A stretch of DNA of 64,000 bases. Source: Halocatena pleomorpha (lineage in GTDB: Archaea; Halobacteriota; Halobacteria; Halobacteriales; Haloarculaceae). Of this stretch, positions 1 through 64,000 are shown one piece after another. The first letter of the stretch is position 1; the number at the start of each line of letters is the position of its first letter. The DNA lies in assembly GCF_003862495.1 (NCBI RefSeq), contig NZ_RRCH01000003.1, positions 124,001-188,000 of the forward strand, read 5' to 3'. The notes below the pieces were generated by a model, which saw only the letters and a program-made list of their open reading frames with translations, ran no database searches and was not told the DNA's origin. The translations under genes were made by a program, and so were the position numbers.

Positions 1-1
1 C

Positions 2-334
2 AACTCACTCGAAACCCAAACCAACGAAATGTCCGGCGAACTGTCGAACGCCATCGATGATTTCTCAAACGACATCGGTGCCCTTTCCTCGGATATCGAT
101 TCTCTCACGACCGAAATCGATTCTCTCAACGACTACGCTGATTCTCTGTCTGATGATCTCAGTACACTCGAATCGGATCTCGAATCGATCTCTTCTGACG
201 TGTCCCGGTTGCAGTCGCGGGTCAGACGGCTCGACAACAGCACCGCCACTGAAGAAGATCTCGAACAGATCCAGTCAGAGCTCGACAGCCTTGCGACGTT
301 CCGCCAACGAATGCAGTCGGTGTTTGATGGGTGA
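2..334 (+). CDS. coiled-coil protein, C-terminal part (5' end outside window)
   Basis: The frame is open from the first bases of the window, so this is the end of a longer gene. The ATG at 29 is probably internal. The visible part is a long run of heptad-like repeats rich in Leu, Ile, Ser and Asp (repeated S-D-I-x-S-L patterns), which predicts an extended coiled coil with strong negative charge. No catalytic motif is visible. It could be the tail of a chemoreceptor-like, SMC-like or surface-anchored protein; the sequence here cannot decide. The stop is TGA at 332-334. Confidence 0.6.
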   Translation, partial: NSLETQTNEMSGELSNAIDDFSNDIGALSSDIDSLTTEIDSLNDYADSLSDDLSTLESDLESISSDVSRLQSRVRRLDNSTATEEDLEQIQSELDSLATFRQRMQSVFDG

Positions 335-745
335 CCGTGGACGGACTGAACACATCCTTTCTGATCCGTTCATAGCTCGACCTTGTCTGTTGCTGGAGTG
401 GACGCCTTTGAGAGTCGTTGTGCCGCTTGCTGACTTCTTCCACTCGGGTGGGAGGGACGCATGGTCGAGATGAATCCGACATATTAAAGATTTCATCACG
501 CATTGATGTCTTTGTGCACGGGTTTCTGACAGTTACTTCGGTGTCTGCCCCAGCGGACACCGAAATCGAACGCGCGAAGCGGCCGTGCCAGCCGCTGCAA
601 ACCGACGGAGCTCTCCGTCCTCCAATCGGGGTATCACCAAACCGGGAAACGTTCTGGTTCCAACTGACCGGAACTGTCTCATCAATCTACCGACAGGAGA
701 CTCGCGCGTATCGGTGCAGGACCTCACGCTGCAACACAGGACCCA
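335..745. other. intergenic region with a 9-bp inverted repeat
   Basis: About 410 bases without a convincing gene. Short open frames on both strands lack family features and overlap each other. A perfect 9-bp inverted repeat (537-545 with 556-564, 10-base loop) could form a hairpin in RNA. It might be a terminator or a relic of mobile DNA. Nothing else is supported here. Confidence 0.4.
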
Positions 746-1957
746 GTGATGCTTGACATCGAGCAGTGCACTCGACGTCGAGCCTTAGCAACGGTCGGAA
801 GCTGTCTCGGCAGCGTGCTTGCAGGATGCATCGGAGCCTCCAGTCCGAGCAGCGATGAGACCGTTTCCGGCGGAACGGACACTGACTGGTCCACCATCGG
901 TCACAATCCCGCGAACACGAGACACGCCGAATGGGCAACGGTGGATTCGAAACCGACAGTTGCGTGGCGGTTCCCGATCGGTTCACCGATCGATCAACCT
1001 GTCGTCGCGGCGGGACAAGTGTACATCTCCGATAGCACCGCGCTTCACGTCCATGACGCAGCGACAGGATCACAGCAGTGGACAGTCGCCACTGACACCG
1101 CTCAGCTGTATACGGCTCCCACGGTTCGAGATGGTGTCGTCTATCTGGGAGTGAGGAACGGGCCAGAAAGCGTCGTGGCGTTGGATGCAGCCAGTGGTGA
1201 ACAACTGTGGGCGTTCGAGGCCCACCAAGCCGGTGCCGTGTCAGGCACGCCGACGCTCAACAACAACGGTGATACGCTGTACATCGGAACGGACACGGAA
1301 CGAGTGTACGCGCTTGATTCTGCTACCGGTGAGCCGCGCTGGCAGCAATCGGTGTTTGGATCAGTCACGACGAGTCCGGCAGTCGATTCACCACTTGTCG
1401 TCGTCACTACCCGTTCGGGAGAGGTGTACGCCTTCGATGAGAGCGGCACCACCCTGTGGCGGCAACGACTCCAAGCGGGCAGTGAGACGCCACCGGTGAT
1501 CTCCGATCGGACGGTGTTCGTCGGCGGGACGGATAACACTATTTGTAGCCTTGATCCGGTTTCAGGTCAGTATCGGTGGACCACGTACGTCAGCTCACTG
1601 TATCCGAGCGGGTTTGCCGTACGGAATTCGTCGGTGTATGCCGTCTCCGGCCGTCACGTCGTTGTTCTCGGAGGTGACGAAGGAAAGAAAGGAGTAACAA
1701 TCGATCTCGGGGCGTTCGTCAGGTGCGCGCCGATACTCCTCGATGATACGTTGTACGTCGGCGGTCGACGCCTGTTTGCACTCGATCCGTCAGGCGGCAT
1801 CGGAGTCGCGTCTATCCAGTTCGGGGGAAAGCACTGGTCTATGAATCTGGGACGACACGTCGGTCCAGGTGTCGCAGCGACGACCGAACGGTTGTTCACC
1901 CCTGTGAAACGCGACGACGGCGCTTACAAACTGGTCGCACTCGAAGTCGACGCGTGA
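746..1957 (+). CDS. Tat lipoprotein with PQQ-like beta-propeller repeats
   Basis: A 403-residue exported protein. The N-terminus has a twin-arginine stretch (T-R-R-R-A-L near residue 10) and a lipobox L-A-G-C at about residues 25-28, so it should be a Tat-exported, lipid-anchored surface protein. The rest repeats the PQQ_2/YVTN-type blade pattern (forms of VYALDSATGEPRW), giving about seven blades, as in BamB-like and quinoprotein-like propellers. No catalytic residues for a dehydrogenase are evident, so a binding or scaffold role is more likely. Start is GTG at 746 or ATG at 749; both keep the signal. Confidence 0.85.
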   Translation: MMLDIEQCTRRRALATVGSCLGSVLAGCIGASSPSSDETVSGGTDTDWSTIGHNPANTRHAEWATVDSKPTVAWRFPIGSPIDQPVVAAGQVYISDSTALHVHDAATGSQQWTVATDTAQLYTAPTVRDGVVYLGVRNGPESVVALDAASGEQLWAFEAHQAGAVSGTPTLNNNGDTLYIGTDTERVYALDSATGEPRWQQSVFGSVTTSPAVDSPLVVVTTRSGEVYAFDESGTTLWRQRLQAGSETPPVISDRTVFVGGTDNTICSLDPVSGQYRWTTYVSSLYPSGFAVRNSSVYAVSGRHVVVLGGDEGKKGVTIDLGAFVRCAPILLDDTLYVGGRRLFALDPSGGIGVASIQFGGKHWSMNLGRHVGPGVAATTERLFTPVKRDDGAYKLVALEVDA

Positions 1958-2067
1958 CCAGCGTCTGGTGTTAATCGTCAGGACAATTCGGACACGACGG
2001 CGAGAACGTTCCGGTGGTACCGTCCGAGACCGGTCGGGTTTTACTGCTCGGTGGGTTCGATTCGGTA

Positions 2068-2955
2068 ATGACGACCATTCGGGTAGCCGTCCCCCGGAAG
2101 GGACGGCCGTTGTACGCCGTTCTCGAACGAGTGGCGGACGAAAGCGGGGCGACGGCGGTAGCTGACCGGATCATCTCCACTCTCAGGCATGAAAAGTCAA
2201 TCACCAAGGGTGTGAACAACCCGAGCCAGTCGGTGTACGACCGGCTCGCGGAGTACAGCGATCCTACCGACGCGACTGCTCCGGAGTATACGCTCTACCG
2301 AGACGCTCGTTCTGGACTCCCCCGGCGGATCGTGTTCGATTCCGTGACGGTACCCATCGGAGACGATGAGATCCAACTCGTCGGCCGAGAGGAGCCGTTT
2401 CGCGCGCTGCGGAAACACGAGTTCGCGCTCGGATTCGATAGCGCCGATCTCGTTCTTGAGGAAGTTGTCACGCTTCGCTCCGATCCGCTTACCGACATGG
2501 ACGCGGTGAACGACCGTATCAACCCACACGACACCGACGTGCGTGTCGTCAACGGACTCGGTGACACCGTCTATCACACGCTGCTCGGGGACCCGGATGT
2601 CGTCGGCAACGATCCGACGCGGGCGTTCGTCGAATCCTACACCGGTCCGCTGTGTATCTCCCCACGGTACGAACGCCTTGTGGAAGCCGTGCTCGGCACC
2701 ACTGCCGTCGATACCGTTGAGTTCTGCTATCCAGACGACGGCGTCGAAGAGGAAGCCGCGATCGCTGACGCCGGTCTTGGCGTGTACCTTACCGTCTCCG
2801 GATCGACGGCACGGGAGCACGGTCTTGTCCTCGGTGAACGGCTCTTCCCGAGTGAAACCGTACTGCTTGAGAACCGAGCAGAGCTAACGTCTGCCCATGA
2901 ACGAACGAAAGGGCTGTTCGCAACGAGCGAAACGGTTGTTACGCCGTCGCTGTGA
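2068..2955 (+). CDS. HisG-like (ATP phosphoribosyltransferase-like) protein
   Basis: I start at the ATG at 2068, giving 295 residues; an upstream GTG at 2014 would add 18 residues that do not look family-like. The N-terminus (I-R-V-A-V-P-x-K-G-R) resembles the opening strand and loop of ATP phosphoribosyltransferase HisG, and the mid region (F-A-L-G-F-D-S-A-D-L-V-L-E) recalls the second periplasmic-binding-like lobe. The remainder is divergent, and hisC and hisF elsewhere in the window are not adjacent. It may therefore be a HisG-fold paralogue rather than the biosynthetic enzyme. Function is uncertain. Confidence 0.6.
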   Translation: MTTIRVAVPRKGRPLYAVLERVADESGATAVADRIISTLRHEKSITKGVNNPSQSVYDRLAEYSDPTDATAPEYTLYRDARSGLPRRIVFDSVTVPIGDDEIQLVGREEPFRALRKHEFALGFDSADLVLEEVVTLRSDPLTDMDAVNDRINPHDTDVRVVNGLGDTVYHTLLGDPDVVGNDPTRAFVESYTGPLCISPRYERLVEAVLGTTAVDTVEFCYPDDGVEEEAAIADAGLGVYLTVSGSTAREHGLVLGERLFPSETVLLENRAELTSAHERTKGLFATSETVVTPSL

Positions 2956-3171
2956 CCTTTCCGCACGAACCGGGTATCGCGTCAGTTAATCTGGTCGCTC
3001 ACTGGTTCAGAACGTTGATTGGCAGGACGGACATAGGCCGTGCTGATCATGATCCGGGACCGTGTTCGTTCGATCGGAAGCGTTCTTTTGTTACACTGTC
3101 CGACCGATCGGACGCGCCAGGCCGTTGAGGTGTGGCGAAATAATCGATTCGACTATGGGGTCGACGGATAG

Positions 3172-4449
3172 ATGGAGATGCTCGATATCGACCGCGCGGT
3201 GGTGTCGCTGGCGCTTGCGCGAATGGTCGATTCGTTCGGCAACTCGTTTCTGATCATCGTTCTCCCGCTGTACATCGCACGCGGCATCAGCGGCGGATTC
3301 TTCGGTCTGCAAGAGTCGCTTCTCACTGGTCTCATCCTCTCTATGTTCGGATTTCTCAACAGTTTCGGACAGCCGTTTACCGGTCGGTTTTCCGACCGGC
3401 TCGGCAGACGGCGGGTGTTCGTTTTAGCGGGGTTGTCAGTGCTGTGTGTTGCGAGCTTCGCGTACTCGTTCGCTACGAGCTACGCGGCATTGTTCGTCAT
3501 TCGGGCGGCCCAAGGCGTCGGCGCGGCGCTGACGATCCCGGCTACGGTCGCGCTCATCGACGAATACGCCACGGACACCAGTCGTGGCAGCAACATGGGT
3601 GTTTACAACACGTTTCGGCTCGTCGGCTTCGGTCTCGGACCGGTCGTCGCTGGTTCGGTCGTGCATCTAGGTCCGTACCACGTCTCGGCGCTAAACGGAA
3701 CGTATTCAATCAGCGGATTCAACGCGGCGTTTTACATTGCTGCCGGGGCGATCCTCACTAGCTTGCTCGTCGTCGCCGCGTTCGTCAAGGATAGCCCGCA
3801 GACCGAATCAACGACAGAGGAACTCTCCGTGTCCGTGTTCTCCAACGGACGGACAACGCTTGATCCCGTGTTCACGCTCTCGCTCGCGTCGCTGTTCATG
3901 GCGATCAGCATCGCGTTGCTCTCGACGATTGAGCCCCATGTCAACCGCCGGCTTCATCAGACGGCGGCGATGTTCGGCGTTCAGTTCGGGGCGTTCGTTG
4001 TGGCCCAAGTGCTCTTTCAGACGCCGATCGGCCACGCCAGCGATCGGTACGGACGGCGACCGTTCATTGTGATCGGAATGTTGCTGTTGGTGCCGTCGAC
4101 GCTCGTTCAGGGGTTCATCGGTACCTCTTGGGGGCTGGTGATCGCGCGGTTTGCCCAAGGCATCGCCGGGGCGATGGTGTTCGCGCCCGCGCTCGCGCTT
4201 GCCGGCGATTTCGCGCTGGAAGGACATTCCGGCACCCAGCTATCGCTGTTGACGATGACGTTCGGTCTCGGAACCGCTATCGGACCGCTCACCTCCGGCT
4301 TTCTCATCCGGTTTGGCTACCCCGTTCCGTTCGTCTTCGGGGCGGCGCTCGCGCTGGTCGGAACCCTTCTCGTCCTCACGCAGGTGTACGATCCCGGCAA
4401 GCCCAGCGGGGAGACAACGATCGGTGAACCGTCGACGCCCGACGATTGA
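3172..4449 (+). CDS. MFS transporter
   Basis: A 425-residue major facilitator superfamily protein with about 12 hydrophobic segments. The signature loop between TM2 and TM3 is present (G-R-F-S-D-R-L-G-R-R-R), and a degenerate copy lies between TM8 and TM9 (H-A-S-D-R-Y-G-R-R-P), the usual two-fold symmetry. It resembles multidrug or sugar efflux-type haloarchaeal MFS proteins, but the substrate cannot be read from the sequence. An alternative start two codons in (ATG 3178) is equally possible. The gene stands alone between unrelated genes. Confidence 0.88.
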   Translation: MEMLDIDRAVVSLALARMVDSFGNSFLIIVLPLYIARGISGGFFGLQESLLTGLILSMFGFLNSFGQPFTGRFSDRLGRRRVFVLAGLSVLCVASFAYSFATSYAALFVIRAAQGVGAALTIPATVALIDEYATDTSRGSNMGVYNTFRLVGFGLGPVVAGSVVHLGPYHVSALNGTYSISGFNAAFYIAAGAILTSLLVVAAFVKDSPQTESTTEELSVSVFSNGRTTLDPVFTLSLASLFMAISIALLSTIEPHVNRRLHQTAAMFGVQFGAFVVAQVLFQTPIGHASDRYGRRPFIVIGMLLLVPSTLVQGFIGTSWGLVIARFAQGIAGAMVFAPALALAGDFALEGHSGTQLSLLTMTFGLGTAIGPLTSGFLIRFGYPVPFVFGAALALVGTLLVLTQVYDPGKPSGETTIGEPSTPDD

Positions 4450-4543
4450 GTGTTAGCTCTCGTGAATCGCGTCACTCGACTACGCAATTTCCATTGATGT
4501 CCCCCATCACCAGCGGCGAAACACTTAGAATCATCCGAAAAAT

Positions 4544-4555
4544 ACGTATATACGT
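4544..4555. promoter_or_regulatory. 12-bp palindrome before the broken winged-helix gene
   Basis: acgtatatacgt is a perfect 12-bp palindrome ending 9 bases before the ATG at 4565. An A-rich element around 4536-4543 lies at TATA-box distance from that ATG. The placement suits an operator for autoregulation by the downstream regulator, which is an inference. Confidence 0.4.
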
Positions 4556-4564
4556 GATTATCGA

Positions 4565-5042
4565 ATGAGCACCATCGACGATACACCCCCCCTCTCGGAA
4601 ACGACTACAATCCGTTTTTGAGCAACTTTCGAACGATCGAAAGCTCGATCTCCTCGGATACGCGGCCGAGCAGGGTGAATTCACTGTCACGGAGCTGAAG
4701 ATCGATCTCGATCTCCCACACACGACTGCCCACGAGTACTGTCGTGAGCTGCAGTCCGCTGGTTTGTTGGAACGCAAACAGGGGAAGCCGGCACGGTATG
4801 CGCCCGTCGACTTCGAGTTCCATCTCTCGCCCGGGGTGATCGCAACAGCAGTTGAAACTGAATCGGAGACGCTCGATTATCTCGTCAATACCTACGGTCA
4901 AGACAGTATTGATGCGATCCTTGATATTTGGGATGCGGTCGAAGATGGAGAGTTGACGTACCGGGAGGCCAGTGCAACCGTTGAGATAGAGCATGTTGAC
5001 TTCCTGCGGGGCGCGTCCGAACTCGGTCTCTTTGAGCGATGA
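4565..5042 (+). pseudogene. winged-helix DNA-binding protein, frameshifted in a C7 tract
   Basis: The ATG at 4565 opens a frame that stops at TGA 4619-4621 after 18 codons. Removing one C from the C7 run at 4586-4592 restores a single frame of about 158 residues to the stop at 5042. The restored frame holds a wHTH (helix pair around L-D-L-L-G-Y to C-R-E-L-Q-S-A-G-L-L-E-R) and a C-terminal helical segment (G-E-L-T-Y-R-E-A) resembling small antitoxin-type domains. The second frame has no in-frame ATG or GTG before residue 60 or so. Either a sequencing/assembly slip, a real loss of function, or slippage-based switching explains it. Confidence 0.75.
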
Positions 5043-5070
5043 GTGTCGTGATACGAGAACGCGAGCGCAT

Positions 5071-5092
5071 ACCTGCGTCTTCAGGCGCAGGT
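5071..5092. repeat. left-end hairpin of the IS200/IS605 element
   Basis: acctgcg and cgcaggt pair over an 8-base loop. It lies about 100 bases before tnpA, the usual position of the subterminal foldback recognised by Y1 transposases. Confidence 0.6.
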
Positions 5093-5194
5093 CGAGCGGA
5101 CCATAGCGTATACAACCTCATTCGATAGCTGAACTGGATCTCTCCACGCTTTTCGGTGGTTTTAAGATAGACACAATCATAGTGTGCAGTTCAG

Positions 5195-5584
5195 ATGAAG
5201 ACCACACGGCACGCGACTTACAACCTCAACTACCACATAGTGTGGCTACCGAAGTATCGTAAGTCGGTACTCGTCGGTGAGGTTGTACGCCGTGTGGAAT
5301 CCATTCTTCACGAAATTGCGGACGACAAAGGCTTGGAGATTATCGACCTCACCATCCAGCCCGACCACGTTCACCTGTTTGTCAGCAGTCCGCCGAAACA
5401 CGCCCCGTCGCTCCTTGCCAACTGGTTCAAGGGGATTTCGTCACGGAAGTACAACCACCGTCACGTCACCCGTGACAGTGCCAAAATCCAGTGGGCACGT
5501 GGCTACTACGCAGGGACGGCAGGGCACGTCTCCAGCGAGACCGTCCAAGAGTACATCCACCAACACGAGGTGGGTGAACAGTGA
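5195..5584 (+). CDS. tnpA: IS200/IS605-family transposase TnpA (Y1 HUH)
   Basis: A 129-residue single-domain Y1 transposase, normal length for the family. The HUH metal motif is at H58-V-H60 within Q-P-D-H-V-H-L-F, and the nucleophilic tyrosine is probably Y104 in A-R-G-Y-Y-A. It cuts and rejoins single-stranded ends at hairpins. The frame is intact, so the protein could be active even though the partner tnpB is broken. The stop overlaps the tnpB start by 4 bp, which suggests translational coupling. Confidence 0.93.
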   Translation: MKTTRHATYNLNYHIVWLPKYRKSVLVGEVVRRVESILHEIADDKGLEIIDLTIQPDHVHLFVSSPPKHAPSLLANWFKGISSRKYNHRHVTRDSAKIQWARGYYAGTAGHVSSETVQEYIHQHEVGEQ

Positions 5585-6812
5585 CAGAGGTCAAAGAGAC
5601 GTTGGAACTGAAGCTTGTGAACCCGAACACCCACAAGCACCGCAAGCTCTGTGAGACGAAAACTGCCTACCAGCAGGCGCTTCACGCCGCGTTCAATGCG
5701 AACTGTACCACCCAATCGGCAACGAACGACGTGGTGGTTGACTATGACCTTTCAGGATACGCGAAAAACGCCCTCAAGAAGTACGTCCCGCAACTCTGTG
5801 GCGGAAGCTACGATGCAAAAGCGCTTCACGACGACCACCCAGTTCGATTCACGAACGAGGGGATTCGGTTGGACCACAAGCCACAGAACGCCATCGAATG
5901 GTACGTTAAAATCCCGCATCACGAGGATTATCACCTCTGGATACCGGCCCAGATAAATCCTGAACAACGCGAGTGGCTCAAAGCATTATACGCTGGCGAT
6001 GCAGAGATGGGCGAGTGTCGGCTGTTCGACCGGCGCGGGGAATGGTATCTGCACGTTGTCGCAACGAGAGACGTGGAAGAACGATCTACTTCGGCGCGAG
6101 AAACGCCGATTGGGGTAGACATCGGGGAAGCCTCTTTACTAACGGTGTGTCACCGTGACGAGCGTGGCTCCCCGACTGCACCCAAGATGTGGAACGATGA
6201 AGGCAGACAGTTCGACAACTCCGTGAGACGTATTTCACGGCGACTCGACGCCTTCAACAACGCGGTAGTGAACGGATTGCAGAACGGTATGGAGATGCGC
6301 TCTGGCGCGAAATCGACCAGATTCTTCACACCGTCACGTCGGAAGTGGTTGAGTACGCCGACCAGTTCGACAATCCCGTACTGGTGTTGGAGAATCTGAC
6401 GCATATCCGTGAGAACATGGACTACGGCAAGTTCATGAACCGGCGACTGCACGGCTGGGGGTTCGCCAAGATGCACGCCCAGATCCAGTACAAGGCCGCC
6501 GCGAAGGGAATTCGCGTTGAAACGGTGAATCCTGCATACACGTCCAAAACGTGTCACTGTTGCGGTGAACGGGGATATCGCCCAGAACAGGCGACGTTCA
6601 AGTGTTCCAATTCGGAGTGTTGGGTATCCGACTACCAAGCAGACGTTAACGCCGCGCTCAATATTGCAGACCGCTACCTCAGCGGAGAGAGCCATTCAAG
6701 AGAACACACGGACGGCGATGACTCGGCTGAGGAAGGGGGCCGTTTGACCGGCCCGCAAGACAGCCAAGCCGATGCTACCCAGCAAGAGACGCTTGGAACG
6801 TATGCGTCTTGA
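5581..6812 (+). pseudogene. tnpB: TnpB RNA-guided nuclease gene, broken by a 1-nt frameshift
   Basis: Two overlapping frames together make a full TnpB of about 410 residues. The first starts at 5581 and carries the N-terminal domain and first RuvC Asp (I-G-V-D-I-G-E). The second ends at 6812 and carries the RuvC Glu (V-L-V-L-E-N-L-T), a CxxC...CxxxxC zinc ribbon and the last RuvC Asp (Y-Q-A-D-V-N-A-A). The switch falls near 6255-6270: adding one base after GTAGT joins the frames. All three catalytic acids are intact, so decay looks recent, or this is a sequencing error. Start is GTG at 5581. Confidence 0.85.
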
Positions 6813-6820
6813 AACCTTAG

Positions 6821-6884
6821 GGCCGCGCTCGGCCTGAAATCCCATGGTGGGATTCCCGCGACTTTAGGCGCGAGAGGAGGTCAA
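6821..6884 (+). ncRNA. IS right end / candidate omega-RNA scaffold end
   Basis: Just after tnpB lie three consecutive hairpins: ggccg/cggcc (6821-6834), aatccca/tgggatt (6838-6854) and a third around 6855-6875, then a GAGGAGGTCAA tip. In TnpB systems the 3' end of the element encodes the guide-RNA scaffold and the guide follows the tip. The layout fits that; transcription is not shown by sequence alone. Confidence 0.5.
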
Positions 6885-6917
6885 GGTTCAGTGTTACCGT
6901 GTTGCAGTTTCGATCAC

Positions 6918-7259
6918 TCACTCCGCAGCAGCGTTGATCGCGCTGTTGAACGCGAACAGTTCTTTCGTCACAGCGCTCTCCTGAAGCCGGTAACGCTGGG
7001 GATGGGTCTCGGGGATCACCTCGATGAGACCGACATCGATGAGGATATCGAGATGCTTGCTGACCGTCTGGCGGACGAGCCCGGCGTGGGTTGCGAACTC
7101 CTGCACGGTGAACTCCCGGTCGGGTGGCCAGTCGAGCAAGGCATCGACGAGAAGCGGGACGCTGTCATGCTGTGTGAGGTACAGCCAGCCGCTTGGATTG
7201 CTCAGGCGGGCTTGTTTCGTCTGGGCGCGTCCGTCGGACGCAGAGTCGCTCTGGGCCAT
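6918..7259 (-). CDS. winged-helix transcriptional regulator (ArsR-like)
   Basis: A 113-residue protein with a compact winged helix at about residues 30-95: R-E-F-T-V-Q-E-F-A-T-H-A-G is the first helix pair and V-R-Q-T-V-S-K-H-L-D-I-L the recognition helix, followed by L-I-E-V-I-P as the wing. This is the common haloarchaeal one-domain regulator. No metal-binding cysteines are present, so it is unlikely to be a metal sensor of the ArsR type proper. It is convergent with the IS element and divergent from the gene at 7355; it may control that gene or itself. Confidence 0.8.
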   Translation of the reverse strand: MAQSDSASDGRAQTKQARLSNPSGWLYLTQHDSVPLLVDALLDWPPDREFTVQEFATHAGLVRQTVSKHLDILIDVGLIEVIPETHPQRYRLQESAVTKELFAFNSAINAAAE

Positions 7260-7354
7260 AGGTCGTGGCTTGACAGTACTAACGCAGAGGTGTTAAATGT
7301 TATTGCGCCATCCGTTAATGCATAGTAACATTCTTGTAACGATCGGGGGTATGT

Positions 7355-7678
7355 GTGACTGTGCCACCAACGACGCATCGTTGTGCGCTCCTCCGTCCCC
7401 TCGTCAGCAAACACCGATACGGTGCCCCTATTGCTAAGGACGAGTTGGTACGCCAAGCCGCCTTTAAGCCGCATGAGGAAGGTGCGGTTCGAACAGCATA
7501 CGATACCCTCTCCGATCTTCCATTCGTGTTGGATTATGGCCAGCGGGGAGTAATGATCGATTCCTCCAACTTTGGGGTACTTGCCGACTATCTTTACTAC
7601 GAATGCACCTGGCCTGTATGGGAGATTACAACCAAATTGAAACACTACGAAGGCTGGGACGATCACGAGTGGGCATAG
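7355..7678 (+). CDS. conserved haloarchaeal hypothetical protein
   Basis: A 107-residue soluble protein, starting at GTG 7355 (a second GTG lies two codons on). It has an N-terminal basic helical region (residues 10-45) and a C-terminal half rich in Trp, Tyr and acidic residues. I recognise no catalytic motif. It is divergent from the winged-helix gene at 6918-7259 across a 95-bp AT-richer spacer, so the two may share a control region. The next coding stretch at 7733 is in the same frame behind its TAG stop. Confidence 0.6.
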   Translation: MTVPPTTHRCALLRPLVSKHRYGAPIAKDELVRQAAFKPHEEGAVRTAYDTLSDLPFVLDYGQRGVMIDSSNFGVLADYLYYECTWPVWEITTKLKHYEGWDDHEWA

Positions 7679-7732
7679 CACAGTTCATCAGCGGTACGAG
7701 ACAGGACTCTCCCTACTGCTGGCGGGACGGCG

Positions 7733-7885
7733 TTCGCGCTGACGTGCGCCGAATGTGGCAACACCGTCACTGAGGAGGGCGTCGTGACGCGACTCGACGG
7801 CTCTGTCTATCACTTTTGCTGTCCGTCGTGTGAACAACAGTTCACCGAGACGTACGAGGAACTCCACGCTCGAACGTCCGAGTAG
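7733..7885 (+). pseudogene. small TRASH-like zinc protein lacking a normal start codon
   Basis: The frame ending at TAG 7883-7885 encodes about 50 residues with T-C-A-E-C-G, then Y-H-F-C-C-P-S-C, a four-cysteine zinc-binding layout like TRASH/YHS-type zinc domains. There is no ATG, GTG or TTG in frame between the preceding gene's stop at 7678 and the first Cys pair; only CTG at 7739 or the mid-domain GTG at 7784 is available. Either the start codon has been lost, CTG is used, or the TAG at 7676 is read through. The domain itself looks intact. Confidence 0.5.
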
Positions 7886-7951
7886 ACCAGTGCCTCCGCC
7901 GATCCGTGTGAGCACGTTTAAGCCCGGCCGTCCGTAGCCTTTATGTAGATA

Positions 7952-9019
7952 ATGCAACCTCGGGACCTCTCCACGCACAGCGTCTACCGGGCTGGACGCG
8001 GCATCGAGGAAGTCGCCCGCGAAATCGGCCTCGATCCCGACGAACTGGTCAAACTGTCTTCAAACGAGAATCCACTCGGGCCGAGTCCGGCCGCGGCTGA
8101 AGCGATCCAACAGCACGCCACTCATAGCCACACGTATCCGAAAGCCGCCCACACGGATCTGACCGACGCGATCGCGCGCCAGTGGGACGTATCACCCTCA
8201 CAGGTATGGCTGGCCAACGGCGGCGACGGCGCGCTCGATTACCTCGCACGCGCGTTTCTGGAACCGGGCGACGGAGTGCTCGTTCCTGATCCGGGGTTTG
8301 CCTACTACTCGATGAGCGCCCGGTACCACCACGGCACGGTCGGGACGTACCAGCTCAACAAAGCTGACGGCTTCGAACAGACCGCGACGACTGTCCTTGA
8401 GAGCTACAACGGCGAGCGCGTCGTTTACATCACCAGTCCACACAACCCGACCGGCCGCGAACTTCCACGCGAGGAGCTGCTCACACTCGCAGACCGCACC
8501 GACGATTCGACGCTCATCCTCGTCGATGAGGCGTACGCCGAATTCGCCAGCACAGACAGCGCGATCGATCTACTGGGTGAACGCGACGACATCGCTGTTC
8601 TCCGCACGTTCTCAAAGGCCTACGGATTGGCCGGCGTCCGGCTTGGCTATCTCCTCGCGCCACCGACGTGGGCCGACGCCTACGAACGCGTCACGACGCC
8701 GTTCGCCGCGAGTGAACTCGCGTGTCGGGCAGGGCTAGCAGCACTCGAAGACGACGCCCACCTCGACAACACGGTCGAACTGGTGCGGTGGGCACGCGAG
8801 TACATGCACGAGCAGTTACAGGCACACACCTGGCCCAGCGGGGGGAACTTCGTGCTCGCGGCAGTTGACGACGCCGAGACGGTGGCCCGAGACTGCCGCG
8901 AGCGCGGCGTCATCGTTCGGGACTGTACGAGCTTCGGGCTGTCCGACTGTATTCGGATCAGCTGTGGAACGCGCGAGGAAACGAAACGCGCAGTCGACGT
9001 TATCAACGATATCGTATGA
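7952..9019 (+). CDS. hisC: histidinol-phosphate aminotransferase
   Basis: A 355-residue fold-type I PLP enzyme of histidine biosynthesis that makes histidinol phosphate from imidazole acetol phosphate and glutamate. Visible motifs: S-N-E-N-P-L-G near residue 37, N-P-T-G at 165-168, the PLP-contacting Asp in V-D-E-A-Y-A-E-F (D192), the Schiff-base lysine K222 in T-F-S-K-A-Y-G, and R230. Length is normal. It overlaps the next gene by 4 bp (ATGA) and probably heads a three-gene operon with the adenylate kinase-like and CDP-alcohol transferase genes. Confidence 0.94.
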   Translation: MQPRDLSTHSVYRAGRGIEEVAREIGLDPDELVKLSSNENPLGPSPAAAEAIQQHATHSHTYPKAAHTDLTDAIARQWDVSPSQVWLANGGDGALDYLARAFLEPGDGVLVPDPGFAYYSMSARYHHGTVGTYQLNKADGFEQTATTVLESYNGERVVYITSPHNPTGRELPREELLTLADRTDDSTLILVDEAYAEFASTDSAIDLLGERDDIAVLRTFSKAYGLAGVRLGYLLAPPTWADAYERVTTPFAASELACRAGLAALEDDAHLDNTVELVRWAREYMHEQLQAHTWPSGGNFVLAAVDDAETVARDCRERGVIVRDCTSFGLSDCIRISCGTREETKRAVDVINDIV

Positions 9020-9510
9020 AACTCGCTATCACTGGCACCCCCGGAACGGGGAAAACGACAGCTGCACAACTGCTTGAACCGGATGTCGTCCATCTCAACG
9101 AGGTGATCCGTGAACAGGGGCTCTACACCGAGACCGACGATACACGCGACAGCCGTGTCGTGGACTTCGATCGAACCGAGACGTGGCTTGCTGAGCGCGA
9201 GCCGACGATCGTCGAATCGCACCTCGCACACCACTTCGAGGCGGAACGCGTCGTCGTGCTCCGGTGTCACCCCGAGAAACTCCACCAACGGCTGCGCGAG
9301 CGCGGTGAATCCGAAGCGTCCGCAGAAGAGAACGCTGAGGCCGAAGCGCTCGACGTAATTCTCGTGGAGGCACTCGATCGCCACGCCGATGTCTACGAGA
9401 TCGACACCACCGATCAGGACCCGTCGGCGGTCGCAACGGAGATCAATCGAGTGCTTGCCGACGAGCGCGAACCGAGCGCTGGGAACGTTGATTTCACTGA
9501 GTACCTATGA
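9016..9510 (+). CDS. adenylate kinase family protein (Fap7/AK6-like)
   Basis: A 164-residue P-loop kinase. The Walker A motif G-T-P-G-T-G-K-T-T sits at residues 7-15 and the short length with a weak lid fits the archaeal AK6/Fap7 group, which acts as a nucleoside monophosphate kinase and, in eukaryotes, in 40S ribosome maturation. The C-terminal S-A-G-N-V-D-F-T-E-Y-L tail is typical of haloarchaeal members. It overlaps hisC upstream and the phosphatidyltransferase downstream by 4 bp each, indicating coupled translation. Confidence 0.88.
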   Translation: MKLAITGTPGTGKTTAAQLLEPDVVHLNEVIREQGLYTETDDTRDSRVVDFDRTETWLAEREPTIVESHLAHHFEAERVVVLRCHPEKLHQRLRERGESEASAEENAEAEALDVILVEALDRHADVYEIDTTDQDPSAVATEINRVLADEREPSAGNVDFTEYL

Positions 9511-10118
9511 CGCTCGATCGCTTCCGTCCGCTGGCGTCCCGCGTACTGAACCCGTTCGTGAACGCCTCGGTCCGTGTCGGACTGACACCGAACGCGGTGA
9601 GCGTCACGGCGTTCGCGCTGGCGTTCGGTGCTGGTGTCGCGTTTTCGTTCGCGGACACCACTCCGTGGCTGGCGATGGGCGGGGCCGTGCTCGTGTTCTG
9701 TAACGGGTGGCTCGATCTCCTCGACGGAGCGCTCGCCCGCCGGCTGAACGTCGCCTCCTCGACGGGCGATCTCCTTGACCACGTCCTCGATCGGTACGCC
9801 GACATCGTCGTTCTCGTCGGACTCGCCGCTGGAAGCGACCAGTATGAACTCGGACTGGCAGCAGTCACGGGCGTGTTGATGACATCGTATCTTGGAACAC
9901 AAGCAGCGGCTGTCGGTCTCGATCGTGTGTATGGGGGTGTTCTTGGCCGCGCCGACCGACTCGCACTCATCGGCATCGGTGGTGTGCTTTATACACTCGT
10001 TCCTGGACGCTTCTACAACCTGACCGTCATCGGCTGGCTTCTTGTCCTGTTTGCCGTCGTCGGACACCTCACGGCGGTTCAACGGTTTTACCACGCGATA
10101 GCAGCACTCGACGGCTGA
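9507..10118 (+). CDS. CDP-alcohol phosphatidyltransferase family membrane protein
   Basis: A 203-residue integral membrane enzyme. The complete family signature D-x2-D-G-x2-A-R-x8-G-x3-D-x3-D is seen: D70, D73, G74, A77, R78, G87, D91 and D95. These bind metal and the CDP-archaeol substrate. About six transmembrane helices follow. In archaea such enzymes make polar headgroups of ether lipids, for example archaetidylglycerol phosphate or archaetidylinositol phosphate; which alcohol is used here cannot be read off. Last gene of the hisC operon. Confidence 0.88.
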   Translation: MTLDRFRPLASRVLNPFVNASVRVGLTPNAVSVTAFALAFGAGVAFSFADTTPWLAMGGAVLVFCNGWLDLLDGALARRLNVASSTGDLLDHVLDRYADIVVLVGLAAGSDQYELGLAAVTGVLMTSYLGTQAAAVGLDRVYGGVLGRADRLALIGIGGVLYTLVPGRFYNLTVIGWLLVLFAVVGHLTAVQRFYHAIAALDG

Positions 10119-10213
10119 CTCGAAACTGGAACGTGCTTCTGGCGTTCAGATGAAACGCTACGACAGACATTCGAACGTTGGTGTGACAATCATTGTGAGC
10201 CGTAGCCAGCGTA

Positions 10214-10221
10214 CCATTTAT
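10214..10221 (+). promoter_or_regulatory. TATA box of the mbf gene
   Basis: The atttatgc element is centred about 30 bases before the ATG at 10247, so transcription should start close to that codon. This supports 10247 rather than the upstream GTG/ATG as the true start. Confidence 0.5.
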
Positions 10222-10246
10222 GCCTCATGGTGGCAAAGATTCAGCT

Positions 10247-10774
10247 ATGCCTCAATGTGAGATGTGTGGCAAAGAGGTACCGTCCCTGACAACGGTCCGG
10301 ATCGAGGGGGCGGAGATCGACGTTTGTGACGATTGTGCGGACTTCGGGACTGAGGTTCGTACGGAGTCGACCTCCAGCACGTCCACGAAATATTCGACAG
10401 ACAGTGGGTCAGCAGGCTCCTCATCCACGTCAGGCACACCGTCTACGGGATCGAGTAGCACCGACTCTCGAAGCCACGATATGTTCGATGAGATGGACGA
10501 AATCGCGCAAGATTACGACCAGCGTATTCGGAACGCCCGGGAGTCGGCCGGTCTCTCACAGGAGGAACTGGCGGACCAACTCAACGAGAAAGCGAGTTTG
10601 ATCCGGAAGCTCGAACACGGCGACAGCCTTCCGAGCGATTCGGTTCAGACGAAACTCGAACGCAAGCTGAGCATTTCGCTTTCGGAATCGGCAGAGACGG
10701 ACGACAGCGAATGGGAAGGGGGATCATCGACTGGAAACTACACGCTTGGCGACGTTGTCCGTCGCAAGGAATGA
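10247..10774 (+). CDS. multiprotein bridging factor aMBF1
   Basis: A 175-residue archaeal MBF1 orthologue. The N-terminal zinc ribbon has C4-x2-C7 and C27-x2-C30; a Ser/Thr-rich linker (about residues 42-78) follows; then an XRE-type helix-turn-helix at about 95-150 (R-E-S-A-G-L-S-Q-E-E-L-A). It is thought to act with TBP and in archaea to associate with ribosomes. I chose the ATG at 10247 because the first zinc-ribbon Cys then lies at position 4 and a TATA box lies 30 bases upstream. It is followed by tpiA with its own TATA box. Confidence 0.9.
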   Translation: MPQCEMCGKEVPSLTTVRIEGAEIDVCDDCADFGTEVRTESTSSTSTKYSTDSGSAGSSSTSGTPSTGSSSTDSRSHDMFDEMDEIAQDYDQRIRNARESAGLSQEELADQLNEKASLIRKLEHGDSLPSDSVQTKLERKLSISLSESAETDDSEWEGGSSTGNYTLGDVVRRKE

Positions 10775-10810
10775 ACGATCCCGTGGTGGCGATTACCACC
10801 ACGAACGAGT

Positions 10811-10818
10811 AGTTATAT
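10811..10818 (+). promoter_or_regulatory. TATA box of tpiA
   Basis: agttatat is centred about 28 bases upstream of the tpiA ATG at 10843, the spacing for a leaderless haloarchaeal transcript. Confidence 0.5.
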
Positions 10819-10842
10819 CAGCCTTGGCGTGTCGTCTTCGGT

Positions 10843-11487
10843 ATGTTCATCCTCGTAAACTTGAAGGCCTACGACTGTGACCCAGTTGCGATCGCCACGG
10901 CAGCCGCTGCTGTTGGTGACGACGCTGACGCGCGCGTTGCTGTCGCTCCCCAGACCGCCGACATCACGCGCGTTGCGGAGACGGGCGTCGAAACGTGGGG
11001 CCAACACGTCGATCCCGTCGATCACGGAAGTCATACGGGAAGCACCCTCGCGGACGCGATCGCTGCGGCGGGTGCGCAGGGCACCTTGCTTAACCACTCC
11101 GAACGCCGGCTACGGCTGGCGGATATTGATGCAGGGGTGCGTGCGGCCGACCGGGCTGGTCTCGACACCATCGTCTGCGCGAACAATCCGAAACAGGTGG
11201 GCGCTGTCGCAGCGCTGTCACCAGATATGGTGGCTGTCGAACCCCCCGAGCTCATCGGTACCGGCACGCCAGTCAGCCACGCCGATCCCGAAGTCGTCAC
11301 CGATGCCGTCAGCGCGGCCGATGCCGTCGACAGTTCGATTCCCGTGCTCTGTGGCGCGGGCATCTCATCAGGAGAGGACGTGACGGCTGCTGGGGAGCTT
11401 GGTAGCGAGGGCGTACTACTCGCAAGCGGGGTCGCAAAAGCCGACGATCCCCGCGCTGCCCTCGCTGATCTCGTCTCTGAGCTGTGA
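10843..11487 (+). CDS. tpiA: triosephosphate isomerase
   Basis: A 214-residue archaeal-type TIM, shorter than the roughly 250 residues of bacterial enzymes as usual in archaea. Interconverts dihydroxyacetone phosphate and glyceraldehyde 3-phosphate. Active-site residues are visible: N6 and K8 in V-N-L-K-A-Y, H85 in L-N-H-S-E-R-R, and the general base E133 in [11 protein letters not shown]. The phosphate-binding G-A-G-I-S-S-G loop follows. It appears monocistronic with its own TATA box. Confidence 0.96.
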
Positions 11488-11555
11488 TCTCTCCACGATC
11501 GATCACGGGTCCAATAGCCGACACGCTCATTTGATAGTCGTCCGTAGAGACACCA

Positions 11556-12104
11556 ATGCGTATCCGTGATTGGCAGGACATACTGACCGATATCGTCGAT
11601 TCAACTGCGAAACCTGACGACTGGCGCGCCGTCGCCGGCACCCGCAGCGACGGCGTCGGGGAGGACATGTATCTCGGTCACCCTGATCGGGGTGTGTTCC
11701 AGCTCAAAACGTACGCGAAAAACCCCTTCGAAGTGAAAGGTATCGGGGGACAGGTCGCTCGTCGAATCGATGACGAGCTCGATCCCTTGTTCCCCACCGA
11801 CAGCGCCGGCCGGTTCGGTGTCCGATCCCCAATCGAGGACGAAACCCAAGCCGAACAGACGGCGAGCGAACTCGAAGAAGTGATCAAAACCCATGCCGAC
11901 GCCCCGACAACACCGGACGCGCTGTTTGAGGACGTGATGGGTGCACTCGACAGCCCCGCCTACGGACCGATGGAGTACGACCAGTACGACCGTCCCGAAC
12001 CGCTCGAAGATCTCACCACCACCTTCGAAGAAGCCGAGCGACTCCTCGAACGGGATTTTGAGGACATCGTCACCGACGACGGCGTCGATCGAGGATTCCA
12101 GTGA
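11556..12104 (+). CDS. conserved haloarchaeal hypothetical protein
   Basis: A 182-residue acidic soluble protein. The N-terminal 80 residues contain aromatic and glycine motifs (D-M-Y-L-G-H-P-D-R-G-V-F-Q-L-K-T-Y) that look like a small alpha/beta domain; the C-terminal half is helical and acidic (E-E-A-E-R-L-L-E-R-D-F-E-D). I recognise no enzyme motif. It lies 68 bp after tpiA with a start ATG at 11556 and is followed at a distance of 62 bp by a small membrane protein gene. Confidence 0.65.
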   Translation: MRIRDWQDILTDIVDSTAKPDDWRAVAGTRSDGVGEDMYLGHPDRGVFQLKTYAKNPFEVKGIGGQVARRIDDELDPLFPTDSAGRFGVRSPIEDETQAEQTASELEEVIKTHADAPTTPDALFEDVMGALDSPAYGPMEYDQYDRPEPLEDLTTTFEEAERLLERDFEDIVTDDGVDRGFQ

Positions 12105-12166
12105 CCGATACTGTGTCGAGAAACACGCAGTACGTCGCTCCCGACAGAGTCCACGGGTGAGACACC

Positions 12167-12373
12167 GTGGTCGGTCCATCTCCGAGCGATCGGAACCGCT
12201 TTAAGTGGATCCGGCCGGCGATCGTCGCTCTCGTCGGTGTGTCATCCGGTCTTATCACCCTCGTTGGCAACGCGACTGTCACAGAAACCGCACTCGTCGT
12301 TTTCGCGGGACTGCTTCTTGGGGGTCTCCTCGCCAAGATCGTGGTTCCCAGCGGTCGACGCCGGGAACGGTAG
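12167..12373 (+). CDS. small two-helix membrane protein
   Basis: A 68-residue protein starting at GTG 12167. Two hydrophobic segments (about residues 16-34 and 39-58) are flanked by basic residues, with an R-R-R-E-R C-terminus predicted to face the cytoplasm. It has no recognisable motif. It ends against the convergent lycopene-cyclase-domain gene with no gap. Haloarchaea carry many such orphan membrane proteins, and function cannot be inferred. Confidence 0.55.
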   Translation: MVGPSPSDRNRFKWIRPAIVALVGVSSGLITLVGNATVTETALVVFAGLLLGGLLAKIVVPSGRRRER

Positions 12374-12691
12374 TTAGGACCGATCTAACGACCGGAGCGT
12401 TTCGTGGAGACCGACCACCAACGCCGGAACGACTAGCATGAAGATGTGTTCTTCGATGGGAATGCCGAGCAGTTCAACCCCAGTACGGAGTGGAATCACG
12501 AACACACCCATCTGTAACGTGTACCAGTCCCAAACGTATGCGAACGGATATAAAACGAGTATCGTTCGAATCGCACTCCGGACGACACCAGCGTACACCA
12601 CTAGCGCGAGTGCTATCGCCCCCCAGAACAGTTCAGTGATAAGATACGTATATGGGCCGAACATCCCGATGTCTGGAAGCGAATCGATCAT
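12374..12691 (-). CDS. lycopene cyclase domain protein
   Basis: About 105 residues from the ATG at 12691 (an upstream start at 12733 would add an unlikely basic leader). Three hydrophobic helices and the motif G-I-P-I-E-E-H-I-F-M-L match the lycopene cyclase domain found as tandem copies in archaeal CrtY and in fungal bifunctional cyclases. Only one domain is present here, half of a classical archaeal cyclase. It may pair with another subunit, or have a different carotenoid or bacterioruberin role. No other carotenoid gene is adjacent. Confidence 0.75.
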   Translation of the reverse strand: MIDSLPDIGMFGPYTYLITELFWGAIALALVVYAGVVRSAIRTILVLYPFAYVWDWYTLQMGVFVIPLRTGVELLGIPIEEHIFMLVVPALVVGLHETLRSLDRS

Positions 12692-12774
12692 GCACTTCGT
12701 TCGATTACGACGGCTATTAGCTCTCCCCGCCAACTTTGATTATCGTACAACACAAACAGAGCCGAGAGGCTACC

Positions 12775-13917
12775 ATGGACATAGTAGACATCGCGACACG
12801 GGACGCTGTCGAGGTTGAGGCGTCACAACGCCTTGCCAAAGTTCGGGGCGTTTTCGAGCGCGATAACCCGAAGGGGATCATCGTTACCGACGAGGGAGAG
12901 TACGACGGGATCATCACGGAACGACAGCTGTTGCAGTCCCACGTCGAAGACGGTACGAAAGTCGGTGCAATGGCCGACTCCGCCCCGAAAATTGATCGAT
13001 CGAGTAACGTTCGAGATGTCGCACGGATGCTTGTTGAGGGCGGCACCAAGGTCGCTCCTGTTTTCGAGAACGACGACCACTGGGGCATGATCTCTGCGGA
13101 TGCGATCTTAGAGTCAGTGCTCGACAATCTTGAGGTCCTCTCGATCGAGCAGATTCACACCGACAGCGTCGTCACAATCACCGAGGACACCAACATCGGC
13201 CGGGCCATCAACCTTCTGCGCGAGAACGGTATCTCACGGCTTCCCGTACTCAACGAGAACGAGAAGCTGACGGGCATGGTTACGACACACGACATCATCG
13301 AGGTCGCGGTCCGAGACGTGGACAAACCCACCCACGGAGACCGTGCCGGCGACCGCAACCGCGTGCTTGACATCCCTGTTTACGACGTGATGCAAAATCC
13401 TGTTGAAACCGTCGGGATCGACAGCACCGTTCGAGACGCCGTGGACGTGATGCTCGAACACGACTACGGTGGCGTGGTGGTTACCCCAACCGATGAGGAC
13501 GATGTCGTCGCCGGCGTGCTCACGAAAACTGACGTGCTCCGGGCGCTCACGTTCACCGAAGAGGAGTATCTCGACGTGCAGATCACCAACATCGATCTCC
13601 TCGATACGCTCCAACGCGAGGAGATCAGACGGAACATCGAGGAAGTCGTCGGGAAATACCAGCGAATGAACGTTCAACACGCCCACGTCCGTCTCCAAAA
13701 ACACAAAGAAAAACTCCGAGGGACGCCGCTCATTCAGTGTCAGATCCGACTTCGAACCAACCACGGCCAGATCGCTGGCTCTGGTGAAGGATATGGTGCG
13801 GATTCGGCCTTCCGGGTCGCGCTCGATCGACTGGAACGGAACGTTCTTGAACTGAAAGGCACTCGGAGCGACGAACAGTACGAAGGCCAACTGTTGCGAA
13901 AGCTCAACAGGTTGTGA
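12775..13917 (+). CDS. four-CBS protein with C-terminal HPF-like domain
   Basis: 380 residues from the ATG at 12775, chosen because the upstream frame from 12736 lacks family character. Four CBS motifs lie at about residues 1-60, 65-120, 125-185 and 205-265, a regulatory module that usually binds adenine nucleotides. The last 105 residues (I-R-R-N-I-E-E-V to the end) resemble the ribosome hibernation factor fold HPF/RaiA. The combination suggests ribosome inactivation tuned by energy status, an inference from the domains. The gene is divergent from the lycopene-cyclase-domain gene. Confidence 0.82.
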   Translation: MDIVDIATRDAVEVEASQRLAKVRGVFERDNPKGIIVTDEGEYDGIITERQLLQSHVEDGTKVGAMADSAPKIDRSSNVRDVARMLVEGGTKVAPVFENDDHWGMISADAILESVLDNLEVLSIEQIHTDSVVTITEDTNIGRAINLLRENGISRLPVLNENEKLTGMVTTHDIIEVAVRDVDKPTHGDRAGDRNRVLDIPVYDVMQNPVETVGIDSTVRDAVDVMLEHDYGGVVVTPTDEDDVVAGVLTKTDVLRALTFTEEEYLDVQITNIDLLDTLQREEIRRNIEEVVGKYQRMNVQHAHVRLQKHKEKLRGTPLIQCQIRLRTNHGQIAGSGEGYGADSAFRVALDRLERNVLELKGTRSDEQYEGQLLRKLNRL

Positions 13918-14209
13918 AACCACGCCTGTCGCGTCGGAGACGGGCGTAGGAGGATCGAGTCCCATTTTATACATTGCCTTGTGATCTGCTGGAAAACTAG
14001 AAATCGAAGCGTTCCGTCACCGTGATTTTAGCTTGAAATCACACACTGGTTGGAGATATCTATCTATACAAACACCAAATTGATACTCGTTGACAACCAT
14101 CACGTCCAACAGTGTCATATATTCTTATATTTATGAGATAATTAATATATTTTCTTCATGTTAGTAAACAAAAAATATAAGTCATAGCGATATAATTATT
14201 TTTCTGGGT
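13918..14209. other. AT-rich intergenic region before the first subtilase
   Basis: About 290 bases, strikingly AT-rich after 14040 compared with the flanking genes. It contains several TATA-like stretches (around 14120-14160 and 14180-14200). No open frame is convincing. It probably holds the protease promoter; similar AT-rich leaders precede the subtilase at 40093. Confidence 0.4.
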
Positions 14210-15340
14210 ATGCGAGGTAACAACAGCGGTATATCGAGGCGGAGACTGCTCCAAACAATCGGTAGCGCCACAGCACTAACGGGGATCAGTGGAATCGGAT
14301 CGGCAGACGCAGGCGACAAAGTCTACGTGAACATCGGATTCGATCACGAGGCGGGCCGGAGTATGGCGGTCACCGAGGCAGAGGAGACTGTCCGCGAATT
14401 CTCCTTCGGCGCGGTCACAGCCCGCGTACCAACGAAGGCGGTAGAACGGCTACAGCAGCATTCAGACGTTCGATACGTCGAGAAGAACGGACGAATGCAC
14501 GCGCTCGCCCAAACGACACCGTGGGGTATTGATCGGGTTGACGCCGACGTTGCTCACGACGCGGGCTACACCGGTTCAGGAGCGGACATCGCCATTATCG
14601 ATACGGGGATCGATGCCAGCCATCCGGACCTTCAGGCGAATCTCGGAGCGGGATACGCCGTCACGAGCTGTTCGTGGGGGTGTGACTACGACTGGGGCGA
14701 CGACAACGGCCACGGCACTCACTGTGCGGGAACCGCCAACGCGGTGAACAACGCCGAGGGCGTCGTCGGCGTGAGCGCCAACGCGACGCTGCACGCCGTG
14801 AAGGTGCTCAATTCCTACGGAAGTGGTTCCTATTCCGACATCGCTGCAGGGATCGAATACGTCGCTGATCGGGGGTGGGATGTCGCAAGTCTCAGTCTCG
14901 GCGGATCGTATTCCGCAGCAGTAGCCGACGCCGTCGACTACGCCTACAGCCGGGGTGTCCTTGTAGTCGCGGCTGCCGGTAACAGCGGCCCGTGTACGGA
15001 CTGTGTGGGCCACCCAGCGTCCCATTCCGACGCCATGGCCGTGAGCGCGACGAACAACGCGGATGGACTTGCGAGCTTCTCTTCGACCGGTCCGGAAGTC
15101 GAAATCGCCGCACCCGGTGCAGACATCTACTCGACGTACACCAGCGACGGCTACAACACACTCAGTGGAACCTCGATGGCGTGTCCGCATGTCGCGGGTG
15201 CTGGGGGACTGCTCATGAGTGAGGGGTATACAAACACGGAAGCACGACAGCGACTCACGTCGACAGCTGAGAACATCGGGCTGTCGAGCAACGAACAGGG
15301 AGCCGGGCTGTTAGACGCTGCGAGCGCGCTCGGACTCTGA
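14210..15340 (+). CDS. halolysin-like subtilisin-family serine protease (S8), Tat-exported
   Basis: A 376-residue preproprotease. A Tat signal (S-R-R-R-L-L-Q) opens it, an I9-like propeptide follows (about residues 35-100), then the subtilase core with D131 (I-I-D-T-G-I-D), H168 (D-N-G-H-G-T-H), oxyanion N258 and S322 (G-T-S-M-A-C-P-H-V). The Cys pair in G-P-C-T-D-C-V matches halolysins. It lacks the roughly 120-residue C-terminal extension of classical halolysins and ends right after the core. Secreted protease for protein degradation in brine. Confidence 0.93.
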   Translation: MRGNNSGISRRRLLQTIGSATALTGISGIGSADAGDKVYVNIGFDHEAGRSMAVTEAEETVREFSFGAVTARVPTKAVERLQQHSDVRYVEKNGRMHALAQTTPWGIDRVDADVAHDAGYTGSGADIAIIDTGIDASHPDLQANLGAGYAVTSCSWGCDYDWGDDNGHGTHCAGTANAVNNAEGVVGVSANATLHAVKVLNSYGSGSYSDIAAGIEYVADRGWDVASLSLGGSYSAAVADAVDYAYSRGVLVVAAAGNSGPCTDCVGHPASHSDAMAVSATNNADGLASFSSTGPEVEIAAPGADIYSTYTSDGYNTLSGTSMACPHVAGAGGLLMSEGYTNTEARQRLTSTAENIGLSSNEQGAGLLDAASALGL

Positions 15341-15363
15341 CGTACCCCACGCCGTTTTCGTTT

Positions 15364-16749
15364 TTATCGAGCAAGCGTAACGTCTTCGAAGTCAGCAAGA
15401 TCGCCGGATTCTGCCCGTGAGACAGCCCCAACGCTGTCAACGAACCCGGCACCGATGCTGCTAGCCGTGTACTCGCTCCGGTCGGTGATCGCCGTCGCTT
15501 CGATCGTGTTGAGCACGTCGATGGGGGCAGGAGTCCCGTGACCGTTCTGCTGATAGGCGTCGATGAGGAGCGCAGCGATGCCCGAGACACACGGACAGGA
15601 CATCGACGTTCCCGAAAGCTCCGTGTAGTAGTGCTCGGAGCTTGCACCGGTGAGATTCAGGGTGTCCGTTGGGCTTACTGTGCTAACGATGGCGTTTCCT
15701 GGCGCGCCGACGCCGATCCGTTCGAGCGCGAGCACATCGGTGTCCTCGGACTCGACGGTCGAGAGCGCACGCTGGCGGTCGAACACACCGTTTGGATCTC
15801 CCCGGGAGGAAAACTCCGTGACCTGCCGCTGGTCGTTAGTTGCACCGACGCCGAGCACGTAGGGGGCTTTTGCGTACGGGTTGAGTGTGGCCGAATCCGG
15901 CCCGGCGTTGCCCGCCGAAAAGACGGGTAAGATTCCGGCGTCGTACGCCTGTTTGGTCGCTACATTCATCGGCGCGGTCGGATCGAACGGTTCACCCCCC
16001 GTCGATCCGAACGAGTTCGAAACGATCTGCACGTCGGAATGGGTGGCGAGGAGGTGGTCATACGCCGCGCTGGCTTTCAGGATGCTGAGAGAGACGCCCG
16101 CTGAGTAGGCTGTCAACGACGCGCCGGGTGCGTGGCCGCGCTGCCGTCCAGCACTTGCCGATCCATCCCCCCCGATGGTCCCAGTGACGTGTGTTCCGTG
16201 CCCGAGCGTATCGGTATCGAGTGATCCAGTGTGAGCCCACAGCGTCGGTGCTCCGAACGGGTTGCCGACCCACTGATAGTTGTTCTCAACATTCGATAGA
16301 TCGGGATGGTCCCCGTCGACGCCGCTGTCGATCACCGCGACGTGTGTGCTACTCCCGTCGTACCCGTCAACGCCCTCTCCAGCCTGCACGTCGTTCGTTC
16401 CCGTTATCTCGCGTGCGTCAGCGTTGTGATATTCGAGCTCACGGTTAGCTCGAACGGTGACAACCCCATCGAGTGCTGCGAGTTCCTGTAAGAGTCCGCC
16501 ACCAGCGGCGATGTACGCCAACGGAAGCACGTCGTAGGCGTAATACTCGACCCGTCCACCGAGCACCTCGTCGATGATCGCGTTCGATTCAAAGACGACG
16601 AGCGCCTCTTGGAGGGCGCTCGTCGTCGTATCGAGCGTCGCATCGACTATGCCGCTCGCTCCCTCCCCGGAACGCACACCGAAGACGGTTCCGGCACCGA
16701 CCACGCCGAGCGTCTTCAAAAACCCCCGTCGGCCAATAGTATCTGCCAT
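15364..16749 (-). CDS. divergent Tat-exported subtilase (S8)
   Basis: 461 residues from the ATG at 16749 (an upstream start at 16770 adds 7 residues). Tat motif G-R-R-G-F-L-K, then a propeptide-like stretch and a core with D141 (V-I-D-S-G-V-D), H184 (L-G-H-G-T-H), N281 and S382 (L-S-G-T-S-M-S-C-P). The nearly invariant His after the catalytic Ser motif is replaced by Cys (P-C-V, residues 386-388). It is only distantly related to the convergent neighbour, whose stop lies 23 bp away. The core looks otherwise complete. Confidence 0.88.
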   Translation of the reverse strand: MADTIGRRGFLKTLGVVGAGTVFGVRSGEGASGIVDATLDTTTSALQEALVVFESNAIIDEVLGGRVEYYAYDVLPLAYIAAGGGLLQELAALDGVVTVRANRELEYHNADAREITGTNDVQAGEGVDGYDGSSTHVAVIDSGVDGDHPDLSNVENNYQWVGNPFGAPTLWAHTGSLDTDTLGHGTHVTGTIGGDGSASAGRQRGHAPGASLTAYSAGVSLSILKASAAYDHLLATHSDVQIVSNSFGSTGGEPFDPTAPMNVATKQAYDAGILPVFSAGNAGPDSATLNPYAKAPYVLGVGATNDQRQVTEFSSRGDPNGVFDRQRALSTVESEDTDVLALERIGVGAPGNAIVSTVSPTDTLNLTGASSEHYYTELSGTSMSCPCVSGIAALLIDAYQQNGHGTPAPIDVLNTIEATAITDRSEYTASSIGAGFVDSVGAVSRAESGDLADFEDVTLAR

Positions 16750-16939
16750 ACCATCACGTATCGAGACCAACCATAGAGCGTATCCCCCGTTATGACCGGT
16801 TGTTTAATCGAGAAATCGAGTTGCGGGCTCTGGTTCTATCGATGTATCACGGATCGGAATTCGGCGCACGCCTCCGAGATCAATGCTCAGAAGGAATGAG
16901 TCGTTCGGGATCGGGTATTTGAATCACCGCAAACAGTAA

Positions 16940-17113
16940 TTAGCGCTCGGGAAGACAGGGCCATTCGGTTCGTTCGATCGAGTAACTGCCACACTGCGGA
17001 CAGACGTGCCGCTGTAGCTCGAATCGCATCTCACAGCTGCCACACTCATATGGAGACCTCTCGGTTGGTGCCGTGTTCGTAAACTCCTCCTTAAGTGCGG
17101 TCATAATGTTCAT
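16940..17113 (-). CDS. 57-aa zinc-ribbon protein
   Basis: A 57-residue frame from ATG 17113 to TAA 16940. After a 20-residue basic/acidic leader it has Y-E-C-G-S-C, then H-V-C-P-Q-C-G-S, two CxxC knuckles 15 residues apart: a rubredoxin-like zinc ribbon. The form is common among haloarchaeal micro-proteins, most of which have no assigned function. It lies downstream of the divergent subtilase's promoter side, transcribed the same way. An internal Met (codon 4) is an alternative start. Confidence 0.7.
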   Translation of the reverse strand: MNIMTALKEEFTNTAPTERSPYECGSCEMRFELQRHVCPQCGSYSIERTEWPCLPER

Positions 17114-17340
17114 TCTGTTTCACCAACCTTGGTACACTGGTACGTAGAATGGGGACATAAGTCTTCAGGTGGATAAAACAGTCACTGAAAGTGATTTTAA
17201 CAGGGGTTAACTAACATGTGAACTGCGACCGAGGGTGAGTCAAGAAAACCACGACATCTCGCACTCATCACATCGTTACACGATTCGCGAAACCTCGGGA
17301 CACTCTGGCTTAATTCCTGTCGCAGCGGAGACGGAGCGAT

Positions 17341-18252
17341 TCACTCGGGCTGGGCATCGAGATACTGAAGGACGCCCCGTGTATTCATGGCTGTTTCGGC
17401 GCGTGCTTTTAGTTCTCCCCAGACATCGACCATCGACGTGTTTTCAGCGAAGTACTCAACGACAGCCCCGTCGCTTTCGAGTTCTGTGCGTTTCGCTTCG
17501 ACGGTCGCAACCCAGTCAGTGAGCACATCGGCGTACTCCGCGAATCGATCCGCGGTCGGCGTTGGTCCGAAGTGGGCGTACAGAAGCGTTTTGGGATCGA
17601 TGTCTTTGAGCAGTTCGATGTCTGCGAGGCACTGTTCGAGATTGAACTCCGATGGCGGTGACGTTTCGCGGACGGCATCGATGGTCGGAACGTAGATTCC
17701 GGCTGCGTCTGCGGTGAACACCGCGTCGTTGGCCGGGTCTTCGAAGACGAGTTGGTGGGAGGCGTGGCCTGGCGCGTGGTGGGCGTGGAGCTGATGGTCT
17801 CCGAGATCGACGACATCACCGTCCGTGAGCGGCTGCATCCGGTCTTCTGGGACTGGGAGCGGTTCCTCATAGAACTGCCACTGATCACCAACAGCGGCTT
17901 TCGTTCCCTTGATGAGGCGTGTTGGATCAGCGAGGTGGCGGGCACCACGTTCGTGAACCACGACCGTCGCGTTCGGACAGTCTCGGGCGAGATAGCCCGC
18001 TCCACCCGCGTGATCGAGGTGAACGTGAGTGGGGGCGATGATGTCGAGCTCTTCAGGGGCGATACCGACCGAGTCCATCGCATCGAGGATGAGATCGTGG
18101 CGCTGTCCGATCCCTGTATCGATGAGAGCAGAGCGCTCCCCAGTAAGGATGTAGACAGCACCGTACTCAGCAGTGTCGTACATCCCAGTATCCAGATAGA
18201 AGAGGTCGGTACACTCCCCCGTTTCGACCGGATAACAGTCTCCGATTGCCAT
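17341..18252 (-). CDS. MBL-fold metallo-hydrolase
   Basis: 303 residues from the ATG at 18252; the frame extends upstream but the extension lacks family features. The metallo-beta-lactamase motif H-V-H-L-D-H is at residues 76-81, a second metal His in H-A-P-G-H-A-S-H and a bridging Asp in F-T-A-D-A-A-G follow. The C-terminal helical region (last 80 residues) is typical of glyoxalase II-like or quorum-lactonase-like haloarchaeal members. The substrate is not readable. It is divergent from serS. Confidence 0.87.
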   Translation of the reverse strand: MAIGDCYPVETGECTDLFYLDTGMYDTAEYGAVYILTGERSALIDTGIGQRHDLILDAMDSVGIAPEELDIIAPTHVHLDHAGGAGYLARDCPNATVVVHERGARHLADPTRLIKGTKAAVGDQWQFYEEPLPVPEDRMQPLTDGDVVDLGDHQLHAHHAPGHASHQLVFEDPANDAVFTADAAGIYVPTIDAVRETSPPSEFNLEQCLADIELLKDIDPKTLLYAHFGPTPTADRFAEYADVLTDWVATVEAKRTELESDGAVVEYFAENTSMVDVWGELKARAETAMNTRGVLQYLDAQPE

Positions 18253-18362
18253 AATCCGAATGCCACGACCGGTAGGCAAAAGTGTTCTGTCGCAGTGACC
18301 GGTGTGTCCCATTCGAACACGGATGCGATACGCCTTAGTTCTGTCCGAGGGAAACGGGGGGC

Positions 18363-19721
18363 ATGTTATCGAGGCAGTTCGTCCGTGAGCACCCTGCTGT
18401 CGTTCGGGACACACTCGAACGGCGAGGAATGGCCGACGAAATCGATCTCGATCGTGTTCTGACGATCGACTCGGAATGGCGTGAGTACAAAGCGCGGGGC
18501 GATGAACTCCGTCACGAGCGCAACGAAGTCAGCGAGCGGATCGGCACGCTCAAACGCGACGGCAAAGAGGAGGCCGCCCAGCAGGCGATCGAGCGCTCCC
18601 AGAAGCTCAAAACGGAACTCGAAGCGGTTCAGACGCGTGCGGAGGAACTGGAACAGCAACTGGAGTCAGCACTGCTCGGACTGCCCCAGATCCTCCACGA
18701 CAGCGTTCCGTCCGGAACAGACGAATCCGACAACGTCCAGCTTCGACGGGAGGGGTTCGGTGAGCTTCGTTCGCTGCCCGAAACGGTCGTTCCCCACTAC
18801 GAGCTCGGAGAGCAATTGGCGATCATCGACGAAGCCCGAGGAGCGAAAACAACCGGTAGCGGCTACTATTTCCTCACTGGTGACGGTGCACGGCTCGAAC
18901 ACGCGCTCGTTCAGTTCATGCTGGACCTCCACCGTGAACAGGGATACATGGACGTGTTCCCACCGATTCCGATCAACAGCGATTCGATGACTGGCACGGG
19001 GCAACTGCCGAAGTTCGCAGACGACGCGTACAAGATCGAAAACGAGGATCTCTGGCTCTGTCCTACTGCGGAGGTGCCGCTCACAAACATGTACGCCGAT
19101 GAGATCCTTCTCCGTGATGATCTCCCGCTCAAACATCAGGCGTACACGCCGAACTTCCGGCGTGAGGCCGGTGAACACGGGACTGAAACGCGGGGGATCG
19201 TCCGCGTTCACCAGTTCAACAAGGTGGAGTTGGTGAACTTCGTCGAACCCGACGACAGCTACGATCGATTCGACGAGTTGCTCGAAGAGGCCGAAGAGAC
19301 ACTAGAACGACTCGGACTGCCCTACCGGATCCTGGACATCTGCGCTGGTGATATCGGTGACAAACAGTCCAAACAGGTCGATATCGAAGTATGGGCACCC
19401 GCCGACGATATGGATGATGGTCCATCTGAAGGTGGGCGGTGGCTCGAAGTGTCGAGCGTGTCGAACTTCGAGGAGTATCAGGCACGCCGAGCGGGACTGC
19501 GCTATCGGCCCGAACGCCACGAGAGCGCGGAGTACCTCCACACCCTCAACGCTTCAGGGGTCGCACTGCCGCGTGTGATGGTCGCCATCCTCGAATACTA
19601 CCAGAATGAGGATGGAACTGTCGAGATACCCGAGGCGCTCCAACCATACATGGGTGGGCAGGAGGTCATTGACGGCCACGACCACGTGGGTGAGAGCGCG
19701 CTTGGAAGCGCCGACGAGTAG
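18363..19721 (+). CDS. serS: seryl-tRNA synthetase
   Basis: A 452-residue class II aminoacyl-tRNA synthetase of the common (bacterial-like) type, not the rare methanogen type. The N-terminal long antiparallel coiled coil (residues 30-100) grips tRNA-Ser; class II motif 2 is seen in F-R-R-E-A-G and motif 3 in G-V-A-L-P-R-V-M-V-A-I-L-E near residue 400. Start ATG at 18363. It is probably single; 65 bp separate it from the CPBP gene. Confidence 0.96.
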   Translation: MLSRQFVREHPAVVRDTLERRGMADEIDLDRVLTIDSEWREYKARGDELRHERNEVSERIGTLKRDGKEEAAQQAIERSQKLKTELEAVQTRAEELEQQLESALLGLPQILHDSVPSGTDESDNVQLRREGFGELRSLPETVVPHYELGEQLAIIDEARGAKTTGSGYYFLTGDGARLEHALVQFMLDLHREQGYMDVFPPIPINSDSMTGTGQLPKFADDAYKIENEDLWLCPTAEVPLTNMYADEILLRDDLPLKHQAYTPNFRREAGEHGTETRGIVRVHQFNKVELVNFVEPDDSYDRFDELLEEAEETLERLGLPYRILDICAGDIGDKQSKQVDIEVWAPADDMDDGPSEGGRWLEVSSVSNFEEYQARRAGLRYRPERHESAEYLHTLNASGVALPRVMVAILEYYQNEDGTVEIPEALQPYMGGQEVIDGHDHVGESALGSADE

Positions 19722-19786
19722 CAAAACTGTCTTTTTGGGATTGAGAGAGGAGGATATTTGCCTCCGGCGAACGGACGACAGACCGA

Positions 19787-20551
19787 ATGCGAATGAATCG
19801 CTCTGTTTGGTCGTCCCGTCTAACAGCGATCGGGATCGCTGTGACGATTGCTGTGCTGGCGATCGGTAGCACAGCATACGTGCTCTCGCCAATCGTCCGT
19901 TTCGTGTTGGGATTGCTCCCGTTTACCCTCCCTGCATGGGGCGGTCTCACGCTCAGCGTGCTGTTGCAACAGGGGGTCGTATTCGGCTCTATCGCGGCCG
20001 GCTATCTATGGCTCCGTGATCTCGATCTCGGTTGGATCGGTGTTTCACGCCCGGATCTCAACGGCGTACTGTGGATCGTGTTTGGCTGGATCGGAGCGTT
20101 CGGCTCCGTCTTCGTCTTGTTGATCATCGTGCTCTTGTTAGGCTTAAATCCGGGACAGAACCAGATTCAGGGGCTGGTCGTCGAGAATCCGGATCTGATC
20201 CCGCTGTTGATCGTGCTTACGATCGTTCTCATCGGCCCCGGCGAGGAACTCCTCTTTCGCGGGATCATCCAAGGATCGCTCCGGGAACGGTTCGGTCCCG
20301 TACTGGCAATCATCCTTGCGTCCATCATCTTTGCGAGCGCACACGTTGGGTCTCTGACGGGATCACTCGGTGACCGTGCCGTCACGATTGCTGTCTTGCT
20401 CGTTCCGAGTTTAATCTTCGGCACCGCCTACGAGCGGACGAACAACCTCGTCGTTCCGGCACTCATACACGGACTGTACAACGCGACCCTGTTTACGCTC
20501 ACCTACGTGGGGTTGAAATACGGGTCGACAACTCCCGCAGTCTTATTCTAA
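19787..20551 (+). CDS. CPBP family intramembrane protease
   Basis: A 254-residue membrane protein with about seven or eight helices. The CPBP (Abi) motifs are present: E153-E154-x3-R158 in G-E-E-L-L-F-R-G-I, H186 in A-S-A-H-V-G, and a late H-G-L-Y-N motif. Members include the eukaryotic CaaX protease Rce1 and bacterial proteases linked to bacteriocin self-immunity. No CaaX partner is nearby. A second CPBP protein lies at 45313-46023 but is only distantly similar. Confidence 0.88.
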   Translation: MRMNRSVWSSRLTAIGIAVTIAVLAIGSTAYVLSPIVRFVLGLLPFTLPAWGGLTLSVLLQQGVVFGSIAAGYLWLRDLDLGWIGVSRPDLNGVLWIVFGWIGAFGSVFVLLIIVLLLGLNPGQNQIQGLVVENPDLIPLLIVLTIVLIGPGEELLFRGIIQGSLRERFGPVLAIILASIIFASAHVGSLTGSLGDRAVTIAVLLVPSLIFGTAYERTNNLVVPALIHGLYNATLFTLTYVGLKYGSTTPAVLF

Positions 20552-20611
20552 TCGTCGACCGCGTGGATGTGCGTCCGAAACGTTCAAACGCCGGATCGAC
20601 AACATACATCC

Positions 20612-20896
20612 ATGGAACTCCGGGTCATCGACAAGGAGCCGACAGAACTCTCCATCGAAATCGCCGGCGAAGATCACACGTTCATGAACGTTCTCAAAGG
20701 GGCGCTCCTCGAAATTGATGCTGTCGCCGCTGCAACGTACGATCTGAACCCTGAACAGTCGGGTGGGCAGACCGATCCGATCCTCACCATCAAAACCGAA
20801 GACGAAACCGATCCGCTCGATATGTTGTCTCTGGCTGCCGAAAACATCAAAACCAAAGCGTCGGACTTCCGCACGGCGTTCGAAACCGCCGCGTAG
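20612..20896 (+). CDS. rpoL: DNA-directed RNA polymerase subunit L
   Basis: 94 residues from the ATG at 20612. The alpha-like dimerisation fold of Rpo11/RPB11 is recognisable from N-terminal [13 protein letters not shown] and from D-L-N-P near residue 47. It pairs with subunit D (RpoD/Rpo3) to form the assembly platform of the archaeal polymerase. The upstream in-frame extension from 20567 is not family-like and was dropped. Confidence 0.93.
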
Positions 20897-20939
20897 CGAT
20901 CGGGTTGGACCGCGTTCGTCGGTGTTCGATCCTTTTTGA

Positions 20940-20969
20940 TCATCAACTATAATATAGATCGGTTGATGA
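20940..20969 (+). promoter_or_regulatory. TATA box framed by an 8-bp inverted repeat
   Basis: tcatcaac (20940-20947) and gttgatga (20962-20969) are perfect inverted arms enclosing tataatata (20948-20956). The TATA centre is 27 bases before the ATG at 20979, so the transcript should be leaderless and a protein binding the arms would block TBP. The AGGAGG at 20972-20977 lies too close to the ATG to act as a normal ribosome-binding site. Confidence 0.55.
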
Positions 20970-20978
20970 ATAGGAGGC

Positions 20979-21785
20979 ATGGGTGAACGCGGAACCGTCG
21001 AGCGGGTGGCCGATCCGGTGACTGTGTCGTCGATCGTGGACGCTGTTCGTGAGATTGGTCTCAGTGAAAGCGATACTGTTCTCGTTCACTCTTCTCTGAG
21101 CGCGCTAGGTTGGGTGTCCGGCGGTGCCCAAGCGGTCGTGGAGGCACTCCGGACAGCAGTGACGCCATCTGGCACAGTGGTGATGCCAGCGTTTACCGCC
21201 CAGTACAGCAATCCGGCGACGTGGTCGAATCCCCCGGTTCCGGACGACTGGGAGTCGACCATTCGTGAGACACGGCCAGCGTTCCGGCCGGTTGTCACGC
21301 CGAGTCGGGGCGTCGGTGCGGTGCCAGAATGTTTCCGTGGGTATCCGGACACCGTTCGGAGCCACCATCCGGAGTTTTCGTTCGCGGCGTGGGGAGTGGC
21401 GGCCGAGGAGATCACTGCCGGTCACAGCTTCGACAACGGACTCGGTGAGCACTCGCCGCTCGCGCGCCTCTATGACCGAGACGCCGACGTGCTGTTTCTC
21501 GGCACTGATCACAGCACGAATACGTCGCTTCACCTCGCGGAGTACCGAGCTGACATCTCTACTGAGCGAACGTCGAACGTCGCCCCGGTCATCAAGGACG
21601 GCGAACGACACCGTATCGAATATGAGAATATCGAGACGAACACTGCGGATTTCTCCGAACTCGGAACCGCTTTCGAGCGACAGATCGACTGTGCGACCGG
21701 TGCCGTCGGTGCTGCCGAATCGAAGCTCTTGAACCAGCGCGAGATGGTCGACTTCGCGGTCGACTGGTTCGAAACGAACCGGTAA
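20979..21785 (+). CDS. AAC(3)-family N-acetyltransferase
   Basis: 268 residues of the antibiotic-NAT (AAC(3)/YokD) family, which transfers acetyl from acetyl-CoA to an amino group. The N-terminal V-L-V-H-S-S-L-S-A-L-G motif and the conserved R-P-V-V-T-P-S-R-G-V-G-A, H-P-E-F-S-F-A and F-L-G-T-D-H-S-T-N-T motifs are seen. Haloarchaea are naturally insensitive to aminoglycosides, so the physiological substrate is probably a different amine. The promoter carries an operator-like repeat. Confidence 0.88.
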   Translation: MGERGTVERVADPVTVSSIVDAVREIGLSESDTVLVHSSLSALGWVSGGAQAVVEALRTAVTPSGTVVMPAFTAQYSNPATWSNPPVPDDWESTIRETRPAFRPVVTPSRGVGAVPECFRGYPDTVRSHHPEFSFAAWGVAAEEITAGHSFDNGLGEHSPLARLYDRDADVLFLGTDHSTNTSLHLAEYRADISTERTSNVAPVIKDGERHRIEYENIETNTADFSELGTAFERQIDCATGAVGAAESKLLNQREMVDFAVDWFETNR

Positions 21786-21835
21786 ACACGAAAGAGAACG
21801 GGCAATTTTTGCACCAGCACGGCGAGAAGGGGGGT

Positions 21836-22960
21836 ATGGAGCTGACAACCGAGCAAGAAGCGATCCGCGACCTGGTCCACGAGTTCGCCGTCGAGGAGAT
21901 TCGACCCCTCGCACGCGAGGCGGACGAAACCGAAGCGTTTCCTGAATCGGTATGGGATGGGCTTGCTGAACTGGATCTGATGGGGATGACGGTACCCGAA
22001 GAGTACGGTGGTATCGACGCCGATCCCGTCACCTACAGCCTCGTCAACGAACAGCTCGCGTACGGCACGTTAGCGGTGGCGACCGCCTTCTCGGTGCACT
22101 GTTTGGCGACCTCCTGTATCGCGTCGTTTGGCACTGACGAACAGAAAACGCGCTGGCTGCCCGACATGGCCGAAGGCCGGCCTGTGGGGGCGTTCGCGCT
22201 GTCGGAGACGGGCGCGGGGTCGAACCCGGCCCAAATGCAGACGACCGCTGAACGGGATGGAGATAGCTACGTCATCAACGGCGACAAGCAGTGGATCACC
22301 AACGGAAAGCGCGCCGACGTGATCGTGCTGTTCGCCAAAACGGGTCCTGAGGAGATCACCCAGTTCGTCGTCCCGAAAGACGCCGAGGGACTTTCGGTCG
22401 GTCCCAAAGAGGACAAACTCGGATTGCGAGCGAGCGACACGACGCCGCTCACGTTCGATAACGTTCGGATCCCTGCCGAGAACCGACTCACACCGGAGGG
22501 CAAGGGGCTGAGCGCGGCGCTGTCGATTCTCACCGGTGGTCGGATCGCCATCGCTTCCCAGGCGGTGGGACTCGCGCAGTCGGCGCTCGATGCGACGCTT
22601 GACTACGTTGCCGACCGCGAGCAGTTCGGTGGCCCGATCAGCGAGATTCAGGCGGTGCGCCACACGCTCGCGGAGATGCACGCGAAAACCGAAGCCGGGC
22701 GGCTGTTGGCTCGGGAGGCAGCCCGCAAACGCCACGCGGACGCACCCGACGCCTCGATGGCGGCGAGCACGGCGAAATACGTCGCCAGCGAGAACGCGAT
22801 GGACGTGACCAACGACGCCGTCCAACTCCACGGCGGGTACGGCTACACGACTGAGTTCCCTGTCGAACGGCTGTACCGTGACGCGAAGATCACCACCATC
22901 TACGAAGGCACTACCCAGATCCAAAAGACGGTCATCGCCCGTGGGCTACTCGGTGAGTGA
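21836..22960 (+). CDS. acyl-CoA dehydrogenase
   Basis: 374 residues from the ATG at 21836; the upstream in-frame extension is dropped. An FAD-dependent enzyme of fatty or branched acyl-CoA oxidation passing electrons to ETF. Motifs: S-E-T-G-A-G-S-N-P-A for substrate/FAD binding, W-I-T-N-G near residue 155, and the catalytic Glu in I-Y-E-G-T-T-Q-I-Q near the C-terminus, typical of medium- and short-chain types. No ETF or thiolase gene adjoins. Its TGA overlaps the solo IS right end at 22959. Confidence 0.93.
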   Translation: MELTTEQEAIRDLVHEFAVEEIRPLAREADETEAFPESVWDGLAELDLMGMTVPEEYGGIDADPVTYSLVNEQLAYGTLAVATAFSVHCLATSCIASFGTDEQKTRWLPDMAEGRPVGAFALSETGAGSNPAQMQTTAERDGDSYVINGDKQWITNGKRADVIVLFAKTGPEEITQFVVPKDAEGLSVGPKEDKLGLRASDTTPLTFDNVRIPAENRLTPEGKGLSAALSILTGGRIAIASQAVGLAQSALDATLDYVADREQFGGPISEIQAVRHTLAEMHAKTEAGRLLAREAARKRHADAPDASMAASTAKYVASENAMDVTNDAVQLHGGYGYTTEFPVERLYRDAKITTIYEGTTQIQKTVIARGLLGE

Positions 22961-22992
22961 TTCCCGCGACTTTAGGCGCGGGAGGAGGTCAA
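22959..22992. repeat. solo IS200/IS605 right-end hairpin between two convergent stops
   Basis: gattcccgcgactttaggcg, continuing to gtcaa, matches the right end of the element at 6851-6884 with a single difference over the shared core. Its 7-bp stem (tcccgcg/cgcggga) is better paired than in the intact element. It starts inside the stop codon of the acyl-CoA dehydrogenase and ends over the stop codon of the convergent Nudix gene, so it fills the whole gap. No transposase lies near. It could act as a bidirectional terminator. Confidence 0.75.
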
Positions 22993-23453
22993 TGCTCTGC
23001 CATCCGTATCGCTTCGCGTCCGAACTGAACGACGTTCGGAGATAGGTTTTGTTCCTGAAGATCCGCCACGGTATACCACTCCCACGCGTTTGCGCCGACT
23101 TCATCAGGTCCGGGAGTGATGTCGCGGCTCGGAACCGTCGTGTAGTAGATGTTGTCGATGTGTTGGTGTCCAACGTCCCCGTCGTGAACGTTTATGTCGT
23201 AGAGCATCTGATGACGCGGACGCGGGAGTACTTGCCCATCTGGCGTATCAACCAGCTGTGCGTCGTTGAGTAGCGTCGGATCGAGTCCCGTCTCTTCGCG
23301 CACCTCCCTGAGACCTGCTTCGTGAGGGAGTTCATCTCGATCGACATGACCGCCGGGTGGGATTCGTTTGCCGACTTCCTGATGGTTGTGCAGCGCGGTC
23401 GCGCCGTCGTTAACGATGTAGACAGTCGCTGTGAAATGACGGGTCGTCTCCAT
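22989..23453 (-). CDS. Nudix hydrolase
   Basis: A 154-residue Nudix protein. The Nudix box G-x5-E-x7-R-E-V-x-E-E-x-G-L fits at residues 35-57 exactly. It hydrolyses a nucleoside-diphosphate-linked compound; substrate unknown. The histidine-rich middle (H-D-G-D-V-G-H-Q-H-I-D-N) might bind metal. It is convergent with the acyl-CoA dehydrogenase. Its stop codon lies in the tip of the solo IS right end. Confidence 0.9.
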   Translation of the reverse strand: METTRHFTATVYIVNDGATALHNHQEVGKRIPPGGHVDRDELPHEAGLREVREETGLDPTLLNDAQLVDTPDGQVLPRPRHQMLYDINVHDGDVGHQHIDNIYYTTVPSRDITPGPDEVGANAWEWYTVADLQEQNLSPNVVQFGREAIRMAEH

Positions 23454-23773
23454 ACTCTGGTTAGCTGCGTATCAGCATTTGTATCTTATCACTTTGATGT
23501 TATGGAGATATGGCTGCCAAAAATAAGTTATTCTTTTGGATCAATAAATCGCTAAAAAGTCCATAGGTGCCACAGTTCGGTCCGCTCCGAGCCGCACGCA
23601 CCGTCGAACGAGTTGTTGGTATGACACGATATTGCTCATTGCATCAGTACCTTTATGTGTGATGGGGTAAGGAACGATAAACGAGAACGCCAGCACACCG
23701 CGGCCGCGCGTTCATGGAAACGCGCCGGGTGTTAGGACCACCCGACGCTGGGGTTCTCGCTAGAGGAAAACCC
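23454..23773. other. intergenic region, AT-rich in its first 100 bases
   Basis: About 320 bases between the Nudix gene and the small zinc gene. The first part (23460-23560) is AT-rich and should hold the Nudix promoter. The second part is GC-richer; an ATG at 23714 could extend the following gene by 20 residues. No further gene is supported. Confidence 0.35.
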
Positions 23774-23920
23774 ATGATTGGGAACGAAGCAGAGACATGT
23801 AACGGTGTCGAATCGTATCAGAAAACTAAACAGCGACAGCGGTGTCGGAACTGTGGTCGGCCGATTCGATCGCGGTACGCACATCAGGTCGGGTGCCCGC
23901 TGCTGGAGGGTCGTCGATGA
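23774..23920 (+). CDS. small zinc-finger protein
   Basis: 48 residues from the ATG at 23774 (68 if the ATG at 23714 is used). The knuckle C-R-N-C-G-R-P-I is followed by Y-A-H-Q-V-G-C-P, giving a CxxC...H...C zinc site. The stop TGA (23918-23920) runs straight into the left inverted repeat at 23920. It may belong to the same small-ORF module. No function is recognised. Confidence 0.5.
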   Translation: MIGNEAETCNGVESYQKTKQRQRCRNCGRPIRSRYAHQVGCPLLEGRR

Positions 23921-24032
23921 CCCACCTTTTTTCCGTTCGGATGGCCGGAGGCCACCCTTACGCAAAAAATCTGGACCAAAAAAAGCCGCTCACTTCGTTC
24001 GCGGGAACTGCGCTCGTGGGGGGAAGACGATG
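23920..24032. repeat. left arm of long imperfect inverted repeat
   Basis: The arm runs: acccacc, T6, ccgttcgg, a tggcc/ggcca hairpin, cttacgc, A6, tctggacc, A7, then a GC-rich tail reaching the start codon at 24030. The same order appears in reverse at 24660-24777. The T-tract, hairpin, A-tract layout is bendable and could terminate transcription both ways. Confidence 0.65.
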
Positions 24033-24191
24033 ACGCTGCCAGTGTTTCAGTTCTGGGATCGGCTGGGCGAGTCGGTAAACATCTCGACCCTCGACGATCG
24101 AGGCCGGATTTCGAAGGCTGAACTGTACTACGTGATGGACGTGGGAAACGGCGTCTGGTGTCGCCAGAAGCCGAAGGCTTCTGGCTGCTAA
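24030..24191 (+). CDS. small hypothetical protein within the inverted-repeat module
   Basis: 53 residues from ATG 24030. It starts with a hydrophobic F-Q-F-W-D-R and contains S-T-L-D-D-R-G-R-I-S-K-A-E-L-Y-Y, and looks like a short alpha/beta fold. Its last stop base begins a perfect 9-bp hairpin at 24191-24211. The frame is open further upstream but that part reads through the repeat, so 24030 is preferred. Function unknown. Confidence 0.4.
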   Translation: MTLPVFQFWDRLGESVNISTLDDRGRISKAELYYVMDVGNGVWCRQKPKASGC

Positions 24192-24211
24192 CCAGAATCT
24201 TCGATTCTGGT
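24191..24211. terminator. perfect 9-bp hairpin after a stop codon
   Basis: accagaatc and gattctggt pair over a 3-base loop (ttc). It starts at the last base of the stop codon of the preceding small gene. A U-run does not follow, so a terminator role is only a guess; it may also be an RNA-processing signal. Confidence 0.35.
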
Positions 24212-24297
24212 GATGTAAACCGTGTCGGAGCACGGGCTGTGCGCATGCCACCCAGATCGAGGAGATCTTAGCGACGGCCGGACTTGGCCGATCACAG

Positions 24298-24636
24298 GTG
24301 AACTACGACGACCTACCCGGCATTGCGAACATCACGCGGTATGAGGCGACGGGCGAGCTGGTCGCCACCGGCTGGTTCGACAATGGCGGCCGGGTGCGCT
24401 ACCATGAGCAGCGCGATGGGACCGTCGTCCAGTCGGTGTACACCCCTGAAAACGATCGAGAGCCAACCGAGGTGACCGAACAACCCGACGCGACGGGTGC
24501 CCCAGCCAGATTAGTAGAGATGCTGGCGGAGTACTGCCACTATCGCCAGCGCGGGGATCTCGATGGACTGCGGGCCTGTTACCCTGACGTGGCTCGTGTC
24601 GTGGACAAAGCTCCAGTCGTCCACGCAGACGACTAA
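24298..24636 (+). CDS. hypothetical protein within the inverted-repeat module
   Basis: 112 residues from GTG 24298, the first start codon in a frame open from 24212. The frame before the GTG reads plausibly (T-Q-I-E-E-I-L-A-T-A-G-L-G), so the gene may have lost its original start. The N-terminal half is beta-rich (R-Y-E-A-T-G-E-L-V-A-T-G-W), the C-terminal half helical with Y-C-H-Y. No known domain is recognised. It ends 24 bases before the right inverted repeat tail. Confidence 0.5.
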   Translation: MNYDDLPGIANITRYEATGELVATGWFDNGGRVRYHEQRDGTVVQSVYTPENDREPTEVTEQPDATGAPARLVEMLAEYCHYRQRGDLDGLRACYPDVARVVDKAPVVHADD

Positions 24637-24659
24637 AAACAACAGAGTCAGTGGAGGCG

Positions 24660-24777
24660 GAGGCGGTCGCGGTGCGGGGAAGACGCAGCACCGCGAGCGG
24701 CAGCGAGCGGCCTTTTTTGGTCCAGATTTTTTGCGTGAGGGTGAGCGAAGCTCACCCGAACGGAAAAAAGGTGGGTG
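24660..24777. repeat. right arm of long imperfect inverted repeat
   Basis: Reverse-complement partner of 23920-24032. A6 and T6 tracts at the same spacing surround a gtgagc/gctcac hairpin (24741-24755). The hairpin sequences differ between the arms, but each stays self-complementary, as expected when the structure matters. The arm ends at acccacc, 39 bases before the HAD gene. Confidence 0.65.
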
Positions 24778-24815
24778 ACCGGGAAACCTACTACCTGTGA
24801 GCACCGAGCGATAGT

Positions 24816-25331
24816 ATGACTGAGTACAACGCGGTTGTCTACGATCTCGATGGGACGCTCGTCGACCTCGCGGTCGACTGGGACGCCGTCGCGCAGGAAG
24901 GGGCCGAACTCCTCGAAGCCGAGGGCGTCACCGTCGATGGAACGGATCTGTGGGGGATGTTAGATCTCGCGGACGACATCGGCGTTCGTCCGTCCATCGA
25001 ACGCACTATCAGCAAACACGAGCGGCGCGGCGCAGAGCGTTCGACGCGACTCCCAACCGCCACGGAACTGCCCCGATCGGTTCCCGTTGCAGTCTGTTCG
25101 CTCAACTGTGAGGCGGCGTGTCGGCTGGCGCTCAAACACCACGACATCGCCACCCACGTTGAGACCGTGATCGGTCGGGACACGGTTACAACGCGGAAAC
25201 CGGATCCGGAACCGCTGCTCGCTGCCGTTCGGCAACTGGACAGAACGCCGGAAAAAACGCTGTTCGTCGGTGATTCACAACGAGACAAACTGACCGCAGA
25301 CCGGGCCGGAACGGCGTACAGATACGTATAG
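24816..25331 (+). CDS. HAD-superfamily hydrolase
   Basis: 171 residues. HAD motif I is D-L-D-G-T-L near residue 11, the motif III Lys and G-R-D-x-V-T-T-R-K-P-D-P-E-P-L follow, and motif IV is F-V-G-D-S-Q-R-D near residue 150. This is the phosphoglycolate-phosphatase-like group with a short cap, shorter than the usual 200-220 residues because the cap is reduced. It dephosphorylates a small metabolite that cannot be identified here. Confidence 0.88.
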   Translation: MTEYNAVVYDLDGTLVDLAVDWDAVAQEGAELLEAEGVTVDGTDLWGMLDLADDIGVRPSIERTISKHERRGAERSTRLPTATELPRSVPVAVCSLNCEAACRLALKHHDIATHVETVIGRDTVTTRKPDPEPLLAAVRQLDRTPEKTLFVGDSQRDKLTADRAGTAYRYV

Positions 25332-25335
25332 AGAG

Positions 25336-25578
25336 CTACGTCTGCCCCTGCGTTCGGCGGGCGTACAGAAAGACAGAGATCGCGGTGACAATCCACACGA
25401 CCGACCCGATCCGGAGGGCAAACATGGCGCGATCGGTCCATGTGTGGAGCGCCCCGGCGTTCAGCGACAGCACTGCAACCACAGGCGCGCCAATGAGAAT
25501 CGTCACGACGAACGTGACCTGCATCACCCAGCCGTAGTCCACCCCCTCCGGTGTCGTCGTCTTGATGTGCTCAGGCAT
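25336..25578 (-). CDS. small haloarchaeal membrane protein
   Basis: 80 residues with two transmembrane helices (about 18-40 and 50-72) joined by a short loop, and a hydrophilic tail R-R-T-Q-G-Q. The N-terminus P-E-H-I-K-T-T-x-P-E-G-V-D-Y-G-W-V-M is characteristic of a conserved haloarchaeal family. No function known. It is convergent with the HAD gene (4-bp gap) and divergent from the gene at 25688. Confidence 0.7.
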   Translation of the reverse strand: MPEHIKTTTPEGVDYGWVMQVTFVVTILIGAPVVAVLSLNAGALHTWTDRAMFALRIGSVVWIVTAISVFLYARRTQGQT

Positions 25579-25687
25579 GGCTCTTCTTTCGATTCAGTAG
25601 GGTAGGTGTACATGCGACGTGATGGTGAATAAACCTACCCGTTCCGTCGTGCCGCGACGTTAAGCACACAGCGACCCAACTGCTTGT

Positions 25688-26398
25688 ATGGCCACCGACG
25701 AGGGGCGAGACTTCGATCCGGAAGCCCCCGAGGAGCGCGAAATCGGCCGCGAGATGGTGGACAAGAGCGTCGGTCTCGGATCCGTCGCCGCGCACTTTTA
25801 CCGGGGGGAAATGAGTCGCGTCACAATGTGGCGCCAGCGACTCGACGAAACGACCAATTGGGCGGTCACGATCATCGCGGCGATCCTCGTCTACGCGTTC
25901 TCGACAGAAGGACGCGACGAGATCATCCTCGCCGGAATTGTGGTTATCACCGTTTTCGTGGGGATCGAAGCGCGTCGATACCAGGATTACGACGTGTTTC
26001 GCGCTCGCGCGCGGATGCTCCAGCAGAACCTCTTTGCGAACGCACTCGATCCGTCCCAAGGGGTCGAACACCGCGCGTGGCGGCGTGAACTGAGCAACGA
26101 TTACCGCAATCCGACGACGAAAGTTCCGTTCACCGAGGCGCTTGCCCACCGACTTCGTCGGGTGTATCTCCCACTCATCACGCTGTTGATCGCGTCGTGG
26201 CTGTTCAAAGTCACGGCGCTCTCTACCGGTTCATGGGAATCGACAGCCGCCATCGGAACCGTTTCAGGGATTGGTGTCGGTGTCGTCGTCGGACTCTACT
26301 ACATTGCCGTTGTCTTGATCACAGTGTGGCCGCGAGAGCGACAGGCCAAAGGCGAATTCGGTGATCGGGAGTACGGTGAGTGGAAGGAAAGCGAGTAA
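25688..26398 (+). CDS. DUF2270-like membrane protein
   Basis: 236 residues. A conserved cytoplasmic N-terminal region (H-F-Y-R-G-E-M-S-R-V-T-M-W-R) leads into paired transmembrane helices around 60-95, a central E-A-R-R-Y-Q-D-Y-D-V motif, and two more helices near 165-225. This matches the haloarchaeal DUF2270 family, whose function is unknown. The gene is monocistronic and starts at ATG 25688. Confidence 0.8.
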   Translation: MATDEGRDFDPEAPEEREIGREMVDKSVGLGSVAAHFYRGEMSRVTMWRQRLDETTNWAVTIIAAILVYAFSTEGRDEIILAGIVVITVFVGIEARRYQDYDVFRARARMLQQNLFANALDPSQGVEHRAWRRELSNDYRNPTTKVPFTEALAHRLRRVYLPLITLLIASWLFKVTALSTGSWESTAAIGTVSGIGVGVVVGLYYIAVVLITVWPRERQAKGEFGDREYGEWKESE

Positions 26399-26458
26399 CA
26401 CACCGGGGGAACGCGTCGAATCGAACACGTTTACCTGACGCGGAGGTCACTATCGGTC

Positions 26459-27271
26459 ATGCCGTCAGTGACAGAGATCCGTTCGAAGGCTGGCTCCGAG
26501 CCAGTAACGATGCTCACAGCCTACGACGCCCCAACAGCACGCCTCGTCGAAGAGGCTGGGATGGATATCATCCTCGTCGGTGACAGCATGGGTAACGCTG
26601 CACTCGGATACGAATCGACGTTACCTGTAACCGTCGATGAGGTAGCGAGTCATACGGGTGCCGTCGCTCGTGCTGCTGAGGAGGCGCTCGTCGTTGCCGA
26701 CATGCCGTTTCTCTCCTTCGGAGTCGAAACAGCCGAGAGCGTCCACAACTGTGGCCGGATGCTCAAAGAGGCCGGAGCCGACGCCGTCAAACTCGAATCG
26801 GGCCCACACACCGTCGATCTGACTGAACGCCTTGTTCAACTCGGCATCCCGGTCATGGCACACCTCGGATTGACGCCCCAGAGGGTGAACGAACTCGGTG
26901 GCTACACCAGACAGGGGACCACTGAAGAAGACGCCGCAGAGATTCTCGATCTCGCGCGCGCCCACGAAGACGCTGGTGCGTTCTCGCTCGTTCTCGAACA
27001 CGTGCCTGCGAACCTCGCGGCCCACATCACCGACGAACTCGATATTCCGACGATCGGGATCGGTGCCGGTCCCGACTGTGACGGACAGGTGCTCGTGTTC
27101 CACGACGCGGTCGGACTCAGCGAGAACCCGCCCCCGTTTGCGACGGCGTTCGGAAACGCCCGCGAGGAGCTACAGCACGCACTCGATGGATACGTTGGGG
27201 CGGTCGAATCCGGAACGTTCCCGGCCGAAGAACACAGCCACGTCGAAGAGGATTTGGACGAACTGTACTGA
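26459..27271 (+). CDS. panB: 3-methyl-2-oxobutanoate hydroxymethyltransferase
   Basis: 270 residues; ketopantoate hydroxymethyltransferase of pantothenate and CoA synthesis, using methylene-tetrahydrofolate or an archaeal equivalent. Motifs: M-L-T-A-Y-D-A-P-T-A-R at the N-terminus, L-V-G-D-S-M-G-N near residue 40 for metal binding, V-K-L-E-S-G, G-L-T-P-Q and I-G-I-G-A-G-P-x-C-D-G-Q. A normal-length (beta/alpha)8 barrel. It is a single gene convergent with the alpha/beta hydrolase. Confidence 0.95.
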   Translation: MPSVTEIRSKAGSEPVTMLTAYDAPTARLVEEAGMDIILVGDSMGNAALGYESTLPVTVDEVASHTGAVARAAEEALVVADMPFLSFGVETAESVHNCGRMLKEAGADAVKLESGPHTVDLTERLVQLGIPVMAHLGLTPQRVNELGGYTRQGTTEEDAAEILDLARAHEDAGAFSLVLEHVPANLAAHITDELDIPTIGIGAGPDCDGQVLVFHDAVGLSENPPPFATAFGNAREELQHALDGYVGAVESGTFPAEEHSHVEEDLDELY

Positions 27272-27275
27272 ACGA

Positions 27276-28046
27276 TCAGATAGTCTCGACGAACGATCGA
27301 ACGGTGTCGTTCCACCGTTCGGGCTGCTCAATCATCGAAAGGTGCGCTGCGTCCGGAACGGTCGCTCGTTGACAGTTCGGGAGGTTTTCCGCGAGATACT
27401 CGTGAAACCGAACGGGGGTGAGCTGATCGTGTTCGCCCGTAATAGCGAGACAGGGCGTCGAAACCTCTTTCAATCGATCACGGACATCGAAGTCGTCACA
27501 GCTCAGGAAATCCCGCCGCAGTACGCCTAACCCCACGGTACGCATCGCTTCCTTGGAAATGCTTTCAGTGTCCGCATCGGCGTCGTGAAACAGCAGATCC
27601 GTCCCGTGGAGCAGTTCTGTCGTCCCCGCAAGATCCGACGCGAGCATCTCAAGAAGCCCGTCGTTCACGCCCAGTTTCGCACCCGTCCCACACAGAACGA
27701 GCCCATCGATGGACACGTCCCGTTCGAGAACGAGCCACAGCGCCACCGCACCGCCAAGGGAGTTCCCGACAACAACACCCCCATCAACCGAACGAACGAC
27801 GGCACCCACGTCGTCCGCGTACGCTTCGATCGTCTCAACACCGGGGTCGGTATCGATGTCCTCGCTTTCTCCGTGGCCGCTCAGATCAAGCGCGACAGCT
27901 GGCCGATCGATCGTGTGTGAACCGTACTGGTTAACCCATACGTTGTGAGTGCCACCACTGCCGTGAACGTACACCACTGGCTTCCCGTCTCCAAAATCGG
28001 TCCGCCGAAACCCCGTCTCGCGTCCGTTGTGATGAACGGTTTGCAT
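27276..28046 (-). CDS. alpha/beta hydrolase
   Basis: 256 residues from ATG 28046; the longer frame from 28094 adds a Cys-rich leader with no family character. The oxyanion region V-Y-V-H-G-S-G-G is near residue 25, nucleophile elbow G-N-S-L-G-G near 96, acid in G-E-H-D-Q-L-T-P and catalytic His in P-D-A-A-H-L-S. It belongs to the broad esterase/haloperoxidase-like group; substrate unknown. Confidence 0.85.
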   Translation of the reverse strand: MQTVHHNGRETGFRRTDFGDGKPVVYVHGSGGTHNVWVNQYGSHTIDRPAVALDLSGHGESEDIDTDPGVETIEAYADDVGAVVRSVDGGVVVGNSLGGAVALWLVLERDVSIDGLVLCGTGAKLGVNDGLLEMLASDLAGTTELLHGTDLLFHDADADTESISKEAMRTVGLGVLRRDFLSCDDFDVRDRLKEVSTPCLAITGEHDQLTPVRFHEYLAENLPNCQRATVPDAAHLSMIEQPERWNDTVRSFVETI

Positions 28047-28189
28047 ACCGGAACTACGCCGACAGTTCCATAAACACTGCACCTCTAGATTCACCCCACC
28101 ATTTCACTGTTTGATTCTCCTAACGATCTGAACCGCATTTCTACCGATCTTCTGATCGACAACACCGTGTCGCGATTTTTTGCCGAAGA

Positions 28190-28221
28190 TTTATATAGTA
28201 CCGTGACTAACTTAGAGTTAG
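28190..28221 (+). promoter_or_regulatory. TATA box and inverted repeat before the cdc48 operon
   Basis: tttatata (28190-28197) is centred about 29 bases before the ATG at 28223. Between it and the ATG lies ctaact-tag-agttag (28207-28221), a 6-bp inverted repeat. Its position at the start site would suit a repressor of this operon. Confidence 0.5.
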
Positions 28222-28222
28222 C

Positions 28223-28456
28223 ATGAACGACCAACAGCGGTTCACGAGTGAGGGAGCACCCGTTTCCAAATACGAATACGACGACGCAATCGTGTTCGTG
28301 ATGGACGTCGGTGCCGGCACCGACGTATCGATCGATGTCGCTGACGGAACGGCGATGTTCGCCGTCGAAGGCAAACAGTACGATATCGACCTTCCGACCG
28401 GCGACGCGCAAGCGTTTATGAAAAACGGGATCGTTGGTGTAGAGGTGGAACGATGA
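28223..28456 (+). CDS. small conserved protein encoded before Cdc48
   Basis: 77 residues, beta-rich, with [20 protein letters not shown] and a C-terminal N-G-I-V-G-V-E-V. It overlaps the Cdc48 gene by 4 bp, so the products are probably made together, and a role as adaptor or regulator of the AAA ATPase is a reasonable inference. The strand pattern faintly recalls Hsp20-type beta sandwiches. No catalytic residues are seen. Confidence 0.7.
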
Positions 28457-30714
28457 AACTCACAGTTAAATTCCTCAAACAAAAAGACGCAGGGCGTGGA
28501 CTCGCAGCGATCGACCGCGAAGCGATGTCCGAGCTTGATCTCGAAAACGGGGATTACATCGTTATCAGCGCAGACGATGGCCGTGCTGTCGCCCGCGTCT
28601 GGCCGGGCTATCCGGAGGATCAGGGGCAGGAAATCATCCGGATCGACGGACGCCTCCGTCAGGAGGTCGGCGTCGGGATCGACGACAGCGTCACCGTCGA
28701 GAAAGCGGACGTAAAGCCCGCAAAAAGCATTACAGTGGCGCTGCCCCAGACCCTCCGGATTCAGGGCGACGTCGGATCATTGATCCGCGATCAACTGAGC
28801 GGCCACGCGGTGACGACGGGTCAAACCGTTCCGATCTCGTTCGGTTTGGGTCCCCTATCCAGCATGTCCGGCCAGAGCATCCCGCTGAAGATCGCAGACA
28901 CCAGCCCGAGCGGGACGGTCGTGATCACCGATTCGACGGAGATGCATGTGAGTGAGAAACCCGCCGAACAGATCGTTTCTGAAGAGCCAAGCGATCGGGA
29001 GACGCCCAACGTCACCTACGAAGACATCGGCGGACTAGACGAGGAACTCGAACAGGTCAGAGAGATGATCGAGTTGCCGATGCGTCATCCAGAACTGTTC
29101 CGGCAGTTGGGGATCGATCCACCCAAGGGGGTCCTCCTGCACGGCCCACCCGGAACCGGTAAGACGCTGATGGCCAAGGCGGTGGCTAGCGAGATCGACG
29201 CGTACTTTACCAACATCTCCGGGCCGGAGATCATGTCGAAATTCTACGGTGAATCCGAAGAACAGCTCCGGGAGATCTTCGAAGAGGCCTCCGACAACGC
29301 GCCCGCGATCGTCTTCATCGACGAACTCGACGCCATCGCACCAAAACGCGGTGAGACCACTGGCGATGTCGAGCGCCGCGTCGTCGCTCAGCTCCTCTCG
29401 CTGATGGATGGGCTTGAAGAACGCGGGCAAGTGACCGTCATCGGCGCAACCAACCGCGTCGATGCGCTTGATCCCGCGCTTCGGCGTGGCGGCCGATTCG
29501 ATCGGGAGATCGAAGTCGGCGTGCCCGACCAAGAGGGACGCAAGGAGATCTTACAGGTCCACACCCGAGGGATGCCTCTCACCGACGACGTCGATCTTGA
29601 CGTGTACGCCGAGAACACGCACGGGTTCGTGGGAGCCGATCTCGAATCACTCGCCAAAGAGGGCGCTATGACCGCGTTGCGGCGCATTCGTCCCCAGTTG
29701 GATCTCGAAAGCGACGAGATCGACAGCGAGGTACTCGAAGACTTGCGCGTGACGGACGACGATTTCCGGGACGCGCTCAAAGGCATCGAACCGTCCGCGC
29801 TCCGGGAAGTGTTCGTCGAAGTTCCAGACGTTACGTGGAACAGCGTCGGCGGACTCGAAAACACCAAAGATCGGCTCCGAGAGACGATCCAGTGGCCGAT
29901 CGACTATCCCGAGGTGTTCCGGACGATGGACATGGCCTCGGCCAAAGGGGTCCTCCTGTACGGTCCACCAGGCACAGGGAAAACGTTGCTCGCAAAAGCC
30001 ATCGCCAACGAGGCCAACAGTAACTTCATCTCGATCAAGGGACCGGAGCTGTTGAACAAGTATGTCGGTGAATCCGAGAAAGGCGTCCGAGATGTCTTCT
30101 CGAAGGCCAGGGAGAACGCACCGACCGTCGTGTTCTTCGATGAGATCGATTCGATCGCGGGCGAGCGCGGACAGCGCATGAGCGACTCCGGTGTCGGCGA
30201 GCGCGTCGTCTCACAACTGCTGACGGAACTCGACGGCGTTGAAGAACTCGACGACGTTGTCGTCATCGCTGCGACCAACCGACCGGATCTCATCGACAGC
30301 GCCCTCCTCCGGCCCGGACGTCTCGACCGGCACGTTCACGTGCCGGTTCCTGACGAGGAGGCCCGGCAAGCGATCTTCGAGGTCCACACCCGTGACAAAC
30401 CCCTCGCTGACGCCGTCGATCTCGAACGGCTGGCACGGATGTCTGATGGGTACGTCGGAGCCGATATCGAAGCCGTTTGTCGCGAAGCCGCGATGATCGC
30501 TACCCGTGAATTCATCGACCACGTCGACGCCGAAGAGATCGAAACCTCAGTTGGAAACGTCCGCATCACGATGGATCACTTCGAGCAGGCGCTTGAGGAG
30601 ACCAGTCCAAGCGTCACCGACGAAGTCCGCGAACAGTACGACGAGATCGAAGACCAGTTCGGACGCGCCAGTGAACCGACCGACAGAGAACAGATCAGCC
30701 GAACGTTCCAGTGA
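28453..30714 (+). CDS. Cdc48/p97/VAT-type AAA ATPase
   Basis: 753 residues with the N-D1-D2 layout. The N-terminal double-psi barrel domain spans about 1-180; Walker A G-P-P-G-T-G-K-T is at 231-238 and again at 504-511, Walker B at F-I-D-E-L-D and F-F-D-E-I-D, with arginine-finger R-R-G-G-R-F-D-R and R-P-G-R-L-D-R segments. It unfolds proteins and feeds archaeal proteasomes. The C-terminus lacks the hydrophobic-tyrosine motif common to proteasome-binding paralogues. Start ATG 28453. Confidence 0.95.
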
Positions 30715-30734
30715 CGAAACTGGATTGGTCGGAA

Positions 30735-31550
30735 TCATCGCCTGACGGGAACGTCACGCGCAGCGAGATGGGATTTGACATCCTCGATGGTGTACTCTCC
30801 GAAGTGGAAGATCGACGCAGCCAGCGCCGCGTCCGCCCCAGCTTGGGTGAACACGTCGTACATGTCTTCGGGACCGCCACAGCCCGATGACGCGATGACG
30901 GGCGTCGAAACGGCGTCACAGACGGCTTCCGTGAGCGGAATATCGTAGCCGTCTTTCGTTCCATCGGCGTCGATGGAGTTGACGAACAACTCACCAGCGC
31001 CGCGTTCGTCGGCTTCCGTCGCCCATTCGACGACATCAACGCCGGTACCCTCGCGGCCGCCCTTAACCGTACATTCGAACCAGCACGACTCTCCATCGAC
31101 ACGGGTGTACTGTTCGCCTGCCTCGTCGAACCGACGCCGAGCGTCGACGCTGATAACGACACACTGACTACCGAAAGCCGCTGCCGTCTCCGTGATGAGC
31201 TCGGGCCGTTTGAGCGCTCCCGTGTTGATCGACACCTTATCAGCCCCAGCGCGGAGCGTCTCCTTTACGTCCTCCCGAGTCCGGATTCCCCCGCCAACGG
31301 TCAGTGGGATAAACACTTCATCCGCAACCCGAGACACCGTCTCTAGCATCGTTTCCCGTCCTTCGGCACTCGCCGTAATGTCCAAGAACACGAATTCGTC
31401 AGCGCCCGCCTCGTTGTACCGGCGCGCCATCTCGACCGGATCGCCCGTATACTGGAGATCTTCGAAGTTGACGCCCGTGTAGACGGCGGCGTTCCCCTCC
31501 TCGTCGAGATCCACATCGATACAGGGAATGATCCGCTTGGCCAACGTCAT
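30735..31550 (-). CDS. hisF: imidazole glycerol phosphate synthase cyclase subunit
   Basis: 271 residues from ATG 31550; the longer frame from 31658 is discarded. HisF motifs: [10 protein letters not shown] with the catalytic Asp near residue 11, G-G-G-I-R-T near 80 and an I-A-S-S-G-C-G-G near 225, with D-G-T-K-D-G-Y at the other phosphate site. It works with HisH in histidine synthesis. No other his gene adjoins; hisC is about 22 kb away. Confidence 0.95.
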
Positions 31551-31700
31551 GCCCGAGGTAGGATTCGAGGTATTAAAACGAGTCCGACTCGCGAGGCGAC
31601 CGACGCCTGTTCCGTATGGCTGGCTACTGGACAACATATACGTTTCATTCAATTTCAACGATCGAACCGCGTCCGAAAATATACACTGAGATATTAGTTA

Positions 31701-33311
31701 TTGGCTATTGACCAGAAACGCGTGATCGATCGATCTCACTGGCGCTGGTGTGTTGCTGGCGTCCTTGTGTTCGTTCCGGTTTACCTCGCGTACGTTCTGA
31801 CACACGAGCATCCATCGTTAGGGGGCGGGCTGTTCTTGATGATGGGTGAGGAGATTGTCGCCCACGGGTACACGCTGCCCACAAGGATTTCACATTACAC
31901 GTCGGGCGGGATACCCTTCAGCTATCCGCCGCTCATGCTGTTCGTCGTCGGATTCCTGCTTGACATCGGTGCGCCACCGCTCGCGCTTGCGCGTCTCTTT
32001 CCGGGAGTGGTAGTCGCGTGTGCGCTCATCGTCTACGCCGTAGCAGCGACAGAGCTACTCCAGAGCCGTCGACAAGGGGCGTTTGCGGCAATCGTGGTCG
32101 CAACCGCTCCGTCGGTGCTTCATCTGACTCTCACGGCGGGCGGGACCGTCCGGGCAGCGGCGTTGCTGTTCACGAGTGCCGGCATATACACCGGCGTTCG
32201 GCTTTTCAAAACCGGTTCACGGACGTGGCTGCTCGCCTCGATGGGTCTGTTCGGGGCAACGCTGCTCACTCACCCGTTGTACACGTTCTTCTTCGGCACG
32301 AGCTACCTCGTATTGTACGTCTGGCTCGACCGAACGGTAGACGGACTGCTTCGCGGGGCTGTTGTCGCCGCTGGTGGTATCGTTCTCGCTGCGCCGTGGT
32401 GGCTGCCGGTTGTCAGCACGCACGGATTTGAGGTGTTCCTGCAGGCGGGGAGCACTCACGACGGCATCGGCTATCTCAACTGGTACCAAGAGTTTCCCAC
32501 GGAGACGGTGTCGGTGCCGTCACCTTGGCCTCCGCTTGCAATTCTCAGCGGACTGTTTCTCCTTGTCCGCCGGAAGCCGATGCTCCCGAGTTGGTTCGTC
32601 GTCGTTGGTTTTCTCACCGGCCGCGACGAATTCCTACTCGTTATCGGCGCGATGATGGTCGCCGTGTCGCTGTTTGAGGGAGTGGTTCCGCTTCTCCGAC
32701 GGATCGAGACCACAGTTTTAGAGACAATCGAAACAAGAGACGGGACGGCGTTGTCCGCCTGTAAGCGCGGAGCGATGCGATTGCGATCCAACGGACCGCG
32801 CGGCTGTGTGCTGGCGATCCTCATCCTTGGGTTGGTCACAGCCTACGGCACGACCTCCGCAGCGGTGTACGTTGCTGGCGGGGACGCGGACGATGAGTTA
32901 CCGATGTTCGTGCACGGCTCCGACGTAACAGCGACGGAATGGGTCCGGTCGAACACGACCGAAAACGCCTCGTTCGTCGTCATCGGAGACGTTGCGGAAT
33001 GGTTCCCCCTACTCACTGATCGGACGAATCTCGTTGTCCCCCAAGGGAGTGAGTGGGAAGGAACGAGAGACCGACAGATGCACATGCGAGACCAGTTACG
33101 CCCGTGTCTCGACGCTTCCTGTCTCACGTCACGGCTCGATCAGTTCAATCTCGATCCGGACTACGTGTATCTTACCGCCTCGGGATACGCTCGCAAAGAC
33201 CGCCAAGCGGGAGAACGCCGCTGGACGCGTCTCGGACGCAGTTTGCGGCAATCACCCGACTACGAAGTCGTCTTCGAGACCAAAGGCACACTGATCGTTC
33301 GGCGGAGATAA
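31701..33311 (+). CDS. GT-C-like polytopic membrane protein
   Basis: 536 residues starting at TTG 31701 (no closer ATG in a good position). About 11 hydrophobic helices occupy residues 15-340, with the first extramembrane loop T-H-E-H-P-S-L-G-G-G bearing acidic and aromatic residues, then a soluble C-terminal domain (about 395-536). The arrangement resembles GT-C glycosyltransferases that use lipid-linked sugars. I do not see a diagnostic motif, so family assignment is tentative. No glycosylation partner adjoins. Confidence 0.6.
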   Translation: MAIDQKRVIDRSHWRWCVAGVLVFVPVYLAYVLTHEHPSLGGGLFLMMGEEIVAHGYTLPTRISHYTSGGIPFSYPPLMLFVVGFLLDIGAPPLALARLFPGVVVACALIVYAVAATELLQSRRQGAFAAIVVATAPSVLHLTLTAGGTVRAAALLFTSAGIYTGVRLFKTGSRTWLLASMGLFGATLLTHPLYTFFFGTSYLVLYVWLDRTVDGLLRGAVVAAGGIVLAAPWWLPVVSTHGFEVFLQAGSTHDGIGYLNWYQEFPTETVSVPSPWPPLAILSGLFLLVRRKPMLPSWFVVVGFLTGRDEFLLVIGAMMVAVSLFEGVVPLLRRIETTVLETIETRDGTALSACKRGAMRLRSNGPRGCVLAILILGLVTAYGTTSAAVYVAGGDADDELPMFVHGSDVTATEWVRSNTTENASFVVIGDVAEWFPLLTDRTNLVVPQGSEWEGTRDRQMHMRDQLRPCLDASCLTSRLDQFNLDPDYVYLTASGYARKDRQAGERRWTRLGRSLRQSPDYEVVFETKGTLIVRRR

Positions 33312-33371
33312 CCATCATCGCACTAGAAACCGGACCGACAGCCCAAAGTACAGTCCCGCCACAGCACAGAT

Positions 33372-33530
33372 ATGGCTAATCACGAGAGCACAGCGATCGA
33401 CGCGGACCACATCGAACGCCAAACCGCCCCCCAACAGCCGTACACCATGCGCGACGTCGGCGTCGGAATCGTCGTTGCGATCGTCGGGCTGGCGATCGTC
33501 TTCGGCGTGCCGATTCTCACCACACTCTGA
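33372..33530 (+). CDS. small single-helix membrane protein
   Basis: 52 residues from ATG 33372: hydrophilic N-terminus of about 28 residues, then one transmembrane helix V-G-V-G-I-V-V-A-I-V-G-L-A-I-V-F-G. It is convergent with purL (22-bp gap) and follows the GT-C-like gene by 60 bp. It belongs to the many small haloarchaeal membrane proteins of unknown role. Confidence 0.6.
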   Translation: MANHESTAIDADHIERQTAPQQPYTMRDVGVGIVVAIVGLAIVFGVPILTTL

Positions 33531-33552
33531 GCTAGTTACGAACGAAAGCGCA

Positions 33553-35721
33553 TCAATCGAGTTCCTGATCGAGCACTCCTCGAATCGATCGGACTGTCTC
33601 TGCGTCGTATTCGAGCCGTTCTCCGTTCACCGTTAGTGTGAGTTCACCGCTCGCGTCAGTGTAGCCGATCCGCTCAACCGGAACGTTGTCCGGGAACGCT
33701 GCTCGGACCGCAGTCGGTGCAGTGGTTTCGACGACCGCCCGCCCTGTTCGTTCGTGGAACAACAGCCCTGCGCCGTTGTCGTCACCGGTGAGCGTTACCT
33801 CTGCGCCCCTGTTCTCTGAGATCATCTCTGCGAGGGCAACGGCGAGGCCGCCGTGACTCACGTCGTGTACCGCTTTAGTGTGTTCGTCGGTCGCAACTGC
33901 CGCAAGCGCTTCGACGAACGCCGTCGCTACGGACTCCCCGGGTGGGGTGGGAAACGCGTCAGTGCCGTCGAACTGAGCAAGATACTCCGATCCCCCGAGT
34001 CGTGGCGTCCGCTCGGACGCCACGGTGTGGTCCCCGATGAGAAGGATCGTTCCCGGTTCCGGTTCGTCGGAGTCGGGAAAGCCGAGCGGCGGAGCGTCGT
34101 ACCCCGTCGTCGTTCCAACCATTGCGAGTGTCGGCGTCGGGGGAATCGGACCACTCGCAGAATCGTTGTACAAGGAGACGTTGCCCCCGACGACTGGCAC
34201 CGACAGCGCTCGGCACATGTCAGCCAGTCCGTCAACGATTCCTTTGAACCCACCGTACACGCTGGGCGTCTCGGGATTGCCGCCGTTGAGACAGTCCACG
34301 GCAGCCAACGGCGTCGCCCCTTTGGCAGCGAGGTTCGTCGTGACTTCAAGCGCCACCGCACGAGCGCCGTCATACGGATTGAGCGCTGTCCAGTTGGGAT
34401 TGCTTCCGGCGGCGATCGCAATTCCTCGCTCATCTTCACATTCACGGGCAGCCAGCACCGCAGCGTCATCACCAGGCCGAACGATCGTCCGCGTTCCGAC
34501 TTCGTGATCGTACTGACGGTACACCCACCGCTTGCTCGCCGTGCTCGGGCTTGCGAGCACCGACTCGAACGCAGTCTCTAACGTCGGTGTCGGGAGGTCG
34601 GTCTCTTCGGGCGGCGTTGGCGGAACGCTGTCGAGATCGTTCATCGGCGCACCGTCAGCTAAGTAATCGGCCGGCACGTCGACGACCGTTTCTCCGTCGA
34701 ACGTACAGACGTAGTTGCCCTCTGTCACCGTTCCGATGACAGAGCTCCCAAGATCAAACCGGTCTGCGATCTCCTGGACGCGATCGACGTGTTCGGGAGC
34801 GACTTCATAACACATCCGCTCTTGGGATTCAGCGAGGAGGATTTCGAGCGCGCTCATGTTCGGCTCGCGCTGGTGAACGCTATCGAGTTCGATGCGTGCA
34901 CCCAGTCCGCCTTTTGCGACCAGCTCGCTGGATGCCCCGCCAAGCCCCGCCGCGCCGAGATCGCGCGCCGATTCGATCAACTCCTCATCGAGTAACGCTT
35001 CGTTCGCTTCAATGAGGAGCTTCTCAGTGTAGGGATCACCGACCTGCACCGCCGGTCGGTCCTCGGTTTCGGCGTCCTCGCTCAGATCCTCGCTCGCAAA
35101 ACTGGCGCCACCGAGCCCATCCCGCCCGGTGGCGTTGCCCACGAGCACTAACGTGTTGCCCGCGTTCTGGGCTTCGGCAGTAACCAATCGGTCGGGGGTG
35201 ACGACCCCAACACACGCGACGTTGACGAGCGGATTTCCTGCATATTCAGGATGAAAAACGACGCTGCCGCCGACAGTCGGCACGCCGATCGAGTTGCCGT
35301 AATCTGCGATCCCCTCAACAACGCCCTCGAACAGATACCGGGGGTGTTCGTCCGCAAACGATCCAAAATAGAGGCTGTCGGTGAGCGCGATCGGATACGC
35401 TCCCATTGACATGGTGTCGCGTACGATTCCCCCAACTCCCGTCGCAGCTCCGTCGTAGGGATCGACGTAGGACGGATGGTTGTGGCTCTCGATCCCCAAC
35501 GTGATGTACACCGAATCAGAAAGCGCAACAACTGCGGCGTCATCGCCTGGACCGACGACGACAGCATCGCTGTTGCTATCGAACGCTGACAGCAACGGTC
35601 GGGAAGAACGATACGCGCAGTGCTCACTCCACAGATTTTCAAAGAGCGCTTCCTCTGCTGGTGTCGGATCGCGGTCGAGTTCCGAAACGACGAGTTCGTA
35701 ATCCGACGCGGAGAGGCTCAT
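33553..35721 (-). CDS. purL: phosphoribosylformylglycinamidine synthase subunit PurL
   Basis: 722 residues, the small PurL of the PurS/PurL/PurQ type. ATP and metal motifs are present: W-S-E-H-C-A-Y near residue 30, [15 protein letters not shown] and a second half with P-G-D-D-A-A-V-L and [10 protein letters not shown], giving the two-fold AIRS-like repeat. It makes FGAM from FGAR, ATP and glutamine-derived ammonia. PurS and PurQ are not in this neighbourhood. Confidence 0.96.
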
Positions 35722-35877
35722 TGCCGGGATGTCAGCTAAGCCCGGTGAAAGCCCTTTCTATGTTGTCCAATCCGCTGCTCCGGTCTATCTATAGCTCGTT
35801 GTGAATGATATTGGGTGACATTTATCGATCGAATCGAGTATCGTATCGCTTTTGCCAGCAGCGACGAACTGCTGGAT

Positions 35878-36585
35878 GTGCTTTCGGTCGAGCTACACAC
35901 CCACTCCGACCGTTCGTACGATGGCCGTGATCCGATTGACATGCTACTCACCCAAGCGGAAGCGATCGGTCTTGATGCGGTCGCAGTAACTGATCACGAC
36001 CAGATCGACGCGAGTCTCAAAGCCTCGGAAATGGCTCCTGAATACGGATTGGTCGGGATTCCAGGAGCGGAGATAACGAGCACTGCGGGCCACGTACTCG
36101 GATTGGGAATCGAAGAACGCGTACCGTCGGGACTGACATTCACAGAGACGATCGAGCGGATTCACGATCTCGGGGGGATTGCGGTCGTTCCCCACCCGTT
36201 TCAGGGCGCTCGTCACGGTGTCGCACCGAACGTTTCGTACGAACAGTTGGCTCGCGCGGATGCTATTGAGGTGTATAACTCTCGCCTGCTCACCGGGCGC
36301 TCGAACCGAAAGGCCAAGCGCTTTGCAGCCAACCGTGAGTTGCCGATGACCGCCGGTAGCGACGCCCACATCGCTGAGATGGTTGGACAGGCAATCACCC
36401 ACGTCGGCAGCGGACAACGAACGATCGATGGCATCCTTCAAGCCATCGCTGACGGAGAAACAACCGTCGTCGGACAGCGAACCCCGTGGCGGATCAGTCT
36501 CCGGCAAGCTGGTGGAGCCGCCAAGCGACGCCTCAAATACGCTGCGGAGGATCTCATTTCAGACACCGGCCGGGGCTTGCTCTGA
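35878..36585 (+). CDS. PHP-domain phosphoesterase
   Basis: 235 residues from GTG 35878, chosen because members begin with L-S-V-E-L-H-T-H-S and a TATA-like stretch lies about 28 bases upstream; the frame extends back to GTG 35815. Metal ligands: H7 and H9, T-D-H-D-Q near residue 40, H near P-H-P-F and G-S-D-A-H near 160. PHP proteins of this size act on nucleic acids or phosphoesters, for example YciV/RNase AM. The basic C-terminal tail could contact RNA. Confidence 0.8.
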   Translation: MLSVELHTHSDRSYDGRDPIDMLLTQAEAIGLDAVAVTDHDQIDASLKASEMAPEYGLVGIPGAEITSTAGHVLGLGIEERVPSGLTFTETIERIHDLGGIAVVPHPFQGARHGVAPNVSYEQLARADAIEVYNSRLLTGRSNRKAKRFAANRELPMTAGSDAHIAEMVGQAITHVGSGQRTIDGILQAIADGETTVVGQRTPWRISLRQAGGAAKRRLKYAAEDLISDTGRGLL

Positions 36586-36713
36586 TCGGACCACGCGGTT
36601 CAGCGGACATCGAGTGATCCTCGCAGTGATACGTTCTCCCAGTCCCAACCAGCGGCTCGTCGATCGTTTGCAGTATCGAAACGCTTAGTGGTCGGCCCGG
36701 ACTGGTCCCGTAT

Positions 36714-36992
36714 ATGAGTGAGGACGCCGTCGACGCCGATGCAGTCCATCACGTGGCGGATCTCGCACGGGTCGCCCTGACGGAGTCGGAGGCCGAACGG
36801 TTCGAAGCACAGTTTGAGGATATCCTTGACTACTTCGATTCGTTGGATGAAGTCCCCGAGATCGAACGGGAGAGCGATCTCGTGAACGTCATGCGGCCGG
36901 ACGAGCAACGCCCGAGTCTGGATCAGAACGAGGCGCTCGACAACGCTGCTGAGACCGAAGACGGCTACTTCAAAGGCCCCCGGGTATCATGA
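36714..36992 (+). CDS. gatC: glutamyl/aspartyl-tRNA amidotransferase subunit C
   Basis: 92 residues, typical length. The belt-like GatC sequence is recognisable: V-x-H-V-A-D-L-A-R-V-A-L-T-E-S-E near the N-terminus and L-R/M-R-P-D-E near residue 60. It stabilises the GatA-GatB complex that converts Glu-tRNA-Gln or Asp-tRNA-Asn by transamidation. It overlaps gatA by 4 bp, giving coupled expression. gatB is not in the window. Confidence 0.94.
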   Translation: MSEDAVDADAVHHVADLARVALTESEAERFEAQFEDILDYFDSLDEVPEIERESDLVNVMRPDEQRPSLDQNEALDNAAETEDGYFKGPRVS

Positions 36993-38263
36993 GTACGGAG
37001 CACAACGCCTTCATCACTGAGACAACGATCGAACCCACCAGCGAAGGCCCGCTGTCCGGTCGAACCATCGCCGTCAAGGATAACATTTCGACCGCCGGTG
37101 TCCGGACGACTTGTGGCTCGACGATGCTTGAAGAGTACGTCCCACCGTACGACGCCACAGTTGTCGAGCGACTCACAGCAGCGGGTGCCACGATTGTTGG
37201 CAAAGCGAACATGGATGAGTTCGGAATGGGTGGAACGACCGAAACCTCCGCGTTCGGGCCGACAGAGAACCCTCGTGCCCCGGGCCGTGTGGCCGGTGGC
37301 TCCTCAGGGGGAAGTGCCGCCGCCGTCGCAGAAGAGGCAGCGGATCTGGCGCTCGGAACCGACACCGGGGGATCGATTCGTAATCCGGCAGCGTTCTGTG
37401 GCGTCGTTGGTCTCAAACCCACGTACGGACTCGTCTCCCGATACGGGCTGATCGCGTACGCCAACAGCTTAGAGCAGATCGGGCCGATCGCGCCGACCGT
37501 CGAGGAAACCGCCACGCTGTTAGATGTGATCGCCGGTCCCGACGAGAACGACGCGACCACCCACCAGAACGGAGCAGACGCGAACTACGCCGCTGCTGCC
37601 GATGGAAACGTTGACGGCATGACGATCGGTGTGCTCAAGAATCTCCGCGCTGGGGCCGACGAACGGGTGGCGGCCGCCTTCGATGACGGAGTAGCCGAAC
37701 TGGAAGCACGAGGTGCCACCGTTGTCGAGATCGAACTCGATTCGATTGAGCACGCCCTCGCTGCGTACTACGTCATCGCCATGTCAGAAGCCTCCTCGAA
37801 TCTCGCGCGCTTTGATGGCGTGCGGTACGGCGTCTCTGGCGGGTATGAAGGCGATTGGAACGAGTCGTTCGCTCAGGCCAGAGAGAGCGGGTTCGGTGAG
37901 GAAGTCAAACGCCGAATCCTACTGGGGACGTACGCGCTCTCGGCCGGATACCACGACAAGTATTACAAGAAGGCACAGGACGCTCGTGCGTGGGTCAAAC
38001 AGGAATTCGATGACGCGTTCGAAAACGCGGACGTGCTTGCCTCACCCACGATGCCTGTTCTTCCCCCAGAAATCGGTGAAAGCCTCGACGATCCGCTCCA
38101 ACTCTACCAGATAGATGCCAATACGGTCCCTGTAAACCTCGCTAACCTTCCTGCGATCTCCGTTCCTGTGGGCCGCGCCGATGGGTTCCCCGTCGGATTC
38201 CAACTCATTGGCCCTGCCTTCGGAGAGCACAGAATCCTCCGCGCTGGAAGTGCGCTCCAATGA
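36989..38263 (+). CDS. gatA: glutamyl/aspartyl-tRNA amidotransferase subunit A
   Basis: 424 residues of the amidase-signature family. The Ser-cisSer-Lys triad is visible: Lys in A-V-K-D-N near residue 30, G-G-S-S-G-G-S near 105 and G-T-D-T-G-G-S-I-R near 128 with the nucleophile Ser. It liberates ammonia from glutamine for the transamidation. The length is somewhat shorter than the bacterial 480, as in other haloarchaea. Confidence 0.95.
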   Translation: MSTEHNAFITETTIEPTSEGPLSGRTIAVKDNISTAGVRTTCGSTMLEEYVPPYDATVVERLTAAGATIVGKANMDEFGMGGTTETSAFGPTENPRAPGRVAGGSSGGSAAAVAEEAADLALGTDTGGSIRNPAAFCGVVGLKPTYGLVSRYGLIAYANSLEQIGPIAPTVEETATLLDVIAGPDENDATTHQNGADANYAAAADGNVDGMTIGVLKNLRAGADERVAAAFDDGVAELEARGATVVEIELDSIEHALAAYYVIAMSEASSNLARFDGVRYGVSGGYEGDWNESFAQARESGFGEEVKRRILLGTYALSAGYHDKYYKKAQDARAWVKQEFDDAFENADVLASPTMPVLPPEIGESLDDPLQLYQIDANTVPVNLANLPAISVPVGRADGFPVGFQLIGPAFGEHRILRAGSALQ

Positions 38264-38695
38264 CTAACTGAGTGCAGTCGAACTGGCCCTTCTCGGACGA
38301 TCTTTCCTCGAAGCGATGTGCCATCTGCGTTCCTAAGATTCACACCGGGAACCACTGGCAGCATGATAGCAAGCGTACGGATGGTGAAAGTGCTGTCAAC
38401 TGGATGGTCGAGTCGATCCACGAAAACGGGTACTGGTGTCGGTTGGGATGGCGTGTAGGGCGTGCATCGACGCCGGTCTCCCCTGTCGATCAGCACGATT
38501 CCGGGCGAATCGTCCGCTTTGGTTCATGAGGCCGCTTCCTGTTTTTCCATCACTTCGCCGCCCTTCGAAGTGTGGCTGGACAGTTGGGGCCAGTGGATCA
38601 AGGGGGCAGTGTGATTCGGTGGGACAAACGGGAAAACGTCGCATGGGACGGTAGAGACAGGCGAAAGAGCCATCACCTTTGAAGTATGTGAGATA
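38264..38695. other. intergenic region without a supported gene
   Basis: About 430 bases. Short frames on both strands are rich in Arg, Ser and Cys, overlap each other and have no family features. No tRNA-like cloverleaf and no strong palindrome was seen. It may carry the decayed remnant of a gene or an RNA; the sequence gives no positive support for either. Confidence 0.3.
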
Positions 38696-39382
38696 TCACT
38701 CATTGATATCGGTCCAGTTTGACGTCATCGAGGGATCGATGAGGTGCCAACGCTGCTGAGGCGTTCCCTTCGCGACGCGAAGTTCTACGATAGCGTCCAC
38801 CAGCGGCTCGAACAGCCTCGTGAGTTCCGAGTCCCGGGCGATCGGAAGGTGTACGTGGACCATTCCGCTTCGTCGCCGTGTTGCGATGCCTGTGTACCGA
38901 ACGAGTCGCAGAGAGATGTCTCTCTCGTTTGACTCGACAAACGTCGACAGCGAGTCGACACACACGCGAAGCTCTCCGGCCGCGAGTGGCTCAGCAGCGC
39001 GTTCGATGGAACGAATGGTACCGATGATTTTGGCAACGAGCGATGCGGGGGTGTTCGCGGTCGTGTGTGAGACGTTCACCGAACCGGAACCGCCCAGCTG
39101 TGAATCAGTGGCACTCCTGAACTGCGTTACGTAATCCACGACGTGATCCCGGTGGTAGGTGTCGTCCGTAATGGCTGATCGGGCGTCAGTCCCTGAACCG
39201 TCCGTCGTTACGTACAACCGCTGGCGATGCATGCTTGGATCACCCATGAGATGCCGACACGCTAACTGATGAACCTCGGGCGCGACGTTCCCCACCACGA
39301 GTAATGTGCTACCACACTGCTTCAGACGGCTGAGAGCTGCCGCAAACTCGGCTGACCCCAGCACTTCCCCATCGACTACCAT
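38696..39382 (-). CDS. haloarchaeal RecA/KaiC-like remnant family protein
   Basis: 228 residues from ATG 39382 (a TTG precedes it). The pattern S-T-L-L-V-V-G-N-V near residue 30, R-L-Y-V-T-T-D-G, and V-C-V-D-S-L-S-T-F near 150 retains the strand order of a RecA-like P-loop fold, but the Walker A lysine motif is absent. Such degenerate proteins are frequent in haloarchaea, often near signal-transduction genes. An ATP-independent regulatory role is possible. No partner lies near. Confidence 0.6.
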   Translation of the reverse strand: MVVDGEVLGSAEFAAALSRLKQCGSTLLVVGNVAPEVHQLACRHLMGDPSMHRQRLYVTTDGSGTDARSAITDDTYHRDHVVDYVTQFRSATDSQLGGSGSVNVSHTTANTPASLVAKIIGTIRSIERAAEPLAAGELRVCVDSLSTFVESNERDISLRLVRYTGIATRRRSGMVHVHLPIARDSELTRLFEPLVDAIVELRVAKGTPQQRWHLIDPSMTSNWTDINE

Positions 39383-39567
39383 CAACTATCCCCTGTGAAC
39401 AGACTGAAAATAAACGTTGTGGTCGCCCGCCCCTGTATCTGCACAATATTTTATTGTTTTAACGCCATGGAAAATTCTGAGTAAAACGATATTTTTCCGG
39501 TGAAACTGTCTTGGAGAGACAATCGTCGAAAAAACTATAAGCGATCGTCGATACTACTCGATATCGT

Positions 39568-39669
39568 ATGTGTTATCGCTGTCCCAGTTGTGAGGGAGAA
39601 CTACAGCAGGAGTATCGGTCGTGGATTTGCCAGGAGTGTGGTTACGTGCCGGCTCACGGCGCGGATTGA
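39568..39669 (+). CDS. 33-aa zinc-ribbon micro-protein
   Basis: 33 residues: C-Y-R-C-P-S-C near the N-terminus and I-C-Q-E-C-G-Y near residue 21, two zinc knuckles. TATA-like aactataa lies about 30 bases upstream, which supports a leaderless transcript and a real gene. The same tiny ribbon design is seen at 16940-17113, with different flanks. Function unknown. Confidence 0.6.
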   Translation: MCYRCPSCEGELQQEYRSWICQECGYVPAHGAD

Positions 39670-40092
39670 TACAGGTACGGATCAAACCAGTGACGAGAGG
39701 GGCACATCCGTAAGCATCGTTCGGTGAACGTGAGTACGACGCGTTCATCCCATCGTATTCATGTTTAGATGATTCTATAGAATATTATAGTTCAGATAGT
39801 ATTCTATTATATAATCATATAGGTAATATGTTATTGTGGAGATTCACCTATACACTCTCAATGAGTGCTGTATCTCCATCTTATTGGATTTTCTGAATTG
39901 GTTATTCTACACATTACCCAAAACTTTAATAACTTTTCTTTCGAGGTGTTTACTATCTATGCTCGAACAGAGTAATGACATCAATATTTTACGTGTGGCG
40001 TTCTCCGATGAACGCTCCTTCCCCCTGTGGGAGGACTCACAAACCGGTGTGACAACGAGCGAACAGAGGCCACCGATTCACGCAGACAGACG
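39670..40092. other. AT-rich intergenic region with a 12-bp palindrome
   Basis: About 420 bases. From 39760 to 39950 the sequence is very AT-rich, unlike the neighbouring genes, and contains a perfect palindrome attctatagaat (39772-39783) with further TATA-like blocks. It presumably holds the promoter of the third subtilase. An 86-residue frame (39836-40096) is rich in Ile, Leu and Cys and is not family-like; it was left out. Confidence 0.4.
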
Positions 40093-41388
40093 ATGACGGA
40101 CGCAGATCTAGACGACACCAGTTCGAAACGAGGGCGGCGCGATTTCCTTCGATCGATGAGCGGACTGGGCCTCTTCAGTTCGATCGGTCGGCAGCTCGAT
40201 GTGGGTATCGACAGCCTCATTCCGGTAAACATCGGTTACCAAGACAGCAGTGGGTACACCGCAGCGACCGAGATCGCAGACGAAGTCGTTCGCACCTTTG
40301 AGTTCGATGCGGCGACAGTGACGATCCCCCAGCAACTGGTGACAGCACAAGGAATCGATGGCGTCCTATCCGATCAGCCGATTCGATACATCGAGCCGGA
40401 TCGGCCGATGATTGCCCATCAGCAGTATACGCCGTGGGGGATCGATCGGTCCGGAGCTGAACTGGCCCACACTGAAGGGATCAGCGGTCAAGACATCGAT
40501 ATCGCAATTCTCGACAGCGGAATCGACGGGACACATCCTGATCTGCAGGCCAACGTCGGAGACGGTACGTCGTTTCTCGACACCGTTGGATTGTTGTCAG
40601 AGGGTGGACAGTCGGATGAGACACCCATTTTCGATGGCGTCCGTTCGGCGTTCGACGCGACCCACGGATTGCTCGACACCGGATCCAGAGGTCAGTCCCG
40701 ACCGGCGGCGTTCAATTCTAGCGCTCCCGAGTGGCACGATTCCGTCGGCCACGGCACCCACATCGCGGGCACCGTTGGAGCGATCGACAACTCGGGTGGA
40801 GTCGTGGGCGTCTCTCCCGACGCGACGTTACACGCCATCAAGGTTCTGAGTTCGTCCGGCGTTGGATCGGCGTCTGACATCGCAGCCGGCGTCGATCACG
40901 TTGCAAAGCAGGGGTGGGAGGTTGCAAACCTGAGTCTCGGCTCTTCACACGATTCGAAGCTAATTCAGGACGCGTGCTCGTATGCGGCCGAACAGGGCAC
41001 GCTTCTCGTCGCAGCGACAGGGAACGTGGGACCGTGTACGGACTGTGTGCGCTATCCCGCCGCGTATTCCAGCGTCGTCGGCGTCGGAGCAACCACCACC
41101 GACGACGAACTCGCGTCCTTCTCGGCGACTGGACCGGAGATCGATCTCGTTGCGCCTGGTCAGAACATCAGATCGACGTACACCACCGATGTTCGACCGT
41201 ATGAAACGCTGTCCGGCACGTCGATGGCAGCACCGCACGTCGCGGCGGCCGGTGGACTCCTCATGGCGGACGGGTACGAGAACACGGCTGCCGCCGATCG
41301 CCTCATCGAAACGGCAGAAGACATCGGTCTCTCCGAAAGCGACGGTGGAGCAGGCTTACTCGATATCCCCGCTGCGCTCGGGTTGTGA
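40093..41388 (+). CDS. Tat-exported subtilase (S8), paralogue of the 14210 protease
   Basis: 431 residues from ATG 40093. Tat motif R-G-R-R-D-F-L-R; propeptide-like region to about residue 110; core with D141, H220, oxyanion N311 and S377. It shares W-G-I-D-R, H-P-D-L-Q-A-N, G-P-C-T-D-C-V and the G-G-L-L-M end with the protease at 14210-15340, so the two are paralogues. It differs by an insert of about 40 residues between D and H, rich in Ser, Gly and Asp. Both end right after the core. Confidence 0.92.
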   Translation: MTDADLDDTSSKRGRRDFLRSMSGLGLFSSIGRQLDVGIDSLIPVNIGYQDSSGYTAATEIADEVVRTFEFDAATVTIPQQLVTAQGIDGVLSDQPIRYIEPDRPMIAHQQYTPWGIDRSGAELAHTEGISGQDIDIAILDSGIDGTHPDLQANVGDGTSFLDTVGLLSEGGQSDETPIFDGVRSAFDATHGLLDTGSRGQSRPAAFNSSAPEWHDSVGHGTHIAGTVGAIDNSGGVVGVSPDATLHAIKVLSSSGVGSASDIAAGVDHVAKQGWEVANLSLGSSHDSKLIQDACSYAAEQGTLLVAATGNVGPCTDCVRYPAAYSSVVGVGATTTDDELASFSATGPEIDLVAPGQNIRSTYTTDVRPYETLSGTSMAAPHVAAAGGLLMADGYENTAAADRLIETAEDIGLSESDGGAGLLDIPAALGL

Positions 41389-41475
41389 GCGTCGAACCGA
41401 GGACCAGTCGGTGAGGGTGCCCGTCGAGAACTGGGCTGAACGCCGTGGGTGTTCTGTGTGGGCGGTAGCAACGTG

Positions 41476-43323
41476 TCACCGACACGGGCCGGTTCGTTTC
41501 AAGATGAGCGTGTACTGTTCAGGACCGAGATCCTGTTCGTCACCGTACTGTACCGTTCGGGGAACTATCCCGACGCGAAGCAACTCCGGGAGGGGTGATT
41601 GGGACCGTTTTCGATCGAGAAACCGGGGTCGCTGCCCGAACTCGGCAGCCACTTCGTAGCTGTCGTTCGGATCGGTCATGAGCGAACGAATGTACTCGAT
41701 TTCGCGGTGGTGGTCGGCGTAGAAGTTGGCCCGCCCGTTCAGATCCGGTGGGGCTAACCGAAGCAGATCCTCACGTGTGAGTTCGATGTACTCGGGACAA
41801 CGATCGGGCATGTTCTGCATCCACTCGCCGTAGGTCGTTTCGGGTCGGGTGAGTTCGCCGTCGGCTCTGTGGGTGTAATGGCTCGTGTTCATCCCGTGTG
41901 GGATCGCTGCGGCTTGGGGGTGAATCTGGTACAGTTCGACCGTCGCGTCCTCGGGGGCGTTGGTAGCCAACCAGTCCGTGGCTGCTGCCCTCGGTTGATC
42001 GGCGTAGCCGAGGGTTCCGTAGCCAGTATACAGCGCGCTTGATACGAGCACCACGGTGACGACGACCCGCGCCACCGTCTCCGTCCGTTCATGGAGTTGC
42101 CACAGCGCGACCGACACGAGAATCACGAGCGGTGGGATCGTCAAAAGGAGATGATGCATCCGGATGTACTGCCACCACGAGAGCAACCCGAGACAGCTAG
42201 CGATAGCCACGACCAACAGCACTAGCCCGTCGGTCTTCTCCGAGTGAGTTCGTAACTGTGGGAGGATTGCTGCCACACTCCCGATCACCGCGAGAAAGAG
42301 CACCACCCCGAACCCGTTGAGGTAGCTCCGGAGCATCCACCACCCCGAAGAAGCGTTCCGTCCACCGGATATCGTTGCTTTGTGCGTCGTTCCTCGCGTA
42401 ATCCGAGCAAGGAGCACCTCGGGTCCCGACAACAACACGGAGGGATAACCGACGATCATCGCACTAATCCCGACAAGCGCCCCAACGACGAGAAGCCGGG
42501 GACGGATCAGCGCCCGGAGCCACTCCGAGTCTGCCTTTCGGGCGCGGAGGAACTGTGCCGTTGCGAGCAGTATGACACTCACGCCCGCTGTGAGTTTGAA
42601 CGCCATGGCGAACCCGCCGACGCCACAGCCACCGTAGAAATACCGCTCGTCACCGGTTTCGACGTACCGGAGCGCGAGATAGATGACGAGCAACAATAGA
42701 AACGCTGATGGAACGTCTTCACCACTCTCGTGAGCCATCACGACGAAACCGAACGTGAACGACAGAACGAGAGCGGCCAGCCGTCCGGCCGTTCGATCGC
42801 GGAGTTGGGATGTGATTCGATACACTAGATACACACAGCCGAGGGCGAACACTACCGAAAATAATCGGACGATCAACAAGCTGGAAGTCCATACCCAGCG
42901 TGGTGTACTGTGCCAGAGCAGCCACACGTCTGTATCGACCGTCCAGATGTGTGCCGTCGCGTTTGGACGATAAAACGGTGTGAACACTGCAAGCTGATCT
43001 GTAATGATTGCGAACACCACCGCCGGAAGAAGAGCGATCGCGTTCAGATAAAACGTTGCGCCGTACATCCGCCCTTGAGTCACGCCGTTTTGGAACGCCT
43101 CGAATCCGGGACCAGTGGTGAGCACCCCGATCGCCGGCATCACGTCGAGGAGACGCGTGTGCTCGTCGTGCGTTGCGAAACTCGGAACCTGATGCCAAAA
43201 CCAAAATCCGAGCATCACCACCGCTACCACGAATACGTACCAGAGATACGGATCAGCCCTGAAATCCTGTATCACCCGTCGTTTTGCGTAACCCACCAAA
43301 CGCGTGACCGACCGCACATCCAT
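41476..43323 (-). CDS. GT39-like membrane glycosyltransferase
   Basis: 615 residues with about 12 helices followed by a soluble C-terminal domain (roughly 430-615). The large first loop carries T-H-D-E-H-T-R, an acidic motif placed like the catalytic Asp-Glu of protein mannosyltransferases and ArnT (GT-C fold). A-F-K-L-T-A-G around residue 240 recalls the same family. It probably transfers a sugar from a lipid carrier onto an envelope acceptor. It is followed by a divergent-neighbour set of envelope genes. Confidence 0.75.
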   Translation of the reverse strand: MDVRSVTRLVGYAKRRVIQDFRADPYLWYVFVVAVVMLGFWFWHQVPSFATHDEHTRLLDVMPAIGVLTTGPGFEAFQNGVTQGRMYGATFYLNAIALLPAVVFAIITDQLAVFTPFYRPNATAHIWTVDTDVWLLWHSTPRWVWTSSLLIVRLFSVVFALGCVYLVYRITSQLRDRTAGRLAALVLSFTFGFVVMAHESGEDVPSAFLLLLVIYLALRYVETGDERYFYGGCGVGGFAMAFKLTAGVSVILLATAQFLRARKADSEWLRALIRPRLLVVGALVGISAMIVGYPSVLLSGPEVLLARITRGTTHKATISGGRNASSGWWMLRSYLNGFGVVLFLAVIGSVAAILPQLRTHSEKTDGLVLLVVAIASCLGLLSWWQYIRMHHLLLTIPPLVILVSVALWQLHERTETVARVVVTVVLVSSALYTGYGTLGYADQPRAAATDWLATNAPEDATVELYQIHPQAAAIPHGMNTSHYTHRADGELTRPETTYGEWMQNMPDRCPEYIELTREDLLRLAPPDLNGRANFYADHHREIEYIRSLMTDPNDSYEVAAEFGQRPRFLDRKRSQSPLPELLRVGIVPRTVQYGDEQDLGPEQYTLILKRTGPCR

Positions 43324-43415
43324 GCAAATAGTTTTTTTAACCGAGGTAAAAACTCATCTATTTTATCTGCCTAACACCACGTGAGTCCACGGATCAAGTC
43401 GTGCTCAAATCGGCG

Positions 43416-44513
43416 TTATCGGAGCCACGTGACGAAGATCGTCCGTGTGAGACCGAACGCGTAGCCGAGTTTCGGTTTTTTCGTTTCGCCGGCTGCTCGC
43501 TGTGCAATGGTGATGGGGATTTCCTTGATTCGAAGCCCGTTTTTACGGGCTTCGATGAGCAGTTCCGGCGCACTGAACCGCTCTTCCGAAAGAGTCATCT
43601 CATTGAGCTTCGTGGCTCGAATCGCCCGATATCCGTTGGTGCAATCCGTGATGTCCGCCTTCGTCATCACGTTTATGAGTGCCGTGAACGTTCGGATCCC
43701 GAACTGTCGGGTGGCGCTGTTGTTGGAATCATCCACACCGGTGTACCGGGAACCGACAACGTAATCGGCTTCACTGTCGGCGATCGGTTCAATCAATCGA
43801 GAAAGCTCTTCAACGGGGTGTTGTCCGTCGGCGTCCATCGTGACAACGATGTCAGCGCCGTGCTGTTTGGCGATCGAAAAGCCGGTTCTGAGCGCGCCAC
43901 CTTGTCCCTGATTGATCGGATGATCAACGACGATCGCGTCCGTCGCTGCCGTTCGTTCGACGGTCGCGTCGGTCGATCCGTCCGAAACGACGAGTGGTTG
44001 CAGCACATACTCTCCGATCGTATCCGGCAGCGACGTCACGACGCTCCGGATGCTTTCGGCCTCGTTGTAGGCAGGGATCACCACGTACACCGATGACGAA
44101 TCGGTGTCGTCGTTGGCTGCCTGATCGATCGCTAAGTTCCGTGTAAGCGTCGCTATCGACTGTTGGTTGCTCCGCGTTCGCGCGAACAACAGCAATACGA
44201 GACAGACCAGCGTGACGTTCGTGATCAGAGAGATCGCGAACGGTCGGCGATCGATCGCAAGGACCTCTCCAACCACGTCGAACATGTCCGGAAACAGCCC
44301 GATAGCGAAAATACCCACCGCAAGGAGGATCGATACGAGAAACTCCGATTTCGAGAAGTTCGTGCGGTATCGCTCGAACCCCCACAGCAATACCCCTCCC
44401 GAGAGCACGAGGAGGGCGACCGTGAGCTCGATGCTGTCCAATCCGGAGGATCCCATCCCAATCAGATTCAACACTACACCCTCAACGTTGACAACTTCCG
44501 GTACTCCCTTCAT
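43416..44513 (-). CDS. DUF2304-GT2 fusion glycosyltransferase
   Basis: 365 residues. Residues 20-115 form three helices of the DUF2304 type, then a family 2 glycosyltransferase begins: V-V-I-P-A-Y-N-E-A-E-S near 145, V-S-D-G-S-T-D-A-T, and the metal-binding D-A-D-G-Q-H-P near 215. This resembles dolichol-phosphate mannose synthase-like enzymes, which make the lipid-linked sugars used by GT-C transferases like the neighbour. DUF2304 and GT2 are usually separate genes side by side, so the fusion is notable. Confidence 0.85.
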   Translation of the reverse strand: MKGVPEVVNVEGVVLNLIGMGSSGLDSIELTVALLVLSGGVLLWGFERYRTNFSKSEFLVSILLAVGIFAIGLFPDMFDVVGEVLAIDRRPFAISLITNVTLVCLVLLLFARTRSNQQSIATLTRNLAIDQAANDDTDSSSVYVVIPAYNEAESIRSVVTSLPDTIGEYVLQPLVVSDGSTDATVERTAATDAIVVDHPINQGQGGALRTGFSIAKQHGADIVVTMDADGQHPVEELSRLIEPIADSEADYVVGSRYTGVDDSNNSATRQFGIRTFTALINVMTKADITDCTNGYRAIRATKLNEMTLSEERFSAPELLIEARKNGLRIKEIPITIAQRAAGETKKPKLGYAFGLTRTIFVTWLR

Positions 44514-44638
44514 GCGTTTGCTATTCCTGAGATCTTGACGGCGCAGTATATGCGTTGTGGAATTGCGCTCGGGAACGGCAAACGCTGAGACAGTTCAACG
44601 GCGGTACAAACCCTTATCGCGGGGAAAGAGTTATTAGA

Positions 44639-44691
44639 GTGTAAAGCATGCTTTACTGTAAAGCTTCCTTGACGACAAGGGAGTTTTACAC
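44639..44691 (+). promoter_or_regulatory. array of TGTAAAGC half-sites before the membrane/XRE/CPBP operon
   Basis: gtaaagcatgctttac (44641-44656) is a perfect 16-bp palindrome; a further tgtaaagc half-site follows (44657-44664), and gtgtaaa (44639) is mirrored by tttacac (44685-44691). A TATA-like ttattag lies at 44631-44637. The XRE regulator encoded two genes on is the natural candidate to bind these sites. Confidence 0.6.
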
Positions 44692-44696
44692 CACTC

Positions 44697-45113
44697 ATGA
44701 TACGAATCGACACAGCATCGATGAATCGGCTCGAAACAAGGCGCTTTTACCATCGTTTGATGGGTGCCTGCATTGGCGGAGGGATCGTTGCGTATCTCAC
44801 TGGAGTGCTGTCAGGGTACGTCATTCTCGGGACGGTCATCTACTGGGCAGGCTTTCTGGGGATGGTCGGGATTTGGAAAGGGACTTCGATCGAACTGTAC
44901 GACGAGCGCGAGCAACAACTCGACCGCGAGGCTGCTGGATTGACGCTCTGGGTGTTTTCGTTCGTGCTCGTTCTCGGTGGACCCGCGCTGTTCGCGCTCG
45001 AAACAGTCGGCTCCTATGATATGCCGCCGGAGTTGTGGGGTGCGTTCTACGCGTACTGTGTGCTGTATCTGATCTTTGGCGTGATCTACACCGTGCATCG
45101 GAAGCGATCATGA
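44697..45113 (+). CDS. DUF2178-like small membrane protein
   Basis: 138 residues (130 if the ATG at 44721 is used). Four helices in two pairs, with a conserved loop S-I-E-L-Y-D-E-R-E-Q-Q-L-D-R-E-A and an aromatic last pair. This matches the haloarchaeal/archaeal DUF2178-type membrane family often coupled to a tiny XRE regulator. The stop overlaps the XRE start (ATGA). It may sense or modify the membrane; no enzymatic residues are obvious. Confidence 0.75.
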   Translation: MIRIDTASMNRLETRRFYHRLMGACIGGGIVAYLTGVLSGYVILGTVIYWAGFLGMVGIWKGTSIELYDEREQQLDREAAGLTLWVFSFVLVLGGPALFALETVGSYDMPPELWGAFYAYCVLYLIFGVIYTVHRKRS

Positions 45114-45316
45114 ACAACGAACTCAGTGAATACCGGGCAGACGCCGGTTTGAGTCAAGCCGATCTCGCAGAGCGCGTCGGTGTCTCTCGTCAGACGATCA
45201 ACGCTATCGAGCGCGAACGGTACGATCCCTCGCTTGAACTCGCGTTCGAGCTGTCCGATCATTTTGACTGTCTGATCGAGGATCTCTTCGATCCGGAATC
45301 GGAGGAGGATGGATGA
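45110..45316 (+). CDS. small XRE-family regulator
   Basis: 68 residues, a single HTH_3 domain: Y-R-A-D-A-G-L-S-Q-A-D-L-A-E-R-V-G-V-S-R-Q-T-I-N near residues 7-30, E-R-E-R-Y-D-P-S-L-E near 38, and acidic tail. These minimal YozG-like regulators sit with DUF2178-type membrane proteins in many prokaryotes. It overlaps its neighbours by 4 bp on each side, so the three genes form one operon. Confidence 0.92.
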   Translation: MNNELSEYRADAGLSQADLAERVGVSRQTINAIERERYDPSLELAFELSDHFDCLIEDLFDPESEEDG

Positions 45317-46023
45317 CTAAACTCACACGTGATGCGGATCCCCTGCCGACGCTTGCCTTCGGTGTTGTTATCGCATGGATTGCTCTGGAACTGCTGTTGC
45401 GGCGAGGCGTCGTTTCTGTCGTGGCTTCCACAATCGGTTTCGGCTTCACAGCCGATTGGATCATTCTTCTCATTGGATTTCCAGCGATGGCTGCCGTACT
45501 CTCAGCGGTTGCACTCCGAGCCGGACACGACGTACGACTGTGGGAATACGAGTGGTCGTTTCGGGCAGTCGTTGCTGGCTTAGTGGGTGTTGTCATCGCT
45601 CTCATTATAATGGCAATTACCAGTCAGATCGACGCTACTCTGTTCGGATTGGGAGAGACTAGTGTCACCGTTGGTGACGCAGTTGGCAAAGTGCTCCGCA
45701 GGACACCACTGCTGGCGGTGGTGTTTCTTCTCGGAAACGGTGTAGCCGTCCCAATCGCTGAGGAGCAGGTGTGGCGCGCCGTCGTCCAGTCCGAACTTGT
45801 TGCCGGTTGGGGAGCGGTAGCCGGCATACTACTCACAGCGATTCTCTTCGCGTTGAAACACGTCGTCGTGGATCTGTCAATCGCGCGGCTCACAACGCTT
45901 CTCGCGCTCGGTCTCGTGTTCGGAGTGCTCCGCCACCGGTACGGAACCGTCAGCAGCGTCCTCACGCACATCGGAGTGAATGTCTTCAGCACCGCATCGA
46001 TCGTACTGCTCGCGTTGGTGTAG
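45313..46023 (+). CDS. CPBP family intramembrane protein
   Basis: 236 residues with about seven helices. CPBP motifs: E150-E151-x3-R155 in I-A-E-E-Q-V-W-R, H183 in L-K-H-V-V-V-D and a terminal H-I-G-V-N. The third gene of the operon with the DUF2178-like protein and the XRE regulator, translationally overlapping. Together they could form a membrane stress or self-immunity switch; the link is inferred from layout only. Confidence 0.87.
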   Translation: MTKLTRDADPLPTLAFGVVIAWIALELLLRRGVVSVVASTIGFGFTADWIILLIGFPAMAAVLSAVALRAGHDVRLWEYEWSFRAVVAGLVGVVIALIIMAITSQIDATLFGLGETSVTVGDAVGKVLRRTPLLAVVFLLGNGVAVPIAEEQVWRAVVQSELVAGWGAVAGILLTAILFALKHVVVDLSIARLTTLLALGLVFGVLRHRYGTVSSVLTHIGVNVFSTASIVLLALV

Positions 46024-46086
46024 TTTCCACTTCAAAGCCGAAGTTACATGTAAGCGTGGATTCGACAGTATAGTATCGATCACGCA

Positions 46087-46908
46087 ATGGATCGCCCGAC
46101 TGCTGTGCTTTCGGTGGATATGGAATGGTTCACCCACATTCCGGCGTACCGGAACGCCCGCGGATCGACGACGGATACCGATATCGGTCGTTCGGGTGTT
46201 GAGTTGCTGCTAGAACTGTTCGGGGAGGGGGACGCCACCTCAACGTTTTTCGTTGTCGCGGAAATTGCAGAGCACGCCCCGGAACTCCTCACGCGCGTCG
46301 TGGAGTCCGGCCATGAGGTCGGGTCACACACGCACAACCACGTTCACCTCACAGAAGTAGATGAAACCGAACGTCACGAGGAACTCCAGGCTTCACGAAA
46401 AACGCTTGAAGACGCAACGGGCGCGTCGGTTACGGGGTTCCGCGCGCCGTCGTTCGACACCGCACACGATCATTTCGAGACACTCGATGCGACCGGTTAC
46501 GAATACGATTCGAGCGTCGTACCGTGCCGGTCGATTCCCGGGTGGTACGGCGGCGATCACACCGTTCAGCGACCCGTCCCGGCCGATCAGGCCGTGGACG
46601 GCGCACCATCGTCGATCACGGAGCTACCGGTCGCTGTCATGCCCGGACTCCGGCTACCACTGACTGGGACGTGGCTTCGGTTTTTCGGCGTCAGATACGT
46701 ACTGTGGGGAATGCGGCTCCTTTCCCGTCGGGGGATCACGCCGATCCTGTACGTTCATCCGTGGGAGTTGGTGGATCTGCCTGCTGTCGATGGCGTTCCT
46801 AGGCGTGTGTACTGGCGCACTGGCGAATGGATGCGACAGGCGATCACGAGGATCCTCGACTCACGCTTTGGATTCGTCCCGATGCGGTCGCTCACCACCG
46901 CCGACTGA
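46087..46908 (+). CDS. polysaccharide deacetylase (NodB family)
   Basis: 273 residues. NodB motif 1 is S-V-D-M-E-W with D11, motif 2 is H81-T-H-N-H85, and motif 3 includes R-A-P-S-F near residue 118. It removes acetyl groups from an N-acetylated sugar or related substrate. No signal peptide is visible, so it should act in the cytoplasm or on a lipid-linked intermediate. It ends 6 bases before the convergent sulfatase stop. Confidence 0.9.
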   Translation: MDRPTAVLSVDMEWFTHIPAYRNARGSTTDTDIGRSGVELLLELFGEGDATSTFFVVAEIAEHAPELLTRVVESGHEVGSHTHNHVHLTEVDETERHEELQASRKTLEDATGASVTGFRAPSFDTAHDHFETLDATGYEYDSSVVPCRSIPGWYGGDHTVQRPVPADQAVDGAPSSITELPVAVMPGLRLPLTGTWLRFFGVRYVLWGMRLLSRRGITPILYVHPWELVDLPAVDGVPRRVYWRTGEWMRQAITRILDSRFGFVPMRSLTTAD

Positions 46909-46914
46909 TCGGTG

Positions 46915-48066
46915 TCACCCTGCGTCCGTATAACCGAGGTTCCGAAGCCGCTGTTCGATTTCGGGGGACACGTCCGATCGGCTCGCTTGCGCCTGCCCTG
47001 CGTCGCTTTCGAGAGAAACGTCGGCGTCTTGCGCGACCAGCTTTTTTTCGCCGTCTTGGACGGCTACCGTCGCCCTCTCGTGCCACGGGGCAACCGTGAT
47101 CAGCGTTTCAGAGCCGCCGTCTGTAAGCCGCCGTCCGTGCCAATCATCGGGAACGTCACCGCCAACGTGGTCAACGATCGTCGGTGCGATGTCGAGTGCG
47201 CTAAACCGCTCCGGCGGCTCGACATCGAACCCATCCATCACGACCGGCACCTCGATCAGCGTGTCGACGACTCGTCGACGGAAACCCTGGTGGTAGAAGT
47301 ATCCCTCTTCACCGAGTTCGTCGCCGTGATCGGACGTGAATACGAACGCCGGCTCGGTGTCGATCTCGGTGAGCAACCGCTCGATCTCGTTGTCGACCCG
47401 ACCGATCGCGTCCCGATAGTATCCATCTATTTCCTCGATCTCCTCGTCACTGACAGAAACCGATCGGAGCAGTCCCTCGTTGCCCGACGCCCCGGCACGC
47501 CGGTCGAGCTCCTTCGGAAGCGCTTGGGAGCCGGTGCCATACGGACGGTGGCTTTCCATCAGATGCACCCAGAGAAAGCGGGGTGATGCGGCCTCGTTGA
47601 ACCGCTCGATCGCCATATCGATCACTTCTTCGTCGCTCGGGATGCCCGACAACACTGCTTCCATCGGAACTAGTCGCCGGTACAGCCGCCGTACCGAATC
47701 GAATCGGCCGAGCGACTCCCGGAGCCAACTCCGTCTGTTTTTGAGCGGGTTGTCGCCTCCCCCCTCACTGAACGTCTCATACGCGTCGAAGCCGTCCCCG
47801 AATCCGAAGGCCGGATCGGTTTGTGGCGTCGGAGCTAACCCGATACAGGTGTATCCTTCGTCGCGTAACACACTCGGAAGCGTCGGCCCGGCGATCCGTG
47901 ATTCGACCGCGGACACCAAACTCGATGAAAGCAACCCTGCAATGCTCGGCCGGGTGTAGTGAGCGGCCGTCACGCCGGTCTGTGAACCGAACGATGAAAC
48001 GAACTCCATCTCGTCGACGTGATCGTATCGCACCGAATCAGCGGTCACGAGAACGATGTCATTCAT
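46915..48066 (-). CDS. sulfatase-like hydrolase
   Basis: 383 residues from ATG 48066; the longer upstream frame lacks the family start. V-L-V-T-A-D-S-V-R-Y-D-H supplies the first metal Asp, and F-T-S-D-H-G-D-E-L-G-E-E the second metal cluster. The sulfatase Cys/Ser-x-P-x-R motif at the usual place reads T-R-P-S-I, without a Cys, so it may be a phosphodiesterase- or phosphoglycerol-transferase-like member. The C-terminal L-R-N-L-G-Y-T is typical of haloarchaeal homologues. Confidence 0.85.
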   Translation of the reverse strand: MNDIVLVTADSVRYDHVDEMEFVSSFGSQTGVTAAHYTRPSIAGLLSSSLVSAVESRIAGPTLPSVLRDEGYTCIGLAPTPQTDPAFGFGDGFDAYETFSEGGGDNPLKNRRSWLRESLGRFDSVRRLYRRLVPMEAVLSGIPSDEEVIDMAIERFNEAASPRFLWVHLMESHRPYGTGSQALPKELDRRAGASGNEGLLRSVSVSDEEIEEIDGYYRDAIGRVDNEIERLLTEIDTEPAFVFTSDHGDELGEEGYFYHQGFRRRVVDTLIEVPVVMDGFDVEPPERFSALDIAPTIVDHVGGDVPDDWHGRRLTDGGSETLITVAPWHERATVAVQDGEKKLVAQDADVSLESDAGQAQASRSDVSPEIEQRLRNLGYTDAG

Positions 48067-48210
48067 TGGTCTATACCGATCCCTAGCGTGAAATACGTCT
48101 TGGGATTCACGATCGGACCGCAGTCCGACAGAATCATACCAATCACGCGCACTGACGTGAAAGACGGAGGAGACATACCGATCAGGGATCGTGTTGTCAG
48201 TGAACAACGA

Positions 48211-49194
48211 ATGCGTTGGCAAGCTTCGTTTCGATCGATTGGTGCGTTCACGAGCAAATACTTCGTTGTCTGGGTTGCGATCGTCGTTCCGATCGCGTTG
48301 TATTCCCCACAGACGTTCACACCGATCGCGGCGTACATCACGCCGCTTTTGGGGATCATCATGCTCGGGATGGGACTGACGCTGACGCCCGCGGATTTCC
48401 GCCGGGTTGGAGAGCGACCACGGGACGTGTTTGTGGGTGCGATGAGTCAGTGGTTTTTGATGCCGACGTTTGCGGTCGTTCTCGTCGGATTGCTCGGACT
48501 GCCGGACGAAGTCGGGTTGGGGCTGCTTCTCCTCGGTGTGGCTCCGGGAGGCACCGCCTCGAACGTGATGACGTATCTCGGCAAGGGTGATGTCGCACTC
48601 TCGGTGACGATCACCTCGGTCACGACGCTCGCCGCGCCGCTCGCGATGCCGGCGTGGATCGTGGTGCTCGCAGGCGAGTCAGTTTCTGTCACGTTCGGGC
48701 AGATGGCTGGGTCAATCGTCCAGATTGTCCTGCTGCCGGTCATCGTAGGGGTGGTGCTACGTGTGGCACTCGACAGATACACCCCGACCGTCGCCTCGAT
48801 CGGGCTTTCGATCTTCCCAGCGATCAGCGTGGTCACGATCGTCGGCATCGTCGCGGCCATCGTGGCGGTCAATACGGAGACGATTCTCACCACCGGAGGC
48901 ATGGTGTTTCTTGCGGTCGTTTTACACAACGCGCTTGGTTTGGCTGGCGGCTACGCCGTCGGCCACGCGTCCGGAATGGATGTAGATCGGGCACGAGCGT
49001 GTGCGTTCGAAGTCGGTCTCCAAAACAGCGGACTCGCGGTAGCGCTCGCGGGCGAGTTCTTCGGCTCGCCTGCAGTCGCTTTGATCCCAGCGCTGTTCAG
49101 CGTCTGGCACAACGTCTCTGGGCCGGCGCTCGCGACGTTGTTCGTGCGGCGCAGCGACGATTCCGCTGATCACGTCCTGACCCCTAGCGACTAG
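48211..49194 (+). CDS. bile acid:sodium symporter family transporter
   Basis: 327 residues from ATG 48211, with ten or so helices. Family hallmarks: G-M-G-L-T-L-T-P-A-D-F near residue 50, V-A-P-G-G-T-A-S-N near 115, the crossing-helix region, and E-V-G-L-Q-N-S-G-L-A near 270. The BASS family co-transports sodium with organic anions such as pantothenate, pyruvate or sulfonates; substrate unknown. It is divergent from the sulfatase, 144 bp apart. Confidence 0.9.
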   Translation: MRWQASFRSIGAFTSKYFVVWVAIVVPIALYSPQTFTPIAAYITPLLGIIMLGMGLTLTPADFRRVGERPRDVFVGAMSQWFLMPTFAVVLVGLLGLPDEVGLGLLLLGVAPGGTASNVMTYLGKGDVALSVTITSVTTLAAPLAMPAWIVVLAGESVSVTFGQMAGSIVQIVLLPVIVGVVLRVALDRYTPTVASIGLSIFPAISVVTIVGIVAAIVAVNTETILTTGGMVFLAVVLHNALGLAGGYAVGHASGMDVDRARACAFEVGLQNSGLAVALAGEFFGSPAVALIPALFSVWHNVSGPALATLFVRRSDDSADHVLTPSD

Positions 49195-49275
49195 TTGTCT
49201 GGCGCGATCGTTCGTGCTTAATCCCCGGATATAACCGGGGAAACGTTCCCCCTCTCGGGAGACGAAGACAGACCA

Positions 49276-51804
49276 ATGAGCGACGCGATGCCGCCAGTCG
49301 AGTTGCTGACTGACGCGTACAACGTCACCCACGTTTACGTCGATGACACCGAGGGGTACGTCGATGAAGACGAGCTGTACGCCCTCTCGTACGCGAACGG
49401 GTACGTGCAAGCGCGCGATCGACTGTTCGAGATGGACGCGTTGCGCCACATCGGCTACGGTGACAGCGCCAGCGTGCTCGGGCCGATGCAGCTCCAATCG
49501 GACGTGCAGGTCCGGCGCGATCTCTACACACGCGAGGAACTCACCGCCCAGTACGAGACCGCGAGCACCACTGTGCAGGTGTCGCTGCAAGGGTTTGCCG
49601 ACGGCGTGAACCGACAGCTCATAGAGCGTCTCGTGGACCGGGATCTCCCGGCTGAATTCATCGCCCTAGGGCATTCTCCTGAACCGTGGTCACCGACCGA
49701 CAGCGTCGCGGTGATAGCGTACATGATCGGCTACTTCGGTGTTGACGGCGGCACGGAGCTGAAAAACGCGGAGACGTTCGCCCAACTGATCGACAGCCTT
49801 GATGGTGAACGAGCGGCCTACGAGGCGTACGAGGATCTGAACTGGTTGTCGGTCCCCGAAAACCACTACACCACGATCGACGACGCGGAGCTGACGGTTG
49901 CGGGCGGTGAATCGGTTCCCAACTACGACACCGTTCCCGACGAACAGATAGCGCTCACCCACGCCGCGACTGACACAACACCTTGGGGTGTCGATAGCGA
50001 CGTGCTTGATGGAGCCACCCCATCAGTCCGTCGGGCGATCGGCGCGCTCTCGGGCTTCCGGTGGGGCAGCAACGCGCTCGCTGTGGATGGAGACCACACC
50101 GAAACGGACACGCCGATGCTGTTCGGTGGGCCACAGATGGGCTATTTCGAGCCGCCAGTGATTCACGAGATCGGGCTACACGGCGCGGGGTTCGACGTTT
50201 CAGGGGTTGGCGTCGTCGGTACGCCCGGTGTGGTCATCGGGCGAACGCCCGAGTTCGCGTGGAGCGTCACCAGCGGCTACGACGATCAGGTCGACACGAT
50301 CGCCGTTGAACTCCATCCTGAAGACCGGCACCGATACCGGTGGAACGGGGAGTGGCGACGGATGGAGACCGAAACGGTCGTTCACCGTCCGTCGGTGCTC
50401 GGTGCACTCGGCAACGGTGATCGACCCCAAGGCGCTGTCGAACAGGAGATCGCCCGCATCGAAGAACGTGGGGATTCGATGCCCGTCATCGCGTGGAATC
50501 CTGACGAACGGATCGCGTGGTGTCAACGCACCACAACGCGCGGGGACGAGCTGGCTGGCGTGTTCCAGTGGGCCGAACTCGGTCGACAAGACAGTTTCGA
50601 GGAGTTCGAAACCCAGCTCGCGGAGTTCCCGTTCACGTTCAACTTCATCTACGCCGATGAGGAAGAGATCGCGTACGTTCACACTGGATCGGTCCCGGAT
50701 CGAAACGACGCGCTCGATCACCGGTTCCCTGCGCCCGGCTCGACCCACCGCTGGGAGTCGATCACTACCGGAACCGGTCTCACGATGTCCGTTCGAGATC
50801 CTGAGCAGGGATACATCGCCCAGTGGAACAACGCACCGGTCGCGGGGTGGCGAGCCGGTGACGTTGCGGGGCGCTGGGGATCGATCCACCGCGTCGAACT
50901 GCTCGACCGGGTGACTCAGGACGCCATCGATGACGGTCCGCTCTCGATCGATGATCTCGCGGGGATCGTTCGAAACGCCGCAACCCGGAGTCCGATCGCA
51001 AACGCGACGACTCCGGCGTTCATCGACGCGGCTCGTGAGGCGGGGCTGGACGCACTCAGCGATGAACTCGAACAGTGGGCGAACGAAGCGTACACGTGGC
51101 ACACCGAAAACGGTCGCCACCATCCCGGGGTCGCCATTTGGGAAACGGTTCGTCGAGAGCTACAGGAACTCGCGTTCGAGAAGGAACTCGGGGATCTCGT
51201 GCCACCGCTCCAGTTCAATCCGCCGACGGACATTGATCTCGACAAAAACGAGGATCCTCACGCCGGCGACCACGGCCGGGCGTTGCGGGACGTAACCCTC
51301 ATCGACGCGCTTGCCGAACGCACGAATCACGAGTGGCTCGGTGAGACGCCTACCGACACCGTCCGGACGGCGGTCGAACGCGCGCGAAACAGCTTAGCCG
51401 ATCGATTCGGTACCGACGATCCGACGGCGTGGCGGATGGACGGACGAACGACTGGCTTTAAGACTATCTCTGCGGCGGACGGACCAGAGATCGGTCTCGT
51501 TAATCGTGGGAGCTGGAACTTCCTCGTATCGTTGGACACTGGTGCTGGCCGATCAATCCTTCCGCCCGGAAATTCAGGACATCTCTCTGTCGGTGAACTT
51601 ATCGGGACAGTTAGGGGATCACCACCGGACCGGCTCACCGACCAGCTCGAACTGTACGAACGGTTCGAATACAAGCCGTTCCCAGTCGAACGAGCGGCTG
51701 TCGCGGATAACGCTTGTCACCAAGACACACTCTCTGTAGTGCGCCAGTCGGGTATCAACGGTCAGGCGTTCGCGCTGCTCACCCGATGGCTCCGACGGCA
51801 GTAG
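49276..51804 (+). CDS. penicillin acylase family protein (Ntn hydrolase)
   Basis: 842 residues. The autocatalytic cleavage site is W-G-S-N-A-L-A-V-D-G with nucleophile Ser265, which becomes the N-terminus of the beta chain. The spacer before it is about 70 residues after the alpha chain. The beta chain shows G-G-P-Q-M-G-Y, typical of cephalosporin/penicillin acylases and quorum-signal acylases. No Tat or Sec signal is visible, unlike many exported members, so it could be cytoplasmic. It hydrolyses amides of unknown type. Confidence 0.9.
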   Translation: MSDAMPPVELLTDAYNVTHVYVDDTEGYVDEDELYALSYANGYVQARDRLFEMDALRHIGYGDSASVLGPMQLQSDVQVRRDLYTREELTAQYETASTTVQVSLQGFADGVNRQLIERLVDRDLPAEFIALGHSPEPWSPTDSVAVIAYMIGYFGVDGGTELKNAETFAQLIDSLDGERAAYEAYEDLNWLSVPENHYTTIDDAELTVAGGESVPNYDTVPDEQIALTHAATDTTPWGVDSDVLDGATPSVRRAIGALSGFRWGSNALAVDGDHTETDTPMLFGGPQMGYFEPPVIHEIGLHGAGFDVSGVGVVGTPGVVIGRTPEFAWSVTSGYDDQVDTIAVELHPEDRHRYRWNGEWRRMETETVVHRPSVLGALGNGDRPQGAVEQEIARIEERGDSMPVIAWNPDERIAWCQRTTTRGDELAGVFQWAELGRQDSFEEFETQLAEFPFTFNFIYADEEEIAYVHTGSVPDRNDALDHRFPAPGSTHRWESITTGTGLTMSVRDPEQGYIAQWNNAPVAGWRAGDVAGRWGSIHRVELLDRVTQDAIDDGPLSIDDLAGIVRNAATRSPIANATTPAFIDAAREAGLDALSDELEQWANEAYTWHTENGRHHPGVAIWETVRRELQELAFEKELGDLVPPLQFNPPTDIDLDKNEDPHAGDHGRALRDVTLIDALAERTNHEWLGETPTDTVRTAVERARNSLADRFGTDDPTAWRMDGRTTGFKTISAADGPEIGLVNRGSWNFLVSLDTGAGRSILPPGNSGHLSVGELIGTVRGSPPDRLTDQLELYERFEYKPFPVERAAVADNACHQDTLSVVRQSGINGQAFALLTRWLRRQ

Positions 51805-51867
51805 TTCGAGACCGGGCCTAACCGGACCTGATCAGACCTAACGGGGACTGGCGGCTCAGGACTCCGA

Positions 51868-52278
51868 TTAAGAGGAAGTGACTGCTTGGTCCTCGCGCCC
51901 ACCGCTCACATAGAGGTACGCTGCGGCGACGATGAAGACGGCTTCGGCCGTTTTCGAGGCGATTGCGAGATTGTTGAGTGGGCCATCCATCACGAAGAAC
52001 GCGATGATTTGGGCGAGCGAGAACAGGATCGCAGCCGGATAGAATTCCCGTCGCCAGTACCGGGTCAGAAACACGCCGATCCCGCCGATGAACCCAAGCG
52101 CGGCCAGCACGAACAGGATTGCCTGCGTCGTATCGAACTCGATCACCACTGGAGTGAGCCACAGGTGAATGCCGGCTGAGACGAGTGCTGCGAGGATGGC
52201 TACGTACGGAGCGACACCCGACGGAAGCCCGGTGAACGTTGCTGATTTCCCTGTGGTAGCTGTTTGGCTATTAGACAT
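51868..52278 (-). CDS. four-helix haloarchaeal membrane protein
   Basis: 136 residues, helices at about 23-43, 52-73, 82-101 and 110-128. It has an A-G-I-H-L-W-L-T-P motif and R-Y-W-R-R-E-F loop. Such proteins are widespread in Halobacteria with no known function. It is divergent from the flippase-like gene at 52432 across 150 bp of AT-richer sequence. Confidence 0.7.
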   Translation of the reverse strand: MSNSQTATTGKSATFTGLPSGVAPYVAILAALVSAGIHLWLTPVVIEFDTTQAILFVLAALGFIGGIGVFLTRYWRREFYPAAILFSLAQIIAFFVMDGPLNNLAIASKTAEAVFIVAAAYLYVSGGREDQAVTSS

Positions 52279-52431
52279 GATCTAAATAACACACAGCCAC
52301 AGGAAATACGCTATCAAAGCGGCAGACACCACCGAAACCACACAACGAATATTCTCCTTCGCAATAGATCGGAACCGGAACAGCCGAGTAGTTCCTCCGA
52401 CCATCTCACGGATGAAGGGGACGATGATTGC

Positions 52432-53466
52432 ATGGGATTGATCTCGGGATCGAACTACCGGTGGCTGCTCAAACTGTTTCAGTACGCGCTCGGTGGGGCT
52501 GCATTGCTGTGGTTGGTTCTCAACGCCGAATGGGAACGCGTTCTGACAGTAATTGACGGAATACACTACGGCGTCGTGGTCGTGATTCTCGCTGCAAGTG
52601 TTGCAGAAACTCTCTCTCGGTTCTCGATGTGGCACGTGTTGCTCAACGGCATCAGCACAACACCGTTTTCTACCGCGGCGCGCACGACGCTGATCACCAA
52701 TTTCGTTAACCAGCTCCTCCCATCCCGCTTGTCTGGTCGATCGATCGCGCCCCTCGTTCTTCGTCATTACACCCGGCGTGACTGGAGCGAGGTCGTCACT
52801 ATCGCCGGCGTTCATACCGCGCTGTACGCCGTCTGTAACGGTCTCGTCGCGGCGATCGGACTCGCGCTGTTTGTGTCTGAATTTTCTCCCGGACTGTTGA
52901 TCGTGCTTGCCGGTTCGGTCGCGCTGTATCTCTTTGTCGGTATTGGTTCCTTGATCGCCGGCTGGCGATTCGACAGTGTCGGTCAGCTCGCCGGCGCCGC
53001 CCGTGAACGGGCCGAACGGATCCCGCTGGTGTCGAAAGGTCTCTCTGCGGTGGTGGGACGACTCCCATCGTTCAGCGACGGGATTACCGATGTGTTCGAC
53101 ACGCTGTTGACCGACTACCGTGTTATCGGGCTGTACGCCAGCGGATGGGTTGCGTCACGAATGGTCTTTCCAGGGGTGCGCGTGTGGTTGTTGCTGGACG
53201 CGCTCAATGTCGAATTCTCACCCGTGATGCTGCCGGTCGTGTTAGTGACGGCCTACAGCGTGACGTTGCTACCGATCACGCCCGGTGGAATCGGTGTGGC
53301 GGAAGCCTCGGCAACGCTCGTGTTCGGCGCGCTCGGCGTAGCTGAGCCGATCATCGCGCCGGTGATCCTCGTTGATCGCTTTCTCAGCGTATACCTTCCG
53401 TCGCTCGCTGGCTGGTATCCCGTGACGCGTCTCGATCTCACTGCGATCGCGACCGACGAACAGTAG
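52432..53466 (+). CDS. flippase-like (UPF0104/LPG synthase TM-type) membrane protein
   Basis: 344 residues from ATG 52432; the track before it is not coding. Eight to nine helices and motifs L-P-S-R-L-S-G-R near 95 and T-P-G-G-I-G-V-A-E-A near 290 match the lysylphosphatidylglycerol-synthase transmembrane/AglD C-terminal family, which moves or modifies lipid-linked molecules. It lies just before the phosphodiesterase gene on the same strand (67 bp), so the pair may be co-transcribed in envelope biosynthesis. Confidence 0.85.
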   Translation: MGLISGSNYRWLLKLFQYALGGAALLWLVLNAEWERVLTVIDGIHYGVVVVILAASVAETLSRFSMWHVLLNGISTTPFSTAARTTLITNFVNQLLPSRLSGRSIAPLVLRHYTRRDWSEVVTIAGVHTALYAVCNGLVAAIGLALFVSEFSPGLLIVLAGSVALYLFVGIGSLIAGWRFDSVGQLAGAARERAERIPLVSKGLSAVVGRLPSFSDGITDVFDTLLTDYRVIGLYASGWVASRMVFPGVRVWLLLDALNVEFSPVMLPVVLVTAYSVTLLPITPGGIGVAEASATLVFGALGVAEPIIAPVILVDRFLSVYLPSLAGWYPVTRLDLTAIATDEQ

Positions 53467-53533
53467 TCTGGGAGCGCGCTGCTGGCTCCTCGAAAAGGTA
53501 AGGACTATCACCAGGTGGCTGGTCGCAGTGGAT

Positions 53534-55078
53534 ATGAGCCGGACGTTCGTCGTCGGTCTCGATGGAGCGAGTTGGCGGCTCCTCGACCCGTGGATTGAGG
53601 CGGGGGATCTTCCAAACCTCGCCGCACTCAGAAACGAGGGTGTGTGGGCCGAACACAGGAGCTGTCTTCCGCCAGTGACGTTTCCGAACTGGAAATGCTA
53701 TTCGTCAGGAAAGGATCCCGGCGGGTTTGGCGTGTACTGGTTCGAGCGCGTCAACCTCTCTGACGGTGAGATCACGACAGCCGACAGCCGAGACTACCGG
53801 ACAGCTGAGCTGTGGGATTACCTCAACGACGCGGGACTGTCGACCGGCGTCGTCAACATGCCGACGATGTACCCGCCCCGCGAGATCGATGGCGTCCTAG
53901 TTTGTGGCGGTCCAGCGACGATCGAAGGTGAGTACCGATCGATCGAGTCGGGGTACACCTACCCCAACGACCTCGCAGACTATCTCGATGCAGAGTTCGA
54001 CTACCGAGTCCACCCCGAGCCGCTCATCTCTTCAAACGAGGAACGCGGCGCGGAGGTAGAAGCGATCCTATCCCTGTTAGACGCGCGCTTTGAGGTCGCG
54101 CTCGATCTCTTCGAACGCGAAGAGCTGGATTTCATGCACGTGACCCTGTTCTATCTCAACGTACTCCATCACTTCTTCTGGGACGACACGCCGACAAAAC
54201 GGGCGTGGACGCTCGTTGATGAGTGGCTCGGACAGATCGCTGAGCTAGAAGATACGAATCTTGTCGTCGTCTCCGATCACGGAAGCGCGGCGACCACAAC
54301 GGAGTTTTACATCAATGAGTGGCTTGCCGAGAACGGGTATCAGGCCCGCCAGCGCACGATTGAGGACGTGTTCCGCCCGCTCGGTATCAACCGCGAAAAC
54401 ATCCTTTCCGTGGCAAAACGGATTGGAATCGTGGATCTGTTGGCTGAGACGGTGCCAGAACGCATCCAGCAGTTGGTACCCCAGAGTGCGGGCGTCAAAC
54501 GCGGCCGCAAGCTCGACGCGATCGATCTGGACGGAACGAAAGCGGTGGCGAGTGCCCAAGGCCCGATCTATCTCAATCCCGCGTTCGACACCCAGTCGGT
54601 GGCCGAACAACTCATCGACGATCTCAAGGAGGTCTCCGACGCGGACGGACCGTTGTTCACCGCCGTTCATCACGGTCAGGATGTTTACACAGGGCCGTAC
54701 ACGTCGGAGGGTCCCGAAATCGTTGTGGACCAGCGGCCGGGCGTGCACGTCAACGACGGCGTCGGCGGGGGAACAGTACAGACGGGCCCCGATCGCTGGG
54801 CAGCAGAAAACACGCCCCACGGAATCTTCCTCGCCACCGGACCCGAATTCGACGACCAGGGCGAGATCGATCCCATCAGTATTCTCGATATTGCACCCAC
54901 GTTACTCGTCTCTGCTGGAAGCGACGTTCCGTCCGATATGCAAGGCGAAGTGCTTCCGATCTTCGATTCGACGCCGTCGTGGGACAGCAGAGAGCCGATC
55001 GCCCCCGATGAACGGTACGATCCACAACAAGACGAAAACGTCACTGATCGGCTCAAACAGCTCGGCTACATGGAGTGA
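53534..55078 (+). CDS. type I phosphodiesterase/nucleotide pyrophosphatase-like protein
   Basis: 514 residues from ATG 53534 (GTG 53528 also possible). The alkaline-phosphatase-superfamily metal motifs are seen: V-V-G-L-D-G-A-S near the start, P-P-V-T-F-P-N-W with the Thr nucleophile near residue 55, V-V-S-D-H-G-S near 250 and G-I-F-L-A-T-G-P later. The C-terminal L-K-Q-L-G-Y-M-E ending resembles the sulfatase at 46915. It could trim nucleotide-sugars or glycan phosphates. An IS right-end relic follows its stop. Confidence 0.87.
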   Translation: MSRTFVVGLDGASWRLLDPWIEAGDLPNLAALRNEGVWAEHRSCLPPVTFPNWKCYSSGKDPGGFGVYWFERVNLSDGEITTADSRDYRTAELWDYLNDAGLSTGVVNMPTMYPPREIDGVLVCGGPATIEGEYRSIESGYTYPNDLADYLDAEFDYRVHPEPLISSNEERGAEVEAILSLLDARFEVALDLFEREELDFMHVTLFYLNVLHHFFWDDTPTKRAWTLVDEWLGQIAELEDTNLVVVSDHGSAATTTEFYINEWLAENGYQARQRTIEDVFRPLGINRENILSVAKRIGIVDLLAETVPERIQQLVPQSAGVKRGRKLDAIDLDGTKAVASAQGPIYLNPAFDTQSVAEQLIDDLKEVSDADGPLFTAVHHGQDVYTGPYTSEGPEIVVDQRPGVHVNDGVGGGTVQTGPDRWAAENTPHGIFLATGPEFDDQGEIDPISILDIAPTLLVSAGSDVPSDMQGEVLPIFDSTPSWDSREPIAPDERYDPQQDENVTDRLKQLGYME

Positions 55079-55349
55079 CATCCCCTATTGACACCATCCC
55101 GCCCTGACGGGCGGACGGTTAGATTCAGCGATAGGGGTACAACAATATATCCATCATTTACAGTAGCCCGTAATCCGCTTGCAAATAACACCTAGAATAA
55201 GTAGTGAAAATAACCCATAACCCATATGTATTGATTGACCATACCACACGACCGGAGGCATGAATATTTCGTATCGAGATCCGTTGGGGAGGGGAATATG
55301 AACGTTTTGTTGAAAATCACAAGCGATCCACTGCACGATAGATTGAAAG
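55079..55349. other. intergenic region with IS-end relic and AT-rich promoter
   Basis: 270 bases. It begins with the relic described at 55087-55130. From 55140 it is AT-rich and should contain the promoter of the MBL-fold gene at 55350. A 60-residue reverse frame (55154-55336) has no family character. Confidence 0.35.
55087..55130 (-). repeat. diverged IS200/IS605 right-end relic
   Basis: In reverse orientation it reads ...cgccc-gtca-gggcgggatgg, then tgtcaa, close in pattern to the right ends at 6851-6884 and 22959-22992 (hairpin, GGGAGGAGGTCAA-like tip). A ccgccc/gggcgg stem with a 4-base loop remains. It starts 8 bases after the preceding stop codon. Outer cccctat/atagggg arms (55082-55137) enclose it. 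Confidence 0.45.
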
Positions 55350-56993
55350 ATGCATATTAGCTATCAACACGCAAATCCGTTTCACGGTCGTGAATCAGTG
55401 GTCGTTCGTATTGAGGGACTTCTTCCAGACCAGACCGTTTGTCTTCTCATCGATGCTGGAGAGGGTGTCGACGTGGACACTCTTCTTGAGGGAGACGATG
55501 AGTATCTCACAGCGATCTGTCTGACTCACGCTCACCTCGACCATTACACGACGCTCGCAGAGAATCTCCGGGACGCAGCACCGATCTACACGGCACCCGA
55601 CACCGCGTCGATTCTCGCAGACGTGATCGATGCTGGGGAAGGCTTTTCAGATCCCCAGACGCGAGAAGCGGTTCTCGATCGGGTGACACCGTTGGAAGGG
55701 TGGACGACGATCGTCGACGGGTTACGCGTTCGTCCGGTTCCAGTCGGTCACACCCCGGCAGCGACTGGGATACTGCTCTCGATCGAGGACGGCAACAAGC
55801 ACCGAACGATACTCACAACGGGCGATTTCACGCTTCGACGGGCCGCAGGATACCCGGGGTTTGAGCCGGATCTTCCGGTTGATGTCGATGTCCTCCTGTT
55901 GAACGCAGCGTCGAGCGAGGATATCGAAACCACACTGACAGCGACAGTCTCACAACTCATCAAGCGCGCGCTTGCAGGGTCGACCGTTCTTGCCACAACC
56001 AGTGGCCTGACCGGCGTTCACCTCGCGTACCTGCTCGGCCACCTCGCCCACCAGTACGATCTGTATCTGCCTGTAACGCTCGTTGGTCACGCCGGAACGC
56101 TGGCTGATCAGTTGGGATACGATATTCCCGCGGTCAGCACTCAGACCGAGTTCACCGATCCGAACGCAGTTCTTGATTCGGGAACCATCACGATTGCAGG
56201 TCCAGAGGTACCGACGCCGGGGGGGACGAAAAGCGCTGACCGACTGTTTTCAGCGATCGAAGACGATCCGGGCGCAACACTCATACAGGTGTTGTCGGGG
56301 ACTGACTCTCCCGTTCGAACCGCTAGCTGTACCGTCCATGATGCGTTTCTGAGCAACCATCCGTCCCGCGAGTCGATCGATACGGTGGTGGATCAACTGA
56401 TGCCAGTTCACGTCGTGGTCATGCACCAGGCGGGTCCCGAAGCCGATCGGTACAAAGACAAGTTCGCTAGCTACGTGTGGGTGACGGATGATCAAACCCG
56501 GCATACGCTTCTCGACGAACACGGGTGGACTCCACCACCCTGGGTGTCAGCAATGACCCGCAAGCGAGTCGAATCTTCGGGCCGGACGACACGACGGATC
56601 GGTGAGGTGCTTCCTGACGGCGATACTAACCTGTTGTTTCCCTCGACTGACCGCTACTCGGAGGTGGATCTCACTGCGGAAGGACTCGACGTTGAAACAC
56701 TCACACAGAGCGTTCCACAACTCACTGAGGATTCACAAGAGGAGGCACCCGAAACAGCCGCCGACACGTCGACTCACATGACTCAAGAAAACGAGGCATC
56801 TGCCTTACAGCAGGTTTTCGACCGGCTTGACCAACTCGAAAACACGCTACAGGCGTCTCGATACCCGGCACGGGTACTCGATGTCCACGACGGAGTGACC
56901 ATTCTTCGCGTCGATACGGAGCTTCCTGCTGTCGATGTCGGTGACACTGTCGGCGTCGTATCTGAGACCGACACGGAAACTGACGAGAACTAA
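55350..56993 (+). CDS. MBL-fold protein with beta-CASP-like layout
   Basis: 547 residues. The MBL motif T-H-A-H-L-D-H is near residue 67, later V-G-H-T-P and T-T-G-D-F give remaining metal ligands. A long inserted region (about 205-330, with T-S-G-L-T-G) resembles a beta-CASP domain of RNA/DNA-processing nucleases. Residues 380-400 hold an H-Q-A-G-P segment. The C-terminus has a short coiled coil (490-510) and a beta domain. It may be a nucleic-acid hydrolase; this is not proven. AT-rich DNA flanks it on both sides. Confidence 0.75.
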   Translation: MHISYQHANPFHGRESVVVRIEGLLPDQTVCLLIDAGEGVDVDTLLEGDDEYLTAICLTHAHLDHYTTLAENLRDAAPIYTAPDTASILADVIDAGEGFSDPQTREAVLDRVTPLEGWTTIVDGLRVRPVPVGHTPAATGILLSIEDGNKHRTILTTGDFTLRRAAGYPGFEPDLPVDVDVLLLNAASSEDIETTLTATVSQLIKRALAGSTVLATTSGLTGVHLAYLLGHLAHQYDLYLPVTLVGHAGTLADQLGYDIPAVSTQTEFTDPNAVLDSGTITIAGPEVPTPGGTKSADRLFSAIEDDPGATLIQVLSGTDSPVRTASCTVHDAFLSNHPSRESIDTVVDQLMPVHVVVMHQAGPEADRYKDKFASYVWVTDDQTRHTLLDEHGWTPPPWVSAMTRKRVESSGRTTRRIGEVLPDGDTNLLFPSTDRYSEVDLTAEGLDVETLTQSVPQLTEDSQEEAPETAADTSTHMTQENEASALQQVFDRLDQLENTLQASRYPARVLDVHDGVTILRVDTELPAVDVGDTVGVVSETDTETDEN

Positions 56994-57390
56994 TCGAGGC
57001 CACACATGATAGATATATACTGTATCCACAAACATAATGTAGTTTTTATCTGATGGTTCAGTGATGGTTTTCTTTGGGAAGTAAGCGATCAAGAAGTGGT
57101 TTTCCTTCATAATAACACTAATGCTACTGATTTGGCCTGATCTAATAATTCTTTGACTTCGAGAAACATATCAATATGATTCTCAGCAGGTAACTGGCCG
57201 AAAGGCTACGAATCGACATTGATACAGCGGTACTACTATTCTATCTCACTGTTCGAATACGATATTGATGCTACTATAGAACTTCACTCGAAATATTATG
57301 TCTGTTATAATTCTATGTAAGTATACTTATATTATAATAATTTAATAATTTCTGTCGAATTCGTTCCGTCAGTGACCGTTACTGCCCGTC
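56994..57390. other. AT-rich non-coding region
   Basis: About 400 bases, among the most AT-rich of the window, with many TATA-like runs. No open frame is supported on either strand. It separates the MBL gene from the decayed catabolic cluster and may mark a junction of imported DNA. Confidence 0.4.
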
Positions 57391-57486
57391 TCAGTCCGGC
57401 CGTACAGCGATGACTTCGATTTCTCCGTCGATGTCGACCGGCAGTTTCACGACTTCGACCGCACTGCGGCCGGATACGGGTTGGAA
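57391..57486 (-). pseudogene. RidA-family C-terminal fragment
   Basis: The reverse frame ending at TGA 57391-57393 reads G-R-S-A-V-E-V-V-K-L-P-V-D-I-D-G-E-I-E-V-I-A-V, the hallmark C-terminus of RidA/YjgF enamine deaminases (R-x-A-V-x-V-x-x-L-P...E-I-E-x-I-A-V). The rest of the roughly 125-residue protein is missing; the fragment abuts a different pseudogene, indicating an internal deletion. Confidence 0.75.
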
Positions 57487-57770
57487 AGCAGCGCTTCGTA
57501 CGCTTCATCACGATCTCGTCGACGATCCCCGCCGTCTCCGACAGCCGAGGCATGGCACTGAAATCATCCTGTGCGAGGACGGCAGCCCCCGCGAGCATCA
57601 GTCCCGCTCCCGCGCTGGTAAATCAGACAACACGGCGAACGATTCGGCGGCTTCTCGCATGGCCTCGATCGCCTCGGATCGGATGAGACTCCCTCCGATC
57701 CGAGTCTTCGTTCCCGCAGCGTTGATCACTGGCGAAACACCGAACTCATAATATATATGGTTCTTGTCAC
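57487..57770 (-). pseudogene. SelA/DgaE-like PLP-enzyme fragments
   Basis: From 57770 downward a frame reads Y-E-F-G-V-S-P-V-I-N-A-A-G-T-K-T-R-I-G-G-S, the start of selenocysteine-synthase-like/D-glucosaminate-6-phosphate ammonia-lyase-like enzymes, and stops at about 57602. In the next frame L-A-G-A-A-V-L-A-Q-D-D-F...D-E-I-V-M-K-R continues the same family (57487-57601). The gene is thus frameshifted and cut down to about 100 codons, then runs into the RidA fragment. Confidence 0.7.
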
Positions 57771-57864
57771 TCCATTCGTCATTCTCGTCGAACGTTTATC
57801 AGTTTTCCAGTACACTCTTTCGATCTTTTAATCGATGAGCGGATCGCGGTGCTCAGTCGTGTGT

Positions 57865-58899
57865 TCACGGTAGCTCCTCGAGATACGCCGACCAAACCGC
57901 ATCCGGTTGTTCACAGGCGATCGAGGAGATGCTGCGACAGGCGTCGTACCCCCACATGAACACGCTGTCGACACCGCTTTCGATTGCGGTTCGTGTTGCG
58001 GTGCGGACTGCCTCGGTTGCGTTTGCCCCGCCGTCAAGCCGAAACCCCTGAATCCATATCTGGCTATCGATGTCGTGGGTTTGGGCGAGCGAGGCAACCA
58101 TATCAGCGAAGTAGCCGACGAACTCCGCCGGCGCTTCGTTCCCGTGAACAGCCCAGTAGGGATCCGTCGACAGCACGTCGAGCAGCGGATGCTCAGCGAG
58201 ATTGCTCCAGTTTCGAAGCCCGTGATCGCTGTCCTCACTCGGAAGCAAACAGACCGCGTTTCGGACTCCACGGTCGTTGGCTACTTCCATCATATCGGTG
58301 AGAAACGACAGCAGTGATTGCTCACGGAAGCGTTCGATTCGCTCGGTTGGGACGACCGGCATCGGTTCGTCGAACTGCTCGCGGTAGGCGGTTCGACAGT
58401 GTGTACACCGACAGCTCCACGCGTTTTCAGGGAACTGATCTCGTTTGTCGTGCCACGCGGGAATGTACCAGTGTGGTTCGTCCCAGAAGAGCACGTCGGC
58501 ACCGAGATCGGCGGCATCGCGTGTCCACTCTCGCATGAACGAACGGAAGCGAGGAGCGTTGAAACAGGCTGCACCCACACGATCGCCGGTTGACATCACC
58601 TGACACTGATCGGGATGGCGACCGATGAACTCCGACAGCGCTTCACCGCCGAACACCCGCCCCACTGCCCACGGATTCACGTACACCGTGAGATCCCGAT
58701 CGTGGCTGGCTGTAACGATCCTTGCCATCGTGTCTTGGTAGTACTCCCTGTCCGCCTCGCTGAACGTGTGTAACACGGCATTCAACCCAGATTCGACGAA
58801 TCGATCGAGATCGCGCTCAACGTGTCGTCGATCGCGAACGCCGAAATAGCTCGTCCCCGTCTCTATCCCGTTCGTCCCAGTAGCCGACTCCTTTGTCAT
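57865..58899 (-). CDS. TIM-barrel-like, glycoside-hydrolase-like hypothetical protein
   Basis: 344 residues from ATG 58899; the frame continues upstream but there overlaps a dehydratase fragment in another frame. Motifs: T-S-Y-F-G-V-R-D near 15, G-L-N-A-V-L-H-T-F, V-Y-V-N-P-W near 70, F-W-D-E-P-H-W near 140 with candidate acid residues, a C-R-C-T-H-C zinc-like cluster near 165, and W-I-Q-G-F near 290. The order of strands resembles family GH-like barrels that act on glycans. The catalytic role is inferred. Confidence 0.7.
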   Translation of the reverse strand: MTKESATGTNGIETGTSYFGVRDRRHVERDLDRFVESGLNAVLHTFSEADREYYQDTMARIVTASHDRDLTVYVNPWAVGRVFGGEALSEFIGRHPDQCQVMSTGDRVGAACFNAPRFRSFMREWTRDAADLGADVLFWDEPHWYIPAWHDKRDQFPENAWSCRCTHCRTAYREQFDEPMPVVPTERIERFREQSLLSFLTDMMEVANDRGVRNAVCLLPSEDSDHGLRNWSNLAEHPLLDVLSTDPYWAVHGNEAPAEFVGYFADMVASLAQTHDIDSQIWIQGFRLDGGANATEAVRTATRTAIESGVDSVFMWGYDACRSISSIACEQPDAVWSAYLEELP

Positions 58900-58975
58900 C
58901 TTGAATGTGGCCTGTGTTGTTACCAACCAATCTGTCGGCATAGCCTTTTCGGCCTGTCGAGGATTCCGCTGGTGT

Positions 58976-59475
58976 CTACCACTCGGCACTGCTTCCGTCT
59001 TCGTGTCGCCAGACAGGGTTGTGCCAGTCGATCCCCTGTTGTGATTTCTCCCGGACGGCGTCCTCATCGATGTCGAGTCCGCGACTCCGACAGCAACGAC
59101 AGCAAGCCCGCTTCGAACTCGAAGGCATCCGGGGCGGAAAGATACTCATGGGGCGGCCCAGAAGTCCCTTCGGAGAACGCGAACCCGTGATCCTAAATCA
59201 GGAGGTTCGAGATCGAGGCGCACACCTGCATCAAGGCCGCGAGCGCGATCGGACCGAGGGTATCGTTGTATTCGGGCAACACCGGCTCTTCGATGAACAT
59301 CGGTTCGTACGGTTCGAGTGCGTGAACAAGGCGTTTTGCCATCGGCGTCGAGGCTCGTCCCCTGAAGTCCACGACGATATCAACCGTCTCACCGAACCGC
59401 TTGGCGGACGTTCTCGACCCGGTTTGTGACCGTCTGGATCGTCAGCGATGAATCGATCGGCTCTCGTTCTATAGC
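58976..59475 (-). pseudogene. galactonate-dehydratase-like (MR/MLE superfamily) remnant
   Basis: Reverse reading gives D-I-V-V-D-F-R-G-R, A-K-R-L-V-H-A-L-E-P-Y and F-I-E-E-P-V-L-P-E, the metal-binding core of galactonate-type dehydratases, then after an internal deletion A-A-L-M-Q-V-C-A-S-I-S-N, an in-frame TAG, and the C-terminus [13 protein letters not shown]. The frame changes once in the C-terminal part. The stop is TAG at 58976-58978. It is clearly a decayed gene. Confidence 0.75.
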
Positions 59476-59750
59476 CGTTACAAATGTACACTTGTAATCG
59501 ATGTGAACCGTCGAGCTCCCTTCCCGAGGACTCGATACAAACATACTATTCCGTATACTTTACCATTACGATCATATATCATACATTCATTTTTTACCTA
59601 CTGTAGAACAATTCCCACAAATTTCTATTTTCATCTATACTATAGTTATTTTTATAATATCCTAGTATATCATACTGATATCTGGATAATATTGGTGTAT
59701 ATTACACAAACCCCAGGAGGTAGGTACCCTCTGTGTATCATATCATTTCC
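59476..59750. other. AT-rich non-coding region after the decayed cluster
   Basis: About 275 bases, strongly AT-rich from 59560 on. It contains many TATA-like segments but no gene with family character. It lies downstream of the ABC transporter's ATPase gene and may serve as its terminator region. Confidence 0.35.
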
Positions 59751-60770
59751 CTATATTATATGTATATAATTTGTATTTAATTTTATTCGTAGCTGCTCCT
59801 GCTCAGCGAGCTCCAATCGGTCGTATGTTCGGGACGAGAGTGTGAGACGAACGGGATCAGTCGCGTGTTTTAGCTGAACGGTAAGATTGTAGGAACTGCC
59901 CTGAAAGACGCTCTTGGTGACCGTTCCAGCGAAAACGTTCGGGTTGTTCGTACTCGATTGGACGACGGAGACGTGTTCCGGTCGAATACAAAATTGGACC
60001 GACTGCCCGACATCGCGCCCGTCGATAGGGGCACACATCCGTCGACCACTCCATTCGAGACGGTCGTGATCGGCAATCCGCGCACGGAACACGTTCACGT
60101 TTCCGGTGAACGACGCGACGAGTGGCGTCTCGGGATGAGCGAACAGTTCTGTGGGAGTATCGACCTGATGGACATCGCCGTCGTGGATGACGGCGATCCG
60201 ATCGCTGACAACAGCGGCGTCGCGTTGATTGTGGGTGACGTACACGATCGGGATGGTGAGCGAGACGAACAGGTCCCTCAGTTCGTGGCGCAACCGGTGT
60301 CTGATGGGTGCGTCGAGGTTGGCGAGCGGTTCGTCAAGGAGCAGTGCACCGGGCTCTGTGGCGAGCGACCGCGCTAGCGCAACGCGTTGGCGCTCACCGC
60401 CCGAAAGCGTCTCTACGTTTCGGTCCAAAACCTCCGTGAGTTCCAGTGTTTCTATGAGTGCGTCGATAGGTGTGGCTCCTGTTGCAGCGTAGTTGATGTT
60501 TTCCCTCGCAGTCATGTGTGGGAACAGCGCGCCATCCTGGAACACGAGGACGACATCGCGGTCTTCGGGTGGTCGTTCCGTGAGTTCCGTGCCGTTCAGG
60601 GTGACCATTCCGCCGTCGGCGTCGACGATTCCCGCAATCGTTGAGAGGAGCGTGGTTTTGCCACTCCCTGATGGACCGAGTACGGCAAGCACTTCGTTTT
60701 CGACAGTGAGGTCGATCGGTCCGAGGTCGAACGCGTCGTACGATGTTCGGAGGGTGGTGAGTTCAAGCAT
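59751..60770 (-). CDS. wtpC: tungstate/molybdate ABC transporter ATP-binding protein
   Basis: 339 residues. Walker A G-P-S-G-S-G-K-T-T at about 32-40, Q-loop F-Q-D, signature L-S-G-G-E-R-Q-R near 122, Walker B A-L-L-L-D-E-P near 145 and the switch His near 177. A TOBE-like C-terminal domain begins near 230. The ATPase energises oxyanion import together with the permease and binding protein upstream (3-bp gap). WtpC/ModC assignment rests on the cluster. Confidence 0.85.
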   Translation of the reverse strand: MLELTTLRTSYDAFDLGPIDLTVENEVLAVLGPSGSGKTTLLSTIAGIVDADGGMVTLNGTELTERPPEDRDVVLVFQDGALFPHMTARENINYAATGATPIDALIETLELTEVLDRNVETLSGGERQRVALARSLATEPGALLLDEPLANLDAPIRHRLRHELRDLFVSLTIPIVYVTHNQRDAAVVSDRIAVIHDGDVHQVDTPTELFAHPETPLVASFTGNVNVFRARIADHDRLEWSGRRMCAPIDGRDVGQSVQFCIRPEHVSVVQSSTNNPNVFAGTVTKSVFQGSSYNLTVQLKHATDPVRLTLSSRTYDRLELAEQEQLRIKLNTNYIHII

Positions 60771-60773
60771 GGG

Positions 60774-61565
60774 TCAGGTCCAGGGGTTAGAAGCGACAGT
60801 GTTCAGAACGACAAGCACTGCAACCGAGACGAGCACGAGCAGTATTGCGATGGGAAACGCCGTGTCTACTCCTCGTCCGCTAAACGCCAGCCAGATCCGC
60901 ACGGGCATCGTTTCAGGGTGGTAGGCCATGATCATCGTCGCGCCGAACTCCCCCATCGCTCGGGCGAATGCTAACGCCATCCCGGCGACGATTCCCGGCA
61001 TCGCAAGCGGCAGCGTGATCCGGTAGACAGTCGTCAGTCGGCCTTTGCCGAGCGATCGGGAAGCGGCTTCGAGGGTCGGATCCACCCCGCTGAAGGCAGC
61101 CAGAGAGGTGACGACGACGAACGGGGAAGCGACGAACGTCTGTGCGAGCACGACGCCAAGGAGCGAGCGCCACGTCTGTACGCCGACAGCGGCGGCCAGT
61201 CGTCCGATCGGTGCGCTTGGCCCGAACACCATATGCAGGACCATGCCGCTCACGATCGGCGGAAGCACCAACGGGAGGACCACGATTCCGACGATAATGC
61301 TCGATCTCCGGCTCTGCTCTCGGGAAAGCCAATAGGACAGTGGCACCCCAAACACGGTAGCAACGACCGTACTGATCGTGGCACCGACCAGCGACGTTGC
61401 CACTACCTGCACCACCGATGGGTCGCTCATCTGAACGATGACATCCCCTAGCGGAACCGAGAGGAATAACGCTGCTACTGGAACGAGATAGTAACAGACC
61501 AACACACCACCGAGCACCAATGTCACTGTCAGCCAATCGGGGGAGAGAATCGATTCCTGCCTCAT
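60774..61565 (-). CDS. wtpB: tungstate/molybdate ABC transporter permease
   Basis: 263 residues with six helices. The EAA loop E-A-A-S-R-S-L-G-K-G is at about 165-175, followed by I-T-L-P-L-A-M-P-G-I. It forms the membrane pore of the importer. It overlaps the binding-protein gene start region by 4 bp and lies 3 bp before the ATPase gene, so the three form one operon read leftward. Confidence 0.88.
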   Translation of the reverse strand: MRQESILSPDWLTVTLVLGGVLVCYYLVPVAALFLSVPLGDVIVQMSDPSVVQVVATSLVGATISTVVATVFGVPLSYWLSREQSRRSSIIVGIVVLPLVLPPIVSGMVLHMVFGPSAPIGRLAAAVGVQTWRSLLGVVLAQTFVASPFVVVTSLAAFSGVDPTLEAASRSLGKGRLTTVYRITLPLAMPGIVAGMALAFARAMGEFGATMIMAYHPETMPVRIWLAFSGRGVDTAFPIAILLVLVSVAVLVVLNTVASNPWT

Positions 61566-62536
61566 TGGGAAACGGGACGTGTAACCGAGCGCTCAGCGGT
61601 CGAACGACCCGTGGGATGGTCCGGGGTTTCGATCCGTGCGGGAACGTGTCCGTGATGGTTCGGAAACGATTCGTGCAGGATGAACCCGTGCTGGCGGAGA
61701 GAGGCGTCTCGAACGAGGCGATTGAACACCGACAGAACGTCGTCGGCCATCGTCCGAGCAGTCGCGCCGTAGCTGATCGTTCCTCCCTGAACCGCCGTTC
61801 TATCCGGCAGCGTGTACGACACCGTCGAGTACCAGTCTTCGGCGTACTCGGGCGCACTGAGATCAATCGGATCGGGAAGGTCAATGTAGTCGTACCCACG
61901 TTCCACGGCCATGTTCCGGTATGCGATCGCTGCGTCGATCGCGCCGGTCTCGAATTGACTGATCAACGATGATTCCGGATAGATCTGTTCGTCTGCGAGA
62001 ATCGTAGCCGTGAGGTCTTCGACGTCGTAGTATCGAGCGGCAAGTTCGAGTACGAACAGCGTCCGATACCCCAATGGATCCGCCTTAGGGTCCGTCCGTC
62101 CGAGATCCACGTCGTCCTCGGCTACCAGTTCATACCACGCGTTTTCCGCCCTGCCAACGCGCTTTCCGCCCTCGGTCGACGTATTGTACGCGATTACGAC
62201 GGCGTTACTCGTGAACACCGAGTACCACGACGGATCTAGCGGCGCGTTGAACAACGCCGTGTCGGCCACCACGACGATATCCGGATGACGGATATCGTCC
62301 GCAACCATTCTGGCGATCCGCGCCGAACCGTGGGTTTCGATCTGTACCGGCGTGTTGAGTGTTGGCGCAAGTCCGTTCGACAGCACGTTTGTGAGACTGC
62401 CCGCCGCGAGGATTGTGACCGGACCAGTGTGACGATCGCCGGTCGGAAACCATCCCGTCTCAAGACAGCCCGACAGCCCGAGGAGTCCCGTGCCGAGCGT
62501 TTGCAACACCGTTCGCCGCGACCGTTGTTTCGTCAT
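61562..62536 (-). CDS. wtpA: tungstate/molybdate-binding lipoprotein
   Basis: 324 residues. Tat motif S-R-R-T-V-L-Q and lipobox L-S-G-C near residue 23. The mature part opens T-I-L-A-A-G-S-L-T as in oxyanion binders, and G-R-T-D-P-K-A-D-P-L-G-Y-R is the WtpA-type anion loop rather than the ModA one. This favours the Wtp system, which binds tungstate and molybdate. Exported and lipid-anchored outside. First gene of the operon. Confidence 0.88.
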   Translation of the reverse strand: MTKQRSRRTVLQTLGTGLLGLSGCLETGWFPTGDRHTGPVTILAAGSLTNVLSNGLAPTLNTPVQIETHGSARIARMVADDIRHPDIVVVADTALFNAPLDPSWYSVFTSNAVVIAYNTSTEGGKRVGRAENAWYELVAEDDVDLGRTDPKADPLGYRTLFVLELAARYYDVEDLTATILADEQIYPESSLISQFETGAIDAAIAYRNMAVERGYDYIDLPDPIDLSAPEYAEDWYSTVSYTLPDRTAVQGGTISYGATARTMADDVLSVFNRLVRDASLRQHGFILHESFPNHHGHVPARIETPDHPTGRSTAERSVTRPVSQ

Positions 62537-62602
62537 AGACGTAACGGATCGTTATTGTGAGTTAGACATAAAGGCTTTCCAGCTAGATTCGGATGAAAAC
62601 GT
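62537..62602. promoter_or_regulatory. divergent promoter region between wtpA and the ModE-like gene
   Basis: 66 bases shared by two divergent starts. It contains cgttat...ataaag, a loose TTAT/ATAA inverted pair (about 62552-62571) around a TATA-like stretch. A ModE-like protein could bind here; the match is weak. Confidence 0.3.
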
Positions 62603-63295
62603 ATGGACGCGGAATTCGAGACCCGATTACAGGCAAAAGATGTGTCGTTCGAGACTGCAGACGCGCGTCTGTTGCGTGCAGTCGATGATCAACGCTCGCT
62701 TAACGCCGCCGCAGACGCATTGGGACGGTCGTTTTCTCGTTCGCATCGCCGGATCAAGGCGCTAGAGGCGGTGTTCGGCCCACTCGTCGAACGCCAGCGG
62801 GGCGGCATCGATGGTGGCGGGAGTGAACTCACCGACAACGCCCGCGATCTCCTTGCGCGATTCGAACGGTTGCGAACCGCGTACGCCGGCACGGCCGAAA
62901 CCGAGAAAACGGTCGTGTTCGGAACCGTCACCCAGCGCAGCGCAGAATTGGCAACCGTCCAAACGCCCGCCGGTACCGTCCGTGCGCTGGTGTCGACACC
63001 TGCCGATCGAGTGCAGGTCGTGCTCCGAGCGGACGCCATCACGCTTCATACCCCCGACGCCGTACCGTCGACCGACGGGATGAGCGCCCGAAATCGACTG
63101 GCCGGAACGATCTCCTACATCGATCGCGGCGAGTCGATCGCTCGGGTGGCGTGCGATGTCGGGATCGATGCGCCGCTAATCGCACTCGTCACCCAACGCA
63201 CGATCGACGAAGTCGGGTTTCGATCGGACGACCCCGTCGTTGCGTCGTTCAAGGCGACCGCGACCCGGACGATCCCCATGGAGCGTGATCGGTAA
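62603..63295 (+). CDS. ModE-like molybdate/tungstate-responsive regulator
   Basis: 230 residues. An N-terminal LysR-type winged helix (D-A-R-L-L-R-A-V-D...N-A-A-A-D-A-L-G-R-S-F-S-R-S-H-R-R-I) at about 20-60, then two TOBE/Mop-like segments (about 95-160 and 165-225: S-A-R-N-R-L-A-G-T-I). This is the ModE layout: oxyanion bound by the Mop part controls the DNA-binding part. Divergent from wtpA, which it probably represses when tungstate or molybdate is abundant. Confidence 0.85.
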   Translation: MDAEFETRLQAKDVSFETADARLLRAVDDQRSLNAAADALGRSFSRSHRRIKALEAVFGPLVERQRGGIDGGGSELTDNARDLLARFERLRTAYAGTAETEKTVVFGTVTQRSAELATVQTPAGTVRALVSTPADRVQVVLRADAITLHTPDAVPSTDGMSARNRLAGTISYIDRGESIARVACDVGIDAPLIALVTQRTIDEVGFRSDDPVVASFKATATRTIPMERDR

Positions 63296-63300
63296 CGCAC

Positions 63301-64000
63301 TCACTGAGCGAAAAACGCCTTGATCGGGTCGATCTGGTCGTCGGTGTTCAGGGCTGGGGCGTGCCCACAGTCGACAGTGATCGTCTTCGCGTTTGGTTGG
63401 CGGTCGATCATCCGTTCAAACGGCTCGCGGGGAAGAATCCCGGATGCTGTTCCACGAACCACACAGATATCGGCAGTGATCCCGTCCCATACCGCCCACG
63501 GATCCGTGTCCGATTCTGCCCTCGTGTCGAGGGCTTCGATGATCCGTGGATCATAGGCGGGCGTGAACTGGCCGTCGTCGGTGCGGCGTGCTGACGTTAC
63601 TGTGAACCGTCGCCACTCAGCATCGGTCATTTCGCTGAATCGTGGCTCGTAGATCTTCCGGTAGTACGCTTCTAACGCCGTTACAGTGTCGACAGCCGGT
63701 GGCTGTGGCACGTATTCGTTGATGCGTGCCAACGCCTGATCGTCGGCGTCGTGGATCGGATCGGGACTGATGTCGTTCACGACGAGGTGGGAGATCCGAT
63801 CGGACAGGGGACCACCGGCCAGCGCCATCCCGAGCCCTCCGCCCATGGAGGTTCCGATCCATCGGATCGATTCGAGTCCGAGTGTGTCACAGAATTTGAC
63901 TAGTCGCTCCACGGAGGCTTCATTCGTGTACGCAGTAGGATCGGCCCATCCACTCAGTCCCCGTCCGGGAAGATCCGGACACAGCACCCGGTACGTGTCG
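63301..64000 (-). CDS. alpha/beta hydrolase, partial (N-terminus outside window)
   Basis: The frame is open to the window edge, so the gene begins beyond 64000. The visible part starts at D-L-P-G-R-G-L-S, the loop after strand 4, and holds the nucleophile elbow G-T-S-M-G-G-G-L-G, a later acid-containing stretch C-V-V-R-G-T-A-S and the catalytic His in D-C-G-H-A-P-A-L. It is a lipase/esterase- or haloperoxidase-type hydrolase. Convergent with the ModE-like gene (5-bp gap). Confidence 0.85.
   Translation of the reverse strand, partial: DTYRVLCPDLPGRGLSGWADPTAYTNEASVERLVKFCDTLGLESIRWIGTSMGGGLGMALAGGPLSDRISHLVVNDISPDPIHDADDQALARINEYVPQPPAVDTVTALEAYYRKIYEPRFSEMTDAEWRRFTVTSARRTDDGQFTPAYDPRIIEALDTRAESDTDPWAVWDGITADICVVRGTASGILPREPFERMIDRQPNAKTITVDCGHAPALNTDDQIDPIKAFFAQ

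Follow-up and report, generated by a model that had tools for sequence, protein, structure and literature searches.

The 64,000-nt stretch of Halocatena pleomorpha DNA analysed here (the window; contig NZ_RRCH01000003.1, positions 124,001–188,000) carries a damaged copy of an operon that belongs to a multicopy family, and in five of the genus's seven genomes the same unit recurs about 20–40 times each. We consider the best explanation to be an RNA-led family of zinc-protein operons, in which the leader RNA would act as a switch and one of its loops as an address, and we give this reading a probability of about 0.6. Few gene families in its genus are repeated as often as this unit, and the genus includes hypha- and spore-forming archaea with mostly unexplained lineage-specific genes (PMC10067837).

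Anatomy of the unit in the window

The anatomy was taken from alignments that included 93 leaders and more than 60 ORF pairs overlapping at ATGA. Aligned copies contain, in this order, a TATA-like promoter, a leader RNA, a zinc ORF, an ORF of 175–183 aa and a double-hairpin 3′ end whose first hairpin precedes T6; we regard this arrangement as very likely correct. All features of the window copy lie on the + strand. The promoter region CAGTACCTTTATGTG (23645–23659) was recognised from its sequence and the 93-copy alignment; its TATA-like TTTATG stands ∼25–30 nt ahead of the leader and is kept in other copies, and from this spacing we infer the transcription start of the unit. The leader RNA (23682–23773), defined by a covariance model, folds and covariation, comprises the P1 helix, hairpins and the region up to the start codon. 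Next comes the ORF of a small zinc-finger protein of 48 aa (CxxC...HxxGC, 23774–23920), whose stop overlaps the original ATG of the next gene. Across copies the leader is ∼85 nt and the zinc ORF 45–48 aa long; in over 60 of them the end of the zinc ORF shares ATGA or GTGA with the start of the next ORF.

The next gene, of 183 codons, is present in two parts, both identified by tblastn to intact copies: MTLPVFQFWDRLGESVN...WC (24030–24160), whose frame stops at 24191, and KPCRSTGCAHATQIEEIL...VVHADD (24217–24636). Comparison of copies showed that they are separated by a double-hairpin insert of net 55 nt with stops between its hairpins (CCAGAAGCCGAAGGCTTCTGG-CTGCTAA-CCAGAATCTTCGATTCTGG-TGATG, 24161–24216). 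The gene is undamaged elsewhere in the genome (L031, L038), and in the window copy normal function is expected for the leader and the zinc protein only. The initial annotation had described a small-ORF module at 23920–24777 with a small zinc gene abutting its left arm and two small ORFs inside. The zinc gene (23774–23920) is indeed there and so are both frames, but the latter are halves of the single 183-codon gene split by the insert, and the unit starts further upstream, at about 23645. The suggestion that this might be a self-insulated gene module fits a unit equipped with a promoter, a leader and a double-hairpin terminator of its own.

The insert is found at this very position in several copies of G000, the genome of the window, and of G005. 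In two G005 copies (L107 and L110) the insert hairpins differ in sequence and keep their self-complementarity ([CC..GG]-CTGCTAA-[CC..GG]-TGATG). As the hairpins differ between the two species and are still self-complementary, the insert may be more than damage. An archaeal bulge-helix-bulge intron was considered for it, and a consistent bulge-helix-bulge was not seen by eye.

A structured leader RNA shared across the haloarchaeal order

In the window, the 5′ strand of P1 (CGAGAACGCCAGC, 23682–23694) pairs with 23747–23759, and hairpin P4 (GGGTG-TTAGGAC-CACCC, 23727–23743) has a nearly invariant stem, with 99.8% of cells paired. The leader covariance model (R1) was built from 23 leaders, and the window leader, which is one of these source sequences, matches it with 85 bits (E 7e-24). 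The covariation set consisted of 85 homologues from other genera and from a deep branch of the genus. In this set 95% of cells were paired, 14 of the 19 pairs had two-sided changes, and cells with two-sided changes numbered 198 compared to 64 in shuffles, while slid structures were at most 51% paired. This alignment, being fitted to the model, leans towards the structure; since the shuffled and slid controls nevertheless fall short, we argue that the structure is real, and the fold is almost certainly correct.

Most mRNAs of haloarchaea lack a leader, and only a few structured leaders are known from archaea. Despite this, the leader RNA was found in 89 of 293 genomes and 35 of 87 genera of the haloarchaeal order, often in at least 13 copies per genome (13–37 in the ten genomes looked at closely), and, as a weaker match, in at least one halovirus. 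When 393 genomes sampled from the phylum were searched, every leader match fell within this same order. Rfam 15 gave no match at E ≤ 1 in window positions 23300–25000, and in 17 further leader loci only a tRNA matched. A literature search, which covered articles apart from their supplements, found no description of the leader or the unit; by these searches the leader RNA and the operon are undescribed.

CxxC or SWIM-type motifs were present in the ORFs after 60 of 85 leaders, within the short stretch read, compared to 0 of 45 for reversed upstream sequence as control; for several of the remaining 25 leaders the zinc ORF was clipped or overlooked by the scan. Plasmids also contain the leader. 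In Haladaptatus plasmids there were 112 leader places in 20 records, mostly annotated as SWIM zinc finger family protein, and Natrialbaceae plasmids hold copies that are mostly unannotated. At eight loci with Natrialbaceae-type leaders (L265, L267, L268, L271, L272, L281, L391 and L400) the leader is followed by an unannotated basic peptide of 33–50 aa (MITFILPRYKRLARQ.., MIGYLLRGLKHPVRQ..), and 3′ of this peptide lies either a zinc ORF or one that is weakly similar to HalOD1. At L283 the reading frame of a SWIM ORF carries on into part of a DDE transposase (PF01609).

The match in halovirus HJTV-4 (E 6e-4) lies just ahead of gp35, and by eye its architecture is alike. This leader-like RNA (L340:1367–1437) has its own 6-nt loop, CGCCAA, and is directly 5′ of gp35, which encodes a viral small protein. 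Three matches of the bare hairpin pattern in viral contigs, without a zinc gene or P1 context, looked like chance and were set aside.

A probable switch at the start codon

The 3′ strand of P1 can pair with the P1 5′ strand or, alternatively, with bases just before the start codon. In the window the alternative anti-P1 hairpin (23747–23773) pairs GGGTT (23751–23755) with AACCC (23769–23773), directly abutting the ATG. Among 117 leaders, the complementarity of P1 and that of anti-P1 each exceeded 300 of 300 reshuffled mates. In addition, the motif beside the ATG varies together with P1, being AACCC, AAGCC, AGACC, ACAACC or ACAGCC according to the group. The anti-P1 stem is only 4–7 bp long and is weak in some copies. 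Because the strand that closes P1 also pairs before the start codon, a translational switch is suggested, and we hold this to be the probable role of the leader. With P1 formed, the start codon would be open; with the P1 3′ strand paired to the bases just before the ATG, it would be closed. Which state is ON is our guess from start-codon access.

T-box riboswitches are folded mRNA leaders that occur in many copies per genome and control expression by mutually exclusive helices. The leader described here resembles them in its copy number, in its mutually exclusive helices and in a variable short loop that could identify each copy. In contrast to the T-box, it is archaeal, lacks the specifier/antiterminator anatomy and appears to switch at the start codon rather than at a terminator; the Rfam T-box model had no match in window positions 23300–25000 or in the 17 further leader loci.

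The hypervariable loop of P4

P4 is almost invariant apart from its loop of 6–7 nt, of which there were 77 distinct versions in 88 units (TTAGGAC in the window copy, 23732–23738). We compared 19 presumed orthologue pairs, assigned approximately from flank matches. Loop identity in these pairs was 0.635, compared to 0.87–0.93 for the neighbouring segments and 0.44 for random loop pairs, and the loop was unchanged in only 3 of the 19. Near-identical leaders with different loops were found in L115/L167, L156/L166 and L157/L170. The first of these pairs comes from two species and has wholly different loops, TCCATAG in G004 (C1:1694962, L115) and GTAGGA in G001 (C1:1097711, L167). The loop thus escapes the homogenisation that affects the rest of the unit. 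Loop positions follow a Y-NNN-R pattern, and 16 loop words were common to the genus and other families, compared to 3.4 or 5.2 expected under two null models, each of which attained 16 in 0 of 300 trials. Since turnover is fast and yet the vocabulary is shared, the loop is fast-changing but constrained.

A search for a loop partner in cis, 1.5 kb upstream to 2.5 kb downstream, gave 20 cases compared to 24 expected, and no excess of loop pairing was seen inside the leader. The loop was also considered as a mimic or complement of tRNA anticodons. The excess over column-shuffled loops was only ∼2 s.d., and position 34 of the mimic was most often A, a base that is not known to be used there in archaeal tRNAs. 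Loops kissing each other were likewise rejected: reverse-complement closure exceeded column shuffles (4/300) but not clearly the Markov null (22/300).

We tentatively suggest that the loop may be a copy-specific address recognised in trans, an idea to which we give somewhat less than an even chance. A partner in trans, either RNA or protein, would read this address and so allow separate control of each copy, and the zinc and SWIM-like products are predicted to be regulators that bind nucleic acids, perhaps with the leader itself as a target. A further step, which we regard as doubtful, is that haloarchaea possess multicopy switch RNAs with a per-copy address of 6–7 nt in a code common to all haloarchaea, diversified by a dedicated process or by strong selection while the rest is homogenised. 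If so, dozens of near-identical zinc-protein operons would be separately controlled in one cell, perhaps as hyphae differentiate or when the cell is in conflict with viruses or plasmids. That the loop changes fast yet keeps to common words suggests a recognition code, which lends itself to direct testing.

The arms are copies of a dispersed double-hairpin repeat

The initial annotation rested on two arms, described as imperfect inverted repeats that share the order T6, hairpin, A6, A6/A7 and GC-rich tail and have differing but self-complementary hairpins. All of this was borne out. Positions 23915–23994 and 24702–24781 form an ungapped inverted repeat of 80 nt with 84% complementarity, the strongest in the 64-kb window for partners within 3 kb (the runner-up has 35 nt at 71%), and both arms have the proposed order, with the tail itself a hairpin. 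Among 44 right arms the T6...A6 hairpin has 25 distinct best stems that keep self-complementarity, with a mean of 7.3 bp compared to 4.9 bp for shuffles.

The right arm (24660–24777) is the double-hairpin 3′ end of the unit, with a GC-rich hairpin and a terminator-like T6 followed by the T6-hairpin-A6 element. The left arm (23922–24029) is an inserted copy of the dispersed repeat; ATGAC stands on both sides of it (23917–23921 and 24030–24034), and an arm copy of about 95–150 bp is found exactly at the ATGA junction in nine listed copies, including the window. Most unit copies have the right arm only. As the left arm is absent from most copies and present at the ATGA junction in few, it evidently represents a later, second insertion, and the right arm the ancestral 3′ end.

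With a single arm as query, 59 matches were obtained in the 3.65-Mb genome. Many are inward-facing pairs ∼0.7–1.0 kb apart, others are solitary, and several contigs end in an arm. The check proposed initially, whether arms bracket similar small ORFs, came out positive in so far as paired arms usually enclose one 183-codon ORF, and negative for the solitary arms and for L035:1887–2655 (G000 C23:90386–91154), where an arm pair surrounds an unrelated small gene for a membrane-protein-like product of 84 aa (MIPHVRDSIMAFDRNVGGIDRIVRGVLG...). Thus, arm pairs are not bound to a single cargo. By comparison of copies, the arms are a dispersed palindromic repeat that normally terminates a larger operon, and not the ends of the unit. 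In G003, double hairpins like the window insert also break up arms (e.g. L082, L086 and L088).

Homogenised copies at rearranged sites

Genes at sites shared by G003 and G005 are 0.67–0.71 identical, whereas paralogues within G003 are 0.87–0.89 identical and those of G005 group in a single clade. As paralogues are closer than same-site genes, the copies within a species are homogenised by concerted evolution. Many unit sites are common to several species, which indicates that mobility is old or rare; the majority of G003 units have one or both flanks in common with G005 units. By flank comparison, the window unit and L082 of G003 occupy the same site. In three G003/G005 site pairs (L087/L126, L088/L138 and L091/L131) the unit is inverted, and other units have swapped flanks. 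Such exchange is expected of recombination between dispersed repeats, which explains much of the site variation.

The initial annotation had proposed a check for empty sites in close relatives. Sites without the unit do exist, but their flanks are rearranged and the site comparisons gave no case of clean excision. In G001 and G004 the window's neighbour genes (HAD-like and NUDIX-like by reading) are 47 bp apart with no unit between them, and the NUDIX-like gene is in the opposite orientation. In G005 the two genes lie next to different units. Unit L148 of G004 is missing at the matching place in G001.

Alternative explanations

The possibility raised initially, a non-autonomous mobile unit bounded by the arms, corresponds to a MITE-like element carrying passenger ORFs. 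Inward-facing arm pairs recur, ATGAC is duplicated around the left arm and some sites differ in presence or absence; the arms also resemble MITE and REP-REPIN palindromes in being dispersed, imperfect and ∼110 bp long, one with a flanking 5-bp duplication. A MITE, however, has terminal inverted repeats on all copies and a target duplication around the whole element, and here the duplication flanks the left arm alone. Most copies are without a left arm and the conserved anatomy reaches upstream of it, most arms are the 3′ end of one operon family, others are solitary or surround unrelated genes (L035), and sites are often common to several species. We therefore find this explanation quite improbable. 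Neither Pfam nor NCBIfam matched a transposase among the unit's proteins, in keeping with the earlier statement that the module is not an IS.

Alternatively, the whole unit could be a slow transposable element or an integrated gene family that spreads chiefly through homologous recombination, in which case the RNA would serve mobility instead of regulation. The high copy number, units missing at some sites, flipped orientation, exchanged flanks and wide haloarchaeal spread, plasmids included, agree with this. We still judge it unlikely, given that transposase, integrase and a consistent whole-unit target duplication are absent, that flanks are so widely shared between G003 and G005 units and that the start-codon pairing points to expression control. 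A slightly better chance, though still well short of even, is given to a cellular riboswitch or protein-binding leader whose loop is merely unconstrained and drifting: loops often tolerate sequence change and a pairing partner was not found in cis, but this loop changes faster than other single-stranded leader segments (0.635 vs 0.87), and its words recur across families above both null models. An RNA-led operon family with a leader switch and a loop address remains our preferred reading.

The encoded proteins

The 183-aa family, whose invariant residues include WC-x2-C-x4-C-x-H, is present in all seven genomes of the genus (22, 23, 1, 20, 24, 41 and 1 matches, counting fragments) and in 0 of 52 other haloarchaea searched; there was one weak partial match, on a Natrinema plasmid. 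With the alignment as query, the only named records with the family were those of Actinarchaeum halophilum YIM 93972 and strains YIM A00010 and YIM A00013, haloarchaea that form hyphae and spores (PMC10067837). This group has 61 unique genes, mostly of unknown function, and the main text of the article does not mention the 183-aa family (PMC10067837).

No family in Pfam, NCBIfam or PHROG matched the 183-aa protein, a sequence search of the PDB gave no match, and its AlphaFold model (pLDDT 69) had no PDB fold match at E ≤ 0.001. In other genera the proteins encoded behind this leader belong to the SWIM type or weakly resemble it, and the Haladaptatus copies carry the SWIM annotation (PF04434). 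The 183-aa protein, in contrast, has no Pfam match to this finger, has C-x2-C-x4-C-x-H instead of C-x-C...C-x-H, and aligned to the SWIM core weakly with hhalign (P 0.08, exactly 0.079). The unit's proteins matched no anti-phage defence model in PADLOC; a single weak PDC-S62 match was to a Haladaptatus SWIM protein.

Two known haloarchaeal systems are comparable. According to their titles and abstracts, articles on the C(P)XCG zinc-finger proteins of Haloferax volcanii deal with proteins of <70 aa that are numerous in one genome (PMC11241148, PMC10716476, PMC6562870). These resemble the zinc ORFs as small zinc-finger proteins with many members per haloarchaeal genome; the same titles and abstracts do not describe this leader or an ATGA operon with the 183-aa protein. 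The brz-brb operon of Halobacterium salinarum combines a zinc-finger small protein and a small basic protein in one regulatory operon (PMC2253796, PMC3184054). Compared by gene arrangement, it resembles the basic peptide and zinc ORF after Natrialbaceae leaders, but brz-brb is a single regulatory locus for bop.

G002, with a single 183-aa gene, has a complete unit at C1:177395–177474 (L263) with a leader, a 69-aa zinc ORF and a 181-aa ORF, and its state is possibly ancestral. A second leader in the same genome (C1:2900205–2900287, L251) lies ahead of a different small zinc ORF.
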